The notes under the pieces are model-generated. The model did no database searches, had not been told where the DNA came from, and saw nothing but the letters and a program-made list of their open reading frames with translations. Positions 1 through 64,000 of a DNA stretch of 64,000 nucleotides are shown here, one piece after another. Position 1 is the first letter of the stretch, and each line of letters begins with the position of its first letter. The DNA lies in contig NCKB01000001.1 in the NCBI GenBank assembly GCA_002279065.1, forward strand, positions 62,001 through 126,000, read 5' to 3'. The DNA is from Lysobacterales bacterium 15-68-25 (GTDB lineage Bacteria > Pseudomonadota > Gammaproteobacteria > Xanthomonadales > Rhodanobacteraceae). Both the position numbers and the translations under genes were made by a program.

Positions 1-305
1 TCGATCGAGTCGGCGATCACCTCGCGGCTGACCAGCGAGGCGCGCATGCCGGGTGTGCCCATCGCCATGCCGTCGGTGATCGCGATGGTGTTGAACTCGA
101 TCGGCGTGCCGCCCGCGGCGCGCACGCCGGCGGTAGCCGCGTCGGCCAGTTCGCGCAGGTTGAGGTTGCACGGGCTGACGTTCGACCAGGTGTGCACGAT
201 CGCCACCAGCGGCTTGGCGATCGCCGCGTCGTCCAGGCCCGTGGCCCGCATCATCGCGCGTGCCGGTGCGCGATCGGGGCCGGTTTTCATCACATCACTG
301 CGCAT
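1..305 (-). CDS. ilvD: dihydroxy-acid dehydratase, N-terminal part (cut by window edge)
   Basis: Dehydrates dihydroxy acids to 2-keto acids in valine, isoleucine and leucine synthesis; an Fe-S enzyme of the cytoplasm. Only the first ~101 residues are present. They read MRSDVMKTGPDRAPARAM and then AIVHTWSNVSPCNLNLRELA and ITDGMAMGTPGMRASLVSRE, all typical of the IlvD/Edd N-terminus. The ATG at 305 gives this conserved start. It follows leuB on the same strand after a 135-base gap. That gap contains an imperfect G+C hairpin (about 345-377) followed by a short T run, so ilvD may have its own promoter or may receive only part of the leu operon transcript. Confidence 0.93.
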   Translation of the reverse strand, partial: MRSDVMKTGPDRAPARAMMRATGLDDAAIAKPLVAIVHTWSNVSPCNLNLRELADAATAGVRAAGGTPIEFNTIAITDGMAMGTPGMRASLVSREVIADSI

Positions 306-440
306 CGGTTGCTCCCGTGGAACGGATAGAAAAGCTTCCCCGCGCCTCCCGGCCGGCGAGTGCGGGCGCCGGGGAGGTGTCGCCGCACACGTGACAGGGA
401 CCGGTCGCGGACGCGCGGGGAAAGCAAGCGTGGGCCGGGA

Positions 441-1538
441 TCAACCGCATGCGCGGCCGCCGGCGAAGAAGGCGTGGTGGGTGCTGGCGTGGTCCTCCAC
501 CGCCATCAGCACGGCGTCGCGCACCGCGGCGGTGTTGCCCTGGCCACCGACGTCGCGGGTCCGCGGTCCATGCGCCAGCACGTGCGACACCGCGGCCTCC
601 ACGCACTGGGCCTCTTCCTCCAGGCCCAGCGAGTGGCGCAGCAGCATCGCGGCGGAGAGCATCGCGCCGGTCGGGTTGGCCACGCCCTGGCCGGCGATGT
701 CCGGCGCCGAACCGTGGATCGGCTCGTACAGGCCGCGCTTGCCATCGCCCAGCGAGGCAGACGGCAGCAGGCCGAGCGAACCGGCCAGCGCGGCGGCCTC
801 GTCGGTGAGGATGTCGCCGAACAGGTTCTCGGTGACCACCACGTCGTAGCGACCCGGCTGGGTCAGCAGCAGCATCGCCATCGAGTCGACCAGCTGGTGC
901 TCGACGGTCACGTCGCGGTACTCCGGCGCGATCCGCTGCACGACGTTGCGCCACAGGCGCGAGGTCTCCAGCACGTTGGCCTTGTCGACCGAGGTCAGGT
1001 GGTGGCGGCGCTCGCGCGCCAGCGCGAAGGCGCGGCGCACCACGCGTTCGATCTCGGCCTCGGTGTACTTGCACTCGTCGGTGGCGGCGTCGGCGGTGCG
1101 CGTCTTGGCGCCGAAGTAGGCGCCGCCGGTGAGTTCGCGCACGAACAGCACGTCGACGCCCTTGAGCTTCTCGTTCTTCAGCGGCGACAGGTTGGCCAGC
1201 GCCGGGTGTACCTGCAGCGGGCGCAGGTTGGCGTACACGCCGAGCGCCGCGCGCAGCGCCAGCAGGCCCTGCTCGGGGCGGACCTTGGCGTTCGGGTCGG
1301 ACCACTTCGGCCCGCCCACCGCACCCAGCAGCACCGCGTCGGCTTTCTTGCATGCCTCCAGCGATGCGGCCGGCAGCGGCTCGCCGCTGGCGTCGATGGC
1401 GCATCCGCCGATCAGGTGCTCTTCGAAAGTGAACCGGTGGCCATAGTGCTCGGCCACGGCCTCGAGCACGGCCACCGCGGCGGCGGTGACCTCGGGGCCG
1501 ACGCCGTCGCCGGGCAGGGTGACGATATGCGCCTTCAT
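441..1538 (-). CDS. leuB: 3-isopropylmalate dehydrogenase
   Basis: Oxidises and decarboxylates 3-isopropylmalate to 2-ketoisocaproate with NAD, the third step of leucine synthesis. The 365 residues begin [17 protein letters not shown] and include [35 protein letters not shown] and the NAD/metal signature [18 protein letters not shown] followed by [18 protein letters not shown]. This is full length for the family. The ATG at 1538 overlaps the leuD stop in an ATGA arrangement, which implies translational coupling. The reading frame stays open upstream into leuD, but the family start and the coupling both support 1538. Last gene of the tightly packed leuA-ilvE-leuCDB block. Confidence 0.97.
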
Positions 1539-2122
1539 GCAGCGTGTTCCTCGTGCTGGAGTTCGTAGCGGGTGATGGCCTCGGCGTGCTGCAGCAGGAA
1601 GCCGAGCTGGTCGACGCCTTCGAGCAGGCAGTGGCGGGCGAAGGGTTCGAGCTGGAAGTGGATGCGGCCGCCGTCGGGCAGGCTGATGTGCTGCTCGCGC
1701 ACATCGATGGACAGCTCCACGCCGGGGTGCTCGAGCAGCCAGCGGTGCTCGGCCTCGGACACCACGATGGCGAGCAGGCCGTTCTTCAGCGCGTTGTTGC
1801 GGAAGATGTCCGCGATCTCGCTGCACAGCACCGCCTGGATGCCGTAATCCAGCAGCGCCCAGGGCGCGTGCTCGCGCGAGGAGCCGCAACCGAAGTTGCG
1901 CCCGGCAACCAGGATCGCGCAGCCCGCCGCTTCCGGCCGGTTCAGCGGGAACGCCGGGTTGTCGCTGCCGTCGGCCTGGTAGCGCCAGTCGTTGAAGCAG
2001 CGCTTGCCCAGACCTTCGCGAGTGGTGGTGGTGAGGAAGCGCGCCGGGATGATCCGGTCGGTGTCGATGTTCTCGTCCGCCAGCACGGCGGTGCGCGAGT
2101 GGATGCGGGTGACGGGCTTCAT
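1535..2122 (-). CDS. leuD: 3-isopropylmalate dehydratase small subunit
   Basis: Small (swivel-domain) subunit of isopropylmalate isomerase, which works with LeuC to convert 2- to 3-isopropylmalate. The 195-residue protein contains [16 protein letters not shown] near residue 16, and the family block [17 protein letters not shown], followed by [21 protein letters not shown]. Length is normal for the gammaproteobacterial LeuD type. The ATG at 2122 lies inside the leuC stop codon (ATGA overlap), and its own stop overlaps the leuB start in the same way, so leuC, leuD and leuB are probably coupled in translation. Confidence 0.97.
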
Positions 2123-3534
2123 GCGGCCTGCTCCTGGCGGACGTACTCGCGAGGGTCGGCGATGCGCCCGGCCACGGCCGAGGCGGCCGCGGTGGCCGGG
2201 CTGGCCAGCACGGTGCGCGCGCCCTTGCCCTGACGACCCTCGAAGTTGCGGTTGGAGGTGGACACGACCAGTTGGCCCGGCTGCGCCAGGTCGCCGTTCA
2301 TGGCAATGCACATCGAGCAGCCCGGCACGCGCCACTCGGCGCCGGCGTCGAGGAACACCTCGTGCAGACCTTCGCGTTCTGCGTCGCGGCGCACCGCTTC
2401 GGAACCCGGCACCACCAGCATGCGCACGCCGTCGGCGACGCGGCGGCCGCGCAGCACCTCGGCCGCTTCGCGCAGGTCGGACAGGCGCGAGTTGGTACAG
2501 CTGCCGACGAACACCACATCCACCGGCATGCCCTGCATGGCGTGGCCCGGCTGGGCCTGCATGTAGTCCAGCGCACGCTGCTCGACCGCATTGCGCGGTG
2601 CCGGCACCGGCGTGTCCATGGCGATCGCCATGCCCGGGTGGGTGCCGTAGGTGACGGTCGGACGGATCTGGCTGGCGTCGATGCGCACTTCGCGGTCGTA
2701 ACGCGCGCCTGCGTCGCTGGGCAGTTGGCGCCAGGCGGCGACGGCGGCGTCCCAGGCCGCACCCTGCGGCGCGTGCGGGCGGCCCTTCAGCCAAGCGAAG
2801 GTGGTCTCGTCCGGGGCGATCAGGCCGGCGCGCGCGCCCGCCTCGATCGACATGTTGCAGACGGTCATGCGCTCTTCCATCGAGAGCGCCTCGATCGCCG
2901 GACCGCGGTACTCGATGACGTGGCCGGTGCCGCCGTCCACGCCGATCTTGCCGATGATGTGCAGGATCAGGTCCTTCGCGCCCACGCCCCTGGGCAGGGC
3001 GCCGTCGACGTGGATCGCCAGTGTCTTCGGCTTGCGCTGCAGCAGGCACTGGGTGGCCATCACGTGGCCGACCTCGGTGGTGCCGATGCCGAACGCCAGC
3101 GCGCCGAACGCGCCGTGGGTGGAGGTGTGGCTGTCGCCGCAGACGATGGTCATGCCCGGCTGGGTGGCGCCCAGTTCCGGGCCGATCACGTGCACGATGC
3201 CGCGGTCGCTGCTGTCCCAGCCGTGCAGTTCGATGCCGAACTCGGCGCAGTTCGCTTCCAGCTTGGCGACCTGCGCTTTTGCTTCGGCGTTGGCGTAGGG
3301 ACGCTCGCCGTCGGGGCCGGGTGGCAGGGTCGGAGTCGAGTGGTCCAGTGTGGCCAGGGCGCGGTCCGGACGGCGCAGCGGCAGACCGCGGCTGCGCAGT
3401 TCGTCGAACGCCTGCGGCGAGGTCACCTCGTGCACCAGATGCAGGTCGATGTACAGGATCGCCGGGGTGTCGGCCGATTCCGGCGCCACCAGGTGGGCAT
3501 CCCACAGTTTCTCGAAGAGGGTGCGCGCGCTCAT
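2119..3534 (-). CDS. leuC: 3-isopropylmalate dehydratase large subunit
   Basis: Catalytic, [4Fe-4S]-containing subunit of isopropylmalate isomerase (aconitase superfamily). The 471 residues include DHSTPTLP, the substrate-site block [20 protein letters not shown], and the three cluster ligands expected of the family: C346 in GSCTNSR and C406/C409 in PGCSMC. The start at 3534 overlaps the ilvE stop (ATGA). Part of leuA-ilvE-leuCDB, with LeuD encoded immediately downstream. No anomalies seen. Confidence 0.97.
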
Positions 3535-4472
3535 GCGGCGATCTCCTCGTCGGCGGTCGTGGGCACCGGCGTCAGCCAGCCCCAGCGGTCCTCGGTGCTG
3601 CCGTCGAACAGGCCGAAGAAGCGCTGCTGCAGCGCGCGGGTCACCGGGCCCGGCTCGCCGGCGCCGACCGGCTTGCGGTCGACCGAGCGCACCGGGGTGA
3701 TCTCGGCGGCGGTGCCGGTCATGAACACCTCGTCGGCCGAGTACAGCGCCTCGCGCGGCAGGTCGCGCTCTTCCACCACCAGGCCCAGGTCTTCGGCCAG
3801 GGTCATCACCGAGTCGCGGGTGATGCCGGCGAGGATGCCGGCGCTGGACGGCGGGGTGAGCAGCTTGCCCTTCTTGACCAGGAACAGGTTCTCGCCGGCG
3901 CCCTCGCTGAGCAGGCCGTTGTGGCCCAGCGCGATGCCCTCGTCGTAGCCGCCGCGGCGTGCCTCCGCGGCGATCAGCTGGCTGGACAGGTAATTGCCGC
4001 CGGCCTTGGCCCAGCTCGGCAGGGTGTTCGGTGCCGGACGATGCCAGGAAGACACGCAGACGTTCGCGCCCTTCTCGCGGGCATCGCCCAGGTAGGCGCC
4101 CCATTCCATCGCCATGATCGCGACGTCCACCGGCGAGCCGTCGTTCGGCAGCACGCCGAGGCCGCCGGCGCCGCGGAACACGATCGGCCGCACGTAGGCC
4201 GCGCGCATGCGGTTGGCGCGGATCACTTCCAGGCAGGCGGCGTTGATCTCCTCCTCGCTGAAGCCGATGGCGATGTCGTACACGCGCGCCGACTCGAACA
4301 GGCGGCGGGTGTGGTCGGCGAGGCGGAAATAGGCCGGGCCCTGCGGCGTGGCGTAGACGCGCTCGCCCTCGAACACCGACGAGCCGTAGTGCAGCGCGTG
4401 GGTGGTGACGTGGACGTTGGCATCGGCCCAGGGCTTGATGCGGCCGTTGTGCCAGAGGAAGGGCGTGCTCAT
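3531..4472 (-). CDS. ilvE: branched-chain amino acid aminotransferase
   Basis: PLP enzyme of fold type IV that performs the last transamination to leucine, isoleucine and valine. The 313 residues show [16 protein letters not shown] near residue 26, the PLP lysine K156 in [25 protein letters not shown] and the C-terminal [14 protein letters not shown]. Length and motifs match the IlvE class I family. It sits 42 bases after leuA and overlaps leuC by ATGA. Placing ilvE between leuA and leuC puts the shared final step under the same attenuator as leucine synthesis. Confidence 0.96.
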
Positions 4473-4514
4473 CGATGGCTCCGTGCGGTGGCTGGGTGCG
4501 GCATGGGCTAAGGG

Positions 4515-6095
<1,581 letters not shown>

Positions 6096-6127
6096 CGGGA
6101 TCTCCGGGAGGGGGTGGAACGCAGGCG

Positions 6128-6160
6128 AAAAAAAACCCCGCTCCGGTGTCGGTGCGGGGT
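6128..6160 (-). terminator. transcription attenuator of the leuA operon
   Basis: On the minus strand a near-perfect hairpin (7 bp ACCCCGC/GCGGGGT, one A-A mismatch, 3 bp CCG/CGG, ACAC loop) is followed at once by eight T residues, the form of an intrinsic terminator. It lies between the leader-peptide stop (6206) and leuA (6095). Its 5' arm contains CCCGCACC (plus positions 6151-6158), the exact complement of GGTGCGGG in the last codons of the leader peptide (6210-6217). The alternative 8-bp pairing would destroy the terminator. This is classical amino-acid attenuation; the mechanism is inferred from sequence only. Confidence 0.9.
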
Positions 6161-6205
6161 CTTGGGGGGTCTCAGGTGTGTTTCCTTTTGCCTGGGACGC
6201 AGCCG

Positions 6206-6346
6206 CTAGCCCGCACCTCCGCTGGTAATGAGGAGTACGAGTACAAGGCCAATAAGAAGGAGGGCGCCGCCGGCCAGCAGCGGGTCGCCTACCGTCGTGG
6301 GACGACGGCTCAGGGCGAGGCTGTGGTGGCTGTTGCGCTGCGACAT
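6206..6346 (-). CDS. leuL: leu/ilv leader peptide (attenuation)
   Basis: A 46-codon ORF whose control region, codons 28-41, reads ALLLIGLVLVLLIT: 7 Leu, 2 Ile, 2 Val and 1 Thr in 14 codons. These leucines are all CTC or CTT and the valines GTA, whereas the structural genes strongly prefer CTG and GTG/GTC; such slow codons are expected where ribosome stalling is sensed. The stop TAG follows directly after GGTGCGGG, the antiterminator strand. A ribosome that reaches the stop would mask it and let the terminator form. A ribosome stalled at the Leu/Val/Ile codons would leave it free. The ATG sits only 7 bases after a -10 element, so the mRNA is probably leaderless. The symbol is by analogy. Confidence 0.88.
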   Translation of the reverse strand: MSQRNSHHSLALSRRPTTVGDPLLAGGALLLIGLVLVLLITSGGAG

Positions 6347-6353
6347 GCGACCG

Positions 6354-6383
6354 ACCTTAGGGCAGCGGAAAAGGCCGCGTCAA
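6354..6383 (-). promoter_or_regulatory. promoter of the leu leader/operon
   Basis: On the minus strand TTGACG (6383-6378), an 18-base spacer and TAAGGT (6359-6354) form a sigma-70-like promoter. The leader ATG at 6346 begins 7 bases after the -10 box, about where transcription should start. The thr leader has the same -35 sequence, spacer and -10-to-ATG distance. Inferred from sequence. Confidence 0.7.
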
Positions 6384-6598
6384 CAGTTTCATGTGAATCC
6401 AAGCGAAAAAAGTCGTTCGGACGTCCAGATGTCCAATCGAAAACGGGCTCAAAGCCTTGCTGCACTTGGGCTGGCGCGCCTTTCGCAGGATTCCGCGTAC
6501 GCTTCGTCGCGCCCCCTTGCCGACGCCCGCCCGGCGCATCGAAGCGATCGGCGACGCGCCATGACGCATCGCCGCACCTCCGTTCGCGCGGGTACGGA

Positions 6599-7909
6599 TC
6601 AGGCGCGAAGCGCGCTCAGCCAGGCTTTCAGCGCATCGTCGTCCGCGGCCAGCGGTTCGGACCGTGCCGGGCGCGCCAGCATCGCCGCCAGCGCCGGTGG
6701 TACCGCGACCGGATGGCCCACCAGCGGTTCCACCACGCTCTCGAACTTGGCCGGATGGGCGGTGGCGACCACCGTCCATTCGTCGCGGTCACCTCCCGCG
6801 CGAAGCGTGTCGAGCACATGCATGGCCGTGGCGGTATGCGGGCAGAACACCTCGCCATGCTCGCGGGCGTGGCGGGCGATGGTGTTGCGGATCGCCGCGT
6901 CGTCGACGCTGGTGGCTGGCAGCTCGCGGCGCAGGGTCGCATCGTCGAAGGTCCAGCGCAGCCGTTCGACGTTGCTCGGCGCACCCACGTCCATCGCGTT
7001 GGCGATCGTTGCCACCGCTTCGCGCGGACGGTAGTCGGCACCGCCGAGGAACTCCGGCAGGGTGGCGTTGGCGTTGCAGGCCAGATGCACCCGGCCGACC
7101 GGCAGACCGAGTACGCGCACCCACAGCGCGGCCAGCGCATTACCCAGGTTGCCGGTCGGCACGATCAGGTCGAGCGGCCGCCCGCGCTCCCGCCACCAGG
7201 CCAGCGCGGCATGTGCGTAGTAGCTCATCTGGGGCAACAGGCGGCCCAGGCTGATGCTGTTGGCCGAGGACAACGGTACCGCGGCCTGCAGCGAGGCATC
7301 GTTGAGCGCGGCTTTGACCATGCGCTGGCAGTCGTCGAAGCGGCCGGCCACGCGCAACGCGGTCACGTTGCCTCCGAAGCAGCCCAACTGGTGCGCCTGC
7401 CGCGGCGACACCTTGCCGTCCGGGTACAGGATCACCACCCGCACGCCGGGCCGGCCGTGGAAGGCTGCACCGACCGCAGCCCCGGTGTCGCCGGAGGTGG
7501 CGACCAGGATGGTCAGCGGGCGCGTGTCATGGCGCGGCAGCCGCGTCAGGCAGGCAGCTAGAAAGCGCGCGCCGATGTCCTTGAACGCAGCGGTGGGGCC
7601 ATGGAACAGCTCCAGCACGTGGGCACCATCGGCGGGCAATGCGCGATGCGGCACCGGGAAATCCAGCGCCTCGGCGCAGATCGCCGGCAGCGCCTGGGCC
7701 AGCGGATCGCCGGCGAAGAGCGGCGCGAGCAGGGTGGCGGCGGTGTCCGCCAGCCCGCCGGCCGGATCGAACATCGCGATGTCCAGCCGGGGCATCGTCT
7801 CCGGCACGTACAGTCCACCATCGGGCGCCAGGCCGGCCGCAATTGCTGCACCGAGACCCACTGCGGGACTGCCGCCGCGCGTGCTGACGTAACGCAGCGC
7901 CTCGCTCAT
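6599..7909 (-). CDS. thrC: threonine synthase
   Basis: PLP enzyme (fold type II) that converts O-phosphohomoserine to threonine and phosphate. The 436 residues begin [19 protein letters not shown] and contain DGGLYVPE, the PLP lysine K110 in [16 protein letters not shown], and [17 protein letters not shown], all typical of ThrC. The ATG at 7909 overlaps the thrB stop as ATGA, favouring it over a GTG three codons upstream. Last gene of the homoserine dehydrogenase-thrB-thrC operon. I see no clear terminator in the roughly 215 bases between its end and the leu promoter, so some readthrough into the leu leader is possible. Confidence 0.96.
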
Positions 7910-8895
7910 GTACCGCACCCGGCGTCGAGCGCGTCGAGCACGCGGGCGGCAGGACCGTCGACCGGGGCGACGAAGGCATCGCTATCCAGTCCCGCTTCGG
8001 CGAAGGCGCCGCGCATGGCGGTGGCCGCTTTTTCCGCATCGGCGCGCTGCTCGTACCAGCCGAACACGCTGGGGCCGGCGCCGGAAATGCTGGCGCCCAT
8101 CGCGCGGTGGTCCATCGCAGCCTGCTTCACCCGCGCGAAGTTCGGCACCAGCGGTGCGCGGCGTGGTTCGACCAGCACGTCCTTCAGTCCTTCGCGCACC
8201 AGCGCTGCCTCGCCGCGGTAGCAGCCGGCCAGTACCAGCGAGAGGTTGGCGCTCTGCTGCACGAAGCTGCCCAGCGGATAGTCGCCGGCCAGCGCGGCTC
8301 GCGCCTTGCGCGTTTCCAGCACGAAATGCGGATGGACCAGGGCGCAGTGCCAACTGGCCGGCACCGGGATACGCACCAGCCGGTCGTGGGTGGCCAGTAC
8401 CAGGCCGCCGAGCAGCATCGGGCCGATGTTGTCGCCGTGGCGACTGCCGCTGGCCACGGCCTCGCCGTCGAGCGCGAACTCGTACAGCGACTCGGGCGGC
8501 AGCGGGCGTTCCAGCAGCGCGTTGGCGGCGACCAGCGCGGCCACGCAGGAGGCCGCCGAGCCGGCCATGCCCGAGCCCAGCGCGATGCCCTTGTGCAGGG
8601 TCAGCTCGAAGCCATGGTGCAGGCTCAGTGCGCGACGCAGGGAAAGCAGGGCCATGCCGGCGGTATTGCGCTGGGGATCCAGCGGCAGCTCGGTCACCAG
8701 TCCTTCGATCGCTGCGATGCGCACCACCGGCTCGTCGATGCGCCGGACCTCGGCGCGGTCGCCGGCGCCAGCCATGGAGTGACCGAGGATGTCGAAGCCG
8801 ACGCCGACGTTGCCCACGCAGGCGGGGGCGAAGGCGTAGGCGTGGAGGGCGCGTTGCGGGGCGTGGCTCATGCGGTCTCGCAGTTGGGCGTTCAT
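7906..8895 (-). CDS. thrB: homoserine kinase
   Basis: Phosphorylates homoserine with ATP, the step before threonine synthase. A GHMP kinase of 329 residues: [17 protein letters not shown] near the N-terminus, the ATP-binding glycine/serine loop [18 protein letters not shown] near residue 105, and the C-terminal [12 protein letters not shown]. The ATG at 8895 overlaps the preceding stop (ATGA), and its own stop overlaps thrC, so the three genes are probably translationally coupled. About 10 residues precede the conserved core; later in-frame ATGs are possible, but the coupling supports 8895. Confidence 0.95.
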
Positions 8896-10049
8896 GCGCG
8901 CACCTCCAGCGACTCGGCGATGCGCAGCAGGTCGGCGAAGATGCCGGCAGCGGTGACCTCGGGACCGGCACCCGGGCCCTGCACCAGCAGCGGATTATCG
9001 CAGTAGCGGCGCGTGGTGAACTGCACCACGTTGTCGGTGAGTCGCGAGTGGGCGAAGGCGTGATCGGCCGGGAGCACGGCCAGCCTCACGCTGGCGCGGC
9101 CACGGGCATCCAGGTGGGCGACGTGGCGCAGCACGCCGTCCTGCGCACGGGCCTCGGCGAGCCGCGCGGCCATCGGTCCGTTCAGTTCATCCAGCCGCTC
9201 CATGAATTCGTCGCGCGGCAGAGCGGCCAGCGCGCTCGGTACCAGGCTTTCAACCGCCACGTCCTCCAGCGACAGCGCCCAGCCGGCTTCGCGCGCCAGG
9301 ATCACCAGCTTGCGTGCCACGTCCATGCCGGAGAGGTCGTCGCGCGGATCCGGCTCGGTGTAGCCCAGTGCATGCGCCTCGCGCACCAGTGCGGAAAAGG
9401 GCTGCGAGCCGTCGTGGCGGTTGCACAGCCAGGCCAGCGTGCCGGAGAACATGCCCTCGGCGGCCACGAGTTCGTCGCCCGTGTCCAGCAGGTCGCGCAG
9501 GGTCTGCACCACCGGCAGACCGGCGCAGACCGTGGCTTCGTAGCGAAAGCGTGCGCCGCTGGCGGCACTGGCGGCGCGGATCGCCTGCCAGCGGTCAAGC
9601 GCGCCGCTGCCGGCCAGCTTGTTCGGGGTAACCACGTGCAGGCCGGCGGCCAGCCAGGCCGAATAGCGGGAGGCGACCGCGTCGCTGGCGCTGCAGTCGA
9701 TCAGCAGTGCGTCGCGCGGCTCGTTGCCGCGCACGTGGGCGGCGAAGGCATCGAGGTCGTTGGGTCGCCAGACCTGCGCGCCGCCGTGGCGACTGTTCAA
9801 TTCGGCGTCATCGCAGTCCAGCCACATGCGCTTGCTGGCGACCACGCCGCACAGGCGCAGCCGAACGCGCCCCTCGCGCTCGAGCCTCGGCTGCGCCGCG
9901 CGCAACTGGTCGAGCAGGGCGCTGCCGACGCGGCCGGGGCCGATCACGCCGACCGCCAGCTCACGGCAACGGGAAACGGGGGCCGCCGGTGCGAACACCG
10001 ACGGCAGCGGTTTGGGTTGTTCGATCAGCTGGGGTGCGCAGGAATTCAC
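8892..10049 (-). CDS. homoserine dehydrogenase (no aspartokinase domain)
   Basis: Reduces aspartate semialdehyde to homoserine, the branch toward threonine and methionine. The 385 residues have the nucleotide-binding GVIGPGRVG at 34-42, [41 protein letters not shown] and [23 protein letters not shown], as in the C-terminal half of fused ThrA/MetL enzymes. No aspartokinase domain precedes it and no C-terminal ACT domain follows, so it is a single-function form. The GTG at 10049 was chosen because GGAGG lies 6 bases upstream. The frame is open further upstream, but there it only reads the thr leader out of frame (an apparent His-rich stretch). First structural gene after the thr attenuator. Confidence 0.93.
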
Positions 10050-10102
10050 GGTGAACCTCCGGATGAGGCCCGTGCTCGCTGGCGTGTCGGTAGGAATGCC
10101 GG

Positions 10103-10122
10103 CCCGCCTCGTCGAGGGCGGG
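10103..10122 (-). terminator. attenuator-like hairpin before homoserine dehydrogenase
   Basis: Minus-strand CCCGCC/GGCGGG stem with an 8-base loop, and weaker pairing beyond, lies between the thr leader stop and the GTG at 10049. The 5' arm CCCGCCC (plus 10116-10122) can instead pair with GGGTGGG in leader codons 45-48 (plus 10159-10165) through 7 bp including one G-U. This matches antiterminator logic. Unlike the leu attenuator, no good T run follows, so it may work through Rho, pausing or translation initiation. Confidence 0.5.
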
Positions 10123-10141
10123 GCCGTTGCGTGTGATGAAG

Positions 10142-10300
10142 CTAGTCGCGCACGGAAACCCACCCCGACCGGGTAGTAATGGTCGTGGTGGTGGTAATCG
10201 TGGCGGCGGAAAGGGTGTCGACGCAGCGCGCGCCAGCGCAACGCGCCACGCCGGGGAGGCGAGCGGGGCGGAGGCTGACTGGGGCGTTGTCGATCGACAT
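10142..10300 (-). CDS. thrL: thr leader peptide (attenuation)
   Basis: A 52-codon ORF ending in TAG 92 bases before homoserine dehydrogenase. Codons 34-43 read TITTTTTITT (eight Thr, two Ile), the hallmark of threonine-operon leader peptides such as E. coli ThrL. The ATG is 7 bases after a -10 element with no room for a ribosome binding site, so a leaderless start is likely. Ribosome stalling for lack of charged tRNA-Thr or tRNA-Ile would expose GGGTGGG (codons 45-48), able to pair with the downstream hairpin arm. Thr and Ile are both products of the homoserine branch. The symbol is by analogy; the long N-terminal part (codons 2-33) is unremarkable. Confidence 0.82.
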   Translation of the reverse strand: MSIDNAPVSLRPARLPGVARCAGARCVDTLSAATITTTTTITTRSGWVSVRD

Positions 10301-10307
10301 GGCTCGG

Positions 10308-10337
10308 ACACTACGGGCGGTCTTGCGGTGGCGTCAA
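10308..10337 (-). promoter_or_regulatory. promoter of the thr leader/operon
   Basis: Minus-strand TTGACG (10337-10332), 18-base spacer, TAGTGT (10313-10308), then 7 bases to the leader ATG at 10300. It begins only 33 bases after the stop of the TonB receptor gene transcribed in the same direction, with no obvious terminator between, so receptor transcripts could run into this leader. Confidence 0.65.
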
Positions 10338-10369
10338 CAGGTGCATTTGCAACCATGCCGGCGCGATGG

Positions 10370-13231
10370 TCAGCGCTGGTAGTGGAAGCTCAGGAGGAAA
10401 TATCGGCCGACCACGTCGTCGAATGAAGGGCTGTAGGCGAGCGAAGGACGGCCGTAATAGACCGGTTGGTGGTCCAGGGCATTGTGGATGTTGAGGCCGA
10501 AGCGCCAGTGCTCGATGCCGCTGTACTCGAGGTTGAGGTCGAGCAGGGTGAAGGCCGGGGTGTTGCAGTGGCCGGCCTGGCGTAGCGCGTCAGGACAGGT
10601 GAGCAGGCTGTCCGCGCTGGACTGGAAGGCATAGTGGCCGGTGTAGCGCAGGTTCGCGGTCGCCACCCAGTCGCGCAGTGTCCATTCGACGCCCGCCAGC
10701 GCGGTGGCCCTGGGCTGGTCGGCGAAGCCGGCGTAGGACTGCAGCGAGGCACCGGGCTCGATCTGCCTGCGCAGCTTGGACAGCCAGTCCACGCCCAGGC
10801 TGAAGCCGATGCTGCCATGGTGCGTGGTGTCCAGCCGGTAGCGCGCATCCAGGTCGAACGAACGCACCATGGTCCTGCCCAGGTTCACCAGTTGCTGGTC
10901 GAAGGCGTAGAGCACGCCCTGGTCGTTGCGGCGGAACAGCTCCGGATAGGCGTCCGGATGGTCCAGCGCGTAGGACACCGGCAGTGGGCGGATCTCGTTG
11001 TGGCGATCGACCTGGTAGATGTCCAGCGCGATGCCCAGCGCAGGGCTCGGCGCCCACACAACACCGAAGGTCAGGCTGCGCGAGCGTTCGGGCTTGAGGT
11101 CCGGGTTGCTGATGCTGTCCAAGCGCAAGGTGCACAGCGAGTAGCCCGGCTGGGTCGCCGCCGGATCGCGGCACGGCAGCAGGCTGTCCGGTACCTCCAC
11201 ACGCACGCCGGTGGGCAACAGCGCCTGCGGCCGGTCCAGTTCCGGAAGCGTCGGCGCGCGGTAGCCGCGGGCCAGGGTGCCGCGCAGGCTCACGCTGTCG
11301 GACAGATCCCACTTCAGCCCCAGCTTGGGCGAAAACGCCCAGCCGAAGCCGCCGCTGTGGTCGGCCCGGCTGGCCAGGTTCATGGTCAGCCCCTTGGCCA
11401 GCGGTGTTTCCAGTTCGATGTACGCGGCCGAGATCCAGCGGTCGCCGCGACGCACGTAGGGCGGCTGGAACTGGAACACGTCGTTGGAGATCAGCAGTGG
11501 ATCGGGTTGGTCGTCCAGCTTCTCGCGGTAGCCTTCGATGCCTGCGGCCAGCCCGATGCTGCCCTGCCTCCACTCGCCCAGCGGACCGTCGGCGCGCAGG
11601 CTGAAGCCGCTCTGGCTGGTGTGTCCGGTGCGCATCAGCAGGGGCGCGAGTGCCGCCAGCAGGGCCGGATCGTTGTGCCCGCCGGGTACATAGCTGCCAT
11701 CGGCGAGCGCCTGGTCGAGCACGCTGGAGCGCAGCAGGCCCTGGGCACGATCGGTTCCGGTGTTGCGCTGGTTGTCCACCCGCAGGTCCCACTCCCAATC
11801 GCCCGGCGTGCCGCGAAGGCCAAGGCTGAACTGGGTGCTGCGTGACTGGGTGAAGTCGCGGATCGGCCCGACATCGCCGAACGCGTAGTTGACCACCTGT
11901 ATGTCCTGCGGTGTCGCCGGGTTGTAGAACGCGATCTGTTCGGTGGCCGGACCGGTCTGCTGATGCTGGCGAACCATGTTCCAGCGCAGGTCGGCGTAGC
12001 CCCGCAGCGAGCCGAGCGGGTGATCGACGTGGGCCAGCAGCGAGCGGCTGTCGAGTCGGGTCTGCAGCGAGGTGACCGGCCCGGAGGTGTTGACGCAGGG
12101 CCCGTCCAGCGAAGTTCGGGTGCAGCCGCCGCCCTGGTTGTCGTAGCCGATCTGACCGCCGTCGAAGTAGTAGTAGCCGTTGCTGTCATCGCCGGAGCGC
12201 CGCGCCCAGGCGCGGTCCTGGCCGAGCAGCGGCGCGCGCTCGAGGTAGTCCACGCCCAGGATCACGAGGCCGCCGCGGCCGAAGGCCGTGCCGGCGCTGA
12301 CCGTGGCCCGGTGTTGCGAGGCATCGCCGCGGGAGGAGATGCCCGTATTGCCGTCCACCGCCACGCCCTGGAAGTGCTTGCGCAGGATGATGTTGACCAC
12401 ACCGGCCATCGCGTCGGAGCCGTAGATCGCCGAGGCGCCGTCGCGCAGCACCTCGATCCGTTCGACCAGCGGCAGCGGGATGCTTTCCAGATCGTTGACC
12501 AGGGCGAACTCACCCTGCGCCAGGCCATAGCCGGCCATGCGCTGGCCGTCGACCAGGAACAGCGTGGCGGTGGCGCCCAGCCCGTGCAGGTCCACCGCCG
12601 CGGCGCCGGTGGCACCGGATAGCCCGTTGACCTGGTACAGCGCGTTGTCGGTCATCGCCACCGGTGCGTTGTTGACTCGCACGCCCGGCTGGGCCCGCAG
12701 CAGCTCGAACAGGGTCTGGTAGCCGCTGCGTTCGATCTGGCGGCGGGTGATCACGGTGATCGGCGATGCTGTCTCCACCGCGGTGCGGCGCAGGTGGGTG
12801 CCGGTGACTTCCACCGGCAGCAGGGGCACCGGGACGTCCTGCAGGGGCACCGCGGGCAGCGCGCGCCCGGTGGGTCGGCGGGTCGTGGCAGGGACCGGAT
12901 GTCGACGGAGCACGAAAGTATCGGCGGTGACCTGCTGCACTTCCAGCCCGCTGCCGCGCAACAGCGTGGCCAGGGCATCGGTCGGCGAGAAATCGCCCTC
13001 CAGTGGCGCGGCGCGGCGGTGGGCAGTCAGCTCCGGCGGATACAGCAGCTGGATGTTGCCGCTGCGAGCGAGCGCACGCAGGGATTCGTCGAGCGTGCCC
13101 GCAGGCAGGTGGTAATGCCGGACGGACTCCTCACTGTGCGCGACGGCGCAAGCCAGCCCAAGCGCGAAAGCCAGCGCAACTGCGACGGTCCGTCGAAGCG
13201 GCGCGGCAGACGCGGACTGGCGCCATGGCAT
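10370..13231 (-). CDS. TonB-dependent receptor with N-terminal signalling (STN) domain
   Basis: Outer-membrane transporter, 953 residues. After a signal peptide (residues ~1-33) comes a secretin/TonB N-terminal short domain (about 38-110, with HYHLPAGTLDESLRALARSGNIQLLY) used to signal to a FecR-type anti-sigma factor. Next is the plug (SPITVITRRQIERSGYQTLFELLR, VERIEVLRDGASAIYGSDAMAGVVNIILR) and a C-terminal beta barrel with NPDLKPERSRSLTFG. It starts 5 bases after the FecR gene, which follows the sigma gene, so the three form a transducing system. The ligand is not evident; the plug and barrel resemble receptors of the IroN/BtuB-like Xanthomonadales group rather than a known siderophore receptor. 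Confidence 0.92.
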   Translation of the reverse strand: MPWRQSASAAPLRRTVAVALAFALGLACAVAHSEESVRHYHLPAGTLDESLRALARSGNIQLLYPPELTAHRRAAPLEGDFSPTDALATLLRGSGLEVQQVTADTFVLRRHPVPATTRRPTGRALPAVPLQDVPVPLLPVEVTGTHLRRTAVETASPITVITRRQIERSGYQTLFELLRAQPGVRVNNAPVAMTDNALYQVNGLSGATGAAAVDLHGLGATATLFLVDGQRMAGYGLAQGEFALVNDLESIPLPLVERIEVLRDGASAIYGSDAMAGVVNIILRKHFQGVAVDGNTGISSRGDASQHRATVSAGTAFGRGGLVILGVDYLERAPLLGQDRAWARRSGDDSNGYYYFDGGQIGYDNQGGGCTRTSLDGPCVNTSGPVTSLQTRLDSRSLLAHVDHPLGSLRGYADLRWNMVRQHQQTGPATEQIAFYNPATPQDIQVVNYAFGDVGPIRDFTQSRSTQFSLGLRGTPGDWEWDLRVDNQRNTGTDRAQGLLRSSVLDQALADGSYVPGGHNDPALLAALAPLLMRTGHTSQSGFSLRADGPLGEWRQGSIGLAAGIEGYREKLDDQPDPLLISNDVFQFQPPYVRRGDRWISAAYIELETPLAKGLTMNLASRADHSGGFGWAFSPKLGLKWDLSDSVSLRGTLARGYRAPTLPELDRPQALLPTGVRVEVPDSLLPCRDPAATQPGYSLCTLRLDSISNPDLKPERSRSLTFGVVWAPSPALGIALDIYQVDRHNEIRPLPVSYALDHPDAYPELFRRNDQGVLYAFDQQLVNLGRTMVRSFDLDARYRLDTTHHGSIGFSLGVDWLSKLRRQIEPGASLQSYAGFADQPRATALAGVEWTLRDWVATANLRYTGHYAFQSSADSLLTCPDALRQAGHCNTPAFTLLDLNLEYSGIEHWRFGLNIHNALDHQPVYYGRPSLAYSPSFDDVVGRYFLLSFHYQR

Positions 13232-13236
13232 GCCGC

Positions 13237-14250
13237 TCAGCGTGCCCCGGTCGGCAGCAGGGTGAGCTCGCTCGCGCCGGTCCGCACGACCCGCAGCTTC
13301 CAGCCCTGGGCCAGAGCCTCGGCCAGCGCCTGCTGGTCGCCGGCGTGGAAGCGGCCGCTGACCTTCAGCCCGGCCAGCGACGGATCGCCAAGGCGCAGCT
13401 GGGTTTGCGAATAGCGGTTCATGGCGCGCAGCAGTTCATCCAGGCGCTGCTCGTTGAAGGCGAGCTCGCCCTGGGTCCAGCCACGCGCGGCCTCTACGTC
13501 CAGCCGGGTGACCGGGCTGGCCCGCCCGCTGGCGTCGATGTGCAGTTGCTGGGCCGGCTTGAGGTCGCTGATCCAGGCATGTCCGACCGCATCGCGACTG
13601 ACCGAGACCCGGCCCTCGAGCAGGCCTACGGTGACTCCGTCGGCGCCGCGGCTGACCTGGAAGGTCGTGCCGATGTCGCGGATCAGGTTGCCGTCCGCCA
13701 CCACGAGGAACGGACGGGCGGTGTCGTGGGCCACGCGAAACTGGGCGCGGCCGTTGCGCAGGATGACCTCGCGATGGTGGCCGTCGAAACGGGCGATCAG
13801 GCTGGTCTCGGCATCCAGTGCCACCTCGGTGCCGTCGGACAGGGTGACCGAGCGGGGCAGGCCGACGCCGGCAGCATAGGTCTGCCCGCCCAGGTCGGGC
13901 CGGTCGGCCATGATCTGCACGACGCTGACCGCCAGCAGCAGGCTGGCAGCGAGGCCGGCGGCCACCCACCAGGCGCGCCGGGGCGGTCGTGCAGCACGGC
14001 GTCGGGTGAAGTCGCGGCGCGCCGCGCGCGCCACCGCGCGCAGCATCGGATCGCCGCCGAGCAGCGCGGCATTGCGGTGCAGGTATTCCACCTCCGCGTA
14101 GGCTGCCGCGTGGTCCGGATCGGCCGCCCGCCAGCGTTCGAAGGCTTCTTCATCCTGCGGGCTGCGGGCCGGCGAATGCAGCCTGGCCAGCCATTCCTCG
14201 GCGCTGCCGGGCAGATCGGGTGTCGCGTCTTCCATCGCTTGGCGATTCAT
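13237..14250 (-). CDS. FecR-family anti-sigma factor / regulator
   Basis: Inner-membrane regulator of the ECF sigma factor encoded just upstream. The 337 residues comprise a cytoplasmic DUF4880-type domain (about 15-60, with EEWLARLHSP and FERWRAADPDHAAAYAEVE), one transmembrane segment (about 93-113), a periplasmic FecR domain (TLSDGTEVALDAETSLIARF, IRDIGTTFQVS, VGLLEGRVSV) and a C-terminal STN-like domain that would contact the receptor. The ATG at 14250 overlaps the sigma-factor stop (ATGA). The arrangement sigma-fecR-receptor is standard for TonB-linked surface signalling. Confidence 0.93.
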   Translation of the reverse strand: MNRQAMEDATPDLPGSAEEWLARLHSPARSPQDEEAFERWRAADPDHAAAYAEVEYLHRNAALLGGDPMLRAVARAARRDFTRRRAARPPRRAWWVAAGLAASLLLAVSVVQIMADRPDLGGQTYAAGVGLPRSVTLSDGTEVALDAETSLIARFDGHHREVILRNGRAQFRVAHDTARPFLVVADGNLIRDIGTTFQVSRGADGVTVGLLEGRVSVSRDAVGHAWISDLKPAQQLHIDASGRASPVTRLDVEAARGWTQGELAFNEQRLDELLRAMNRYSQTQLRLGDPSLAGLKVSGRFHAGDQQALAEALAQGWKLRVVRTGASELTLLPTGAR

Positions 14251-14813
14251 GGCCTGACCTCCGTGTGATATGCGCCCAGGCGTTCGCGCAGCAGGCGCAG
14301 CGCCCGGCTGATGTGCTTCTCCACCGCCTTCACGCTGATCCCGCAGTGCTCTGCGATCTCGGTGTAACTCATCCCTTCGATCCGGTTGAGCAGGTAGACC
14401 TGGCGGCAGCGGTCGGGCAGGCGCAGCAGCGCACGTTGCAGGGCGGCCAGTTCCTGTTCGGAGGCGGTGCGCTGCTCGTGGGACGGCTCGCTCGCCGCCA
14501 GATCCACTGCTTCTTCATCCAGGCTGACGTGCAGCGCGTCGAACCGGCTTGCCGCACGCCGGCCGCGGTCGTGCAGCGCGTTCACCGCGATCCGGTAAAG
14601 CAGGCCGGCCCAGGTGTCCGGTGCGTATCCGCGATAGCGGATCAGCCGGGTGAAGCTCTCCTGGGCCAGGTCTTCCGCGTCGTCGGCCGAGCGGGTCCGT
14701 CGCTGCAGGAAGCGCACGAGCCCGTCGCGCTGTGACCGCACGAAGCCTTCGAACTCGTTTGCATCGTCGGCCCGTTCGAGCGATCGCTTGGGGCCGGCCG
14801 GACCCAGAGCCAT
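14247..14813 (-). CDS. ECF RNA polymerase sigma factor, FecI-like
   Basis: About 188 residues with sigma-70 region 2 (GLVRFLQRRTRSADDAEDLAQESFTRLIRY) and region 4 (LLRLPDRCRQVYLLNRIEGMSYTEIAEHCGISVKAVEKHISRAL). It should direct transcription of the downstream receptor when released by the FecR protein. The start is uncertain: I chose the ATG at 14813 (MALGPAGPKRS) because it leaves a normal ECF length, but no strong ribosome binding site is visible and the frame is open upstream to about 14978. Confidence 0.9.
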   Translation of the reverse strand: MALGPAGPKRSLERADDANEFEGFVRSQRDGLVRFLQRRTRSADDAEDLAQESFTRLIRYRGYAPDTWAGLLYRIAVNALHDRGRRAASRFDALHVSLDEEAVDLAASEPSHEQRTASEQELAALQRALLRLPDRCRQVYLLNRIEGMSYTEIAEHCGISVKAVEKHISRALRLLRERLGAYHTEVRP

Positions 14814-14949
14814 GTCGCGGCACCGTGTATTGACCAGGGAAACAGTCGTCACGATATCGCAACCGCCGCGGCTTGTGGCCAATGGAATAAAAGTGCTTCC
14901 GCGTCCATGCGGAAGTCTTCGGGCCGCTCTCCATGCGCGGGGGGCATCT

Positions 14950-14976
14950 GGGGCGGCGTCGGTCAGCCGCCGCCCC
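14950..14976 (-). terminator. G+C hairpin downstream of the cyclic phosphodiesterase gene
   Basis: Perfect 9-bp inverted repeat GGGGCGGCG/CGCCGCCCC with a 9-base loop, about 47 bases after the stop at 15024. It has no T run on either strand, so termination is only a possibility. Confidence 0.35.
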
Positions 14977-15023
14977 ACACCCTGTTCAACGCAGGCGGTA
15001 CCCCACCCCCCTACCCCGGATTT

Positions 15024-17042
15024 TCAGTGCGACAGGTCGATCGCATAGGTGGCGGTGCCGTCGCCGTGGTCGGCGAGTTGGCGGATGTCCCTCAGGCCGG
15101 CCGCGGCGGCGACTGCCTGCTTGCCGGCGGCCCCCTGGAACACCACCAGGCCGCGGGTCCGCACCGGGGCGAAATGCCAGGAGGTCGGCTCCAGCTCGGC
15201 CGGCCCCAGATGCTGCCTGCGCTCGATCCAGCGGGCCAGGATCTCCCGCGCACCGTCGGGCGACGAGAGCACGATGTTGCTGCCATCCAGTCCCGGGAAG
15301 TGGCCTCCCCCGTTGGCGCGGTAGTTGTTGGTGGCCACGATGAACGGCTCGTCCGCGGTGACCGGCTTGCCGTGGTAGGTCAGCGACGTGATGCGCTCGC
15401 CGGCCGGCTTCGTGAGGTCGATCGTGTAGGCCAGCCCGCCCTGCAGCTGGTCGAAGTTGTAGCCGACGTAGCGCGGGTTGATCAGCTCCTGCTCGCCGGC
15501 CTTGGCCGGGTCGATCCGATTGAAGCGTCGGGCGGACTGCTCCAGCCAGGCCTTCACGCCGGCACCGTCGGTTTTCACCGCGGCCAGCGTATTGGGATAG
15601 AAGTACAGGTCGGCGGCATTGCGCAGGGTCAGCGGGCCAGGGGCCACGTCGGTGTAGTCGTCCGGGCCGCCGAAGCCGGTGCGGAACGCCGCGGCGGCCG
15701 ACAGTACCGGGATGCCGGCCAGCTCGGGGTGGGTCTTGGGCAACTCGGTGCGCACGTAGTCCGCCTGCGCCGCATTGATCGGCGCCAGCGCGGTCATGTT
15801 GCCCTCGTCGGCGAAGTAGCTGCTCAGCCGCACGCGGGTCTCGCCGATCGGTGTATTGACGTAGGCGATGGCGGCTTCGTGCACCTTGGCCACCAGCGGA
15901 GCGATCTGCGGATCGAGGGCGACGCAGTCGGGCGTCTTGCCCTTGCCTGCAGGCCGGCAGATCGGTCGCACCTCGCTGTGGGTATCGCGCTTGTCGACCA
16001 CCCAGCGATCGCCCTGGCGCACCAGGGCCAGCTTGATCACGCCCAGGTCCTTGCCGAAGAAGCCGCCCATTACCGCCGGCACGCCGCGCACGAGGCCGCG
16101 CTCGGCATCCACGTCCTTCATGCCGGCGTAGTGCGGCCCGGGAAACTCGGTATGCGAGTGGCCCAGCAGCAGGGCATCGATGCCGGGCACGCCGGCCAGG
16201 TACCAGCCGCCGTTCTCCATCTCGGTCGTGTAGGGATGGGTATCCAGGCCCCCGTGCAGCACCGCAACGACCAGATCCGGGTGTTCGGCCTCCAGCTGCG
16301 GCAGGTATTTCTTCGCCGCCTCGACCACGCCGCTGACGGTGACCTTGCCCTGCAGCTTCTGCTTGTCCCAGGCAAGGATCGGCGGCGGCGTGAAGCCGAT
16401 GATGCCGACCCTCAGCGGCACTGCGAGGCGACTGCCGTCGGGGCTGTAGGCCTCGATGGTCTTGGTGACCACGGTCCACGGCTGGAAGATCGGCTGGCCA
16501 TCGCGCGCGCTGTAGACGTTCGACAGCACCAGCGGGAAGTGCGGCCCGGCGCAGTGCTTGCGCTTGCCGCCGTCCACGTTCATCGGCGTACCGGTGACCT
16601 GGGACAGAAAGCCAAGGCCGTAGTTGAACTCGTGGTTGCCGGCGGTGCCGCCGTCGTAGCCCACCGCATCCATCGCGCGGTAGATCGCCAGCTCCTCGTC
16701 GCAGCCCACCGGCTTGGCCAGCGCCTGGTAGTCGGCCAGCACGCTGCCCTGGATGGTGTCGCCATCGTCGAACAGGAAGGTGTTGGGGAATTCCTTGCGT
16801 GCCCGCCGGATCAGCGTGACCGTGCGCTCGTAGCCCAGCGTCGGATCGGCTTTTTCCTTGTAGTAGTCGTAGCCGAGGATGTTCGAATGGATGTCGGTGG
16901 TTTCCAGGATCGCCACGTCGGCGCGGGCGCCATCGGCCAGCGTCTGCGCGCGATGGCCGAGGCTGCTGCAGCCGGCCAGCAGGGCGGTTGCCAGCGCGGC
17001 GAGAGCGAGCGGAAAGGTCGGGGTGCGGCGATGGGAAGACAT
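15024..17042 (-). CDS. 2',3'-cyclic-nucleotide 2'-phosphodiesterase / 3'-nucleotidase-like lipoprotein
   Basis: Secreted metallophosphoesterase of the 5'-nucleotidase/CpdB superfamily, releasing phosphate from nucleotides outside the inner membrane. The 672 residues start with a lipoprotein signal (LLAGC, lipidated C25). The metallophosphatase domain has ETTDIHSN near residue 50, DDGDTIQGS, AGNHEFNYG and GHSHTEFPG, all metal-ligand motifs; the C-terminal 5'-nucleotidase domain follows (about 400-620, with NPRYVGYNFDQLQGGLAYTID). The choice between CpdB and other nucleotidases is by similarity of ETTDIHSNILGYDYY. An imperfect PHO-box-like repeat lies upstream at 17172-17189. Confidence 0.88.
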   Translation of the reverse strand: MSSHRRTPTFPLALAALATALLAGCSSLGHRAQTLADGARADVAILETTDIHSNILGYDYYKEKADPTLGYERTVTLIRRARKEFPNTFLFDDGDTIQGSVLADYQALAKPVGCDEELAIYRAMDAVGYDGGTAGNHEFNYGLGFLSQVTGTPMNVDGGKRKHCAGPHFPLVLSNVYSARDGQPIFQPWTVVTKTIEAYSPDGSRLAVPLRVGIIGFTPPPILAWDKQKLQGKVTVSGVVEAAKKYLPQLEAEHPDLVVAVLHGGLDTHPYTTEMENGGWYLAGVPGIDALLLGHSHTEFPGPHYAGMKDVDAERGLVRGVPAVMGGFFGKDLGVIKLALVRQGDRWVVDKRDTHSEVRPICRPAGKGKTPDCVALDPQIAPLVAKVHEAAIAYVNTPIGETRVRLSSYFADEGNMTALAPINAAQADYVRTELPKTHPELAGIPVLSAAAAFRTGFGGPDDYTDVAPGPLTLRNAADLYFYPNTLAAVKTDGAGVKAWLEQSARRFNRIDPAKAGEQELINPRYVGYNFDQLQGGLAYTIDLTKPAGERITSLTYHGKPVTADEPFIVATNNYRANGGGHFPGLDGSNIVLSSPDGAREILARWIERRQHLGPAELEPTSWHFAPVRTRGLVVFQGAAGKQAVAAAAGLRDIRQLADHGDGTATYAIDLSH

Positions 17043-17171
17043 GGGGCACTTCTGTCGGCTTGCGAGAGGGCGAAACCTAGCAGATCGGCGTGACCGTCGG
17101 CCCTGTCCGGGCTTCCGTAATGGCCGGCAACGGCGCAACTTCCGGCACGCGTCGGTGGTGGTCGTGCCGCC

Positions 17172-17189
17172 GTAACATGCGCGTCACAA
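17172..17189 (-). promoter_or_regulatory. possible PHO-box-like direct repeat
   Basis: Minus-strand TTGTGAC-GCGC-ATGTTAC agrees with the PhoB consensus half-sites CTGTCAY-N4-CTGTCAY at 10 of 14 positions. It is 130 bases upstream of the cyclic phosphodiesterase gene and 30 bases before the divergent membrane phosphatase-superfamily gene. Weak alone; listed because similar repeats occur near other phosphoesterase genes here. Confidence 0.25.
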
Positions 17190-17218
17190 TCAATCGTGGT
17201 CCGCACAGGGGTGGATCG

Positions 17219-18958
17219 ATGAATGCAACCGATGCCCGCATGCCGGCCCGCCAGGGGGGGCGCTGGCTGGCGTTCGCCTGGTTTGTCGCCTGCGTGGCCT
17301 GGACCGCGTGGCAGGAACCGGCCACCGGCGAGCGCCTGTTCGTCCTGTCGGTGATGCTGGCGACGGTTGCGGTCCTGCTGGCAGCCACCGCCCGCCCGGC
17401 GCTGGCGCTGTTGTTCGGCGGCGGCGCGTTCGTGCTGCTGAAGGTGCTGGGCCAGTTCAAGCTGCGCTACCTCGACTCGTCGCTGATGCCGGCGGACTTC
17501 GTCTATTTCGTGCGTGCCAGCCTGCTGGAGACGCTGGAGCACTACCCGCCGCTGCTGCTGGGCGCCGCCGCCGTCGTGCTGGGCCTGCCGCTGCTGGCGG
17601 TTTGGCTGTGGCGGCGCGAGCCTCCGGTGGACCGTGCGCTCGCGCTGCGCCGTGCGCTGGCCACCCGCATGCTGGGCGTGGCCATCGGCGTGCTGGCGAT
17701 GCACGTGGTGCTGGCGCCGGACGGGCCGTTTGCCGCGGCGCACCGCCGGAACGCGTGGGAAAAGCTGTCCGATCCGGCCCAGCTGACCAACTTCTTCGTC
17801 AACCTCGAGGACGACGACATCCATCTGCCGCCGCGTTCGGGCGACGCGCAGGCCGAGCGGCAATGGGCGGCCACCGCGGCCGGCGTGCGTCCGGCCACCC
17901 CGGCCGGTGCAGCGGGGTATCCCGACATCGTGCAGGTGCTGGAGGAAAGCACCTTCGATCCCTCCGGCTTCACCGCCTGCAACCTGCCGCCATGCCGGGT
18001 CGGCATGTTCCGCGCCGATGTGCGCACGCGCGCGCACGGCGCGCTGCGCGTGCACACCTTCGGCGGCGGCACCTGGGTGAGCGAGTTCGCCTCGCTGACC
18101 GGCCTGCCGCAGAGCATCTTCGGTCCAGGCGGCATGTACGCGCCGTACGTGCTGGCGCCGCGGGTGCGCGACACGCTGCCGCGCCAGCTGCAGCGGCTGG
18201 GCTACCTCACGGTGGCGATCTATCCCACCGCCGGCGGCTTCATCAACGGCCGCAACGCCTACCGCGACTACGGCTTCGACCGCTTCTACGACGTCAACGA
18301 CCTCGGCCTGGTGGCGTGGAAGAGCAGCGACGCGCAGATCTTCGACGCCGCTTGGAAGGTCTACGGCGAACTGAAGCGGCCGGGCCGCCCGGTGTTCATG
18401 ATGATCCTCACGCTGGCCCAGCACGGCCCGCACGACCTGCATCCGCTGTCCTCGCTGCCGCCGCCGTACAACCACGGCCTGCTGCACGACCTGCCGGCGC
18501 CGGCGGCGCTCAACTTCGACACCTACCTGGCCCGGCTGCAGGCCTCGGACCGGGCCATGCGTGGGCTGGAGGCGCACTTCCTTGGCCGCGCGCAGCCGAC
18601 TGTGCTGCTGAGCTTCGGCGACCACCAGCCGGCGTTCAGCGGCCTGATCCGCGACCTGGCGCGCACGCTGCCGCCGGGCGCGTCGCCGGCGCTGGACGCG
18701 AAGCGGGACTACCTCACCTACTACATGCTCAAGAGCAACCTGGCCGATCCTCCGCTGCTGCCGCGCTATCCGGTGCTGGACATCGCGTTCCTGCCCAGCA
18801 TGGTGCTGCAGGCCGCCGGCCTGCCGGCCGATCCGTACTTCGCGGCCGAGACCGAGCTACGCGACCGCTGCGACGGCCTGTACACCGACTGCGCCCAGCC
18901 CGCGCTGCTGGCCTCGTACCACGCCTGGATCTTCGACCGCCTGCACGTCTATCAGTAA
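17219..18958 (+). CDS. membrane sulfatase/alkaline-phosphatase-superfamily protein (LtaS/MdoB-like)
   Basis: 579 residues: about five hydrophobic segments in the first 190 residues (for example AFAWFVACVAWTAW, LALLFGGGAFVLLKVLG, LLLGAAAVVLGLPLLAVWLW), then a periplasmic sulfatase-fold domain starting near PDIVQVLEESTFDPSGF. That domain contains FGGGTWVSEFASLTGLPQS, IYPTAGGFINGRNAY and LLSFGDHQPAFSG, typical of LtaS/OpgB-type enzymes that transfer phosphoglycerol or phosphoethanolamine. The exact substrate is unknown. The ATG at 17219 (MNATDARMPARQ) was chosen over an upstream open frame because GGGTGGA precedes it. Divergent from the cyclic phosphodiesterase and convergent with the next gene, 18 bases away. 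Confidence 0.82.
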   Translation: MNATDARMPARQGGRWLAFAWFVACVAWTAWQEPATGERLFVLSVMLATVAVLLAATARPALALLFGGGAFVLLKVLGQFKLRYLDSSLMPADFVYFVRASLLETLEHYPPLLLGAAAVVLGLPLLAVWLWRREPPVDRALALRRALATRMLGVAIGVLAMHVVLAPDGPFAAAHRRNAWEKLSDPAQLTNFFVNLEDDDIHLPPRSGDAQAERQWAATAAGVRPATPAGAAGYPDIVQVLEESTFDPSGFTACNLPPCRVGMFRADVRTRAHGALRVHTFGGGTWVSEFASLTGLPQSIFGPGGMYAPYVLAPRVRDTLPRQLQRLGYLTVAIYPTAGGFINGRNAYRDYGFDRFYDVNDLGLVAWKSSDAQIFDAAWKVYGELKRPGRPVFMMILTLAQHGPHDLHPLSSLPPPYNHGLLHDLPAPAALNFDTYLARLQASDRAMRGLEAHFLGRAQPTVLLSFGDHQPAFSGLIRDLARTLPPGASPALDAKRDYLTYYMLKSNLADPPLLPRYPVLDIAFLPSMVLQAAGLPADPYFAAETELRDRCDGLYTDCAQPALLASYHAWIFDRLHVYQ

Positions 18959-18976
18959 GGCGGTCGGCGGTCCGGC

Positions 18977-20947
18977 TCAGCGGCGATCCGCCGCGGCCTG
19001 GTCGAAGTAGGTCCAGCGGCGACCGTCGAAGCGGAGCACCTTCTGCTTCACGGTGAAGCTGAAGCGGGTGGCCGGCAGCGGCGCGCCGTCGATGCGCACC
19101 GTCTTCAGCCCGGTGGCCGCGGTCGCCGGACGGATCGCGGCCGGCACCACCTTGTAGTCGGACACCGGCCGCGCCAGCGGGCCGGCCAGCGCCTCGTGCA
19201 GCACGCGGCCCTGCGCAGTCGGCAGCGCCAGGCCGAGCACCGCCGCCAGCGTGGGCGCCACATCGACGTTGCCGCTGGGCAGCGGATCGCGCATCGCCTG
19301 CCGGAAGTCCGGGCCGCTGGCCACCAGCGTGTTGTGCACGTCGATCGGGCTGAAGCTGCCGTGCTGGCCGCGCTCGGTGGACACCGTGCCGACCTCGGTG
19401 CCGCGGAAGCCCTGCACCACGGCGTTCGCGTCCCAGGCATAGCTGATGATCACGTCGGGTCCGCGCTTCGCGTTGCCCAGGTGCACCGCTTCGGCCGGCA
19501 ACGTGCCGGGCAGGGCGCCGTAGCGGTGGGCGACGAAGACGGTGTTCACCACCACGCGCGACTGCAGGAAGCGCACCAGTCGCCGCACCAGCGCCGGGTC
19601 GTGCGAGGGCACGTAGTAATAGTCGGTGCCGTCGTTCGGGGCGATCACCACCGCGTCGGCCGGCAGTTCGTCGGGTACCTCGTAGCTGGGCGTGGTGTAG
19701 GGGCCCGGCTTGCCGCAGATGCTGCCGTCGTCGTCATAGCGGGTCGGGTGCAGCCGCGTGCCGTCGGCGCGGATGCCGCTCATCACCGGCGCGTAGATGC
19801 AGCCCTGGCCGTCGTAGGCGTGGAAGCCGGCGCGGGTCAGGTCGTCGGCCATGCGCAGGCTGCCGGAGACCGAGTAGCCCCACTCCGGATCGAGCCCGCC
19901 GACGCGGCCGTCGTTGATCGTGCGCAGCGGGAACAGGTCGGCCGGGCCGGCCACGTTGCTGTGGCCGTGGTCGGACACCACCACCAGGTCGGTGTCGTCG
20001 GCCATGCCCAGCTCGCGCAGCTTCGCCTCCAGCCGGCCGAGCAGCTCGTCCTGCGCCTGCAGCGCGCGGTGGAACTCCGGCGAACCCACACCGTACTGGT
20101 GCTGGGTGGTGTCGGGGTTGCGCAGCCACACCACGCTGATGTCCGGCCGGTGCTTCGGCAGCACCTCGTCGAGATAGACCTGCATCATCCAGGCGTTGGC
20201 CGGCCCCGGCGTGGTCTCGCCGCCGGCGGTGGCGTCGGAGGTGACGCTGTCGCGCAGGGTGGCGAGCCTGCCCGGCGCGGTGGGCTCGCCGTTGTCATCG
20301 GCCAGCTGCAGCAGCGACGGCGCGTAGGCGTGGGTCGTGTTCGCTGGCAGCGGGTAGCCGGCGCGCTGCAGCTCCTTGGCGAAGCGCAGCGGCAGCACGG
20401 TGTTCTCGTCCAGCAGCACGTTGTCGCCGCCCTCGTCCGGCAGCTTGTAGTCCTGCAGGAAGGCCGGGCCGGACTTGCCGATCACCGCCGTGGTCAGCCC
20501 AGCGCGGTGCGCGGTGGCCAGCAGGGTCGGCACCTGCAGCAGCTCGCCGTGCTCGAGCCGGTCGAGGTCGCGCAGCACCGCGTAGTCCTCGGTGTAGATC
20601 GGGTCCTGGAAGTCCGCCGCCTTGCCCTTGGCGTTCAGGCCGTCGCCACCGGGTGCCCAGAAGCTGTTGCCGTAAAAGCCGATCGGGCCGGGAAACGCGC
20701 CGGTGGCGAAGCTCGACGCGTTCGCCATGGTGAAGGTGGGGTAGGTCGAGTGGTTGTCGGTGAAGAACACCCCGCGCCGCGACAGCGCCAGCAGGTTCGG
20801 CGTGTCCTCGGCGCTGATCGCGTCCGGACGCATGCCGTCCCACACGAACACGATGACGCGGTGGTGCGCGGCGGGCGCGGCGTGGACCGTGCCGCACAGG
20901 GCGGCGAGGCCGAGCAGCGGGGCGGCCAGGCGACGGAGCAGGGACAT
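18977..20947 (-). CDS. secreted type I phosphodiesterase / nucleotide pyrophosphatase family protein
   Basis: 656 residues with a signal peptide (MSLLRRLAAPLLGLAALCGTVHA) and a Phosphodiest domain (alkaline phosphatase superfamily). The N-terminal metal site is FVWDGMRPD, the candidate threonine nucleophile lies in STYPTFTMANASSFATG, and later metal ligands lie in VVSDHGHSN and GQHGSFSPIDVHNTLVASG. The family hydrolyses phosphodiester or pyrophosphate bonds; the true substrate cannot be read from sequence. It precedes nagA by about 30 bases on the other side of the GlcNAc cluster, but runs on the same strand downstream of that cluster's minus operon only in reverse order, so it is probably a separate unit. 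Confidence 0.85.
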   Translation of the reverse strand: MSLLRRLAAPLLGLAALCGTVHAAPAAHHRVIVFVWDGMRPDAISAEDTPNLLALSRRGVFFTDNHSTYPTFTMANASSFATGAFPGPIGFYGNSFWAPGGDGLNAKGKAADFQDPIYTEDYAVLRDLDRLEHGELLQVPTLLATAHRAGLTTAVIGKSGPAFLQDYKLPDEGGDNVLLDENTVLPLRFAKELQRAGYPLPANTTHAYAPSLLQLADDNGEPTAPGRLATLRDSVTSDATAGGETTPGPANAWMMQVYLDEVLPKHRPDISVVWLRNPDTTQHQYGVGSPEFHRALQAQDELLGRLEAKLRELGMADDTDLVVVSDHGHSNVAGPADLFPLRTINDGRVGGLDPEWGYSVSGSLRMADDLTRAGFHAYDGQGCIYAPVMSGIRADGTRLHPTRYDDDGSICGKPGPYTTPSYEVPDELPADAVVIAPNDGTDYYYVPSHDPALVRRLVRFLQSRVVVNTVFVAHRYGALPGTLPAEAVHLGNAKRGPDVIISYAWDANAVVQGFRGTEVGTVSTERGQHGSFSPIDVHNTLVASGPDFRQAMRDPLPSGNVDVAPTLAAVLGLALPTAQGRVLHEALAGPLARPVSDYKVVPAAIRPATAATGLKTVRIDGAPLPATRFSFTVKQKVLRFDGRRWTYFDQAAADRR

Positions 20948-21030
20948 GCGGGGACCTCGACGGAACGGTGGCGGTGCGGTGGACTACGGATGATCGCACC
21001 GCCCCGATTGCAGTCCCGTGGCAGCGCGGC

Positions 21031-22179
21031 TCAGGCCGCGAACGCGCCCCCGATCCAGCTGCCCTGCACGGTCAGCGTGTCGTCCAGCAGCACCAGGTCG
21101 GCGCGCTGCCCGGCGACGATGCGGCCGTGGGTGGCGCCCAGCCCGATCCAGTCGGCAGGGTAGGCGCTGGCCATGCGCGAGGCCTCGGCCAGCGGCACGC
21201 CGACCATCTGCACCAGGTTGCGCAGGCCGGTGGCCATGTCCAGCGCGGAGCCGGCCAGCACGCCATCGTCGCTCTGGCAGACGCCGTCCTTCATCACGAT
21301 GGTCTGGCCGTTGAGTACGTAGTCGGGCCGGTCCGAGCCGACCGGCGGCATCGCATCGGTGACCAGCACGCTCTTGCCGCGGGCTTTCGCCGCGATCGCC
21401 ACGCGCAGGCTGGCCGGGTGCACGTGATGGCCGTCGACGATCAGCCCGCACCAGCTGTCGGCGTCTTCCAGCGCGGCGCCGACCACGCCCGGTTCGCGGC
21501 TGGCCAGCGGGGTCATCGCGTTGTACAGGTGGGTGAAGCCGCGCACGCCGGCATCCAGCGCGGCGCGGGTGGTGGCGTAGTCCGCGCCGGTGTGCCCGGC
21601 CACCACCACCACGCCGGCCTCGCTGAGCCGGCGGATGGTGTCGGTGGAGACGCACTCCGGCGCGAGGGTCAGCATCACCACGCCCAGGCGCGGCCGGCAG
21701 ATCAGTGCCAGGTCGTCCTCGCCCAGCGGGCGAAACAGGCTGGCGTCGTGGATGCCCTTGCGGGCGCCGGCCAGGAACGGTCCTTCCAGGTGAATGCCGA
21801 GGATGCCCGGCACACCGTCCTCGATCGCCGCGTCCACCGCGTTCAGCGCATTGGCCATCACCGCCGGCGTGTCGGTGATCAGTGTGGGCAGCAGGCCGGT
21901 GGTACCGAAGCGCCGGTGGGCCGCGGCGATCCTCCGCAGCGTCTCCACCGTGGGCGCGTCGTTGAACAGCAATCCGCCGCCGCCGTTGACCTGCACGTCG
22001 ATGAAGCCGGGCAGCAGTAGCTGGTCCGCCAGGTCGTGCCGCTGCGCCGTGGCCACGCGGGGGTCGTCGGCCGGGCACACGGCGAGGATGCGTTCGTCCC
22101 GCAGCAGCACGGCGAGCCCGTCGCGCGGGCCGTGCTCGCCCATGATGCGGCCGTTGATCAGGGCGGTAGTGGCGGACAT
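21031..22179 (-). CDS. nagA: N-acetylglucosamine-6-phosphate deacetylase
   Basis: Removes acetate from GlcNAc-6-phosphate. An amidohydrolase of 382 residues with PGFIDVQVNGGGG, the metal glutamate in GIHLEGPFL, histidines in VVAGHTGADY and GFTHLYNAM, substrate-site DGHHVHP and the catalytic aspartate in LVTDAMPPVG. Its ATG overlaps the stop of the upstream deaminase (TGATG), so the two are co-translated. Final gene of the nagP-nagR-nagB-nagA operon. Confidence 0.96.
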   Translation of the reverse strand: MSATTALINGRIMGEHGPRDGLAVLLRDERILAVCPADDPRVATAQRHDLADQLLLPGFIDVQVNGGGGLLFNDAPTVETLRRIAAAHRRFGTTGLLPTLITDTPAVMANALNAVDAAIEDGVPGILGIHLEGPFLAGARKGIHDASLFRPLGEDDLALICRPRLGVVMLTLAPECVSTDTIRRLSEAGVVVVAGHTGADYATTRAALDAGVRGFTHLYNAMTPLASREPGVVGAALEDADSWCGLIVDGHHVHPASLRVAIAAKARGKSVLVTDAMPPVGSDRPDYVLNGQTIVMKDGVCQSDDGVLAGSALDMATGLRNLVQMVGVPLAEASRMASAYPADWIGLGATHGRIVAGQRADLVLLDDTLTVQGSWIGGAFAA

Positions 22180-23228
22180 CAGACGGTCTCCGTGACCTTG
22201 CGCAGGTGGGGCGGTACGTCCGGATCGTACCCGCGCGCCAGCGCCAGCGCCGCGGCCGCCTTGTAGAAGCTCTGCACGGCCAGCAGCGGCGCGGTCAGCG
22301 GCGAGACGCCCGCCGCCAGCGGCAGGCAGTCGTCGTCATCGACGCCGGGGGCCGCCAGCAGCACGCGGGCGTTGCGCTGGCGGAATTCGCCGGCCACCGC
22401 CAGCGTATTCGGCAGTGTGCCGTCGTCCTGCGCGAAGAACAGCACCGGGAAGCCGGCGCCGACCAGCGCCATCGGGCCGTGCTTCACCTCGGCGGCGCTG
22501 AACGCCTCGGCGTGCAGGCCGCAGGTTTCCTTGAGCTTGAGCGCGGCCTCCAGTGCCGCGCCGAAGCCGAGCCCGCGCCCGACCACGAACAGGTTCTGCA
22601 CCTCGCGTAGGCCCTCGACCATCGGCGACCAGTCGGCCGCCCAGCCGGTACGCAGCTGGCCGGGCAGATCGGCCAGCATCGCGTCGAGTGCGCCGTCGCC
22701 GCGCCAGCAGGCGGTCAGCTGCAGCACCGCGGCCAGCGAGGCGAGGTAGCTCTTGGTGGCGGCCACGCTCCGTTCCGGTCCGGCGTGCAGCGGGATGAAG
22801 GTGTCGGCCATCGCCGCCAGCGGCGAGTCCTCCACGTTCACCAGCGCCAGCACGGTGGCGCCGGCGTCCTTGGCCGCCTGCGCCGCGCGCAGCAGGTCCG
22901 GGCTCTTGCCGGACTGCGAGATCGTCACGAACAGCGCGCCCTCGAGCTTCAGCGGCGCGTCGTAGATCGAGGACACCGACGGCGAGGCCGACGCGGTGAC
23001 CAGCCCGAGCTGGGTCTCGAATACGTACTTGGCGTACGCGGCAGCGTGGTCGGAGCTGCCGCGGGCGCAGGTGACGATGAAGCGCGGGGGATTCGCCCGC
23101 AGGCGGGCGCCCAGCTCGGCCAGCCGCGCTGCGTTGCGGGCGAACTGGCGTTCGATGATGTCGGCGCTCTCGCCGGCCTCGCGATACATCAGGGTGGTGC
23201 TTGCGTCTTTCATCGGGGAATCCGTCAT
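22179..23228 (-). CDS. glucosamine-6-phosphate deaminase, SIS-domain type (NagB-II)
   Basis: Converts glucosamine-6-phosphate to fructose-6-phosphate and ammonia, here by the isomerase-like NagB-II family rather than the classical NagB fold. About 349 residues with two SIS domains: RFIVTCARGSSDHAAAYAKYVFE and VTISQSGKSPDLLRAAQ (first), LFVVGRGLGFGAALEAALKLKETC and AAEVKHGPMALV (second). The start may be 23228 (MTDSPMKDAS) or the ATG five codons later; neither has a strong ribosome binding site. The gene lies 94 bases after nagR and overlaps nagA. Confidence 0.9.
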   Translation of the reverse strand: MTDSPMKDASTTLMYREAGESADIIERQFARNAARLAELGARLRANPPRFIVTCARGSSDHAAAYAKYVFETQLGLVTASASPSVSSIYDAPLKLEGALFVTISQSGKSPDLLRAAQAAKDAGATVLALVNVEDSPLAAMADTFIPLHAGPERSVAATKSYLASLAAVLQLTACWRGDGALDAMLADLPGQLRTGWAADWSPMVEGLREVQNLFVVGRGLGFGAALEAALKLKETCGLHAEAFSAAEVKHGPMALVGAGFPVLFFAQDDGTLPNTLAVAGEFRQRNARVLLAAPGVDDDDCLPLAAGVSPLTAPLLAVQSFYKAAAALALARGYDPDVPPHLRKVTETV

Positions 23229-23322
23229 GCAAACAGGGGCGCGCCGCCGCACGCCACGGCGCCGATGGGGCGTCGTGGAGGGCGGCGGCGGGAAACGGGA
23301 ATGGCCGGCGCGCGGCCGGCGG

Positions 23323-24384
23323 TCAGTCCGCGCGCTTGCGCGGCACGGCACCGCGCGGCGGCGCGGTGGAGCCGCGCACCACCAGCTCGGGCACGAAGCC
23401 CTCGTTGGCCGGCGGCGGTGTGTCCTCGCCGGCCTCGCGGTGGGACAGCTCGTCCATCAGCCGCAGCGCGGCGTGGCGGGCGATTTCGCGGGTGGACTGG
23501 CGCGCCGTGGTCAGCGCCGGCCACGCCTGCTTGGAGAACGGGTTGTCCTCGAAGCCGGCGATGGAGAGATCCCACGGCACGTCCAGCCCGGTCGAGCGGG
23601 CCGCGGCCAGCACGCCGGCGGCGATCTCGTCGTTGCTGCCGAAGATCGCGGTGGGCGGCTCCTTCAGCGTGAGCAGCTTGCGTGCCCCGCGGAAGCCGTC
23701 GTCGAAGGCGTAGCGGCCCGCCAGCACCAGTTTCTTGTTGAGCGGGATGCCGTAGTCCTTCAGCGCGTCGGCGTAGCCCTGGTAGCGCTCGGGGCTGGAG
23801 CGATGGTGCGGCTCGCCCCACAGGAAGCCGATGCGCGTGTGGCCGAGCTGGATCAGGTGTTCGGTGATCGCGTAGGCCGCGTCGCGGTCGTCCACGAAGA
23901 CGCAGGGATAGCCGTCCCTCGGGTCCTCGCGCGAGGCGATGATGCGCACGAAGGCCACGTCGTGCTCCTTCAGCGTGGCGATCAGGTCGGCCTGCTCGGA
24001 CATCGGCGGCGCCAGCACCAGGCCGGCCAGCCGCGCGCGCTTGACCAGCGCCACCAGCTCCTCGGCCAGGTGTGGCGAGCTCGCATCGCAGGGATGGATC
24101 TGCAGGCCGAAGCCGCGCTCGCGGCAGGCCGACAGCACGCCCTCCTGCAGGCTGATCACGTAGTGCGCGTTCGGGTTGTCGTAGACCAGGCCGATCGCAT
24201 AGGAGTGCGCCGCGCGCAGGCTGCGCGCCGACAGGTTGGGCCGGTAGCCCAGCGCCTCCACCGCACGCTCCACCTTCTGCCGGGTGTCGGCGCGCACGGA
24301 CGCCTCCTGGTTGATCACCCGCGAGACGGTCTTGAGCGAGACTCCGGCTCGCTTGGCGACGTCCTTGATGGTGGCATGGCGCAA
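23323..24384 (-). CDS. nagR: LacI-family transcriptional regulator of the GlcNAc cluster
   Basis: 353 residues: N-terminal LacI helix-turn-helix (TIKDVAKRAGVSLKTVSRVIN, about 5-25, with hinge YRPNLSARSLR) followed by a periplasmic-binding-like ligand domain (AIGLVYDNPNAHYVISLQEG, LGHTRIGFLWGEP, IFGSNDEIAAGVL). The only start that keeps the helix-turn-helix is the TTG at 24384, which has AGGAG 9 bases upstream. Located between nagP and nagB on the same strand, it probably represses via the palindromes at 25861-25876 and 26107-26122, with a GlcNAc catabolite as inducer; effector and targets are inferred. Confidence 0.9.
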   Translation of the reverse strand: MRHATIKDVAKRAGVSLKTVSRVINQEASVRADTRQKVERAVEALGYRPNLSARSLRAAHSYAIGLVYDNPNAHYVISLQEGVLSACRERGFGLQIHPCDASSPHLAEELVALVKRARLAGLVLAPPMSEQADLIATLKEHDVAFVRIIASREDPRDGYPCVFVDDRDAAYAITEHLIQLGHTRIGFLWGEPHHRSSPERYQGYADALKDYGIPLNKKLVLAGRYAFDDGFRGARKLLTLKEPPTAIFGSNDEIAAGVLAAARSTGLDVPWDLSIAGFEDNPFSKQAWPALTTARQSTREIARHAALRLMDELSHREAGEDTPPPANEGFVPELVVRGSTAPPRGAVPRKRAD

Positions 24385-24473
24385 CGGGCGATACTCCTGG
24401 CAGGGGGCGACGCATCGTAGCCCACCCGGCCCGGCCGGTGGCGGATGCGGGGAGCGCCGCCGTCATCGCGACC

Positions 24474-25763
24474 TCAGCCTCCGCGCTGGCCGGCGCGGTG
24501 TCCGCGCAGGCCGTAGAACAGGATGTACAGGTAGCTCGGCACCATCAGCAGCACGAAGGCGAGCTGGAAGTCGATGTGCAGCTTCAGGTGCGCGAAGGCC
24601 TGCGGCAGGATCGCGCCGCCGGCGATGCCCATGATCATCCACGCCGAGCCGGCCTCGGTGTGCCGGCCCAGGCCGTTGATCGCCAGCGGAAAGATCGCCG
24701 GCCACATCATCGCGTTGGCGAAGCCAAGTGCCGCGACAAAGCCGACCGAGAGGTAGCCCGAGGTGGCGTAGGCGCCCAGGCAGAACAGCACGCCAAGCAC
24801 GGCCGACACCGCCAGGTAGCGCTGCTGGCTGATGAAGCGCGGGATCAGCACCAGCCCGGCGAGGTAGCCCACCAGCATCGCGCCCAGGGTGAATGCGGTG
24901 AAGAACTTGGTCTGGTCCAGCGGCAGGTGGAAGCTGGCGCCATAGGTGCCGATCGCGTCGCCGGCCATCACCTCCACGCCGACGTAGAGGAACAGGCACA
25001 GCACGCCCAGCCACAGGTGCGGAAAGCTGAAGAGGCTGCCTTCGCGGTGGCCGATCGCCGACTCGGCATTCGCGCCGGAGGGCTTGATCTCCGGCAGCGA
25101 GGAGAACGCGATCCAGATCGCCAGCAGCACCAGCAGGCCGGCCATCACCAGGTAGGGCAGGTGCACCTTGCCGGCGAACGCGTTCAGCAGGGCCTCGCGG
25201 GCCTCCGGGCTGCCTGCCGCCTTGACCTGCGCGTCGATGTTGTCGATGCCCTTGAGCACCAGTGCGCTGATCGTGATCGGCGCGAGGATGCCGGCGATCT
25301 TGTTGCAGATGCCCATGAAGGCGATGCGCTGCGCCGCACTCTCGATCGGGCCGAGGATGGAGATGTAGGGGTTGGACGCCGTCTGCAGCATCGACAGCCC
25401 GGCGCCGATCACGAACAGCCCGGTCAGCGCGCCCGGATACACGCGCATGGTGGCGAACTGGCCGAACGCCGCCGCGCCGATCGCCATCACGAACAGCCCG
25501 ATCGCGATGCCCTTCTTCATGCCGGTGCGACGCAGCACCGCCGAGGCCGGCAGCGAGAACACCAGGTAGGAAATGTAGAACGCGAACGGCACCAGGAAGG
25601 CGTTCACGTCGTCGAGGTTGAAGGCCAGCTTGACGAAGGTGATCAACGGTCCGTTGAGCCAGGTGACGAAGCCGAAGATGAAGAACAGCACGCCGATGAT
25701 GATCATCGGCCCGAGCGTGGAGCGGCCGGCCATCGGCGCGGCGTCGAGCGTGGTGGACGACAT
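24474..25763 (-). CDS. nagP: sugar MFS transporter, FucP/NagP family
   Basis: Inner-membrane permease of 429 residues with about 12 transmembrane segments, beginning with FGFVTWLNGPLITFVKLAFNL, a FucP/GluP-family signature, and containing GAGLSMLQTASNPYISILGP, which is also characteristic. In related Xanthomonadales and Shewanella clusters this family imports GlcNAc; the surrounding nag genes support the same role. The ATG at 25763 is preceded by GGGGGAG at 7 bases. First gene of the minus-strand operon, with the promoter overlapping the half-palindrome at 25861-25876. Confidence 0.92.
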   Translation of the reverse strand: MSSTTLDAAPMAGRSTLGPMIIIGVLFFIFGFVTWLNGPLITFVKLAFNLDDVNAFLVPFAFYISYLVFSLPASAVLRRTGMKKGIAIGLFVMAIGAAAFGQFATMRVYPGALTGLFVIGAGLSMLQTASNPYISILGPIESAAQRIAFMGICNKIAGILAPITISALVLKGIDNIDAQVKAAGSPEAREALLNAFAGKVHLPYLVMAGLLVLLAIWIAFSSLPEIKPSGANAESAIGHREGSLFSFPHLWLGVLCLFLYVGVEVMAGDAIGTYGASFHLPLDQTKFFTAFTLGAMLVGYLAGLVLIPRFISQQRYLAVSAVLGVLFCLGAYATSGYLSVGFVAALGFANAMMWPAIFPLAINGLGRHTEAGSAWMIMGIAGGAILPQAFAHLKLHIDFQLAFVLLMVPSYLYILFYGLRGHRAGQRGG

Positions 25764-25860
25764 GCGGAACTCCCCCGGAACGGTCTGCTGCGGCGTGATC
25801 GGTCGGTCGGACGGGAGTCGCCGGCGCGGACCTCCCCGAAGCCCGCTTTATGGACGCCCA

Positions 25861-25876
25861 CGCCTAACGTTGTCAA
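25861..25876. promoter_or_regulatory. imperfect LacI-type operator upstream of nagP
   Basis: AACGTTGTCAA (25866-25876) matches the core and one full arm of the perfect palindrome at 26107-26122; the other arm is degenerate. The intact arm forms the TTGACA -35 box of the presumed nagP promoter on the minus strand, so a bound repressor would block polymerase. Confidence 0.6.
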
Positions 25877-26106
25877 TCCGTGCCCGGGGTTCTGCCGCGG
25901 GGACTGCCCCGTTCCGGCATGCCGATGGTCGCTCCCCCGGTGGTGGCGGTGATGCGCTGCGACAGGGGTATGACGGCGCCTTCGTATCCCGTTAAAGCCC
26001 GATGAGATCGGGCGTGAAGACGTTTCGTTCGGCTTGGCATGAGTCTTCCCGGCGCCTGCCTGTTGCGTCGCGCCACGGGTGCGTGAAGCGCTACCAAAGG
26101 GAATGG

Positions 26107-26122
26107 TTGACAACGTTGTCAA
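26107..26122. promoter_or_regulatory. palindromic LacI-type operator
   Basis: Perfect 16-base palindrome TTGACAACGTTGTCAA with the central CG typical of LacI-family operators. It lies before the sugar kinase gene and contains a TTGACA box. Together with the site near nagP it probably lets NagR control both divergent units. Confidence 0.75.
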
Positions 26123-26201
26123 ACGACGGACACACTCCGCCGCCATGAGGTCCCGCCGGCGTCTTGCCGCGACGGGCCCGGGGCAACGAGGGGATTCCGG
26201 C

Positions 26202-27239
26202 GTGGCGGACGTGGCGGGACAAAGCGCAGCAACGAGGGTGGTGGAGGCCGCACGGCCGTTCCTGGCCGCCGACGTGGGGGGCACGCATGCCCGCATCGGT
26301 CTGGTCAGCCGCACGCCCGGTGCCGCGCAGCCGGTTGAGGTGCACGCCTATCACCGTTACGCCTGCGCCGAGTGGCCCAGCCTCACCGCCGTGCTGGAGG
26401 ACTTCGTCAGCCACCTCGCGCCGAACACGCCGATCGAGCAGTGCGCGGTGGCCAGCGCTGGCTACGTGCTGGGCGATGCCATCGTCAACGACAACCTGCC
26501 GTGGCCGGTGTCGATCCGCGAGATTCGCGAGCGGCTAGGGTTGTCGCGGCTGGCGGTGGTCAACGATTTCGAGGCGGTCGCCTACGCCACCCAGTTCCTC
26601 ACCCGTGCCGACACCATCGGCGTGATCGACAACACCGCGCCGGCCGCTCCCGGCCCGGTGCTGGTGATGGGGCCGGGCACCGGCCTGGGCTCGGCCGTGC
26701 TGTTGCCGGGACCGCAGGGTCCGACCGTGCTGGCCACCGAGGCCGGGCAGATCGCGCTGGCGCCGGGCAACGAGCGGGAGATCGCGATCCTGCGCATCTT
26801 CGCCCGCGAACGCTCGCACGTGTCGTTCGAGCACGCGCTGTCCGGCCCGGGCCTGGTGAATCTCTACCAGGCGCTGTGCGAACTGGCGTCGCGCGAGCCG
26901 GCGTTGCTGCGCCCGGCCGATGTCACCCGTGCCGCGCTTGACCGCACCGACGTGCAGGCGGTGGAGGCGCTGGAAGTGTTCTGCGGCCTGCTCGGCAGTT
27001 TCGTCGGCGACCTGGTCCTGCTGTACGGCGCACGCGGCGGCGTGTTCCTGGCCGGCGGGATCCTGCCGCAGATCCGCGAATTGCTTCTGGCCAGCTCGTT
27101 CGCCACACGGTTCTTCAACAAGGGCGTGATGCATGCCTACCTGCAGCAGGTCCCGGTGCGGCTTATGGAGCACGGCCAGCACGGGGTGATCGGCGCGGCG
27201 GGGATGTACCTGGACGGTCGTGCCGCGGCGGCGGGGTGA
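26202..27239 (+). CDS. glucokinase-family sugar kinase (probable GlcNAc/glucose kinase)
   Basis: ATP-dependent hexokinase of the bacterial glucokinase (Glk) family. From the GTG at 26202 it has 345 residues: phosphate-binding FLAADVGGTHARIGL near residue 25, NDNLPWPVS, VVNDFEAVAYA with the catalytic aspartate, MGPGTGLGSAVL, and GGVFLAGGILPQI. In a cluster that imports free GlcNAc it probably phosphorylates GlcNAc to feed NagA. Start choice: GAGGGG precedes the GTG at 26202, while an in-frame ATG at 26145 adds 19 unconserved residues; both lie after the operator. Confidence 0.87.
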   Translation: MADVAGQSAATRVVEAARPFLAADVGGTHARIGLVSRTPGAAQPVEVHAYHRYACAEWPSLTAVLEDFVSHLAPNTPIEQCAVASAGYVLGDAIVNDNLPWPVSIREIRERLGLSRLAVVNDFEAVAYATQFLTRADTIGVIDNTAPAAPGPVLVMGPGTGLGSAVLLPGPQGPTVLATEAGQIALAPGNEREIAILRIFARERSHVSFEHALSGPGLVNLYQALCELASREPALLRPADVTRAALDRTDVQAVEALEVFCGLLGSFVGDLVLLYGARGGVFLAGGILPQIRELLLASSFATRFFNKGVMHAYLQQVPVRLMEHGQHGVIGAAGMYLDGRAAAAG

Positions 27240-27375
27240 ATGCGCTGCGCGGTTCCGGAGATTTCGCAACACACCAAGCAGTAGTTCCACGTCAACGGGC
27301 GCAAGCCCTGCAACTTCACCGGCCGCGGCATCCCGCAAGAGGACCGTCGCCGAATGGCTCTGAGGGGAGGACACC

Positions 27376-30111
27376 ATGTCACATCGCAAGACGCTGTTAG
27401 CCGCGAGCATCATCGCCAGCCTGTGCATCGGCGGAACGCTGCAGGCGCAGGACGCCAGCCAGACCACTGCGCCGCACAAGGACAAGGTCAAGGAGCTGGC
27501 GGCCGTCACCGTCACCGGCATCCGCGACAGCGAGGCCGAATCGCTCGCGCTGAAGAAGGACGCCGCCTCGCACGTCGAGATTGTCACCGCCGAGGACATC
27601 GGCAAGCTGCCGGCCAAGAACGTGGCCGACACGCTGCAGCGCCTGCCGGGCGTGAACATCAGTTCGGCCAGTGCCAGCGAGGGCGGCTTCGACGAGAACG
27701 ACCGTGTCAGCCTGCGCGGCACCAATCCCAGCCTGACCCAGACCCTGGTCAACGGCCACACCATCGGCACCGGCGACTGGTTCGTGCTGAGCCAGGTGCA
27801 GACCGTCGGTCGCAGCGTCAGCTACAGCCTGCTGCCGGCCGAGGTGGTCAGCCAGGTGGTGGTGCACAAGACCTCCGAGGCGCGCCTCGTCGAGGGCGGC
27901 GCGGCCGGTTCGGTCGACATCATCACCCGCAAGCCGCTGGAGTTCGCCAAGCCGATGACTGCCGAGGCTTCGATCGGCGGCGTCTACTCCGACCTTCCGA
28001 GCGACACCAAGCCGCAGTTCAGCGGCCTGTTCAACTGGAAGAACGATTCCAACACCGCCGGCGTGCTGGTGCAGGCGTTCTACGAGAAGCGCTCGCTGCA
28101 GCGCAACGGCCAGGAGATCGTCGGCGGCTACAGCCAGATCCAGGCGACCGATCCGATCGCCGTCGCGCATCCGGATCTCGCCGGCGTCTACTACCCGAAC
28201 CTCACCGGCGCAGCGCTGTTCACCCAGCAGCGCGAGCGCAAGGGCGGCGTGATCGACTTCGAGATCAAGCCCACCGACAACCTCACGCTGGACCTGAGCG
28301 GCTTCTACTCCAAGCTCAAGGCCGACAACTACAACCGCAACTACCTGATGTGGGCCAGCCAGTTCGTGCCGTCGGGCGCGGGCCTGCAGCCGGGCTACAC
28401 CGTCAGCAACGGCGTGCTGACCAACGCGACGTTCGCGCCGGTCGCCGGCAGCACCACGCCGTACGGCGTGTACGACCAGATCTCCCGTCCGGGCGCCTCG
28501 TCCGAGTCCAAGTACCTCACCCTCGACGCCGACTGGCGCGTCACCGACCACTTCGACCTGAAGGGCCAGGTCGGCACTACCCGTGGCACCGGCGCCAGCC
28601 CGACCCAGGACGTGGTGGAGCTGGGCACCGCCGTGGGCGCGGGTGCCAGCTGGGGGATGCGCGGCACCGGCCAGCCGACCAACTGGAACCTGGGCGGCGA
28701 CAACAGCTCGCCTTCGGGCATCTACCCGCAGGCCGGCTGGATCTTCGGCGGCCAGGGCATCAAGGTGAAGGACAAGGAGGACTGGGCGCAGTTCGACGGC
28801 GAGCTCGACTTCGACGACGGCGCGCTCACCTCGCTGCAGTTCGGTGGCCGCTACGCCAAGCACGAGCGCAGCAACCCGTTCGAGGTGGCACAGGGTCCGA
28901 ACTGGGCCTCCGACTGGCAGAACCCGGCCGCCTATCCCACCACCTACCAGAACTATCCGAGCGACTACGGCAGCTCGCTGGGCGGCAGCTTCCCGTCGAA
29001 CATCTGGTACTACACGCCTGGCCAGCTGGCGCAGATCGACGCGCAGTTCGCCAACCGCGATCCGGTCAGCCGCTTCTACTTCAACGACATCTACAAGGTG
29101 CAGGAGAAGGACTCGGCGGCCTACGTGCAGCTGAACTGGGAGTCGGGCATCGCCAGCGGCAACGTCGGCCTGCGCTACGTGAAGACCGACGAGACCATCG
29201 GCTACACCAGCACCGCCCCCGACGCGGAAGCCAGCAGCGTCACCGGGCCGATCACCGGTTCGGCGTTCGGCGACTACTACTGGAACGTCTACAAGCACAG
29301 CTACGGCAAGTTCCTGCCCAGCGCCAACCTGAAGTTCGACCTCAGCGACCAGTGGGTGGCGCGCTTCGCCGCCTCGCAGACGATGACGCGCCCTGACTAC
29401 TCGGCGCTGGCCGGCTCGGTGTCTGCCGATGACCTGACCCACACCGGCAGCGGCGGCAATCCGAAGCTCAAGCCGCTGATCTCGACCAACTTCGACGCTG
29501 CGGTGGAGTGGTATTTCGCGCCGCGCGGCCTGCTGTCGGCTGGCGTGTATGCGATGAACCTGAAGGACTACGTCAACTTCGGCAACCAGGTGCGCAGCTT
29601 CAAGGACCTGCAGGCCACGCAGAACGCGGGCCACGACGTCTACTCGGACTACCTGATCAGCGTGCCGACCAACGTCAACGGCCAGGTGCGCGGGCTGGAG
29701 CTGAACTACATCCAGCCGATCGGCGAAAACTTCGGCGTGCAGGCGAACTACACCTACGCCGACGGCCACGCCACCGGTAACAAGCCGCTGCAGGGCACCT
29801 CGAAGAACACCTACAACGTGTCGGGCTACTTCGAGAACAAGCGCTTCAACGCCCGCATCAGCTACACCTACCGCTCGCAGTTCTACGCCGGCGTGAGCCG
29901 CACCGACACCTACTTCCAGCAGGGTATCGGCAACCTGGCGGCCTCGTTCGGGGTGCAGCTGACCGATTACATGTCGCTGTCGCTCGATGCGATGAACCTC
30001 AACAACCCGAAGCTGAAGTACTTCACCCAGAACGCCGCCTACGGCAAGCAGCCGTACGCGTTCTACGTGAACGGCCGGCAGTACTACCTCAACCTGCGCT
30101 TCAAGCTCTGA
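27376..30111 (+). CDS. TonB-dependent receptor, probable GlcNAc/chitooligosaccharide uptake
   Basis: Outer-membrane receptor of 911 residues: signal peptide (MSHRKTLLAASIIASLCIGGTLQAQ), plug with VTVTGIRDSEAESLALKKDA, EDIGKLPAKNVADTLQRLPGVNI and VSLRGTNPS, and a long barrel ending in YYLNLRFKL with the usual aromatic C-terminus. The IR..E..AL.KK...V and GKLPD/A-N motifs are those of carbohydrate TonB receptors of Xanthomonas and Caulobacter. GGGGAGGA precedes the ATG. Its place between the kinase and a hexosaminidase supports uptake of chitin fragments. A strong terminator follows at 30198-30227. Confidence 0.92.
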   Translation: MSHRKTLLAASIIASLCIGGTLQAQDASQTTAPHKDKVKELAAVTVTGIRDSEAESLALKKDAASHVEIVTAEDIGKLPAKNVADTLQRLPGVNISSASASEGGFDENDRVSLRGTNPSLTQTLVNGHTIGTGDWFVLSQVQTVGRSVSYSLLPAEVVSQVVVHKTSEARLVEGGAAGSVDIITRKPLEFAKPMTAEASIGGVYSDLPSDTKPQFSGLFNWKNDSNTAGVLVQAFYEKRSLQRNGQEIVGGYSQIQATDPIAVAHPDLAGVYYPNLTGAALFTQQRERKGGVIDFEIKPTDNLTLDLSGFYSKLKADNYNRNYLMWASQFVPSGAGLQPGYTVSNGVLTNATFAPVAGSTTPYGVYDQISRPGASSESKYLTLDADWRVTDHFDLKGQVGTTRGTGASPTQDVVELGTAVGAGASWGMRGTGQPTNWNLGGDNSSPSGIYPQAGWIFGGQGIKVKDKEDWAQFDGELDFDDGALTSLQFGGRYAKHERSNPFEVAQGPNWASDWQNPAAYPTTYQNYPSDYGSSLGGSFPSNIWYYTPGQLAQIDAQFANRDPVSRFYFNDIYKVQEKDSAAYVQLNWESGIASGNVGLRYVKTDETIGYTSTAPDAEASSVTGPITGSAFGDYYWNVYKHSYGKFLPSANLKFDLSDQWVARFAASQTMTRPDYSALAGSVSADDLTHTGSGGNPKLKPLISTNFDAAVEWYFAPRGLLSAGVYAMNLKDYVNFGNQVRSFKDLQATQNAGHDVYSDYLISVPTNVNGQVRGLELNYIQPIGENFGVQANYTYADGHATGNKPLQGTSKNTYNVSGYFENKRFNARISYTYRSQFYAGVSRTDTYFQQGIGNLAASFGVQLTDYMSLSLDAMNLNNPKLKYFTQNAAYGKQPYAFYVNGRQYYLNLRFKL

Positions 30112-30197
30112 CCTGCCACCCGCGGCGCCGCATCGACCCCGGCGCCGCGACGGCATCCGGCCATGGATGGCCACCTCCCTGCTTGCCTGCTCCCCCC

Positions 30198-30227
30198 GGG
30201 TCCGAACAGTTTCGGACCCGTTTTTTT
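30198..30227 (+). terminator. intrinsic terminator after the TonB receptor gene
   Basis: Perfect 9-bp stem GGGTCCGAA/TTCGGACCC with a CAGT loop, one G and then seven T residues. It separates the receptor from the hexosaminidase gene, so the latter probably needs its own promoter or readthrough. A G+C inverted repeat (CGCGGCGCCG type) also lies between the receptor stop and this site. Confidence 0.9.
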
Positions 30228-30270
30228 GCGTCGCGTGGCAGCATCCCCGGTGCCCACGCAGGAGTGCCCG

Positions 30271-32622
30271 ATGCGCCGTCGTCTGCTGTTGATACGAATC
30301 GCCCTGTTGGCCGCCGCCGCCATCGCCGTGGGCGCCTGTGCACCGTCGGTCGCCGATCGGCCCGCCGCCAACGCCGTTAACACGGCGCCACTGCCGGCTG
30401 CCGCGCCGCTGTCGCTGATCCCGCAGGTGGCATCGCTGCAGCCGGCATCCGGATCCTTCCCGCTGCGGTCCGGCGACGCGCTCGGTGTGCCGCCGGGCGA
30501 CGCCGGTGCGGCCGACGCGGCGCGCTGGCTGGCCGATCACGTCCGCAGCAGCCGTGGACTCGCCCTGGTCGTGGGCGGCGAGGCCAAGCCGGCCATCCGC
30601 TTCACACGAGATACCGGCGTCGCCGGCGACGAGGCTTATCGCCTGACCATCACCACGGCCGGCGTCGAAGTGCGCGCACGCACCGATGCCGGCCTGTTCT
30701 ACGGTGCCGTGACGCTCTGGCAGGTGCTGACCTCGGTGCCGTCCGGTGCGCCGCTGCCGGCGCTGGCCATCGACGACGCGCCGCGCTTCGCCTGGCGCGG
30801 CCTGATGCTGGACTCCGCACGCCACATGCAGACGCCGGACGAGATCCGCACGCTGATCGAGCAGATGGCGGAGCACAAGCTCAACGTGCTGCACTGGCAC
30901 CTCACCGACGACCAGGGCTGGCGCCTTCCGATCAGGCGCTACCCCGAGCTCACCCGCATCGGCGCCTGGCGCACGCCGCCGGATGCCGGCCACGACGGCG
31001 AGCCGGCGCGCTACGGCGGCTTCTACACGCGGGCGCAGATCCGCGCGCTGGTCGCCTACGCCGCCGCGCGCCATATCACCGTGGTGCCGGAAATCGACCT
31101 GCCGGGCCACGCCACCGCCGCGGTGGCTTCGTATCCACGCCTGGGTGTCACCGGCAAGCGGCCGAAGGTTTCGGTCGACTGGGGCGTCAACACCACGCTG
31201 TACAACCCGAGTCCCGCGACCGTGCGCTTCATGGAGCACGTGCTGGACGAGGTGATGGCGCTGTTTCCCTCGCACTACATCCACCTCGGCGGCGACGAGG
31301 CGGTGAAGGACCAGTGGCAGGCCTCGCCGGCCGTGCAGGCCCAGCGCAGGCGCCTCGGCCTGGCCAGCGACGACGACCTGCAGGGCTGGTTCATGGACCA
31401 GCTCGGCAGCTACCTGGACGCGCATGGCCGCCGCATGATCGGCTGGGACGAGATCCTCGAAGGCGGCGTGCCCGGCGATGCGGTGGTGATGTCCTGGCGC
31501 GGCAGCAAGGGGGCAGTGGAAGCGGCCGGCAAGGGGCACGACGTGATCCTGTCGCCCGCGCCGGACCTGTACTTCGACCAGTTGCAGAGCGACCGCGCCG
31601 ACGAGACCACCGGTCGCATCCCGGTGAAGTCGCTGGCCGACATCTACGCCTTCGAGCCGGTGCCGAAGGCGCTCGACGCGGCCGAGGTGGTCCACGTGCT
31701 GGGCGCGCAGGCCAACGTGTGGACCGAGCACATGCCGAGCTTCGCCCACGTCGAGCACGCGGTGTTCCCGCGGCTGGACGCACTGGCCGAAGCAACCTGG
31801 ACCGTGCCGGCCCGTCGTGACTGGCACGACTTCCTCGCCCGCCTGCCGGCGCAGCTGGCGCGCTATCGCGCCGCGGGCATCGGTTATGCCGACAGTGCCT
31901 TCGCACCGGACATCGCTGTGGACGCGGATGCCGCGCTGGCCACCGGACATACCCGCGTCACGATTTCCAATCAGGCCAGGTTCGGCACGCTGCACTACAC
32001 CCTGGACGGCAGCGATCCGGACGCGCACGCACCGGTCTACACCGCACCGTTCAACGTGGCACTCCCTGCGACCGTGCGCGCCGCGGCGTATGCCGACGAC
32101 GGCAGCGTGCTGGGTGCGCCGCGCGTCCGCGTGATCGACCGGATTTCGCTGCTTGCCCGCGGCACCACGGACCTCGCCAACTGCCCGGGCAGTCCGTTCC
32201 GCCTGCGCGTGCAGCCGTTGCCGGATGTCACCTCGCTGTCGCCTGTGTACGAACTGCCCCTGTTCAACGCCTGCCAGCAGTGGGCCGACGCGCCGCTGGA
32301 CGGCATCCACGGCCTGCATGTGGCGCTGCAGCGACTGCCCAACAACTACGCGCTGGCGCACGAGGCCAAGCTGGTGGTGCAGCGGCCCAGCGCCACGCCG
32401 TTCGGCGAGCTGGTGGTCCACCTGGATGGCTGCGAAGGCGCCGTGCTGACCCAGTGGAATCTGCCGGACCCGGCCCGCACCCGGCGCTCGCTGGCCTTCG
32501 ACGCGGCGATCACGCCGCCGCCGGGGCGCCACACGCTGTGCTTCGCGCTGACTGCGCCGACCGACGGGCCGCTGTACGTGTTTGACCGCGTGCAGTTGCT
32601 CGACGCCGCGCCGATGCCCTGA
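30271..32622 (+). CDS. beta-N-acetylhexosaminidase (GH20) lipoprotein
   Basis: Cleaves terminal GlcNAc from chitooligosaccharides. The 783 residues carry a lipoprotein signal (AIAVGAC, C23), a GH20b N-terminal domain, and the GH20 catalytic barrel with RGLMLDSARHMQTPDEI, NVLHWHLTDDQGWRLPI, EIDLPGHATAA, the catalytic pair D342-E343 in HLGGDEAVK, IGWDEILEGG and GAQANVWTEHM. The C-terminal ~220 residues include a chitobiase-like C-terminal fold (LHYTLDGSDPDAHAPVYTAP) and an extra beta-rich tail. GGAG lies 6 bases before the ATG at 30271, which favours it over the longer frame. nagX follows after 15 bases. Confidence 0.95.
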   Translation: MRRRLLLIRIALLAAAAIAVGACAPSVADRPAANAVNTAPLPAAAPLSLIPQVASLQPASGSFPLRSGDALGVPPGDAGAADAARWLADHVRSSRGLALVVGGEAKPAIRFTRDTGVAGDEAYRLTITTAGVEVRARTDAGLFYGAVTLWQVLTSVPSGAPLPALAIDDAPRFAWRGLMLDSARHMQTPDEIRTLIEQMAEHKLNVLHWHLTDDQGWRLPIRRYPELTRIGAWRTPPDAGHDGEPARYGGFYTRAQIRALVAYAAARHITVVPEIDLPGHATAAVASYPRLGVTGKRPKVSVDWGVNTTLYNPSPATVRFMEHVLDEVMALFPSHYIHLGGDEAVKDQWQASPAVQAQRRRLGLASDDDLQGWFMDQLGSYLDAHGRRMIGWDEILEGGVPGDAVVMSWRGSKGAVEAAGKGHDVILSPAPDLYFDQLQSDRADETTGRIPVKSLADIYAFEPVPKALDAAEVVHVLGAQANVWTEHMPSFAHVEHAVFPRLDALAEATWTVPARRDWHDFLARLPAQLARYRAAGIGYADSAFAPDIAVDADAALATGHTRVTISNQARFGTLHYTLDGSDPDAHAPVYTAPFNVALPATVRAAAYADDGSVLGAPRVRVIDRISLLARGTTDLANCPGSPFRLRVQPLPDVTSLSPVYELPLFNACQQWADAPLDGIHGLHVALQRLPNNYALAHEAKLVVQRPSATPFGELVVHLDGCEGAVLTQWNLPDPARTRRSLAFDAAITPPPGRHTLCFALTAPTDGPLYVFDRVQLLDAAPMP

Positions 32623-32637
32623 GCGAGGCCTCGCACC

Positions 32638-33720
32638 GTGTCGAACGCTTCCGTTTCGTCCCACGGCCGCCTCGCCAGCGTCGACGCGCTGCGCGGCCTC
32701 ACCGTCGCCGCGATGCTGCTGGTCAACGACCCCGGCGACTGGGGCCACATCTACTGGCCGCTGGAGCACGCCGAGTGGAACGGCTGCACGCCGACCGACC
32801 TGATCTTCCCGTTCTTCCTGTTCGTCGCCGGCGTGTCGATCGCGTTGGCCTTCGGGCCCCGGCTTGAGCGGGGCGATGCGCGCGAGCCCCTCCTGCGCGC
32901 GGCGCTGGCCCGGGCGCTGCGGATCGTGCTGCTCGGCGTGGCGATCAACCTGCTGGCGGCGTGGCTGCTGCCCGGACGCGACATGCGCTGGCCCGGCGTG
33001 CTGCAACGGATCGGCGTCTGCTTCGCGGTCACCGCGGCGCTGGCCGTGTGCACGCCGCGCCGGGCATGGTGGGTCGCGCTGGTCGGGCTGCTCGCCGGCT
33101 ACGCCGCGCTGCTCCACTTGGGCGGCATGGCCAAGTGGGACAACCTGGCCGATCGGGTCGACGGCGCGGTGTTCGGCCGTTACGTGTGGGACCATGACGC
33201 GATCACCGGCCGGGTGCACGATCCGGAGGGGCTGCTGGGCACGTTGCCGGCGATCGCCAGCACGCTGCTGGGCCTCGTGGCGGGAGCGTGGCTGCGTGCC
33301 GGGGCGCGCCGGACGATGCTGGTGGCCGGCCTCGTGATGCTCGCAGCCGGCTGGCTGGGCTCGGCGATGCTGCCGTTCAACAAGAACCTGTGGACGCCGA
33401 CGTTCGTGCTGTGGACGACGGGTTGGGCGATGCTCGCCCTGCTGGCCAGTCACATACTGATTGATCGTCGCGGCGGCCCGGCGCTGGGGCGTCGCTTCGG
33501 GGTCAACGCGATCACCGCCTATGCCGGCTCCGAGCTGATGCAGATCCTGCTGCCGGCCAGCGGCCTGCAGGTCGTGCTGTACGAGCGCGGCTTCGCCGGC
33601 TGGCTCACGCCGCTGGCCGGTCCCTATGTGGCCTCGCTGGCCTGGGCGATCGCCTTCGTGGCGTTCTGGTGGGTCATCGTCTGGGCGATGGACCGGCGGC
33701 GGATCTACCTCAAGCTCTGA
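32638..33720 (+). CDS. nagX: NagX-like membrane protein (heparan-alpha-glucosaminide acetyltransferase family)
   Basis: 360 residues, roughly ten hydrophobic segments, with family blocks RLASVDALRGLTVAAMLLVN, CTPTDLIFPFFLFVAGVSIALAF, PGVLQRIGVCF, FNKNLWTPTFVLWTTGWA and FGVNAITAYAGSELM. Related proteins (YeiB/HGSNAT-like, DUF5009) occur in many bacterial GlcNAc clusters as NagX; the exact reaction is unsettled, with transmembrane acetyl transfer to glucosamine suggested. GTG start at 32638, 15 bases after the hexosaminidase stop, so both are one unit ending at the palindromic terminator 33745-33770. Confidence 0.87.
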   Translation: MSNASVSSHGRLASVDALRGLTVAAMLLVNDPGDWGHIYWPLEHAEWNGCTPTDLIFPFFLFVAGVSIALAFGPRLERGDAREPLLRAALARALRIVLLGVAINLLAAWLLPGRDMRWPGVLQRIGVCFAVTAALAVCTPRRAWWVALVGLLAGYAALLHLGGMAKWDNLADRVDGAVFGRYVWDHDAITGRVHDPEGLLGTLPAIASTLLGLVAGAWLRAGARRTMLVAGLVMLAAGWLGSAMLPFNKNLWTPTFVLWTTGWAMLALLASHILIDRRGGPALGRRFGVNAITAYAGSELMQILLPASGLQVVLYERGFAGWLTPLAGPYVASLAWAIAFVAFWWVIVWAMDRRRIYLKL

Positions 33721-33744
33721 TCCACCGGCGCAATCGCACAAAAG

Positions 33745-33770
33745 AAAAGGCCCGGCATGCCGGGCCTTTT
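33745..33770. terminator. bidirectional intrinsic terminator
   Basis: Perfect 26-base palindrome: AAAA, then a GGCCCGGC/GCCGGGCC stem with no more than a tight AT turn, then TTTT. It lies between the convergent nagX and TonB receptor genes and would terminate transcription from both sides. Confidence 0.9.
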
Positions 33771-33793
33771 CGTGCGTCGCGTGCGTGTGCCGC

Positions 33794-36040
33794 TTACAGC
33801 TCGGCGTGGAACTCGATGCCGATGATCCGCGGGTCGTTGATGAACGCGGTGCGGTTGTTGAAGTCGATACCGCCGGTGATCACCTGCTTGTTGGTCAGGT
33901 TGCGCACGTACAGCGCCACCTCGCGCTTGCCGTCGTCCCAGTTGTAGCCGGTGCGCAGGCCACCCTCGAGGAACGGCTTGGAGCGGAACTCGGCCGACTG
34001 GTACAGGAAGAAGTTCACTTCGCTGCGGTAGTTCCAGTCGGTGTAGACGAAGAAGTCGCCGTCGTCGCCGTACGGGATGTCATAGCGGGCGGTCACGGTG
34101 CCGATCCACTTCGGCGCATTGGGCAGGCTGTTGCCGTCGATCAGCGCGTTGCCGTTGGCATCCAGCGGGTCGAGCACGTGGCACAGGCTGCCGCCGCCGC
34201 AGGGGGCCACGCTCAGCGTCGGGTCCTTCAGCTCGGTGTGGTTGTAGCTTCCGCCGGCGGTCACGATGAAGTTGGTGGTGAGGTAGGCCTCCAGGTCGAA
34301 CTCGGCGCCGTAGCCCTTGGTCTTCTTCGCGTTCAGCAGCTGGGTGACGTTGCTGGCACCACCCACCGCGGTGAGCTGCTGGTTGTGCATGGTGTAGCTG
34401 AACACGTCGCCGTTGAAGCGCACGCGGCCGTTGTCGGACATGCTCTTCAGGCCCAGCTCGAACGAGGTGATCGTTTCGGCCTTGGCGGTGGAGATGGTGT
34501 TGCCGAAGGTCAGGCGGCCCTGCACGCTGGGGGCGCGGAAGCCGTTGGCGACGCGGGCGTAGACGTTGACGTTCGGGTCCACCTTGAAGGTGCCGGTGAC
34601 GTCACCGCTCCAGCGCCCGTCGCTTGGCTTGGAGGTCAGCGGCGCCAGCGGGCCGGTGAAGCCGAACACGCGCCAGGCCGAGAAATCGCGCTGGTCGTGC
34701 GACCAGCGGGCGCCGGTGCGCAGGTCGAAGCGGTCGTTGAACGCGTAGTCGATCGAGCCGAACGCCGCCCAGGCCTTGGTGTGCTGCTTCTGCTGCGCCC
34801 AGTCGTTGAGCTGGTGGTTGGCAAACGTGTCGTACGAGAAGTTGTTGATCGCGATCGACTCGTCGAAGTAGTACAGGCCGGTCTGCCACTTCAGCTGCTC
34901 GGCCCGGTCGTTGGCGAGGCGGAACTCCTGGGTCAGCTGGCGATCCTTCGGCATCGCGTCGGCGGTCTCGGCCGGGAACGGGATGAAGCCCGGGCCCATC
35001 GGCAGGTGGAAGCTGGCGCCGTAGCCGCCGTCGACATCGCCCAGACTGAACGCGGTGGCGCGCTCCAGGCCGGTGATCGAGGTGAAGCTCAGGCCGTCGA
35101 CGTTCCAGTTCAGGTGCAGGTTGCTGCCCCAGGTGAACAAGTGCTGCTTGTTCAGGCCGTCCTGCGCCACCCAGTTGCGGCTGGTACCCGGCGACAGCTC
35201 GTCGGCGCCGTAGGCGATGCCGTTGGCGTGATTGATCATCGCGCTGCCGTCGAGCCAGCGGGCGTGGACGTTGACCAGCGCATTGAAGTCCTGGCCCGGC
35301 TCGTACAGCGCCTGCAGACGCACGGCTTTCTCGTTGTAGCCGCCCAGCGCGTCCTTCTTGCCGGTGTAGCGGTTGTCGATCCAGTTGTCGCGGTGCTGCG
35401 CGATCGCCGACGCGCGGCCCGACCAGTCGCCGCCGAGCGATCCGCCCAGCGCGGCCTCGGCCTTGGCCGTGCCCAGGCTGCCGTAGGAGACGGTGGCATA
35501 GCCGCTGGTCTGCTTGCTCGGCTTGACCGAGTCGAACTTGACCACGCCGGCCGGGGTGTTGCGGCCGAACAGCGTGCCCTGCGGACCGCGCAGCACTTCC
35601 ACCTGTTCCAGGTCGAACAGCGGGAAGCCCTTCAGCAGCGGGTTTTCCTGGACGATGTCGTCGTACACCATCGACACCGGCTGGGAGGCGTTGAGGTCGA
35701 AGTCGCTGTTGCCCAGGCCCCGGATGTAGAAGCGCGGGAACACGCGGCCGTACGAGGTCTCGGCGTACACGCTGGGCGCACGGGCGGCCAGCTGCAGCAC
35801 GCCGTCGTTGGCATCGCCGAACGACTGCAGCTTTTCCGGGGTGATCACGCTGATCGAGATCGGCACTTCCTGCAGGTTCTCGACGTGCTTTTCGGCGGTC
35901 ACGTTGACCGTCTGCAGGGTGGCTGCCTTGGCCGGGCTGGCCTTGGCCGGGGCAGTGTCCTGGGCATGGACCTGACCGGCGAGCGCGGTGGCGATGGCCG
36001 CCGTCAGCACGACGGGCCGCAACGAGCGAAGCATGGACAT
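33794..36040 (-). CDS. TonB-dependent receptor, substrate unknown
   Basis: 748 residues: signal peptide (MSMLRSLRPVVLTAAIATALAGQVHAQ), plug with VNVTAEKHVENLQEVPISISVI, FYIRGLGNSDFDLN, DLEQVEVLRGPQGTLFGRNTPAGVV, and a barrel ending in a short aromatic-containing strand (GIEFHAEL). The V-P-S-S/ISV-type plug is that of FyuA/catecholate-like and Sphingomonas-type receptors, so substrate assignment by homology is unsafe. The ATG at 36040 yields a proper signal peptide. Divergent from the GlpQ-like gene across 211 bases that contain a PHO-box-like repeat, which suggests a role in uptake of phosphorylated compounds (inference). Confidence 0.9.
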   Translation of the reverse strand: MSMLRSLRPVVLTAAIATALAGQVHAQDTAPAKASPAKAATLQTVNVTAEKHVENLQEVPISISVITPEKLQSFGDANDGVLQLAARAPSVYAETSYGRVFPRFYIRGLGNSDFDLNASQPVSMVYDDIVQENPLLKGFPLFDLEQVEVLRGPQGTLFGRNTPAGVVKFDSVKPSKQTSGYATVSYGSLGTAKAEAALGGSLGGDWSGRASAIAQHRDNWIDNRYTGKKDALGGYNEKAVRLQALYEPGQDFNALVNVHARWLDGSAMINHANGIAYGADELSPGTSRNWVAQDGLNKQHLFTWGSNLHLNWNVDGLSFTSITGLERATAFSLGDVDGGYGASFHLPMGPGFIPFPAETADAMPKDRQLTQEFRLANDRAEQLKWQTGLYYFDESIAINNFSYDTFANHQLNDWAQQKQHTKAWAAFGSIDYAFNDRFDLRTGARWSHDQRDFSAWRVFGFTGPLAPLTSKPSDGRWSGDVTGTFKVDPNVNVYARVANGFRAPSVQGRLTFGNTISTAKAETITSFELGLKSMSDNGRVRFNGDVFSYTMHNQQLTAVGGASNVTQLLNAKKTKGYGAEFDLEAYLTTNFIVTAGGSYNHTELKDPTLSVAPCGGGSLCHVLDPLDANGNALIDGNSLPNAPKWIGTVTARYDIPYGDDGDFFVYTDWNYRSEVNFFLYQSAEFRSKPFLEGGLRTGYNWDDGKREVALYVRNLTNKQVITGGIDFNNRTAFINDPRIIGIEFHAEL

Positions 36041-36127
36041 GGGGAATTTCCGGCGCAGTTGGGAAAAAGGGAGGCCCGCCCGCGACGATCGTGCGGTGCA
36101 TCGGAAGGGGTGGGCCGAAGGCGCCAT

Positions 36128-36145
36128 TTTACATAAAGATTACAA
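36128..36145 (-). promoter_or_regulatory. possible PHO-box-like direct repeat
   Basis: Minus-strand TTGTAAT-CTTT-ATGTAAA fits CTGTCAY-N4-CTGTCAY at 9 of 14 positions and lies about 90 bases before the TonB receptor gene in an unusually A+T-rich stretch. TAAAAT at 36131-36126 could equally be a -10 box, so this is a weak call. Confidence 0.25.
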
Positions 36146-36182
36146 ACACATGTTTGATTGATGACGGGTCGCGCCGGTCATG

Positions 36183-36200
36183 CTGTCAACGGAAAGACAT
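36183..36200 (+). promoter_or_regulatory. possible PHO-box-like direct repeat
   Basis: CTGTCAA-CGGA-AAGACAT fits the two PhoB half-sites at 10 of 14 positions, 51 bases before the GlpQ-like gene's ATG. Its first half is nearly perfect. Confidence 0.3.
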
Positions 36201-36251
36201 CGATCCCGGGCAGGCTGTGCGGTCCGAGATCCGCTGCGGAGACCCGTTCCG

Positions 36252-37367
36252 ATGCATGCTGTGCGCTCCCTGGCCGTTCTTGCGACCGCGCTCGCCATGA
36301 CCGCTTCTCCTGCCGCGAATGCCGCCCAATCCCTCGCCCACGAGCCGCCGCTGGCCGACAAGGTGCTGGTGATCGGCCATCGCGGCGCCAGCGCGCTGCG
36401 GCCGGAGCACACCCTGGCCTCCTACGCCAAGGCGATCGCCGATGGCGCGGATTTCATCGAGCCGGACCTGGTGATGACCAGGGACGGCGCGATGGTGGCC
36501 CGTCACGAGAACGAGATCGGCGGCACCACCGACGTCGCCCACCATCCGGAGTTCGCCGGCCGGCGCACCACCAAGACGATCGACGGTCATCGCGCCACCG
36601 GCTGGTTCACCGAGGACTTCACCCTCGCCGAGCTGAAGACCCTGCGCGCCCGCGAGCGGCTGCCGGAGTTGCGCGGCACCGCGTACGACGGCCAGTTCCA
36701 GATCCCCACGCTGGATGAAATCATCGATTTCACCGCCGCCGAGTCGGCCGCGCTGGGCCGCCCCATCGGGCTGATCCCGGAGATCAAGCACGGCACCTAC
36801 TTCCGCGACATCGGCCTGCCGATGGAAGACCGGCTGCTGGCCACGCTCGCCGCCCACGCCTATACGCGCACCGCGCCGGTGGAGATCCAGTCGTTCGAGA
36901 TCGGCAACCTGAAATACCTGCACGACCAGCTCGGCAAGGCGCACCCGAACATCCGCCTGCTGCAGCTGATCGACGATCCGGAGGTGCATCCCGGCGACGT
37001 GCTCGCGGCCGGCGGCACGCTCACCTACGCGCAGATGACCACGCCGGCCGGGCTGGCGGTGATCGCCCGCTATGCCGATGCGATCGGCCCGGACTACCAC
37101 GCGATCATCCCGTACACCGCCGATGGCCACCTGGGCCGGCCGACGTCGCTGGTGCGTGACGCGCATGCCGCGGGGCTTCAGGTGCATCCGTACACCTTCC
37201 GCCCGGAGAACAGCTTCCTGGCGAAGGACTTCTGGCAGGGCAGCGACCCGAACGCCTTCAACGCCCCGGGCATGGTCGCCGAGCTGAAGGTCTATCTGGC
37301 TACCGGCATCGATGCGTTCTTCACCGACGATCCGGCGCTGGGTCGCCAGGCGGTAGACGCGCGCTGA
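36252..37367 (+). CDS. periplasmic glycerophosphodiester phosphodiesterase
   Basis: Hydrolyses glycerophosphodiesters (deacylated phospholipids) to glycerol-3-phosphate and an alcohol, in the periplasm; the GlpQ role. The 371 residues begin with a signal peptide (MHAVRSLAVLATALAMTASPAANA). GDPD-domain motifs follow: catalytic H43 in VIGHRGASALRPEHTLASY, metal ligands E70 and D72 in FIEPDLVMTRDG, histidine in VARHENEIGG, and E in GLIPEIKHGTYF. The ATG at 36252 has GGAGA upstream and gives a clean signal peptide. It is flanked on both sides by TonB receptors. Confidence 0.93.
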   Translation: MHAVRSLAVLATALAMTASPAANAAQSLAHEPPLADKVLVIGHRGASALRPEHTLASYAKAIADGADFIEPDLVMTRDGAMVARHENEIGGTTDVAHHPEFAGRRTTKTIDGHRATGWFTEDFTLAELKTLRARERLPELRGTAYDGQFQIPTLDEIIDFTAAESAALGRPIGLIPEIKHGTYFRDIGLPMEDRLLATLAAHAYTRTAPVEIQSFEIGNLKYLHDQLGKAHPNIRLLQLIDDPEVHPGDVLAAGGTLTYAQMTTPAGLAVIARYADAIGPDYHAIIPYTADGHLGRPTSLVRDAHAAGLQVHPYTFRPENSFLAKDFWQGSDPNAFNAPGMVAELKVYLATGIDAFFTDDPALGRQAVDAR

Positions 37368-37846
37368 GCCGGATCGGCGCGAGAGTGTCACGTTGCGCCA
37401 GCGGCGCCGGGCAGGGCATGCGAGGTCGGCACACGCCACGCCATCATGCCCGCCCTTCCGCGCGCGACTGTGCGCATGCACGCACCCCCGCGTCACGCGA
37501 TCGAAACGGGTGACCGCGTCGCTCGAGCGGGCATGGCGGCAGCGCTCGTCATGCAGGGGATCCGGTCCAGGCTCGCGTGCCGGTGAGCGGAGCGGGTTCC
37601 GCTGGCATGGCGCGGTCGCCTCTCTGATGCCCCATGCCGAGCCGGGGTCAGCGTCGCCGGGGCGGATCCACCCTGTCATGTGACAGTTTTGTTTAGACGT
37701 CCGTTCTTGCGTACACACGGATGTAAACGAATCTTCACGGGCATCGCCCATGCTTCTCCCGATCCGTCCCACGACGACGGTCGTTCTCCCCCTATCTCTC
37801 AGTTTGGCGACAGGTCCCAGGATCTGCGCGCCGAGGATGCCTACGC
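37368..37846. other. 479-base intergenic region before a TonB receptor gene
   Basis: I find no convincing gene here. The notable element is a CTGTCAT-containing repeat at 37673-37690. The segment 37690-37760 is less G+C-rich than its surroundings and may hold the promoter of the following receptor; the remainder shows no obvious structure. Confidence 0.5.
37673..37690 (+). promoter_or_regulatory. candidate PHO box
   Basis: CTGTCAT-GTGA-CAGTTTT: the first half-site is identical to the PhoB consensus and the whole matches 11 of 14 positions. CTGTCA-TG-TGACAG is also a small inverted repeat, so a dimeric regulator of another kind is possible. It lies about 155 bases before the receptor ATG at 37847. 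Confidence 0.35.
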
Positions 37847-40183
37847 ATGTCTTCCCGCTTCCCGCTACGCCGCTCCGGCCTCGCGCTGGCCCTGTTCGCC
37901 GCGCTGCACGGCAACGTCTTCGCTGCCGACGCAACGCCCGTCGCCGCCCCGGCCGATGCTCCGGCCGCCGCCTCGCCAGCCGAGCCTGGCGACAACGCCA
38001 AGCAACTGCAGACGATCTCGGTGATCGCGACCGGCGAAACCCGCCAGGTGCAGACCATCGGCAGCGAGGACATCAAGGCCGCCACGCCGGGTACCAGCGC
38101 GCTGAAGGTGCTCAACGAGCTGCCGGGCGTGAACTTCCAGTCGTCCGATCCCTGGGGCGCCTACGAGTGGTCCACCACGATCAGCCTGCACGGCTTCGAC
38201 CAGAGCCGCCTCGGCTTCACCCTGGACAACATCCCGCTGGGCAACATGGCCTACGGCGTCACCAACGGCCTGCAGGTGACCCGTGCGATCAGCTCGGACA
38301 ACATCGCCTCGGTACAGCTGGCGCAGGGCGCCGGCGCGCTGGGTACGCCGTCCAGTTCCAACCTCGGCGGCACGGTGCAGTTCTACTCGGCCGATCCGGA
38401 AGCCAAGGCCGGCGCGCGCGTCGACCAGGCGATCGGTTCGGACAACACCCGCCGCACCTACGTGCGCCTGGATACCGGTGACTTCCACGGCCTCTCCACG
38501 TACGTGTCCTACAACCACGCCAGCACCGACAAGTGGAAGGGCTACGGCTCGCAGCGCTCCAACCAGATCAACCTGAAGTCGGTCTACCAGTGGGGCGAGG
38601 GCAACCGCATCAGCCTGTTCGTCGACAGCTCCAAGCGCAAGGAATACGACTACCAGGATCTGTCGCTGACCAGCCAGCGCGTGCTGGGCTGGAACTACGA
38701 CTACTACCAGCCGGACTGGAGCAAGGCGGTGCAGGCGGCGACCGCCTACCAGACCACCGGCCAGTACAACGGCGTGGCCAATGGCTACCCGAGCGAGCTG
38801 GCCGGCCTGCCCGCCGACTACGACTGGCTGGACGCCAACTACTACGCCGGCGGCGGCATCCGCCACGACAACCTGGCCGGCCTGAGCGGCAGCTTCAATT
38901 TCGGCGAAAACCTGACCTGGAACCTGGGCACCTACTACCACGGCGACCGCGGCGAGGGTCAGTGGACCACGCCGTACACCCCGTCGCCGGCTTCGGGCGT
39001 ACCGCTGGCCCTGCGCACCACCGACTACGGCCTGGACCGCTACGGCCTGACCAGCTCGCTGCAGTACACGCTGGGCAACAACGACATCGAAGTGGGCGTG
39101 TGGGGCGAGAACTCGAAGAACAACATCGAGCGCAACTACTTCAACCTGTACGGCGCGTACACCGGCCTGTGGACCATCTATGACGGCGAGACGCCGTTCT
39201 ACCGCGCGTTCCTGCAGCACTACACCTACAACACGCGGATGGTGTACGCCGAGGACACCCTGCACCTGATGGACGGCCGGCTGACCGTGAACTTCGGCGC
39301 CAAGTCGCTGCGCTCCACCACCACCTCGGCCTCGCGGGTGCCGACCGGTGCCTACGCGCAGGGCAGCATCAAGGCCAGCGACGGCTTCCTGCCGCAGGCG
39401 GGCGTGGACTACCGGATCGACGACTTCCAGGACGTCTACGCCTCGTACAGCAAGAACATCAACGCCTACGGCGCCCTGCCGTTCGCCACCTCCCAGGCGG
39501 CGTTCGACGCCAGCAAGGGCACGCTCAAGCCGGAAGGCTCGCAGACGCTGGAAGCGGGCTACCGCGTGCGCGGCGCCACGTATGAAGCGGCGGCCGACCT
39601 GTACTACACGCGCTTCACCAACCGCCTGCTGCAGACCACCCCGTGCTCGGCCGTGCAGACCTGCGCCAGCCAGCTCAACAACGTCGGCAGCGTGGACAGC
39701 CGCGGCGCCGACCTGTCGCTGATCTGGCGCCCGGTCGAAGGCATGCGCTGGCTCAACACGCTGTCCTACGGCAGCACCAAGTACCAGGACGACTACCTCA
39801 ACGGCGGTGTGGTCGCGACCAAGGGCAAGTACGTGGTGGGCATCCCGAGCTGGATGTTCACCTCCGGCCTGAGCTACGGCGTGGGTGGCTGGAACTTCAC
39901 CGTGGACGGCAAGTTCACCGGCAAGCGCTACATCACCTACACCAACGACTCGTTCGTGCCCTCGTACTGGCTGTTCAACGCCGGCGCGAGCTACGACTTC
40001 GGTGCGCTGGCCGGCCTGAGCGACCTGCGCCTGGCGCTCAATGTGACCAACCTGACCGGTAAGCACTACTTCGCCACCACCGGCACCAACGGCTACGTGG
40101 CCGCCGATCCCAACGGCTACAACCAGACCCTGCAGGCCGGTGCGCCGCGCCAGGTGTTCTTCAACGTCAGCGCGAAGTTCTGA
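37847..40183 (+). CDS. TonB-dependent receptor, possibly for a phosphate-containing ligand
   Basis: 778 residues: signal peptide (about 1-27, ending near VFAAD), plug with IGSEDIKAATPGTSALKVLNELPGVNF, ISLHGFDQSRLGFTLDNIPLGNM and SVQLAQGAGALGTPSSSNLGGTV, then a beta barrel whose last residues are RQVFFNVSAKF, the usual terminal phenylalanine. The ligand cannot be read from sequence. Position between a GlpQ-like diesterase and a phospholipase C-like phosphoesterase, with a candidate PHO box upstream, suggests uptake of phosphate esters (inference). Confidence 0.9.
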   Translation: MSSRFPLRRSGLALALFAALHGNVFAADATPVAAPADAPAAASPAEPGDNAKQLQTISVIATGETRQVQTIGSEDIKAATPGTSALKVLNELPGVNFQSSDPWGAYEWSTTISLHGFDQSRLGFTLDNIPLGNMAYGVTNGLQVTRAISSDNIASVQLAQGAGALGTPSSSNLGGTVQFYSADPEAKAGARVDQAIGSDNTRRTYVRLDTGDFHGLSTYVSYNHASTDKWKGYGSQRSNQINLKSVYQWGEGNRISLFVDSSKRKEYDYQDLSLTSQRVLGWNYDYYQPDWSKAVQAATAYQTTGQYNGVANGYPSELAGLPADYDWLDANYYAGGGIRHDNLAGLSGSFNFGENLTWNLGTYYHGDRGEGQWTTPYTPSPASGVPLALRTTDYGLDRYGLTSSLQYTLGNNDIEVGVWGENSKNNIERNYFNLYGAYTGLWTIYDGETPFYRAFLQHYTYNTRMVYAEDTLHLMDGRLTVNFGAKSLRSTTTSASRVPTGAYAQGSIKASDGFLPQAGVDYRIDDFQDVYASYSKNINAYGALPFATSQAAFDASKGTLKPEGSQTLEAGYRVRGATYEAAADLYYTRFTNRLLQTTPCSAVQTCASQLNNVGSVDSRGADLSLIWRPVEGMRWLNTLSYGSTKYQDDYLNGGVVATKGKYVVGIPSWMFTSGLSYGVGGWNFTVDGKFTGKRYITYTNDSFVPSYWLFNAGASYDFGALAGLSDLRLALNVTNLTGKHYFATTGTNGYVAADPNGYNQTLQAGAPRQVFFNVSAKF

Positions 40184-40267
40184 CCTTCGCCGCGTCGCCC
40201 GCCGCCATCCCTGCATGGCGGTGGGCGACGACGGGGTGGAACGCCCCTGTCACATCCACGCGCGACA

Positions 40268-40285
40268 CTGTCCGCGTCCTGTTTG
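40268..40285 (+). promoter_or_regulatory. possible PHO-box-like direct repeat
   Basis: CTGTCCG-CGTC-CTGTTTG is a direct repeat with exactly 11-base periodicity, preceded 21 bases upstream by CTGTCAC (40247-40253). The repeat matches the PhoB consensus at 9 of 14 positions. It is 60 bases before the phosphoesterase lipoprotein gene. Confidence 0.35.
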
Positions 40286-40346
40286 ATTTGGCCGTCGATG
40301 GCGATACCTCGCTCGACGGCTTTCCCGTGCCTATCGAGACCGATTG

Positions 40347-42770
40347 ATGAAACGTCGCCTGCTGCCGCTCGCCCTGATGCTCCCGCTCGCCGCCTGCCAC
40401 CACGGGGCACCCCCGGTCGACGGCAAGGTCCATGTCGCGGTCAGCGGCGTGGTCGGCGGCGCCGTGCCGGTGGCCGGCGTGCCGGTGACGGCCACCGATC
40501 ACAGCGGACGGCACACCGTGTCCGCCGTGACGGATGCGCAGGGGCATTACTCGCTGGTCGTCGATGGCGTGGGTCCGTTCGTGCTGACCGCGCCTGGTGC
40601 AGACAGCGACGGCGCTCCGGTCACGCTGTCCGCTGCCTTCGTGCCGGCGCAGGGACAGGCGCGCGCGGTGGTGAACATCAACCCGGTCACCGCCCTGTTG
40701 GCCCAGCGCGCGTTGGGTGACGTGCCGCAGGTGGCACCGGACGCGGGCCGGATGGCGGCTGTCACCGACGCGGGCATCACGGCTGCCGCGAAGGACGTCT
40801 CCGGCGTGCTCGCTCCCCTCTACACCGCGTTCCACGTGCCGGCCGCGCTGGCGGCCGATCCGTCGAGCGAGGCGGACTTCCGGGCCGGCTCGCGCACGCC
40901 GCTGGCCGAGCTGTTCTCGGTGGTCCACTTCGACCTGCACGATGGCGCGGTAAGCGTCGGCAGCGGTGCCGATCGCGCCGTGGTCACGATCCCGGCGCGC
41001 GGGCCGCTTTCCGCCGCCGTGCCGGCGCGCGCCGCGGCATCGGCGCTGGCGCTGGCGAACGGGCCGACCACCACGCCGATCCAGCACGTGATCGTGGTGA
41101 TCGGCGAGAACCAGACCTTCGACGGCCTGTTCGGTGGTTATGCGCCGCCGAAGGGGCAGACCGTGAACAACCTCCTGTCCGAGGGCATCATCAACGCCGA
41201 CGGCACGCCGGGTCCGAACTTCGCGCTGGCCGCGCAGAGCCAGGCCAAGCCGCAGACCAGCTACACCCTGCAGCCCGAGCGCGCCGGTGCGTACGCCACG
41301 CTGCCGCAGCCGCAGCAGATCGGCGAGATGAACCCGGTGACCTTCCAGGCCGCCGGCGGCACGCCGGACACGCGCTTCCCCGCCGACCTGCCGAACGGTC
41401 CGTTCCAGATCACCCGCTACGTGCCCTACATCAATGCCGGCAAGAGCGGCCTGGACGCGGCGGTGCGCACCGGCGACCCGGTGCATCGCTTCTTCCAGAT
41501 GTGGCAGCAGACCGGCGGCGACAACCACAAGCTGGACATGTTCACCTGGGTGGCGGACAGCACCGGGCAGGGCGGTGACACCAAGGGTGTGAGCCCGGCC
41601 AACCCGTCGCAGGGCGGCGAGCTGATGGGCTTCATGAACATGTCCGCCGGCGATGCGCCGCTGTTCGACGCGCTGGCGAAGCAGTACGCGCTGAGCGACA
41701 ACTACCACCAGTCGATCATGGGTGGCACCGGCGACAACTTCTTCGCCATCGCCACCGCCGACGTGCCGTTCTTCAACCGCGACGGCAAGCCGGCGATGCC
41801 GCCGGCCAACCAGATCGAGAACCCGGAGCCGATGCCGGGCACGGCCAACTTCTACACCCGCGACGGCTACGAGGGCGGCTCGTACGTGAACTGCGCCGAT
41901 CCGAAGCAGCCGGGCGTGGCGCCGATCCTGGCCTTCCTCGCGGAGCGCCACATCCCCAGCAAGTGCGCGCCCGACACCTACTATCTGGTGAACAACTACA
42001 ACCCCGGCTACGACATGGACGGTAAGCCGCAGCCGATCGGTCCGGACAACTACAACTACCCGCCGCAGACCGTGCCGACCATTGCCGAGGCGCTGGCGCA
42101 AAAGGGCGTTAGCTGGAAGTGGTACACCGGCGGGCGCGATGCGGCCGACGTCGCCGCCGAGACCGCCGCTTACCACGTGCCGGTCGCCAAGGCGCAGATG
42201 CTCCAGTACAACAACATCGGCGATCCGCTGGTGGCGTCGGCGAAGGTGATGGGCGATCCGACGCTGAAGTCCGGCCTGGCCGGCCTGGCCACGTTCGACG
42301 AGGACCTCGCCCACCACACCCTGCCGGCGGTGTCTTTCGTGGTGCCGAAGAACCTCGACAGCGGCCATCCGGGCTACTCCGCGCCGGCCAGCTACGAGGC
42401 CTTCCTCAAGACACTGCTGGCCAAGGTGCAGGCCGATCCCGAGCTGTGGGCGCACACCGCGATCCTGATCACCACCGACGAAGGCGGCGGCCACTTCGAC
42501 ACCGGCTACATCCAGAGCGTGGATTTCTTCGGCGACGGACCGCGCATCTCGATGCTCGCGGTGTCGCCCTATGCGCGCAAGGGCGTGGTGGACCATGCCT
42601 ACCAGGATCACGCCTCGATCCTGAAATTCATCGAGCGCAACTGGCGCCTGGCACCGCTGTCGCCGCGCAGCCGCGACAACCTGCCTAACCCGGTCGTGAC
42701 GCCCGCCAAGCCGTACCAGCCGATCAACGGGCCGGCAGTGGGCGACCTGATGTCGATGTTCCAGTTCTGA
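40347..42770 (+). CDS. phosphoesterase lipoprotein (phospholipase C / acid phosphatase AcpA family)
   Basis: 807 residues with a lipoprotein signal (MLPLAAC, C17), then a carboxypeptidase-regulatory-like/Ig-like domain (about 25-95: GKVHVAVSGVVGGAVPVAGVPVTATDHSGRH in pieces), a linker, and a C-terminal phosphoesterase domain (PF04185 type) from about residue 245. Its motifs are HVIVVIGENQTFDGLFGGY, MGGTGDNFFAIATADVPFF, SFVVPKNLDSGHPGYS and TAILITTDEGGGHFD. The family hydrolyses phospholipids or phosphomonoesters. The N-terminal regulatory-type domain is not part of the minimal family and may anchor the enzyme to a partner or to the membrane surface. The peroxidase gene follows after 41 bases, probably co-transcribed. 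Confidence 0.9.
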   Translation: MKRRLLPLALMLPLAACHHGAPPVDGKVHVAVSGVVGGAVPVAGVPVTATDHSGRHTVSAVTDAQGHYSLVVDGVGPFVLTAPGADSDGAPVTLSAAFVPAQGQARAVVNINPVTALLAQRALGDVPQVAPDAGRMAAVTDAGITAAAKDVSGVLAPLYTAFHVPAALAADPSSEADFRAGSRTPLAELFSVVHFDLHDGAVSVGSGADRAVVTIPARGPLSAAVPARAAASALALANGPTTTPIQHVIVVIGENQTFDGLFGGYAPPKGQTVNNLLSEGIINADGTPGPNFALAAQSQAKPQTSYTLQPERAGAYATLPQPQQIGEMNPVTFQAAGGTPDTRFPADLPNGPFQITRYVPYINAGKSGLDAAVRTGDPVHRFFQMWQQTGGDNHKLDMFTWVADSTGQGGDTKGVSPANPSQGGELMGFMNMSAGDAPLFDALAKQYALSDNYHQSIMGGTGDNFFAIATADVPFFNRDGKPAMPPANQIENPEPMPGTANFYTRDGYEGGSYVNCADPKQPGVAPILAFLAERHIPSKCAPDTYYLVNNYNPGYDMDGKPQPIGPDNYNYPPQTVPTIAEALAQKGVSWKWYTGGRDAADVAAETAAYHVPVAKAQMLQYNNIGDPLVASAKVMGDPTLKSGLAGLATFDEDLAHHTLPAVSFVVPKNLDSGHPGYSAPASYEAFLKTLLAKVQADPELWAHTAILITTDEGGGHFDTGYIQSVDFFGDGPRISMLAVSPYARKGVVDHAYQDHASILKFIERNWRLAPLSPRSRDNLPNPVVTPAKPYQPINGPAVGDLMSMFQF

Positions 42771-42811
42771 TCCGAACGACCGACGGCGGCATCCCGCCGT
42801 CGGCTGGCCCG

Positions 42812-44158
42812 ATGCACTGTCTTGCGAACACCTGGCGTGGCCTGCGTGCCGCCGTCGCTCTTGCGGTGACGGCGGCTGCCGCGTGCGTCGGCGGCGGCTG
42901 GTCGGTCGCCGCCGCGAGCCGGCCGGTGGACACCACGCCGGCCGACGCGGCGATCCGCCAGTGGGTGCGTTATCCATCGATACCCGACCACCTCAGTGCG
43001 CAGGCTGAGCTGGGCAAAAGGCTCTTCTTCGATACCACCCTGTCGGCCTCGAAGCGGATGTCCTGCGCCAGCTGCCACAGCCCGGCGCATGCCTACGGGC
43101 CACCGAACGGACGCGCCGTGCAGTTGGGTGGGCCGCACCTCGATCGCGCCGGTACCCGCGCCGTGCCCTCGCTGCGCTACCTCGATCACACGCCACTGTT
43201 CAGCCTCGACGCCTTCACGCCGGGCTCGGAGGACGCCGAGTACGAAGGCCCGCGCGGTGGTTTCACTCGCGATGGCCGCGCTGCTTCGCGCCAGCAGCAG
43301 GCAGCGATCCCGCTGCTTGACCGCAACGAGATGGCCAATGCCGATCCGCAGGCGGTGGTCGCGGCGGTGCGCGATGGCCCCCATGCCGCATCGTTCCGGC
43401 AGGTGTTCGGTGCGGATGTGTTCGCGCATCCGGAACAGGCGTTCGCGGACATCGGCGCGGCGCTGGCCGCGTTCCAGGCCGAGGACCCGAGCTTCCATCC
43501 CTACACCAGCAAGTTCGATGCGGTGATGTCCGGCCACGCCCGCTTCACCGCGCAGGAGTTGCGCGGCTACGCGCTGTTCAACAACCCGCGCAAGGGCAAC
43601 TGCGCGTCCTGTCACATCGACGTGCCGGGGCCGGGCGGCCGCCCCGCGGCGTTCACCGATTACGCCTACGCGGCACTCGGCGTGCCGCGCAACCCGGCGA
43701 TCCGGGCCAACCGCGATCCCCGTTATTTCGACCTGGGTCTGTGCGGCCCCTACCGCCCCGACCTGCGCGGGCAGGCGCGCTACTGCGGCATGTTCAAGAC
43801 GCCGACGCTGCGCAATGCGGCCACGCGCCGGGTGTTCTTCCACAACGGCGCCTTCCGTTCGCTTGAAGACGTGGTGGCCTTTTACGTCCAGCGCGACACC
43901 GATCCGGCCAAGTGGTACCCGCGGGCGCACGGCAAGGTGATCGCCTACGACGACCTGCCGCCGCGCTACCGCGGCAACGTCGACCGCACCGACGCGCCGA
44001 TGGATCGCGGCAAGGGCGCGAAGCCGGCGCTGGATGCCAGCGGGATCGCCGACGTGGTGGCCTTCCTGCGCACGCTGGATGATGGCTATTCCGCCACCGC
44101 GGGCGCGCCTGCGGTGCGTGCCGCTGGTGCCAGGACCGTGGCGCCGGATCCGAACTAG
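42812..44158 (+). CDS. dihaem cytochrome c peroxidase family protein (CCP/MauG-like)
   Basis: 448 residues with an N-terminal export signal (about 1-36) and two CXXCH haem c sites, CASCHS at C85-H89 and a second CASCH near residue 270, within ELGKRLFFDTTLSASKRMSC and GYALFNNPRKGNCASC. Later blocks MFKTPTLRNAATRRVFFHNGAF and VAFLRTLDDGY fit the CCP/MauG family, which reduces peroxide or oxidises protein side chains in the periplasm. It follows the phosphoesterase gene closely. Its TAG stop overlaps the oppositely oriented TAG of the next gene at CTAG. The physiological partner is unknown. Confidence 0.9.
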   Translation: MHCLANTWRGLRAAVALAVTAAAACVGGGWSVAAASRPVDTTPADAAIRQWVRYPSIPDHLSAQAELGKRLFFDTTLSASKRMSCASCHSPAHAYGPPNGRAVQLGGPHLDRAGTRAVPSLRYLDHTPLFSLDAFTPGSEDAEYEGPRGGFTRDGRAASRQQQAAIPLLDRNEMANADPQAVVAAVRDGPHAASFRQVFGADVFAHPEQAFADIGAALAAFQAEDPSFHPYTSKFDAVMSGHARFTAQELRGYALFNNPRKGNCASCHIDVPGPGGRPAAFTDYAYAALGVPRNPAIRANRDPRYFDLGLCGPYRPDLRGQARYCGMFKTPTLRNAATRRVFFHNGAFRSLEDVVAFYVQRDTDPAKWYPRAHGKVIAYDDLPPRYRGNVDRTDAPMDRGKGAKPALDASGIADVVAFLRTLDDGYSATAGAPAVRAAGARTVAPDPN

Positions 44159-44628
44159 CCGATACGGATCTGGCCCACGGGAGTTCCGGCGGGCAAGGCC
44201 GACACCTGCCGATGGATCTGCCCGGCGATAGAGAAATGGACCGCGATGTCACTCGGCTCGATATTCGATAGGGCATATTCGCCGCCAAGCACGGGCGGCC
44301 TGCGGAAACTGTAGATCTGTCCGGCACCGAGCACGCAGCCAGCCTGCTTCAGGTCGGCCACCAACCTCGGGACAAAGAACTCGACGACGAAATTCCTGTC
44401 GCCGAGCAGGGACCGGAAGTGATTTTCCGATGGGGCAACCGGCTGCATCTTGCCGGCTGCCACGTCGAGAAAGTGCACCGATTCATCCGTGGCGTCCTGC
44501 ACGAAGGCATCGCCCGCGGCGGTGAGCAGGATGGCCTGGCGATCCGGCCCGATCAGCCAGCGCCAGTCGTCCAGCAGTGCGTTGCGGTCGAGGTGGCTGA
44601 AGTCCACCGTCAGATCGTTCAGGGTCAT
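44155..44628 (-). CDS. DUF1851 (T6SS immunity protein Tdi1-like) protein
   Basis: 157 residues beginning MTLNDLTVDFSHLDRNALLDDW, with GPDRQAILLTAAGDAFVQDA, VHFLDVAAGKMQPVA, VLGAGQIYSFRRPPVLGGEY and IAVHFSIAGQIHRQVSALP. This is the DUF1851 / Tdi1 C-terminal fold, members of which neutralise Tde DNase effectors of type VI secretion. No effector or secretion gene is nearby, so this is an orphan. GGGAG precedes the ATG at 44628. It could be an acquired immunity gene or a housekeeping paralogue; family assignment is moderately sure, function is not. Confidence 0.75.
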   Translation of the reverse strand: MTLNDLTVDFSHLDRNALLDDWRWLIGPDRQAILLTAAGDAFVQDATDESVHFLDVAAGKMQPVAPSENHFRSLLGDRNFVVEFFVPRLVADLKQAGCVLGAGQIYSFRRPPVLGGEYALSNIEPSDIAVHFSIAGQIHRQVSALPAGTPVGQIRIG

Positions 44629-44752
44629 CGGAAGGGTCTCCCGTGCAGCAGCTCGCCAGGTCTTCCATGAGAGCGACGCGGCCAGGTATCCCGGCTTGCG
44701 CTCCCGACGCCGATCCATGATAGACAACGTCGTCGTTCCCAGGCGCCACAAC

Positions 44753-45496
44753 ATGCCAGCTTCCCAGTCAATTCAGCGCGCCATAGCCCGCTCGCCCGAA
44801 CCCGCCCGATGGCTGGTCCGGTGCATCCTCCTGGCAGCGGTCGGGGCCATCCTTGGTGCCCTGCTGGCCGGATCGGACGCTGCCGACGGCTGGCGCTGGC
44901 TGCACTGGATCTGCAAGCCGCTGGCGACGGTGCTGCTCCTGTCGATGGCTTGGCGCGCGAGGCCGCCGTTGTCGCTGCGCTATCGCCGACGTGTGCTGAT
45001 CGGTCTGGGCTTCGCCCTGCTCGGCGACGTGCTGCTGATGCTGCCCGGCGATCTGTTCGTGCCGGGGCTGGCCGCGTTCCTGCTCGGGCATCTGGCCTTC
45101 CTCGCCGCCTGGCTGGACGACAGCCGCTTCGCCGTGCGTCCACTCGGGCTGCTGGCCTGTCTGCTGGCTGCCATCGGCCTGCTGTGGCTGCTGTGGCCGT
45201 CTGTCGCTGCGCCGTTGCGGGTGCCGGTGGTGGTCTACGCGCTGGTGCTGGCGACCATGGCTGGGCAGGCGGTGGGTCGCGCCTGGCAACACACCGCCGC
45301 CGGCGATGCGCTCGCGCGGCCGGCGCGTCGCGCCGCACTCGGCGCGCTGCTGTTCATGGCCAGCGACAGCCTGCTGGCGTGGGATCGCTTCCGCCACGCG
45401 TTGCCATGGTCTGCGCTGTGGGTGCTCGGCACCTACTACCCGGCGATCGGCCTGATCGCATGGTCGGTGCGGCGCGGACCCGACCGCGCCCGCTGA
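44753..45496 (+). CDS. YhhN-family membrane protein (lysoplasmalogenase-like)
   Basis: 247 residues with seven to eight hydrophobic segments. Family features are WICKPLATVLLLSMAWRA, YRRRVLIGLGFALLGDVLLML, FLLGHLAFLAAW, GALLFMASDSLLAWDRF and the C-terminal LGTYYPAIGLIAWS; the polar GDxxLM and SDSxLA motifs are those of TMEM86/YhhN proteins, which hydrolyse the vinyl ether of lysoplasmalogens. The activity has not been shown for every bacterial member. Start uncertain: ATG at 44753 fits the family better than an in-frame ATG at 44717. Confidence 0.82.
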   Translation: MPASQSIQRAIARSPEPARWLVRCILLAAVGAILGALLAGSDAADGWRWLHWICKPLATVLLLSMAWRARPPLSLRYRRRVLIGLGFALLGDVLLMLPGDLFVPGLAAFLLGHLAFLAAWLDDSRFAVRPLGLLACLLAAIGLLWLLWPSVAAPLRVPVVVYALVLATMAGQAVGRAWQHTAAGDALARPARRAALGALLFMASDSLLAWDRFRHALPWSALWVLGTYYPAIGLIAWSVRRGPDRAR

Positions 45497-46053
45497 TCGC
45501 CGATGACCTCGCGTTCGCAGCGCGGTGTTCCATCGGTCGACTGGTCGATCAAGGGGCGCCCCGCGCCGGCCGCAGACGGCGCTGTTCCCACCGTCGTCGG
45601 ATTGCCGGGATAGCGGTGCCCATCGAAGTCCAGCACCGCGTCATGCGCGGGGCTTCCTCCACCACCCACGCGGACCTGCAGCGAGCGCCAGGCATGACGC
45701 CGCCGCTCCAGCACGCGGACCGGGAGGTGGGTGACCGGTACCTGCGAGATCCGATGCCATTCACCTTGGCGTTCCTGAAGCACCAGCAGGGTACAGCCGC
45801 CGCTCCCGCACCAGTCGCTGCCGTGCAGGTAGACGAGTGCTTCCTCCCGCCCGTCGCCGTCGAGATCGGCAAGGGCGACCCATCGATCGGAGAGATCGAT
45901 GCCCTGCGCATCGAGGAACTGCTCCAGACGGGGAGAAATTCCGTCCCGTGCGTGGCAGGGGCGCAGCGGCTCTCGGGCGGAGGCCACCCCGATGGTGCAA
46001 AGGGCGGCCAGGCAGGCGATGCCGAGCAGGCGGGGGTTGCCGACGATGCTCAA
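45436..46053 (-). CDS. uncharacterised exported protein with an FG-GAP/DLDGDG motif
   Basis: About 205 residues from a TTG at 46053 that has GAGG 7-8 bases upstream. An N-terminal hydrophobic stretch (LLGIACLAALCTIGVAS) followed by Ala-Arg looks like a signal peptide. The mature part contains VALADLDGDGREEALVYLHGSDWCGSGGCTLLVL, a calcium-loop-like FG-GAP/VCBS element with a cysteine pair, and ends with a polar tail. Similar small secreted proteins are common in Xanthomonadales; I do not recognise a function. Its 3' end overlaps the YhhN-like gene by 61 bases in convergent orientation. Confidence 0.6.
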   Translation of the reverse strand: MSIVGNPRLLGIACLAALCTIGVASAREPLRPCHARDGISPRLEQFLDAQGIDLSDRWVALADLDGDGREEALVYLHGSDWCGSGGCTLLVLQERQGEWHRISQVPVTHLPVRVLERRRHAWRSLQVRVGGGGSPAHDAVLDFDGHRYPGNPTTVGTAPSAAGAGRPLIDQSTDGTPRCEREVIGDQRARSGPRRTDHAIRPIAG

Positions 46054-46084
46054 CGCTTCGCCTCGAGCGGGCCTTCTGCGTGCC

Positions 46085-46507
46085 TCAGGCTGTCCAACCC
46101 CGCGCACTGGCAAGACCCGCCAGCGGCACCAGGCCGATCGCCACGACCAGCACGATGCCCTGCAGGAGCTGGGCGAGGCCACCGACCGCGCGCAGGCTGT
46201 CCAGCATGATTGCCAGGCCGACGTCCTGGGCCAGTACGCCGAGCAGCGAGGCGATCAGCAGGCCGGTGGCCCAGCGTCGACGCAGCACCAGGCCGAGGCT
46301 GCCCAGTGCGCCGCCGACCACCGCGATGCCGGTGGCGCCGAGCACCCACGGCGGGCGGGCGTGATAGAGCGCCTGCTGCGCTTCGGGCAGCTTCGCGATG
46401 TCCGCGGGAGTCAGCAGCAGCTCGGCCACGAAGGCGGCGCAGCCGGCCAGGTTCCACAGCAGGGCGGCGACTGCAACGACCTTGAACCAGGCGGCAGGCT
46501 TGTTCAT
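46085..46507 (-). CDS. small four-helix membrane protein, function unknown
   Basis: 140 residues, about four transmembrane helices: MNKPAAWFKVVAVAALLWNL, VLGATGIAVVGGALGSLGLVL, ATGLLIASLLGVLAQDVGLA and LLQGIVLVVAIGLVPLAG. The segment TPADIAKLPEAQQALYHARPPW between helices 1 and 2 is a recurring signature of a widespread proteobacterial family often labelled sugar transporter without evidence. The ATG at 46507 lies in front of a good hydrophobic N-terminus. Same strand as the preceding exported protein, 31 bases apart, so the two may be co-transcribed. Confidence 0.75.
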   Translation of the reverse strand: MNKPAAWFKVVAVAALLWNLAGCAAFVAELLLTPADIAKLPEAQQALYHARPPWVLGATGIAVVGGALGSLGLVLRRRWATGLLIASLLGVLAQDVGLAIMLDSLRAVGGLAQLLQGIVLVVAIGLVPLAGLASARGWTA

Positions 46508-46663
46508 GGCGGGTACTCCAAGGCAACGGCTCGGCGCATCGGTGCCGATTAGAGCGCCCGCCGCGAGCTCCCGGTCAAGCGGCGGTGCACGATACGTGAT
46601 CCGGCGAGTCCGCGCGCCCGGCAACCCGTTGCCATGACGCGCGGCGGTCTTTGTCCAGCTCGC

Positions 46664-47440
46664 TTACGGCTTCACGATCTTGAGCAGCTCGACCTCGAAC
46701 ACCAGGGTGCTGTTCGGCGGAATCGGGCCGCCGGGCGTGCCCTGCTCGCCATAGGCCAGGTTGGCGGGAATCCACAGCTTGTACTTGCTGCCGACCGGCA
46801 TCAGCTGCAGCGCCTCGGTCCAGCCCGGCACCACCCCGCCGACCGGGAACTGGGCCGGCTCGTTGCGCTTGTAGGAGCTGTCGAACTCGGTGCCGTCCAG
46901 CAAGGTGCCGACGTACTGCACGCTGACCGTGTCGCTGGCCTTCGGCTTGGGTCCGGTACCCTGGGTGATGACCTGGTACTGCAGACCCGAGGCGGTGGTG
47001 ACCACTCCCGGCTTCTTGCCGTTCTCGGCGAGGAAGGCGGCGCCGGCCTTGGCGTTCTTTTCGCCCTCTGCCTTCATCTCGGCCTGCTTCTTCGCCATCT
47101 CGGCCTGTTGCTTGGCCTGCATCCTGGATGCGAACTGCTGCATGACCTCGAGCGCCTGCTTTTGATCCAGCAGGGGCTTGCGGTCGGCGAGCGTGTCGTC
47201 GATGGCGCGCTCGACCATCGCGATGTCCACCTCGTCCTTCATCGGCTTCAGCGAGCGGCCGATATCCATGCCGATCATGTAGCTGACCTTGTCCTTGTCG
47301 CTGGTCAGCGCACCGGCCTCGGTCTTCGCGGTTTTCGCTTCGCCCTTGCCGGTGGCGTCGCCGGCCTGCTTGCAGGCGGCCAGGCCCAGTGTGCACGAGG
47401 CGATGGCCAGGGCGAGGGCCCACTTGGGTGCGTGTTTCAT
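46664..47440 (-). CDS. FKBP-type peptidyl-prolyl isomerase lipoprotein (Mip/FkpA-like)
   Basis: 258 residues: lipoprotein signal (LAAC, C23), an N-terminal dimerisation domain with a Lys/Glu/Ala-rich helix ([18 protein letters not shown], about 108-130), and a C-terminal FKBP domain (about 150-258: [69 protein letters not shown]). This is the Mip/FkpA architecture of periplasmic folding helpers; proline isomerase activity follows from the family. AGGAGTG precedes the ATG at 47440. Confidence 0.94.
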
Positions 47441-47764
47441 CAGCGGTCACTCCTGGGTAGGTACGGGCTGCACAAGCAGCCCGCGGGATGAGCCGGCCAG
47501 CTATGGCGGGCCCGGCCGCATATCTTTCGCGGATCGCACACAGTAGCTGGTACGGGCATCCCGATCATTCCCCCGACCGGCGCCGGCCAGGCGATGCCGC
47601 GGCCGCCAGCGGCAGCGTGCAGCCTGCTGGTCCGTGGTGCATGGCGCGGCGTTCGCCGGGCGCCGAGGGCCGGGCAAGGCGCGTGGCTACGCCGTCGGCC
47701 AAAGAAAAGGCGCGGTTGCCCGCGCCCTTTCCGTCACTCCTCAGGTCGGCAAATCCGCCGAGGG
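47441..47764. other. intergenic region between FKBP lipoprotein and RND pump genes
   Basis: No convincing gene in this stretch. It holds the upstream region of the FKBP gene and, at 47701-47727, the terminator of the efflux operon. Short frames here look like noise of high-G+C sequence. Confidence 0.5.
47701..47727 (-). terminator. intrinsic terminator of the RND efflux operon
   Basis: On the minus strand, stem GGCGCGG/CCGCGCC with a GCAA loop, then TTTTCTTT. It lies 38 bases after the pump gene stop at 47765. Confidence 0.85.
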
Positions 47765-50700
47765 TCAGGCTTCCAGCAATGGCGTCTCGTCCTGCCCGGC
47801 GTTGTCCGCGTGATGGTCGGTGGACAGCAGCATGTAGAACGCCGGCACCACGAACAGGGTGAACAGCGTGCCGATCGCCAGGCCGGTGGAGATCACCAGG
47901 CCCATGTTGAAGCGGCCCGCCGCACCGGCGCCGGAGGCGATCACCAGCGGCACCACGCCCAGCACCATCGCTGCGGTGGTCATCAGGATCGGACGCAGGC
48001 GCACCGCGGCGGCATGCTCGATCGCCTCGCGCTTGCTCATGCCGGCCAGCTGCGAGTGGTTGGCGAACTCCACCATCAGGATGCCGTGCTTGGAGATCAG
48101 GCCCATCAGGGTCACCAGACCCACCTCGGTGTAGATGTTGAGGCTGGTGAACAGGTTGACGAAGATCAGCGCGCCGAACAGCGCCAGCGGCACCGACACC
48201 AGGATCACGATCGGGTCGCGCAGGCTGTTGAACTGCGCTGCCAGCGCCAGGAACACGATGATCACGGCGAACAGCAAGGTGCCGCCGAAACCACCCGACT
48301 CCTTCTCGAACTGCCGCGACTGGCCGGCGAAGTCCACGTTGTAGCCGGTCGGCGCGACCTCCTTCACTAGGCCGCTCAGGTAGGCCAGCGCATCGCCCTG
48401 CGACATGCCGGACACGCCGGAGATGGTCGCGGAGTTCAACTGCTGGAAGTGGTTGAGCGAACGCGGCACCACCGAGTGCTTGATGGTCGCCACGGTGGAG
48501 GCCTGGATCACCTGACCGTCCGGGGTGTTGAGGTAGTAGTCCAGCACCTGGTGCGGATTGAGCCGGTCGACCTGCAGCACCTGCGGGATCACCCGGTACG
48601 AGCGTCCGGAGATCGAGAAGTAGTTGACGTAGCCGCCACCCAGCGCCGCACCCAGCGAGGCACCGACGTCCTTCTGGGTCAGCCCCAGCGAGGTGATCAT
48701 GTCGCGGTCGAACGACACCGTGGCCTGCGGCTTGTCCACCTTCAGGTCCGAGTCGATGAAGTAGAACTTGCCGCTGGCCTGGGCCTTGGCCAGCACTTCG
48801 CTGGCCACCTCGTTGAGGTTCTGGAACGGCTCGGTGGTGGTGATCACCATCTGGATCGGCAGACCCGAGGCGCCCGGCAGCGACGGGAACTGGAACGCCG
48901 CCACCTTGGCACCGGCGATGCCGTTCCAGGCCGCCTGCAGCTCCTGCTGCAGCTCGTGCGCGCTGCGGCTGCGCTGGTCCCACGGCTTGAACAGCACGCC
49001 GCCGATGCCCTGGTTGGTGGTGGGCACGCCGGTGAGCTGGAACATCTGCTCGTACTCCGGCAACTTCTTCGACAGGGCGAACATCTGCTCGGCGTAGACG
49101 TTCATCTGCTCCGCGGTGGCGTTCGGCGCGCCGACGATCTGGCCGGCAACGATGCCCTGGTCTTCCTCCGGGGCCAGCTGCGACTGGGCGGTCACGCCCA
49201 GCGCGACCGTCGCCAATGCCAACAGGATGGACATCACCACCACCACCGACCAGGTCGACAGCGTGCCGTGCAGCATGCGCTTGTAGCCGTGCTGCACGCG
49301 CTCGAACTGGCGGTCGATGAACTTCACGAAGCGACCTTCCTCCTGGTTGCCGCGGAAGAACGTCGCGCACATCATCGGCGACAGCGTCAGTGCCACTACC
49401 GCCGATACCGTCACGGCGCCGGCCAGGGTGAACGCGAACTCGGTGAACAGCGCACCGGTGAGGCCCTTCTGGAAGCCGATCGGCACGTACACCGCGATCA
49501 GCACCACGGTCATCGCCAGGATCGGCCCGCCCAGCTCGCGCGCGGCCAGCAGGGCCGACTGCAACGGGGTCTTGTGCTCCTCCTTCATGTGGCGGTCGAC
49601 GTTCTCCACCACGATGATCGCATCGTCCACCACCAGGCCGATCGCCAGCACCAGCGCCAGCAGGGTCAGCAAGTTGATCGAGTAGCCCAGCGCCAGCATC
49701 ACGAAGAAGGTGCCGACCAGCGACAGCGGCATCGCGATCACCGGGATGATCACCGCGCGCAGGCTGCCCAGGAACAGGAAGATCACCAGGGTGACGATCA
49801 CCAGCGCCTCGACCAGGGTCTTGATCACCTCGTCGATCGAGCTGTTCACGAACTCGGTGCCGTCGTAGACGATCTCGCCGGTGAGGCCGCTGGGCAGCTG
49901 GTGCTGGATCTCCGGGAACGCCTCGCGCACCTGCTTGGCCACGTCCAGCACGTTGGCGTCGGGCGCCACCTTGATGCCGATGAACACCGAGCGCTTGCCG
50001 CTGAACGCCACGTTGAAGTCGTAGCTGTCCGAGCCTAGCGTCACCTTGGCCACGTCCTCCAGCCGCACGATGGCGCCGTTGACCTGCTTGACCGCCAGTT
50101 GCTTGAACTGCTCGACGGTGTGCAGGTCGCTGTCGGCGGTGAGGTCGACGGTCACCGCCTGGCCCTTCGACGAGCCGACCGCGGCCAGGTAGTTGTTGGC
50201 GGCCAGCGCGTTGTTGACGTCCGCCGCGGTGACGCCATGGGCAGCCATCCGGGCCGGGTCGAGCCAGGCGCGCAGGGCGAAGTTGCGCGCACCGAGCAGC
50301 TCGGCCGTCTGCACGCCGGGGATCGAGTCCAGCTTCGGCTTGACCACGCGGGCGAGGTAGTCGGTGATGTTGTTGGTGGGCAGCACGTCGCTGTAGAAGC
50401 CCATGTACATCGCATCGACCGTCTCGCCGGTCTGTACCGTGAGCACCGGCTGCTGTGCTTGCGGCGGCAGCTGGTTCTTCACCGAGTTGACCTGGGTGGT
50501 GATCTCGGTGAGCGCGCGGTTGGCGTCGTAGTTCAGGCGCAGCGTGGCAGTGATGGTCGACACGCCCTGCACACTGGTGGAGGACAGGTAGTCGATGCCC
50601 TGCGCCTGCGAGATCGCCTGCTCCAGCGGCTGGGTGATGAAGCCCGCCATGGTCTGCGCGTCGGCGCCGTAGTAGGCGGTGGTGACGGTGACGGTGGCGT

Positions 50701-50824
50701 TCTCGGTTTCCGGGTACTGGCGCACCGTGAGGCTGGTGACGGCCTTCAGGCCGAGCACCAGGATCAGCAGGCTGACGACGATCGCCAGCACCGGCTTGTT
50801 GATGAACAGGTCGGTGAATTTCAT
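47765..50824 (-). CDS. RND multidrug efflux pump, inner-membrane transporter
   Basis: 1019 residues, the length of AcrB/MexB/MdtB-type pumps that export drugs using the proton gradient. N-terminal MKFTDLFINKPVLAIVVSLLILVLG, porter-domain TTAYYGADAQTMAGFITQPLEQ, and the transmembrane-4 proton-relay pair DD in IGLVVDDAIIVVENVDRHM are clear. The second half contains PEEDQGIVAGQI and SGAGAAGRFNMGLVI. It resembles the MexF/MexK-related single-pump HAE-1 group. The start 50824 is the family start. The adaptor and outer-membrane factor genes lie upstream, with a 274-base gap to the adaptor that carries a REP-like palindrome. Confidence 0.95.
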   Translation of the reverse strand: MKFTDLFINKPVLAIVVSLLILVLGLKAVTSLTVRQYPETENATVTVTTAYYGADAQTMAGFITQPLEQAISQAQGIDYLSSTSVQGVSTITATLRLNYDANRALTEITTQVNSVKNQLPPQAQQPVLTVQTGETVDAMYMGFYSDVLPTNNITDYLARVVKPKLDSIPGVQTAELLGARNFALRAWLDPARMAAHGVTAADVNNALAANNYLAAVGSSKGQAVTVDLTADSDLHTVEQFKQLAVKQVNGAIVRLEDVAKVTLGSDSYDFNVAFSGKRSVFIGIKVAPDANVLDVAKQVREAFPEIQHQLPSGLTGEIVYDGTEFVNSSIDEVIKTLVEALVIVTLVIFLFLGSLRAVIIPVIAMPLSLVGTFFVMLALGYSINLLTLLALVLAIGLVVDDAIIVVENVDRHMKEEHKTPLQSALLAARELGGPILAMTVVLIAVYVPIGFQKGLTGALFTEFAFTLAGAVTVSAVVALTLSPMMCATFFRGNQEEGRFVKFIDRQFERVQHGYKRMLHGTLSTWSVVVVMSILLALATVALGVTAQSQLAPEEDQGIVAGQIVGAPNATAEQMNVYAEQMFALSKKLPEYEQMFQLTGVPTTNQGIGGVLFKPWDQRSRSAHELQQELQAAWNGIAGAKVAAFQFPSLPGASGLPIQMVITTTEPFQNLNEVASEVLAKAQASGKFYFIDSDLKVDKPQATVSFDRDMITSLGLTQKDVGASLGAALGGGYVNYFSISGRSYRVIPQVLQVDRLNPHQVLDYYLNTPDGQVIQASTVATIKHSVVPRSLNHFQQLNSATISGVSGMSQGDALAYLSGLVKEVAPTGYNVDFAGQSRQFEKESGGFGGTLLFAVIIVFLALAAQFNSLRDPIVILVSVPLALFGALIFVNLFTSLNIYTEVGLVTLMGLISKHGILMVEFANHSQLAGMSKREAIEHAAAVRLRPILMTTAAMVLGVVPLVIASGAGAAGRFNMGLVISTGLAIGTLFTLFVVPAFYMLLSTDHHADNAGQDETPLLEA

Positions 50825-50898
50825 GGGGCGTAGGGTCCGCTCGCAGTCATCCGGGTGAATCGCGTTGTCTTCGCAGCGTCTGTCAGACAAGGCGCGCG

Positions 50899-50992
50899 CC
50901 GCAGCGCCATAGCATCGCTATGGCCAAGGTGCGCACCGCCGGCTGGCTGGCGCTGCGGAGCAACCCTCGGGGCCGGGGGCCTTTGCCCCCGG
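50899..50992. repeat. REP-like double palindrome inside the efflux operon
   Basis: An outer 10-bp inverted repeat CCGCAGCGCC (50899-50908) / GGCGCTGCGG (50949-50958) encloses an inner hairpin CCATAGC-ATC-GCTATGG (50907-50923). A second hairpin CCGGGGGC-CTTT-GCCCCCGG follows at 50973-50992. Nested G+C palindromes of this shape resemble repetitive extragenic palindromes. It lies in the 274-base gap between the adaptor and pump genes, which otherwise holds no gene, and could stabilise or attenuate the downstream mRNA. No second copy was noticed in the window. Confidence 0.65.
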
Positions 50993-51098
50993 GGATGCGT
51001 GGATGGTTGATTCAAGAAAGGCATACATCGTCCTCGCGATGCCCGTGATGGCGGGCAAAGGGCCGCGGCGCGACCAGCTGGGTGGCGGCGGGCGGACC

Positions 51099-52259
51099 CT
51101 ATTGCTCCTGCGGCGTGGGCTGCGCGGAGTCGGCCGGCTGCACGCTGTTGTCGACGGTGATGGTGGCGTCGTTCTTGAGCTTCATCTGGCCACTGGTCAC
51201 CACTTCGGTACCCGGCGCGATGCCCTTGAGGATCGCCACCTGGTCGCCGCGGGTGTCGCCGGTGGTGACGAAGGCCTGCTTCACGGTCGGCGGGTTGGGC
51301 TTACCCTGCTCGTCCTTGCCCTTGCCCGGCTGCACCACGTAGACGGTGTTGCCGTAGGGGTTGTAGACGATCGCCGCCTGCGGCAGCGTCAGCTGCCTGC
51401 GTTGCTGGCCGACGTCCACGGTCAGCTTGGCGAACATGCCCGGGGTGAGCGTCTTGTCGTGGTTGGGCACGGTGGCTTCCACCTGCACGTTGCGGGTGCT
51501 GGTGTCGACCTTGGGATTGATCGCGCTGAGCCTGCCGCTGAAGCTGCGGTCCGGCCAGGCATCCAGGTGCAGGCGCACCGCCTGGCCCACCTTGAGACGC
51601 GCCAGCTCGCCTTGCGGGACATTGAAGTCCACGAACAGCGGGTCGAGCTGCTGTACCGTCACCACCTTGGTGCCGGCGGCCAGGTAGTCGCCCGGGCTGA
51701 TCGTGATGATGCCGGCGCGGCCGTTGAACGGTGCGCGCAGCTGCTTCTTGGCGATCACCACCTGCTGCTGTGCCACGGCGGCCAGCCTGGCCTTGTAGTC
51801 CGCTTGTGCGGTGTCGAAGTCGGCCTGGCTGATCGCCTGCGCGGCCAGCTGCCTGCGGGCGCGCTCGAGGGTGAGCTTCGACAACTGGGCGTTGGCCTGG
51901 AGCTGCTGCAGCTGGGCCACCTCGTCGCCGTCGCGCAGCTGCACCAGCAGCTCGCCCTTCTTCACGTCCTGGCCGGACCTGAGATGGACGTCGGTGACCA
52001 GGCCGGCCACTTCGGTGGCGAGATCGGCACCGTTCGCCGCGCGCAGGCTGCCGACCGCGTCGAGCGCGGGCTGCCACTCCTGCTCGCCGGCCTTCACCGT
52101 GCTCACCGTGACCGGCCCCGGCTTGGGCATGGAGTGGATCATCCTGACCACCAGCAGCACCTTGGCGCCGACGATCACGGCGATCAGGGCGAGCGTGCCC
52201 AGGATCACCCAGATCATCCGCTTGGCCGTGCTGGGCTTCTTGTCTGCGCGCGAGGTCAT
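51099..52259 (-). CDS. RND efflux periplasmic adaptor (membrane fusion protein)
   Basis: 386 residues: N-terminal membrane anchor (RMIWVILGTLALIAVIVGAKVLL, about 14-36), biotinyl/lipoyl-like domain with VAGLVTDVHLRSGQDVKKGELLVQL, a coiled-coil hairpin (about 110-165, QLQQLQANAQLSKLTLERARRQL), a second lipoyl half (APFNGRAGIITISPGDYLAAGTKV) and a beta-barrel/MP domain with NVQVEATVPN and TLTPGMFAKLTVDV. It links the pump and the outer-membrane channel. It starts 11 bases after the outer-membrane factor gene. Confidence 0.95.
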   Translation of the reverse strand: MTSRADKKPSTAKRMIWVILGTLALIAVIVGAKVLLVVRMIHSMPKPGPVTVSTVKAGEQEWQPALDAVGSLRAANGADLATEVAGLVTDVHLRSGQDVKKGELLVQLRDGDEVAQLQQLQANAQLSKLTLERARRQLAAQAISQADFDTAQADYKARLAAVAQQQVVIAKKQLRAPFNGRAGIITISPGDYLAAGTKVVTVQQLDPLFVDFNVPQGELARLKVGQAVRLHLDAWPDRSFSGRLSAINPKVDTSTRNVQVEATVPNHDKTLTPGMFAKLTVDVGQQRRQLTLPQAAIVYNPYGNTVYVVQPGKGKDEQGKPNPPTVKQAFVTTGDTRGDQVAILKGIAPGTEVVTSGQMKLKNDATITVDNSVQPADSAQPTPQEQ

Positions 52260-52270
52260 GCGCGAACTCC

Positions 52271-53806
52271 TTATCGGGAAACGTTGGAAGGGGAAGCGGT
52301 GGCCGCCATCGGCGCGGCGGCGTCACGGCGCCAGCCGCCGCCGAGCGCGGTGTACAGCGCGGCGGTGTCGGACAGGCGCGCGGCGCGCGCCTGGATCAGG
52401 GTGATGTGCGCCTGCTGGTAGCTGCGTTCGGCGTCGAGCAGGTTGAGGTAGTTGGTCGCGCCGATGCGGTACTGCTCGCGGGTGAGCTCCAGTCGCTTCG
52501 ACGCGGCCTGCTCGGCGGTGGCCTGTGCGGCCAGCGTCTGCGCGTCGTACTCCAGCGCCTGCAGCGCGTCGGCGACGTTCTGGAACGCGGTCAGCACGGT
52601 CTGCTGCCAGTCGGCATCGGCCTTGTCCAGCCCGGCCTGCGCGGCGCGTTTCCGGTGCAGCAGCGTGCCGCCGTGGAACAGCGGCTGGGTCAGCCCCAGG
52701 CCCAGCGACCAGGCGCGGGTTCCGGCGGAGAACAGGTCGCCGCCGCTGAGCGCCTGCGAGCCGACGCTGCCTGACAGGGTGAGCTGCGGCAGCATGTCCG
52801 CGGTGGCCACGCCGACCTGGGCCGAGGCGGCATGCAGCAGCGCCGAGGCGGCACGGATGTCCGGGCGCTGGTCGACCAGCTGCGAGGGCAGGCTGACCGG
52901 GATGTCCTGCGGCAGGCGCACGTCGTCGAGCGTCAGCGGTGCGGCATCGAATTGCGCCGGTGTGGTGCCGAGGTAGGTGGCCAGCCGGTTGCGCACGGCA
53001 GCGAGCTGGGCACGCAGCGGCGGAAGCGTGGCTTCGGTCGCAGCCAGCTGCCCGCGCACGGCGAGGGTGTCGGACAGCGAGCGGGTGCCGATCTTCTGCT
53101 GCTGTTCGGCGATGTCCAGCGTCTTGCGCTGCCAGTCGACGATCTGCTCGGTGGCCCGGACCTGCTCACGCAGCGAGGCTTCCTGCAGCGAGGCGGTGAC
53201 CACGTTGCCGGCCAGGGTGAGGTAGGTGGAGTCCAGCTGTGCCTGCTGGTAGTCCGCTTGCGCCTGCTGGGCCTCGATGCCGCGGCGCACGCCGCCGAAC
53301 AGGTCGAGCGTGTAGCCGACGCTCACCGATGCGTTGTACAGCGTGAACGGACCGGCCCCGCCGGGGACGCCGGAGGCGGCGGCCGACTGCTTCTCGCGGG
53401 TGGCGCCAGCGGCCGCATCCACCGCCGGGAACAGCGCACCGCCGGCGGCACGGGCGTTCTCCTGGGCCTGGCGCAGTGCGGCCTGGGCCGAGACGATCGA
53501 CGGGCTGTGCGCGAGCGCCTGCTGCACACGACGGTCCAGCTCGACGTTGCCGAACGTGGTCCACCAGCGCTCCGGCACGTCGCGCCCGGCGAGGAAGCGC
53601 TGGGCGTCGCCATCGGCCGCGTCGGCCATCGCGGTGGCCGCGGGCAGGGCATCGTGGGTGAAACGGTCGACCGCTGGCGCGTCGGGGCGTCGGTAGTCCG
53701 GGCCGACCGCGCAGCCGGCGAGCCAGAGGGGAAGGGCCGTCAGCGCAAGAAATTGCAGGCTGCGGGCGAGCGGGCGGGACGCTGGCAGAGCGGGAAGACG
53801 GGACAA
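52271..53806 (-). CDS. RND efflux outer-membrane lipoprotein channel (OprM/NodT family)
   Basis: About 511 residues: lipoprotein signal (LWLAGC, C33) followed by AVGPDYRRPDAPAV, the standard OprM/NodT start, and two OEP repeats (for example PSIVSAQAALRQAQENARAAG, VSVGYTLDLFGGVRRGIEAQQAQADYQQAQLD; RPDIRAASALLHAASAQVGVATADMLPQLTLSGSVG). It forms the trimeric exit duct of the pump. The likely start is the TTG at 53806 (gives a normal signal peptide, AGG upstream). The frame is open upstream to 54175, which includes an ATG at 53869. First gene of the operon; no dedicated TetR/MarR regulator lies beside it. Confidence 0.92.
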   Translation of the reverse strand: MSRLPALPASRPLARSLQFLALTALPLWLAGCAVGPDYRRPDAPAVDRFTHDALPAATAMADAADGDAQRFLAGRDVPERWWTTFGNVELDRRVQQALAHSPSIVSAQAALRQAQENARAAGGALFPAVDAAAGATREKQSAAASGVPGGAGPFTLYNASVSVGYTLDLFGGVRRGIEAQQAQADYQQAQLDSTYLTLAGNVVTASLQEASLREQVRATEQIVDWQRKTLDIAEQQQKIGTRSLSDTLAVRGQLAATEATLPPLRAQLAAVRNRLATYLGTTPAQFDAAPLTLDDVRLPQDIPVSLPSQLVDQRPDIRAASALLHAASAQVGVATADMLPQLTLSGSVGSQALSGGDLFSAGTRAWSLGLGLTQPLFHGGTLLHRKRAAQAGLDKADADWQQTVLTAFQNVADALQALEYDAQTLAAQATAEQAASKRLELTREQYRIGATNYLNLLDAERSYQQAHITLIQARAARLSDTAALYTALGGGWRRDAAAPMAATASPSNVSR

Positions 53807-54119
53807 GGCAGCAACCTGGAATGGGGTGGGAAAGCGGTGCGGGACAATACCATACCAACGAGTACACATATGCGTGCCGCAAGTCATCTGGCGAAAATTC
53901 GTCAATTCGTAGCCACTTGCGGCTGGGGCCTTACGCTTGGATGGCGACGGTGGGCAAGATGACGACGAATCGTTGGTGCCGTTTTCGACATCCCGGAGAG
54001 GGTGGCGCCCGCCTTGGCTATGATCGCCGCCAGACCATGACGGAAGCTCCCATGCGCCGCCCGCTCCCAGCCTTCGCACCGAACCCTTCCAGCCACCGCC
54101 ATGCCGACGGAGCGGCGCG
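53807..54119. other. divergent region between the efflux operon and the hydroxylase-family gene
   Basis: No gene recognised. The part 53850-53920 is A+T-rich for this genome and contains tandem AATTCGT repeats (53893-53911), so it probably holds the efflux promoter. No clear operator palindrome was found. Confidence 0.45.
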
Positions 54120-55382
54120 ATGATCGCCGCCGAGAAGGTCATCACCTTCGCCACGCCGGTGTTCTTCGCGCTCATCGGCGTCGAGCTGCTGGTGGCAAAG
54201 CTGCGCGGCCGTCGCGCCTACCGCAGCAACGATGCGGTCACCAGCATCGGGCTGGGCGTGATCTCGCAGCTGGCCGGGGTGTTCCTGAAGGTGCTGACCG
54301 TGGGCGTGTATGCCTGGTGCGTGGGGCACCTCGCGCTGTTCGCGCTGCCGGCGGGCGCGTGGTGGGTGTGGATCAGCGGCCTGCTGCTGTACGACTTCCT
54401 CTACTACTGGCTGCACCGGATGGGGCACGAGGTGAACATCCTCTGGGCCGCCCACGTGGTGCACCACCAGAGCGAGGACTACAACCTCTCCACCGCGCTG
54501 CGCCAGACCGCCACCGGCGGACTGCTGGGCTGGCTGTTCTACCTGCCGATGGCGCTGCTCGGCTATCCGGTCAGCGTGTTCGTGGCCGTCGCGCTGATCG
54601 ACCTGCTGTACCAGTTCTGGGTGCACACCGAGCAGGTCGGCAAGCTCGGCTGGTTCGACCGCGTGTTCTGCACGCCGTCCAACCACCGCGCCCACCATGC
54701 GGTGAACGACCGGTACCTGGACCACAACTACGGCGGCATCCTGATCCTGTGGGACCGGCTGTTCGGCACCTTCGTCGAGGAAGACGACGCGGATCGTCCG
54801 GTGTACGGCACGCGCGCGCCGCTGCGCAGCTTCAATCCGCTGTGGGCCAACCTGGAGGTGTACTGGGCCACCTGGCAGGACGCCTGCCGCGCGACGCGCT
54901 GGCGCGACAAGCTGCAGATCTGGTTCCGCCCGCCGGGCTGGCGACCGGCCGACGTCGCCGCACGCCATCCGAAGCCGGCATTCGACATCGGGCGCGCCAC
55001 CTTCGACCCGCCGCTGTCGCGCGGGCGCACCATCTATGGCCTGGTCCAGTTCGCGCTGCTGCTGGGCATGACGACGCATTTCCTGGGGACTGCCGCGACC
55101 ACGCCACCCGGCCGGTTGATCGGCTACGCACTGGCGATCGCGCTCAGCCTCGCCGTGCTCGGCGCCTGGTGGGAGGGGCGGCCTGCGGCGACATGGCTGG
55201 AGGGGGCGCGCGTGCTGGCGCTGGCGCTTGGGCCGTTGCTGGCCGGTGGGTGGTTCGCGCTGCCGGGCACGCCGGTCGGCGTGGCGTTCGCGGCGGTGTT
55301 CGGACTCAGCGCACTGGCGCTGGCCTGGGTCTCGCGCGCCACCGGGAAACTGCCGCAGGCACCGGCGACCGGGCGCGCCTGA
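54120..55382 (+). CDS. sterol desaturase / fatty acid hydroxylase family membrane protein
   Basis: 420 residues with about nine hydrophobic segments. The di-iron histidine motifs of the fatty acid hydroxylase superfamily are all present: LHRMGHEVN (HXXXH), HVVHHQSEDYN (HXXHH), and NHRAHHAVNDRYLDHNYGG. The C-terminal third is an extra hydrophobic region. This resembles alkylglycerol monooxygenase-like bacterial proteins, which oxidise lipids; the substrate is unknown. GGAGC precedes the ATG. Stands alone between the efflux operon and the permease gene. Confidence 0.87.
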   Translation: MIAAEKVITFATPVFFALIGVELLVAKLRGRRAYRSNDAVTSIGLGVISQLAGVFLKVLTVGVYAWCVGHLALFALPAGAWWVWISGLLLYDFLYYWLHRMGHEVNILWAAHVVHHQSEDYNLSTALRQTATGGLLGWLFYLPMALLGYPVSVFVAVALIDLLYQFWVHTEQVGKLGWFDRVFCTPSNHRAHHAVNDRYLDHNYGGILILWDRLFGTFVEEDDADRPVYGTRAPLRSFNPLWANLEVYWATWQDACRATRWRDKLQIWFRPPGWRPADVAARHPKPAFDIGRATFDPPLSRGRTIYGLVQFALLLGMTTHFLGTAATTPPGRLIGYALAIALSLAVLGAWWEGRPAATWLEGARVLALALGPLLAGGWFALPGTPVGVAFAAVFGLSALALAWVSRATGKLPQAPATGRA

Positions 55383-55502
55383 GCTTCGGCCATTTGGCCG
55401 TATAGCCGTCTAAATGTCTGATTTGGTTAGGCTTCCGTGAAGAAATTCGCGGAACGGGTTGTTATAGTCAGCGGCTGTTATGCGTCGGTATCAAGGGGAT
55501 AC

Positions 55503-56990
55503 ATGATGGGTTTTCTTGCCAAGCTGGTGCGCCACAAGTCGATCGAGCAGCTCCAATCGGAGGCCGGTTCGCGCGGTGATTTCCGCCGCGTGCTGGGCCT
55601 GTGGCAGCTCACCGCGATCGGCGTGGGCGCGATCATCGGCGTGGGCGTGTTCGTGCTCGCGGGCCAGCAGGCCGCGGCCAACGCCGGCCCCGCCGTGGTG
55701 CTCAGCTTCATCGTCGCCGGCCTGGGCAGCGCGTGCGCCGCGCTGGCCTACGCCGAGTTCGCCGGGATGATCCCGGTCACCGGCAGTGCCTACACCTACG
55801 GCTACGCGGTGCTGGGCGAACTGTTCGCCTGGATCATCGGCTGGGACCTGCTGGTCGAGTACGCGCTGATCGTCGGCGTGGTGGCGATCGGCTGGTCCGG
55901 CTACGTGCAGGCGCTGATCGAGCAGATCTTCGGCGTCACGCTACCGGTCTGGGCGCAGGGCGCCTACGACCCGCACCATCCGGACAACGGCCACGTCTTC
56001 AACGTGATCGCCGCCGCGATCACCCTGCTGATCGCCTGGATGCTGACGGTGAAGACCGAGTGGGGCGCACGCGCCAACACCGCCATCGTCACCATCAAGG
56101 TGATCGGCGTGGCCCTGGTGATCGGTGTGGGCGCGTTCTACGTCAACACCGCCAACTGGCATCCGTTCATTCCGCCGGCGGTGATCAAGGACGGTGTCAG
56201 CACGTTCGGCTGGGGTGGTGTGCTGGCCGCCTCCAGCGTGGTGTTCTTCGCGGTGTTCGGCTACGACACGCTGACCACCGCCGCCGAGGAGTCGAAGGAT
56301 CCCCAGCGCGACCTGCCGCGTGCGGTGCTGCTGTCGCTGGCGGTGTCGATGGCGCTGTACCTGGCGGTGTCGCTGGTGCTCACCGGCATGGTGCCGTACA
56401 CCGAGCTGGCCGGTGCCGCGCCGGTGGACGCCGCGTTCAAGGCGCTGGGCCTGCACTGGGTGCGCGCGATCATCTCGATCGCCGCGATCGCCGGCATCAC
56501 CAGCGTGATGTTCGCCTTCATGCTCGGCGCGGCGCGCATCTGGTTCGCGCTGTCGCGCGACGGCCTGCTGCCGAAGTGGTTCGCCCAGGTGCATCCGAAG
56601 TACGGCACGCCGGCGCGCCCGACGATGATCCTGGGCGTGTTCACCGCGCTGGTCGCCGGCTTCCTGCCGATCGGCGAGGTGGCCGAGCTGGTCAACATCG
56701 GCACGCTCGCCGCCTTCATCATCATCTGCGGCTCGGTGCTGATCCTGCGCGTGCGTCAGCCGCACGTACAGCGCCGCTTCCGCACGCCGATGCTGTGGCT
56801 GGTGGCGCCGGCCGGCATGCTGTTCTCGCTGTTCCTGATCATCGGCTGGCCGTGGTTCGCCGACGGCAAGTTCCAGCTGCTCGGCGGCCTGCCGATGATC
56901 ACCATCTGGCGCTTCATCGCCTGGATGGCGCTGGGCCTGGTCATCTATCTCGGCTACGGCATCCGCCACAGCGAGCTGGCGAAGTCGTAA
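55503..56990 (+). CDS. amino acid permease, APC superfamily (cationic amino acid transporter-like)
   Basis: 495 residues, about 12-13 transmembrane segments. N-terminal LGLWQLTAIGVGAIIGVGVFVLAGQ is the APC substrate-binding helix 1, followed by GPAVVLSFIVAGLGSACAALAYAEFAGMIPVTGSAYTYGY. FAVFGYDTLTTAAEESKDPQRDLPRAV marks the YfnA/CAT subgroup, whose known members carry diverse amino acids; specificity cannot be read here. The ATG at 55503 follows AAGGGG by 5 bases. A TATAGT -10-like box lies at about 55464, inside the open frame that extends upstream, further supporting this start. Confidence 0.93.
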   Translation: MMGFLAKLVRHKSIEQLQSEAGSRGDFRRVLGLWQLTAIGVGAIIGVGVFVLAGQQAAANAGPAVVLSFIVAGLGSACAALAYAEFAGMIPVTGSAYTYGYAVLGELFAWIIGWDLLVEYALIVGVVAIGWSGYVQALIEQIFGVTLPVWAQGAYDPHHPDNGHVFNVIAAAITLLIAWMLTVKTEWGARANTAIVTIKVIGVALVIGVGAFYVNTANWHPFIPPAVIKDGVSTFGWGGVLAASSVVFFAVFGYDTLTTAAEESKDPQRDLPRAVLLSLAVSMALYLAVSLVLTGMVPYTELAGAAPVDAAFKALGLHWVRAIISIAAIAGITSVMFAFMLGAARIWFALSRDGLLPKWFAQVHPKYGTPARPTMILGVFTALVAGFLPIGEVAELVNIGTLAAFIIICGSVLILRVRQPHVQRRFRTPMLWLVAPAGMLFSLFLIIGWPWFADGKFQLLGGLPMITIWRFIAWMALGLVIYLGYGIRHSELAKS

Positions 56991-57017
56991 GCCGCAGCTC
57001 GCATCGCGCGTCCTTCC

Positions 57018-57048
57018 GCGCCCGCCGCGCCGCAAGGCGGGCGGGCGC
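57018..57048 (+). terminator. G+C hairpin after the permease gene
   Basis: Stem GCGCCCGCC/GGCGGGCGC continued by an inner CGCC/GGCG stem with a GCAA tetraloop and one bulged G, 28 bases after the stop. Only TT follows, so it is a poor textbook terminator but a very stable structure. Confidence 0.55.
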
Positions 57049-57269
57049 TTCGCGTCGTGTGAGCCGGTCGCAGCATTCTGCGTTACGGCGGCCCGTGCAT
57101 GTGACACCGGTGTGACCAATGGCAGGGGGAGGGGCCGTGACCTTCGGCCTACCATCGGGCGCTCGATCCACACCGACCCCGCGCCACAGGACGTGACGGG
57201 TTGCCGGCGTGGCTGTCGCCGGGGGGAGTGCAGCGGTCGCCGTCCCGGCATCTGTCCGGAGTGAATCCT

Positions 57270-59177
57270 GTGCGCCTGTCTCCTCGCCTTTCCCTGCTGT
57301 CTTCCGCCCTGATGCTTGCCGTGGCCGTGCCGGTCATCCATGCCGCCGAGCTGCCGGCGCCGGTCGACCAGCCCTACCCGGGCACGCTCACCCTTGCGGT
57401 GGACCTGACCGGCGCACCGAAGAAGATCTTCCGCATCGCCGAGACCATCCCGGTCACGCCCGGCCCGCTGACGCTGTACTACCCGAAGTGGATTCCCGGC
57501 GAGCACGCGCCGTCCGGCCCGATCCAGAACGTCACCGGCCTGGTGATCAGGGCCAACGGCAAGCAGCTGGCGTGGCGCCGGGACCTGCGCGAGATGTACG
57601 CGGTGCACCTGGACGTGCCGCAGGGCGTCAGCCAGCTCGATCTCTCGTTCCAGTTCCTGTCGCCCGGCGAGGGCGGCGAGTTCGGCGCCAGTGCCTCGTC
57701 CACGCCGAACCTGGTGGACATCGAGTTCAACCAGACCGCGTTCTACCCGGCCGGCCACTTCACCCGCCAGATCACCATCGCACCCAGCGTCACGCTGCCG
57801 GCCGGCTGGAAGTTCGGCACCGCGCTGGAGGTGGCCAGCCAGTCCGGCAACACCACGCAATTCAAGCCGGTCACCTTCAACAACCTGGTCGACTCCCCGC
57901 TGATCGCCGGCAGGCACTTCAACCGCGTGGACCTGGACCCGGGCGCCAAGGTGCCGGTGCACCTCAACGTGGTCGGCGACGGCGCGGCCGACGTCAAGCT
58001 CACCGACAAGCAGCTGGCCGGCCAGCGCGCGGTGGTGCAGCAGACGCTGGAGCTGTTCGGTGCGCACCACTACGGCCATTACGATTTCCTGCTCACCCTG
58101 TCCGACCACACCGGCCACTTCGGCCTGGAGCACCACCAGTCCAGCGACGATCGTCTGCCGGCCAACTTCTTCACCGACGACACCATGCACAAGCTCGCGG
58201 CCAGCCTGATGCCGCACGAGTTCGTGCACTCGTGGAACGGCAAATTCCGCCGCCCGGCCGACTTGTGGACGCCGACCTTCATGGAGCCGATGCAGGACGA
58301 CCTGCTGTGGGTCTACGAGGGCCTCACCGACTACTGGTGCGGCGTGCTCACCGCCCGCGCCGGGCTGTGGTCGGCCGCCGACTACCGCGATTCGATCGCC
58401 TCGATCACCGCGGCGATGGCGCATCGCACCGGCCGCAGCTGGCGTTCGCTGCAGGACACCGCCGACGCCGCGCCGCTGACCTACTTCGGCGGCGGCGGCT
58501 GGATCAACTGGCGCCGGGGCACCGACTTCTATCCGGAAGGCCAGCTGCTGTGGCTGGACGTGGACACGCAGATCCGCGAGCTCTCGCACGGCAAGCGTTC
58601 GCTGGACGACTTCGCCCGCGCCTTCTACGGCATGGACAACGGCAGCTACGTCACCCGGACCTACACCTTCGACGACGTGATCGCCACGCTCAACCAGGTG
58701 CAGCCGTACGACTGGGCCGCGTTCCTGCGCCAGCGGCTGGACTATGTCGGCACCGAGCTGCCCGAGCACGGCATCGAGCGCGGCGGCTGGAAACTGGTCT
58801 ACACCGACCAGCCCAACGCGATGGAGAAGGCGATGGAGCAGGTGCGCCACGGCGTGAACCTCGCCTACTCGATGGGCCTGTCCGCCGGCAGCAACGGCCA
58901 GATCTACGACGTGCAGTGGAACGGCCCGGCGTTCGAGGCCAGGCTGGTGCCGGGCCTGACCATCGTGGCGGTGAACGGCAAGGACTACTCGCCCGACGTG
59001 CTCAAGGACGCGGTCACCGCGGCCAAGGGCTCCACCGCGCCGATCGAGTTGCTGGTGAAGAACGTCGACACCTACAGCACCTATCGCGTGGACTACCACG
59101 ACGGCCTGAAGTACCCGCACCTGGTCCGCGCCTCCGGCAAGGACCTGATCGACCAGATCACCACCGCCCGCAAGTAA
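57270..59177 (+). CDS. M61-family glycyl aminopeptidase-like metallopeptidase (first of a pair)
   Basis: 635 residues from a GTG at 57270 with GGAG 8 bases upstream, giving a signal peptide MRLSPRLSLLSSALMLAVAVPVIHA. The M61 N-terminal domain contains YYPKWIPGEHAPSGPI. The zinc site is HEFVH (H316-H320) in SLMPHEFVHSWNGKFRRP, with a third ligand E in WVYEGLTDYW. A C-terminal PDZ-like part (LTIVAVNGKDYSPDVLKDAV) follows. Likely a secreted or periplasmic peptidase. Its paralogue is encoded 67 bases downstream on the same strand. Confidence 0.9.
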   Translation: MRLSPRLSLLSSALMLAVAVPVIHAAELPAPVDQPYPGTLTLAVDLTGAPKKIFRIAETIPVTPGPLTLYYPKWIPGEHAPSGPIQNVTGLVIRANGKQLAWRRDLREMYAVHLDVPQGVSQLDLSFQFLSPGEGGEFGASASSTPNLVDIEFNQTAFYPAGHFTRQITIAPSVTLPAGWKFGTALEVASQSGNTTQFKPVTFNNLVDSPLIAGRHFNRVDLDPGAKVPVHLNVVGDGAADVKLTDKQLAGQRAVVQQTLELFGAHHYGHYDFLLTLSDHTGHFGLEHHQSSDDRLPANFFTDDTMHKLAASLMPHEFVHSWNGKFRRPADLWTPTFMEPMQDDLLWVYEGLTDYWCGVLTARAGLWSAADYRDSIASITAAMAHRTGRSWRSLQDTADAAPLTYFGGGGWINWRRGTDFYPEGQLLWLDVDTQIRELSHGKRSLDDFARAFYGMDNGSYVTRTYTFDDVIATLNQVQPYDWAAFLRQRLDYVGTELPEHGIERGGWKLVYTDQPNAMEKAMEQVRHGVNLAYSMGLSAGSNGQIYDVQWNGPAFEARLVPGLTIVAVNGKDYSPDVLKDAVTAAKGSTAPIELLVKNVDTYSTYRVDYHDGLKYPHLVRASGKDLIDQITTARK

Positions 59178-59244
59178 CCGCCGGGCCGTCGACATCCGCG
59201 GGATGCCGGCGGCCGCTCCTTCCCCGCATCAAGGAGATGCCCGC

Positions 59245-61149
59245 TTGAAGACCACCGCTCTCGCCTCCGCCGTGCTGCTCGCCGGCCTCGGCTTCGTCGC
59301 CGCGCCCGCCCACGCCGACAACGTGCCGCCGGTGCAGGACACCCCCTACGCGCCCGGCGCGCTGACCATCCACGTCGACGCCACCGATGTCGCCCAGCGC
59401 ATCTTCCGCGTGCAGGAGACCGTCCCCGCCGTGGCCGGCCCGCTCACCCTGCTGTATCCGGAATGGATCCCCGGCAACCACTCGCCGACCGGCCCGATCG
59501 ACAAGTTCGCCGGCCTGGTGGTGAAGGCCAACGGCAAGGTGATCCCGTGGACGCGCGATCCGCTCAACGTCTATGCCTTCCACGTCAACGTGCCGGAAGG
59601 CGCCAATGCGGTCGACGTGGAGTTCCAGTTCCTCTCCTCGCAGGGCCGCGGCCAGGGCCGGGTGATGATGACCCCGGAGATGCTCAGCCTGCAGTGGGAC
59701 AAGGTGTCGGTGTACCCGGCCGGCCACAACATCCGCCAGATCACCGCCAACGCCAGCGTCACCCTGCCGGCGGGCTGGCAGGCCGCCACCGCGCTGAGCG
59801 TGGCCTCCAAGAGCGGCGACACCATCAGCTACCAGCCGATCACCTACAACGCGCTGGTCGACTCGCCGCTGGTCGCCGGCAAGTACTACAAGCAGTTCGA
59901 GCTGAACCCCGGCGCCAGCGTGCCGGTGCGCCTGAACCTGTTCGCCGACGCGCCGAAGAACCTCGACTTCAAGCCGGAGTTGATCAAGCCGTACCGCGAG
60001 CTGGTGCAGCAGATGTACAAGCTGTACGGCGCGCACCACTACGACCACTACGACTTCCTGGTCTCGCTCAGCGACAAGCTCGGCGGCATCGGCCTGGAGC
60101 ACCATCGCTCCAGCGAGGACGGCGTCGGCGCCGACTACTTCACCGACACCAAGAAGAACATCTTCGACCGCGACCTGTTCTCGCACGAGTACAACCACTC
60201 CTGGGACGGCAAGTACCGCCGTGGCGCGGACCTCACCACGCCGAACTTCAACGTGCCGATGAGCGACACCCTGCTGTGGGTGTACGAAGGCCAGACCCAG
60301 TTCTGGGGCTACGTGATGGCCGCGCGCTCCGGCCTGTGGACGCAGGACCAGGCACGCGACATCTGGGCCTACGCCGCCGCCACCTACGACAAGGGCCGCC
60401 CGGGCCTGGCCAGCTGGCGCAACGTGCAGGACACCACCAACGATCCGACCATCGCCCAGCGCGCGCCGCTGCCCTACCGCAACTACCAGGCCAGCGAGGA
60501 CTACTACGTCGCCGGCGCGATGATCTGGCTGGACGTGGACGCCAAGCTGCGTGAACTGAGCGGCGGCAAGGACACGATCGACAACTTCGCCAAGGCCTTC
60601 TTCGGCATGAACAACGGCGACTGGAAGGTGAACACCTACACCTTCGAGGACGTGGTCAAGACGCTCAACGGCATCAAGCCGTACGACTGGGCCAGCTTCC
60701 TGCGCAGCCGCCTGGATGGCCACGGTCCGCTGATCGGCGGCCTGGAGAAGCACGGCTGGAAGCTGGTCTACACCGACCAGCCGTCGGATGCCGCCAAGGC
60801 GATCGAGGCCCGCCGCCACACCGTCGACCTGACCTACTCGCTGGGCCTGTCGGTCGGCAAGGACGGCTCGATCAACGACGTGCTGTGGGACGGCCCGGCA
60901 TTCAAGGCGGGCATCGGCCCGTCGATGAAGATCGTCGCGGTGGACGGCAACGAGTACTCCGCCGATGCCATGAAGGACGCGATCGGCGCCTCGGCCAAGG
61001 ACAAGTCCAAGCCGGTCGAGCTGCTGATCAAGGAGTTCGACAGCTACCGCACCGTGCGCATCGACTACCACGACGGCATGAAGTACCCGCACCTGGTGCG
61101 CGACACCAGCAAGCCGGACACGCTCAGCCAGCTGTTCAAGGCGCGCTGA
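59245..61149 (+). CDS. M61-family glycyl aminopeptidase-like metallopeptidase (second of a pair)
   Basis: 634 residues, clearly paralogous to the preceding gene along its whole length. The TTG start at 59245 has AAGGAG 8 bases upstream and yields a signal peptide (LKTTALASAVLLAGLGFVAAPAHA). The motifs LYPEWIPGNHSPTGPID, zinc site HEYNH (H314-H318) in SHEYNHSWDGKYRRG, the ligand E in WVYEGQTQFWGYVM and the PDZ-like MKIVAVDGNEYSADAMKDAI are intact, so both copies should be active. A tandem duplication that has since diverged. Confidence 0.9.
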   Translation: MKTTALASAVLLAGLGFVAAPAHADNVPPVQDTPYAPGALTIHVDATDVAQRIFRVQETVPAVAGPLTLLYPEWIPGNHSPTGPIDKFAGLVVKANGKVIPWTRDPLNVYAFHVNVPEGANAVDVEFQFLSSQGRGQGRVMMTPEMLSLQWDKVSVYPAGHNIRQITANASVTLPAGWQAATALSVASKSGDTISYQPITYNALVDSPLVAGKYYKQFELNPGASVPVRLNLFADAPKNLDFKPELIKPYRELVQQMYKLYGAHHYDHYDFLVSLSDKLGGIGLEHHRSSEDGVGADYFTDTKKNIFDRDLFSHEYNHSWDGKYRRGADLTTPNFNVPMSDTLLWVYEGQTQFWGYVMAARSGLWTQDQARDIWAYAAATYDKGRPGLASWRNVQDTTNDPTIAQRAPLPYRNYQASEDYYVAGAMIWLDVDAKLRELSGGKDTIDNFAKAFFGMNNGDWKVNTYTFEDVVKTLNGIKPYDWASFLRSRLDGHGPLIGGLEKHGWKLVYTDQPSDAAKAIEARRHTVDLTYSLGLSVGKDGSINDVLWDGPAFKAGIGPSMKIVAVDGNEYSADAMKDAIGASAKDKSKPVELLIKEFDSYRTVRIDYHDGMKYPHLVRDTSKPDTLSQLFKAR

Positions 61150-61157
61150 TCCACGTC

Positions 61158-61177
61158 GCCCCGCCGGTCGGCGGGGC
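61158..61177 (+). terminator. G+C hairpin after the second M61 gene
   Basis: Perfect 8-bp stem GCCCCGCC/GGCGGGGC with a GGTC loop, 8 bases after the stop codon. No T run follows, so termination is plausible but unproven. Confidence 0.5.
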
Positions 61178-61306
61178 AGGAGCGGAACCGGCGCCTGCGG
61201 GCGCCGATTCCGTTTCCGGCGGATCGCGGCATGGATCGCGCCACGCCGCGCAACTTCGCTATACTGCGCGTCCGCCGCGGCCCAGCCCGCGGCGCGCATC
61301 CCACAA

Positions 61307-61383
61307 GCGCCCGTAGCTCAGCCGGATAGAGTAGTGGCTTCCGAAGCCATTGGTCGGGGGTTCGAATCCCTCCGGGCGCGCCA
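61307..61383 (+). tRNA. tRNA-Arg (anticodon CCG)
   Basis: 77 nucleotides with encoded CCA. Acceptor stem GCGCCCG/CGGGCGC, D arm with AGCTCAGCCGGATAGAG, anticodon loop TTCCGAA (anticodon CCG, reads CGG), and TPsiC arm GGTTCGAATCC. TATACT at 61260-61265 may be the -10 box. No integrase or repeated tRNA 3' end was seen downstream, so no attachment site is claimed. Confidence 0.97.
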
Positions 61384-61708
61384 TCTGCCATGGGTCATCG
61401 CCTCGCCGGCCGCGGCTGGAACGCGATGATCCGGAAGCGGCGGAAAGCCGCATCCAGCCAACCCTGCAGGCCTCGTCGACATCCCCGGCGGGGCCTTCTT
61501 GCGTTGATCGTGCGCGATGCTTTCCCGGGTCGGATGAATGTGCGCGTGGTGACCGAAGCGGCCGAAGTCGGGCCGGGGATCCAAGGGCATCCGGTGACCG
61601 TAACGCGTCGATGTCGAAGGCTCGCTTGCGAACCTCTCGCACATCTCGAGTGATATCCGTGGTGATGCGCGAGTGTCACCGTCCAGTCCCCTCACAGCGA
61701 GCCCTCCC
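61384..61708. other. gap after tRNA-Arg
   Basis: 325 bases with no recognisable gene. A short CCCC/GGGG inverted repeat near 61485-61495 followed by CCTTCTT may end the tRNA transcript. Nothing else stands out. Confidence 0.4.
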
Positions 61709-61912
61709 GTGGAAACCAAACCCGCCGGCGTCACCCAGTGCTTCACCTGCGAATTCTGGACCGGCGAGCGTCGCCACGAGCCGGTCGGCCACGTGACGTT
61801 CGAGGGGGCGCTGAGGACCGCCGCCTGCGCGAATCTGGTCTCGACGACCCATCGCACCCAGATGGCGCCCGGCGCGATGTGCAATCACTGGAAGCGCTGG
61901 CAGGCGCTTTGA
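61709..61912 (+). CDS. small cysteine-rich protein, unknown function
   Basis: 67 residues from a GTG at 61709 (VETKPAGVTQCFTCEFW), with cysteines in a CFTC pair, in AACANL and in MCNHWKRWQ. The spacing could form a small zinc- or redox-type knuckle. The codon composition and cysteine pattern look like a real gene, but no homologue is recalled. Alternative in-frame starts lie just upstream. It precedes the EAL gene on the same strand. Confidence 0.5.
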   Translation: METKPAGVTQCFTCEFWTGERRHEPVGHVTFEGALRTAACANLVSTTHRTQMAPGAMCNHWKRWQAL

Positions 61913-62009
61913 TCGCCCGCGGTCGGTGATCGACGGCTGGTTGGATCCGACGCGCGCGCCGCGTTCCGCGGGCGGGGTGCGCCGGTGGCGGCGCCCGGTG
62001 TGGCCTCGT

Positions 62010-62813
62010 ATGCTGGCGACTCCGCGTTCCCGATGCATCGCCTTGACCGCCGACACTCCTCCCTTGCCGCCGTGCAACGCCTGCCGTCCCGGCGAGGATC
62101 TGCCGTTCGAATTCACCATGGCGTTCCAGCCGATCGTCGACGTGCGCGAACGCAAGGTGTTCGCCTACGAGGCGCTGATCCGCGGGCTGAAGGGCGAGGG
62201 GGCAGAGACGATCCTGCCGCAGGTCACGGTGGACAACCGCTACGTGTTCGACCAGGCCTGCCGGGTCAAGGCGGTGGAGCTGGCCTCGCGGCTGGCGATG
62301 CCGTGCTTCGTGAGCATCAATTTCCTGCCCAACGCGGTGTACCAGGCCGCCACCTGCATCCGCGCCACGCTGGAGGCCGCGCGGCGGTTCGGTTTTCCCA
62401 CCGAGCGGCTGATCTTCGAGATCACCGAGAACGAGCAGCTGGTCGACAAGGAACACCTCAAGAGCATCATCCGCGAGTACAAGCGGCAGGGCTTCAAGAC
62501 GGCCATCGACGACTTCGGTGCCGGCTATTCCGGCCTCAACCTACTGGCCGAATTCCAGCCGGACATCATCAAGCTGGACATGGCGCTGGTGCGCGCGATC
62601 GATACCGACCCGGTGCGCCAGGCGATCGTGCGGGGCATCCTCGGCGTGTGCCAGGCGCTGCACATCGAGGTGATCGCCGAGGGCGTGGAGACCCGCGCCG
62701 AATTCGCGCTGCTGCGCGAATTCGGCATCGGACTGTTCCAGGGCTTCCTGTTCGCCCGGCCGGGTTTCGAGCGCTTGTCCGACGTCGACTGGTCGGCGCT
62801 CGACGCGAGCTGA
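62010..62813 (+). CDS. EAL-domain cyclic-di-GMP phosphodiesterase
   Basis: About 267 residues, a single EAL domain with no GGDEF partner and no transmembrane segment. Conserved catalytic features are all visible: EAL in YEALIRG (residues 54-56), N in FVSINFLPN, E in IFEITENEQ, DD in TAIDDFGAGYSG, K in DIIKLDMALV and E in VIAEGVETRAE, so it should hydrolyse c-di-GMP. An N-terminal CNAC motif precedes PGEDLPFEFTMAFQPIVDV and might bind metal or sense redox. The start may be the ATG at 62010 or the TTG at 62043. Confidence 0.9.
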   Translation: MLATPRSRCIALTADTPPLPPCNACRPGEDLPFEFTMAFQPIVDVRERKVFAYEALIRGLKGEGAETILPQVTVDNRYVFDQACRVKAVELASRLAMPCFVSINFLPNAVYQAATCIRATLEAARRFGFPTERLIFEITENEQLVDKEHLKSIIREYKRQGFKTAIDDFGAGYSGLNLLAEFQPDIIKLDMALVRAIDTDPVRQAIVRGILGVCQALHIEVIAEGVETRAEFALLREFGIGLFQGFLFARPGFERLSDVDWSALDAS

Positions 62814-62823
62814 TCCGCTGCCC

Positions 62824-63876
62824 TCAGGCGGCGAATGCGTCCACGATCGACCACGCCACCTGGCCGCCGGCGCGCATCGGCACGCACACGCTCGACCCCA
62901 GCGGCACGGTGTCCGGCACGGTCCAGGCGCGGCGTTCCAGCACCATGCGCGCGGTGTTGCGCGGCAGGCGATAGAAATCCGCGCCGTGGAAGCTGGCGAA
63001 GCCTTCCAGCCGGTCGAGCCGGCCGGCTTCCTCGAAGGCCTCGGCGTACAGCTCGATCGCAGCGTGCGCGGTGAAGATGCCGGCGCAGCCGCAGTCGGCC
63101 AGCTTGGCCTCGCGCGGATGCGGTGCGCTGTCGGTGCCGAGGAAGAAGCGCGCATCGCCGCCGGTCGCTGCGGCCAGCAGCGCCTGGCGGTGTTGTTCAC
63201 GCTTGAGCACCGGCGCGCAGTAGTGATGCGGGCGCACGCCGCCGTCGAACAGCGCGTTGCGGTTGAGCAGCAGGTGGTGGACGGTGATCGTGGCGGCCAC
63301 GTGCTTGTCCTGCGCCTGCACGAACTGCACCGCGTCGGCGGTGGTGATGTGCTCGAACACCACGCGCAGGTTCGGGAAGCGCGCGCGCAGCGGCACCATG
63401 TGCTGGTCGATGAAGGTCTTCTCGCGGTCGAACACGTCCACCGCCGGATCGGTCACCTCGCCGTGCACCAGCAGCGGCAGGTCGGCCTGCTCCATCGCTT
63501 CCAGTACCGGGTAGACGGTGGCCAGATCGGACACGCCGGCGGCCGAGTTGGTGGTGGCGCCCTGCGGGTAGAACTTCACCGCGAACACCTGGCCGCTGGC
63601 CTTGGCCGCGAAGATCTCCTCCGGCGTGGTCTGCCGCGTGAGGTACAGCGTCATCAGCGGTTCGAACGTCATGCCCGCGGGCACGGCGGCGAGAATGCGT
63701 TCGCGGTAGGCCAGCGCCTGCGCCACGGTGGCCACCGGCGGCTTGAGGTTGGGCATCACGATGGCGCGGGCGAAGCGCCGCGCGGTGTGGCCGATCACCG
63801 AGGCCAGCGCCTCGCCGTCGCGCAGGTGCAGGTGCCAGTCGTCGGGGCGGACGATGTCCAGTCGGTCCGTGCTCAT
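62824..63876 (-). CDS. pyrC: dihydroorotase (class II)
   Basis: Third step of pyrimidine synthesis: cyclises carbamoyl aspartate to dihydroorotate. The 350 residues have the zinc motif [14 protein letters not shown] near residue 12, NLKPPV, the carboxylated lysine in [45 protein letters not shown] and the catalytic aspartate in [10 protein letters not shown]. Full length for the E. coli-type enzyme. Convergent with the EAL gene, 10 bases apart. Confidence 0.97.
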
Positions 63877-63951
63877 GGGCCGTTCCTCTCGTGGATGGGG
63901 ATCAAAGACGCATAGTGTCCCGCGTCCGGGTGAAAAAGTCCGGTGGGTGCG

Positions 63952-64000
63952 TCAGGGGTTGCAGGCGTCGCAGTGCGCAGGGTCCGCCGGGCCGCCGTCG
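63952..64000 (-). CDS. C-terminal end of an unidentified gene (cut by window edge)
   Basis: The minus strand reads in frame DGGPADPAHCDACNP and a TGA stop at 63952. The Cys-X-X-Cys tail looks like the end of a protein rather than chance, but too little is present to name it. About 75 bases upstream of pyrC. Confidence 0.35.
   Translation of the reverse strand, partial: DGGPADPAHCDACNP

Follow-up and report, generated by a model that had tools for sequence, protein, structure and literature searches.

A ribosome-mediated transcription attenuator, probably leaderless, predicted upstream of the leuA gene cluster in Rhodanobacteraceae

The soil bacterium Lysobacterales bacterium 15-68-25 carries, between thrC and leuA, a short region on the minus strand for which an earlier note had proposed a complete branched-chain amino acid attenuator. 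The locus raises the question of whether the genes behind this region are controlled by a ribosome translating a short leader. Our analysis of the surrounding stretch of 64,000 nt (hereafter the window) and of related loci leads us to conclude, with high confidence, that the region is a ribosome-mediated transcription attenuator with its own promoter. It lies directly upstream of leuA, and the genes leuA-ilvE-leuCDB-ilvD-ilvC-ilvB-ilvN-ilvA that follow this one attenuator serve the whole Leu/Val/Ile pathway. The cluster runs out of the window on the same strand, with ilvD extending leftwards from position 305, followed by ilvC, ilvB, ilvN (a small ORF, assigned as regulatory subunit by sequence) and ilvA. 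The proposed coupling of ilvE and ‘probably ilvD’ to leucine synthesis was right but too modest, as ilvD, ilvC, ilvB, ilvN and ilvA all follow. A single transcript is predicted to span all ten genes; the leuB-ilvD gap of 136 nt could hold another promoter. Among 79 family loci, ilvD lies 3’ of leuB in 64 and is missing from that place in 15.

The structural constituents of the attenuator class are found here (Table 1): a leader ORF with clustered codons of the pathway, a terminator before the first gene, an antiterminator, a 1:2 helix and downstream genes of the same pathway. The leader consists of an ATG, 45 further codons and a TAG, and its Leu/Val/Ile run, ALLLIGLVLVLLIT, occupies codons 28–41. 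The antiterminator is formed by 8 exact base pairs between GGTGCGGG (6217–6210) and CCCGCACC (6158–6151), the terminator stem by pairing of 6160–6154 with 6141–6135, followed by T8 at 6135–6128. The 46-codon leader with its branched-chain run, the 8-bp antiterminator and the terminator with eight T residues thus lie where the first reading had placed them. That reading had missed three parts, namely the leaderless promoter, the linker hairpin and the 1:2 hairpin, which is formed by the control codons themselves and completes the classical four-strand layout. Energies amount to −20.3 kcal/mol for the terminator stem and −13.2 kcal/mol for the 1:2 hairpin fold.

Table 1. Coordinates of the attenuator, its putative upstream operator and the genes behind it, in positions of the window.
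Feature	Position	Strand	Basis or remark
Tandem 8-bp repeats GGACATCT and GGACGTCC, MetJ-box-like operator candidate	6419..6434	(-)	75/81 loci
-35 element TTGACG	6378..6383	(-)	All 81 loci have TTGAC[AGT] here
-10 element TAAGGT, 7 nt before ATG	6354..6359	(-)	TANNNT, spacer 17-18, in 81/81 loci
Leader peptide ORF, MSQRNSHHSLALSRRPTTVGDPLLAGGALLLIGLVLVLLITSGGAG and stop	6206..6346	(-)	Sequence; kept in 81/81 loci; predicted leaderless
Control codons CTC CTT CTT ATT GGC CTT GTA CTC GTA CTC CTC ATT	6227..6262	(-)	Codon bias vs CTG, GTG/GTC, ATC over all loci
Strand 1 of 1:2 hairpin, within control codons	6232..6250	(-)	Pairing kept in 86-95% of cells, 49 sequences
Strand 2 GGAGGTGCGGGC, last leader codons	6209..6220	(-)	Partner is strand 1 or (6217-6210) strand 3
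Linker hairpin CAGG...CCTG, between leader stop and terminator	6173..6194	(-)	5/5 pairs with two-sided changes
Strand 3 CCCGCACC, antiterminator partner in 5’ terminator arm	6151..6158	(-)	98.2% of cells paired with strand 2, 49 sequences
Intrinsic terminator ACCCCGC ... GCGGGGT, T8	6128..6160	(-)	Pairing in 100% of cells; two-sided changes in 3 pairs
leuA, 2-isopropylmalate synthase, first structural gene	4515..6095	(-)	NCBIfam
ilvE, branched-chain aminotransferase	3531..4472	(-)	NCBIfam
leuC, leuD, leuB	441..3540	(-)	ORFs; leuC by NCBIfam; order conserved in family
5’ part of ilvD	1..305	(-)	Cluster goes on outside the window: ilvC, ilvB, ilvN, ilvA

To compare loci, LeuA was sought in 148 Rhodanobacteraceae genomes, from which 80 loci were taken; together with the window’s own, this gave 81 loci from 25 genera. 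The order leuA-(ilvE)-leuC-leuD-leuB recurs throughout, a few loci lacking ilvE at this place and one contig ending early. In all 81 loci a leader ORF with a Leu/Val/Ile run ending in GAG-stop is located 93–195 nt 5’ of leuA, and in nearly all of them a T-run terminator follows the leader. Alignment across the family, suggested in the earlier note as a check of leader codons and helix pair, showed both to be conserved family-wide. A collection of 84,980 species was also searched for the exact DNA pattern of the leader’s end. Among the matches listed were Rhodanobacteraceae records including Dyella, Rhodanobacter, Luteibacter, Frateuria, Tahibacter and Dokdonella, some MAGs whose names stop at a higher rank, and a contig bearing the label Eremiobacteraeota, presumed to be misbinned.

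The promoter between thrC and the leader emerged from the same comparison: TTGAC[AGT], 17–18 nt, TANNNT and then 6–8 nt to the leader ATG were found in 81 of 81 loci. A sigma-70-type promoter with such spacing places the transcription start on the ATG or within 1–2 bases of it. Judged by this spacing, the leader mRNA is probably leaderless. The inner -10 bases vary between loci, so that the weak AGG present in some of them does not represent a conserved Shine-Dalgarno site. A consensus promoter scan at the locus returned no sigma-70 match, because the -10 element TAAGGT is far from TATAAT. A comparably strict promoter pattern was met in 7 of 20 sister-family loci. The first seven leader residues, M[SP]QRNSH (6346–6326, minus strand), are conserved family-wide in amino acids and mostly in bases, and perhaps serve initiation on a leaderless mRNA. 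With its conserved and probably leaderless start, the element would suit studies of how attenuation works when no Shine-Dalgarno site is present.

Structure statistics were derived from 49 non-redundant sequences. Taken as one set, the 1:2 hairpin, the linker hairpin and the terminator had 90.8% of cells paired and 8 pairs changed on both sides, and neither value was reached in any of 500 shuffles. All 8 two-sided pairs fall in the linker hairpin (every one of its five pairs, in the family version) and in the terminator (the remaining three). The 1:2 hairpin, with no two-sided changes in the family, and the antiterminator give no covariation signal there because they are too conserved. In 73 of 78 family loci and 14 of 18 sister-family loci, the antiterminator complement was better than in dinucleotide shuffles (p ≤ 0.05). 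Covariation of the two competing helices, as had been expected for an attenuator, was thus borne out for the terminator; the antiterminator, too conserved within the family, differs in sister families yet still matches (GGTAGCGGG:CCCGCTACC, GGCGCGGGGTTC:GAACCCCGCGCC, CGGGGGCG:CGCCCCCG). No support was found for an additional helix, GAGGGC:GCCCTC, that would have enclosed the element as a whole.

A point against the attenuator reading is that, upon folding without a ribosome, the fully made terminator wins even with strand 1 masked, so that the outcome depends on co-transcriptional kinetics. Based on the generally known size of a ribosome footprint, a ribosome at 6208–6206 covers 6217–6210, whereas one stalled at codons 29–38 leaves these nucleotides uncovered. 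This geometry fits the idea, already put forward from the window’s sequence, that the parts are spaced so as to let a ribosome at the stop codon hide the antiterminator strand.

The choice of synonymous codons sets the control run apart from its surroundings. Over the 81 loci, CTG accounts for 0.8% of Leu codons in the run, compared with 53% in the N-terminal part of the leader and 59% in leuA; the corresponding values are 89.7%, 4% and 7.7% for GTA among Val codons, and 95.7%, 24% and 12.6% for ATT among Ile codons. The bias is thus confined to the run, the N-terminal part of the same leader being free of it. In the window’s flanking genes, the shares are 1.5% for CTT among Leu codons, 4.9% for GTA among Val codons and 3.1% for ATT among Ile codons, in line with the earlier statement that these genes avoid the control codons; for CTC, at 19% of Leu codons, the statement does not hold, and it is rather CTG that is avoided in the run. 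The 1:2 hairpin, with strand 1 inside the run, may account for part of the codon constraint; the bias is also seen where the run is unpaired, in the CTT/CTC codons that open it and in the ATT that closes it. That attenuators use codons for selectively discharged isoacceptors is a theoretical expectation (PMC1183508), and the preference for CTC/CTT, GTA and ATT over the common codons offers a natural test of this selective charging theory outside enteric bacteria.

Beyond the family, a covariance model of the element was searched without gene context. At E ≤ 0.01, it gave matches in 119 of 151 genomes of the order. This figure is to be read as an upper limit, since GC-rich terminators score with the model as well: beyond the order, scores reached 43.7 bits, and the four matches examined there had no BLAST match to cluster genes nearby; such scores therefore prove nothing without gene context. 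Sister-family matches were accepted on gene context and leader. All 20 examined lie directly before ilvD, ilvC, ilvB, ilvE or leuA; every one of them has a Leu/Val/Ile leader of its own, and most have a matching antiterminator of their own as well. By these comparisons the pathway appears to keep this element, or a convergently arisen version of it, while the first gene changes. In one genome (G276), two copies facing apart (L129, 1001–1131 on the minus and 1501–1621 on the plus strand), one of them before leuA-leuC, and a third copy in the same region before ilvE-ilvA (L130) were observed. A search for a second attenuator in the window’s own genome yielded other matches of at most 23 bits, the best five of which had neither a BLAST match to cluster genes nearby nor a Leu/Val/Ile-rich leader.

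From the parts and their conservation, the covariation of terminator and linker, the codon bias and the constant link to branched-chain genes, we infer stalling, termination and a response to amino acid supply, which would proceed as follows. RNA polymerase would start at or next to the ATG, and a ribosome would load on the leaderless mRNA. When charged tRNA-Leu (probably the CUC/CUU isoacceptor), tRNA-Val or tRNA-Ile is short, the ribosome would stall at 6262–6227 and cover strand 1; the freed strand 2 (GGUGCGGG) could then pair with strand 3, the linker hairpin closing the gap. This helix would keep the terminator from forming, and the cluster from leuA to ilvA would be transcribed. With the tRNAs charged, the ribosome would reach the UAG and cover strand 2, or leave and allow strands 1 and 2 to pair; strands 3 and 4 would then form the terminator, and transcription would stop at about 6128.

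Other readings of the same features deserve consideration. The leader might chiefly encode a small membrane protein with one TM helix, the terminator merely ending its gene, as could be suspected from a C-terminal half that resembles a TM helix and from the conserved N-terminus M[SP]QRNSH. Such a protein would not call for the selection seen on synonymous codons in the run, nor for last codons that double as strand 2 of two alternative helices; moreover, the sister-family peptides vary save for the Leu/Val/Ile run, the gene always stands before branched-chain genes, and the leader peptide matches no Pfam or NCBIfam family above cut-off. We therefore regard this explanation as very improbable. 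The location of the hairpin between thrC and leuA might alternatively mark it as a mere unregulated terminator of the upstream thr genes. This we find scarcely credible, since the stretch from thrC to the leader contains a conserved promoter of its own, the element occurs where no thr gene was found within 2.5 kb upstream as well as before ilvC or ilvD in other families, and a conserved competing helix would have no point. Attenuation, by comparison, agrees with the conservation of control codons and helix pair, and with an element that stays with branched-chain genes when the gene downstream of it changes.

A third rival reading concerns the amino acids that the attenuator would sense. A joint response to Leu, Val and Ile had been proposed, and a run containing all three is indeed conserved; equal sensing of Ile was overstated, however, as the last ATT of the run lies 12 nt from strand 2. 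In practice the attenuator might respond to Leu (and Val) without Ile, a serious if somewhat doubtful possibility. Leu codons predominate in the 81 runs (509 Leu, 165 Val and 116 Ile), and the sole universal Ile codon, with which the run ends, is in an unfavourable position for a sensor, because a ribosome stalled there would partly cover strand 2; Leu and Val should for this reason be the stronger signals. Only some members of the family have a second Ile codon, at codon 31 in 17 of 61 aligned leaders. On the other hand, all 61 aligned leaders keep the ATT that closes the run, and the cluster includes the Ile genes ilvA, ilvD, ilvC and ilvB.

A further feature missed by the first reading lies upstream of the promoter. 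A MetJ-box-like 16-mer (at least 12 of 16 positions) was found 5’ of the -35 element in 75 of 81 loci, mostly 43–65 nt away, compared with 1.8% of control windows, and the repeats at the present locus resemble tandem met boxes (AGACGTCT-like). We consider them a candidate MetJ operator and a lead. The genome harbours a MetJ-family gene with a met-box-like site upstream of itself; upstream of metF of the same genome no such site was found, and a survey listed no MetJ for its four Xanthomonadales (PMC4239095). The MetJ-family protein (L270, C18:217296-217550 of the own genome) is part of a 212-aa open frame that runs past the MetJ domain with an extension of Lys/Ala-rich codons, which looks unusual for MetJ. 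In the same neighbourhood, a second leader ORF with a Thr/Ile run (MSIDNAPVSLRPARLPGVARCAGARCVDTLSAATITTTTTITTRSGWVSVRD and stop, 10300–10142, minus strand) precedes hom-thrB-thrC. Its promoter, TTGACG-N18-TAGTGT-N7-ATG, has the same leaderless spacing, so this leader is apparently leaderless as well; L133, L137 and L158 are among 22 further loci with similar Thr/Ile leaders. Behind the ORF, a conserved GC-rich hairpin lacking a T-run comes first and a CCTC..GAGG pair over the hom Shine-Dalgarno site second; possibly, translation attenuation is at work. Taken together, a MetJ-type repressor and a leaderless attenuator might set the branched-chain pathway in two layers, beside a leaderless Thr/Ile leader that hides the hom ribosome binding site rather than ending transcription. 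This is a tentative picture that we consider rather unlikely; if true, one region would read methionine, threonine and branched-chain supply together.

The mechanism is of a known kind, and the element is a new, order-wide member of it: a well-supported regulator of branched-chain synthesis without Rfam match in the family, with a related form in much of the order. The enterobacterial leuABCD and ilvGMEDA attenuators (RF00512 Leu_leader and kin) likewise have a Leu/Val/Ile-rich leader, a terminator before the first gene, and strands 1–4 forming 1:2, 2:3 and 3:4 helices. Here, by contrast, strand 2 shares its sequence with the leader’s final codons and stop, and the element is probably leaderless and stands before a ten-gene cluster for all three amino acids. 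The RF00512 covariance search gave no match in the window, and a relative (L075) scored 24.9 bits against a gathering threshold of 50. A match to Rfam P15, a Pseudomonas sRNA (20 bits, E 0.02–0.04, gathering threshold 70), was dismissed as chance, with one weak match in 94 genomes of the class. Vitreschak et al. (2004) reportedly predicted candidate branched-chain attenuators in proteobacteria, gamma-proteobacteria included, which are said to share mechanism and pathway with the present element. Our literature search found no description of the element for Xanthomonadales, although that study may have predicted relatives. With respect to Leu control codons, CTC/CTT are used here and CTA in the Salmonella leu leader (PMC1183508). 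The ilvBNC attenuator of Corynebacterium glutamicum has CUU and GUA as control codons in a leader ORF that is leaderless, as is predicted here, together with a three-hairpin model and a terminator supported by mutations, but belongs to another phylum and differs in its structures and its three-gene operon (PMC11857589). The trpL leader of Sinorhizobium meliloti, whose RNA starts at the ATG and whose peptide also acts in trans, is a leaderless attenuator leader as predicted here, but for the tryptophan operon (PMC7298713).
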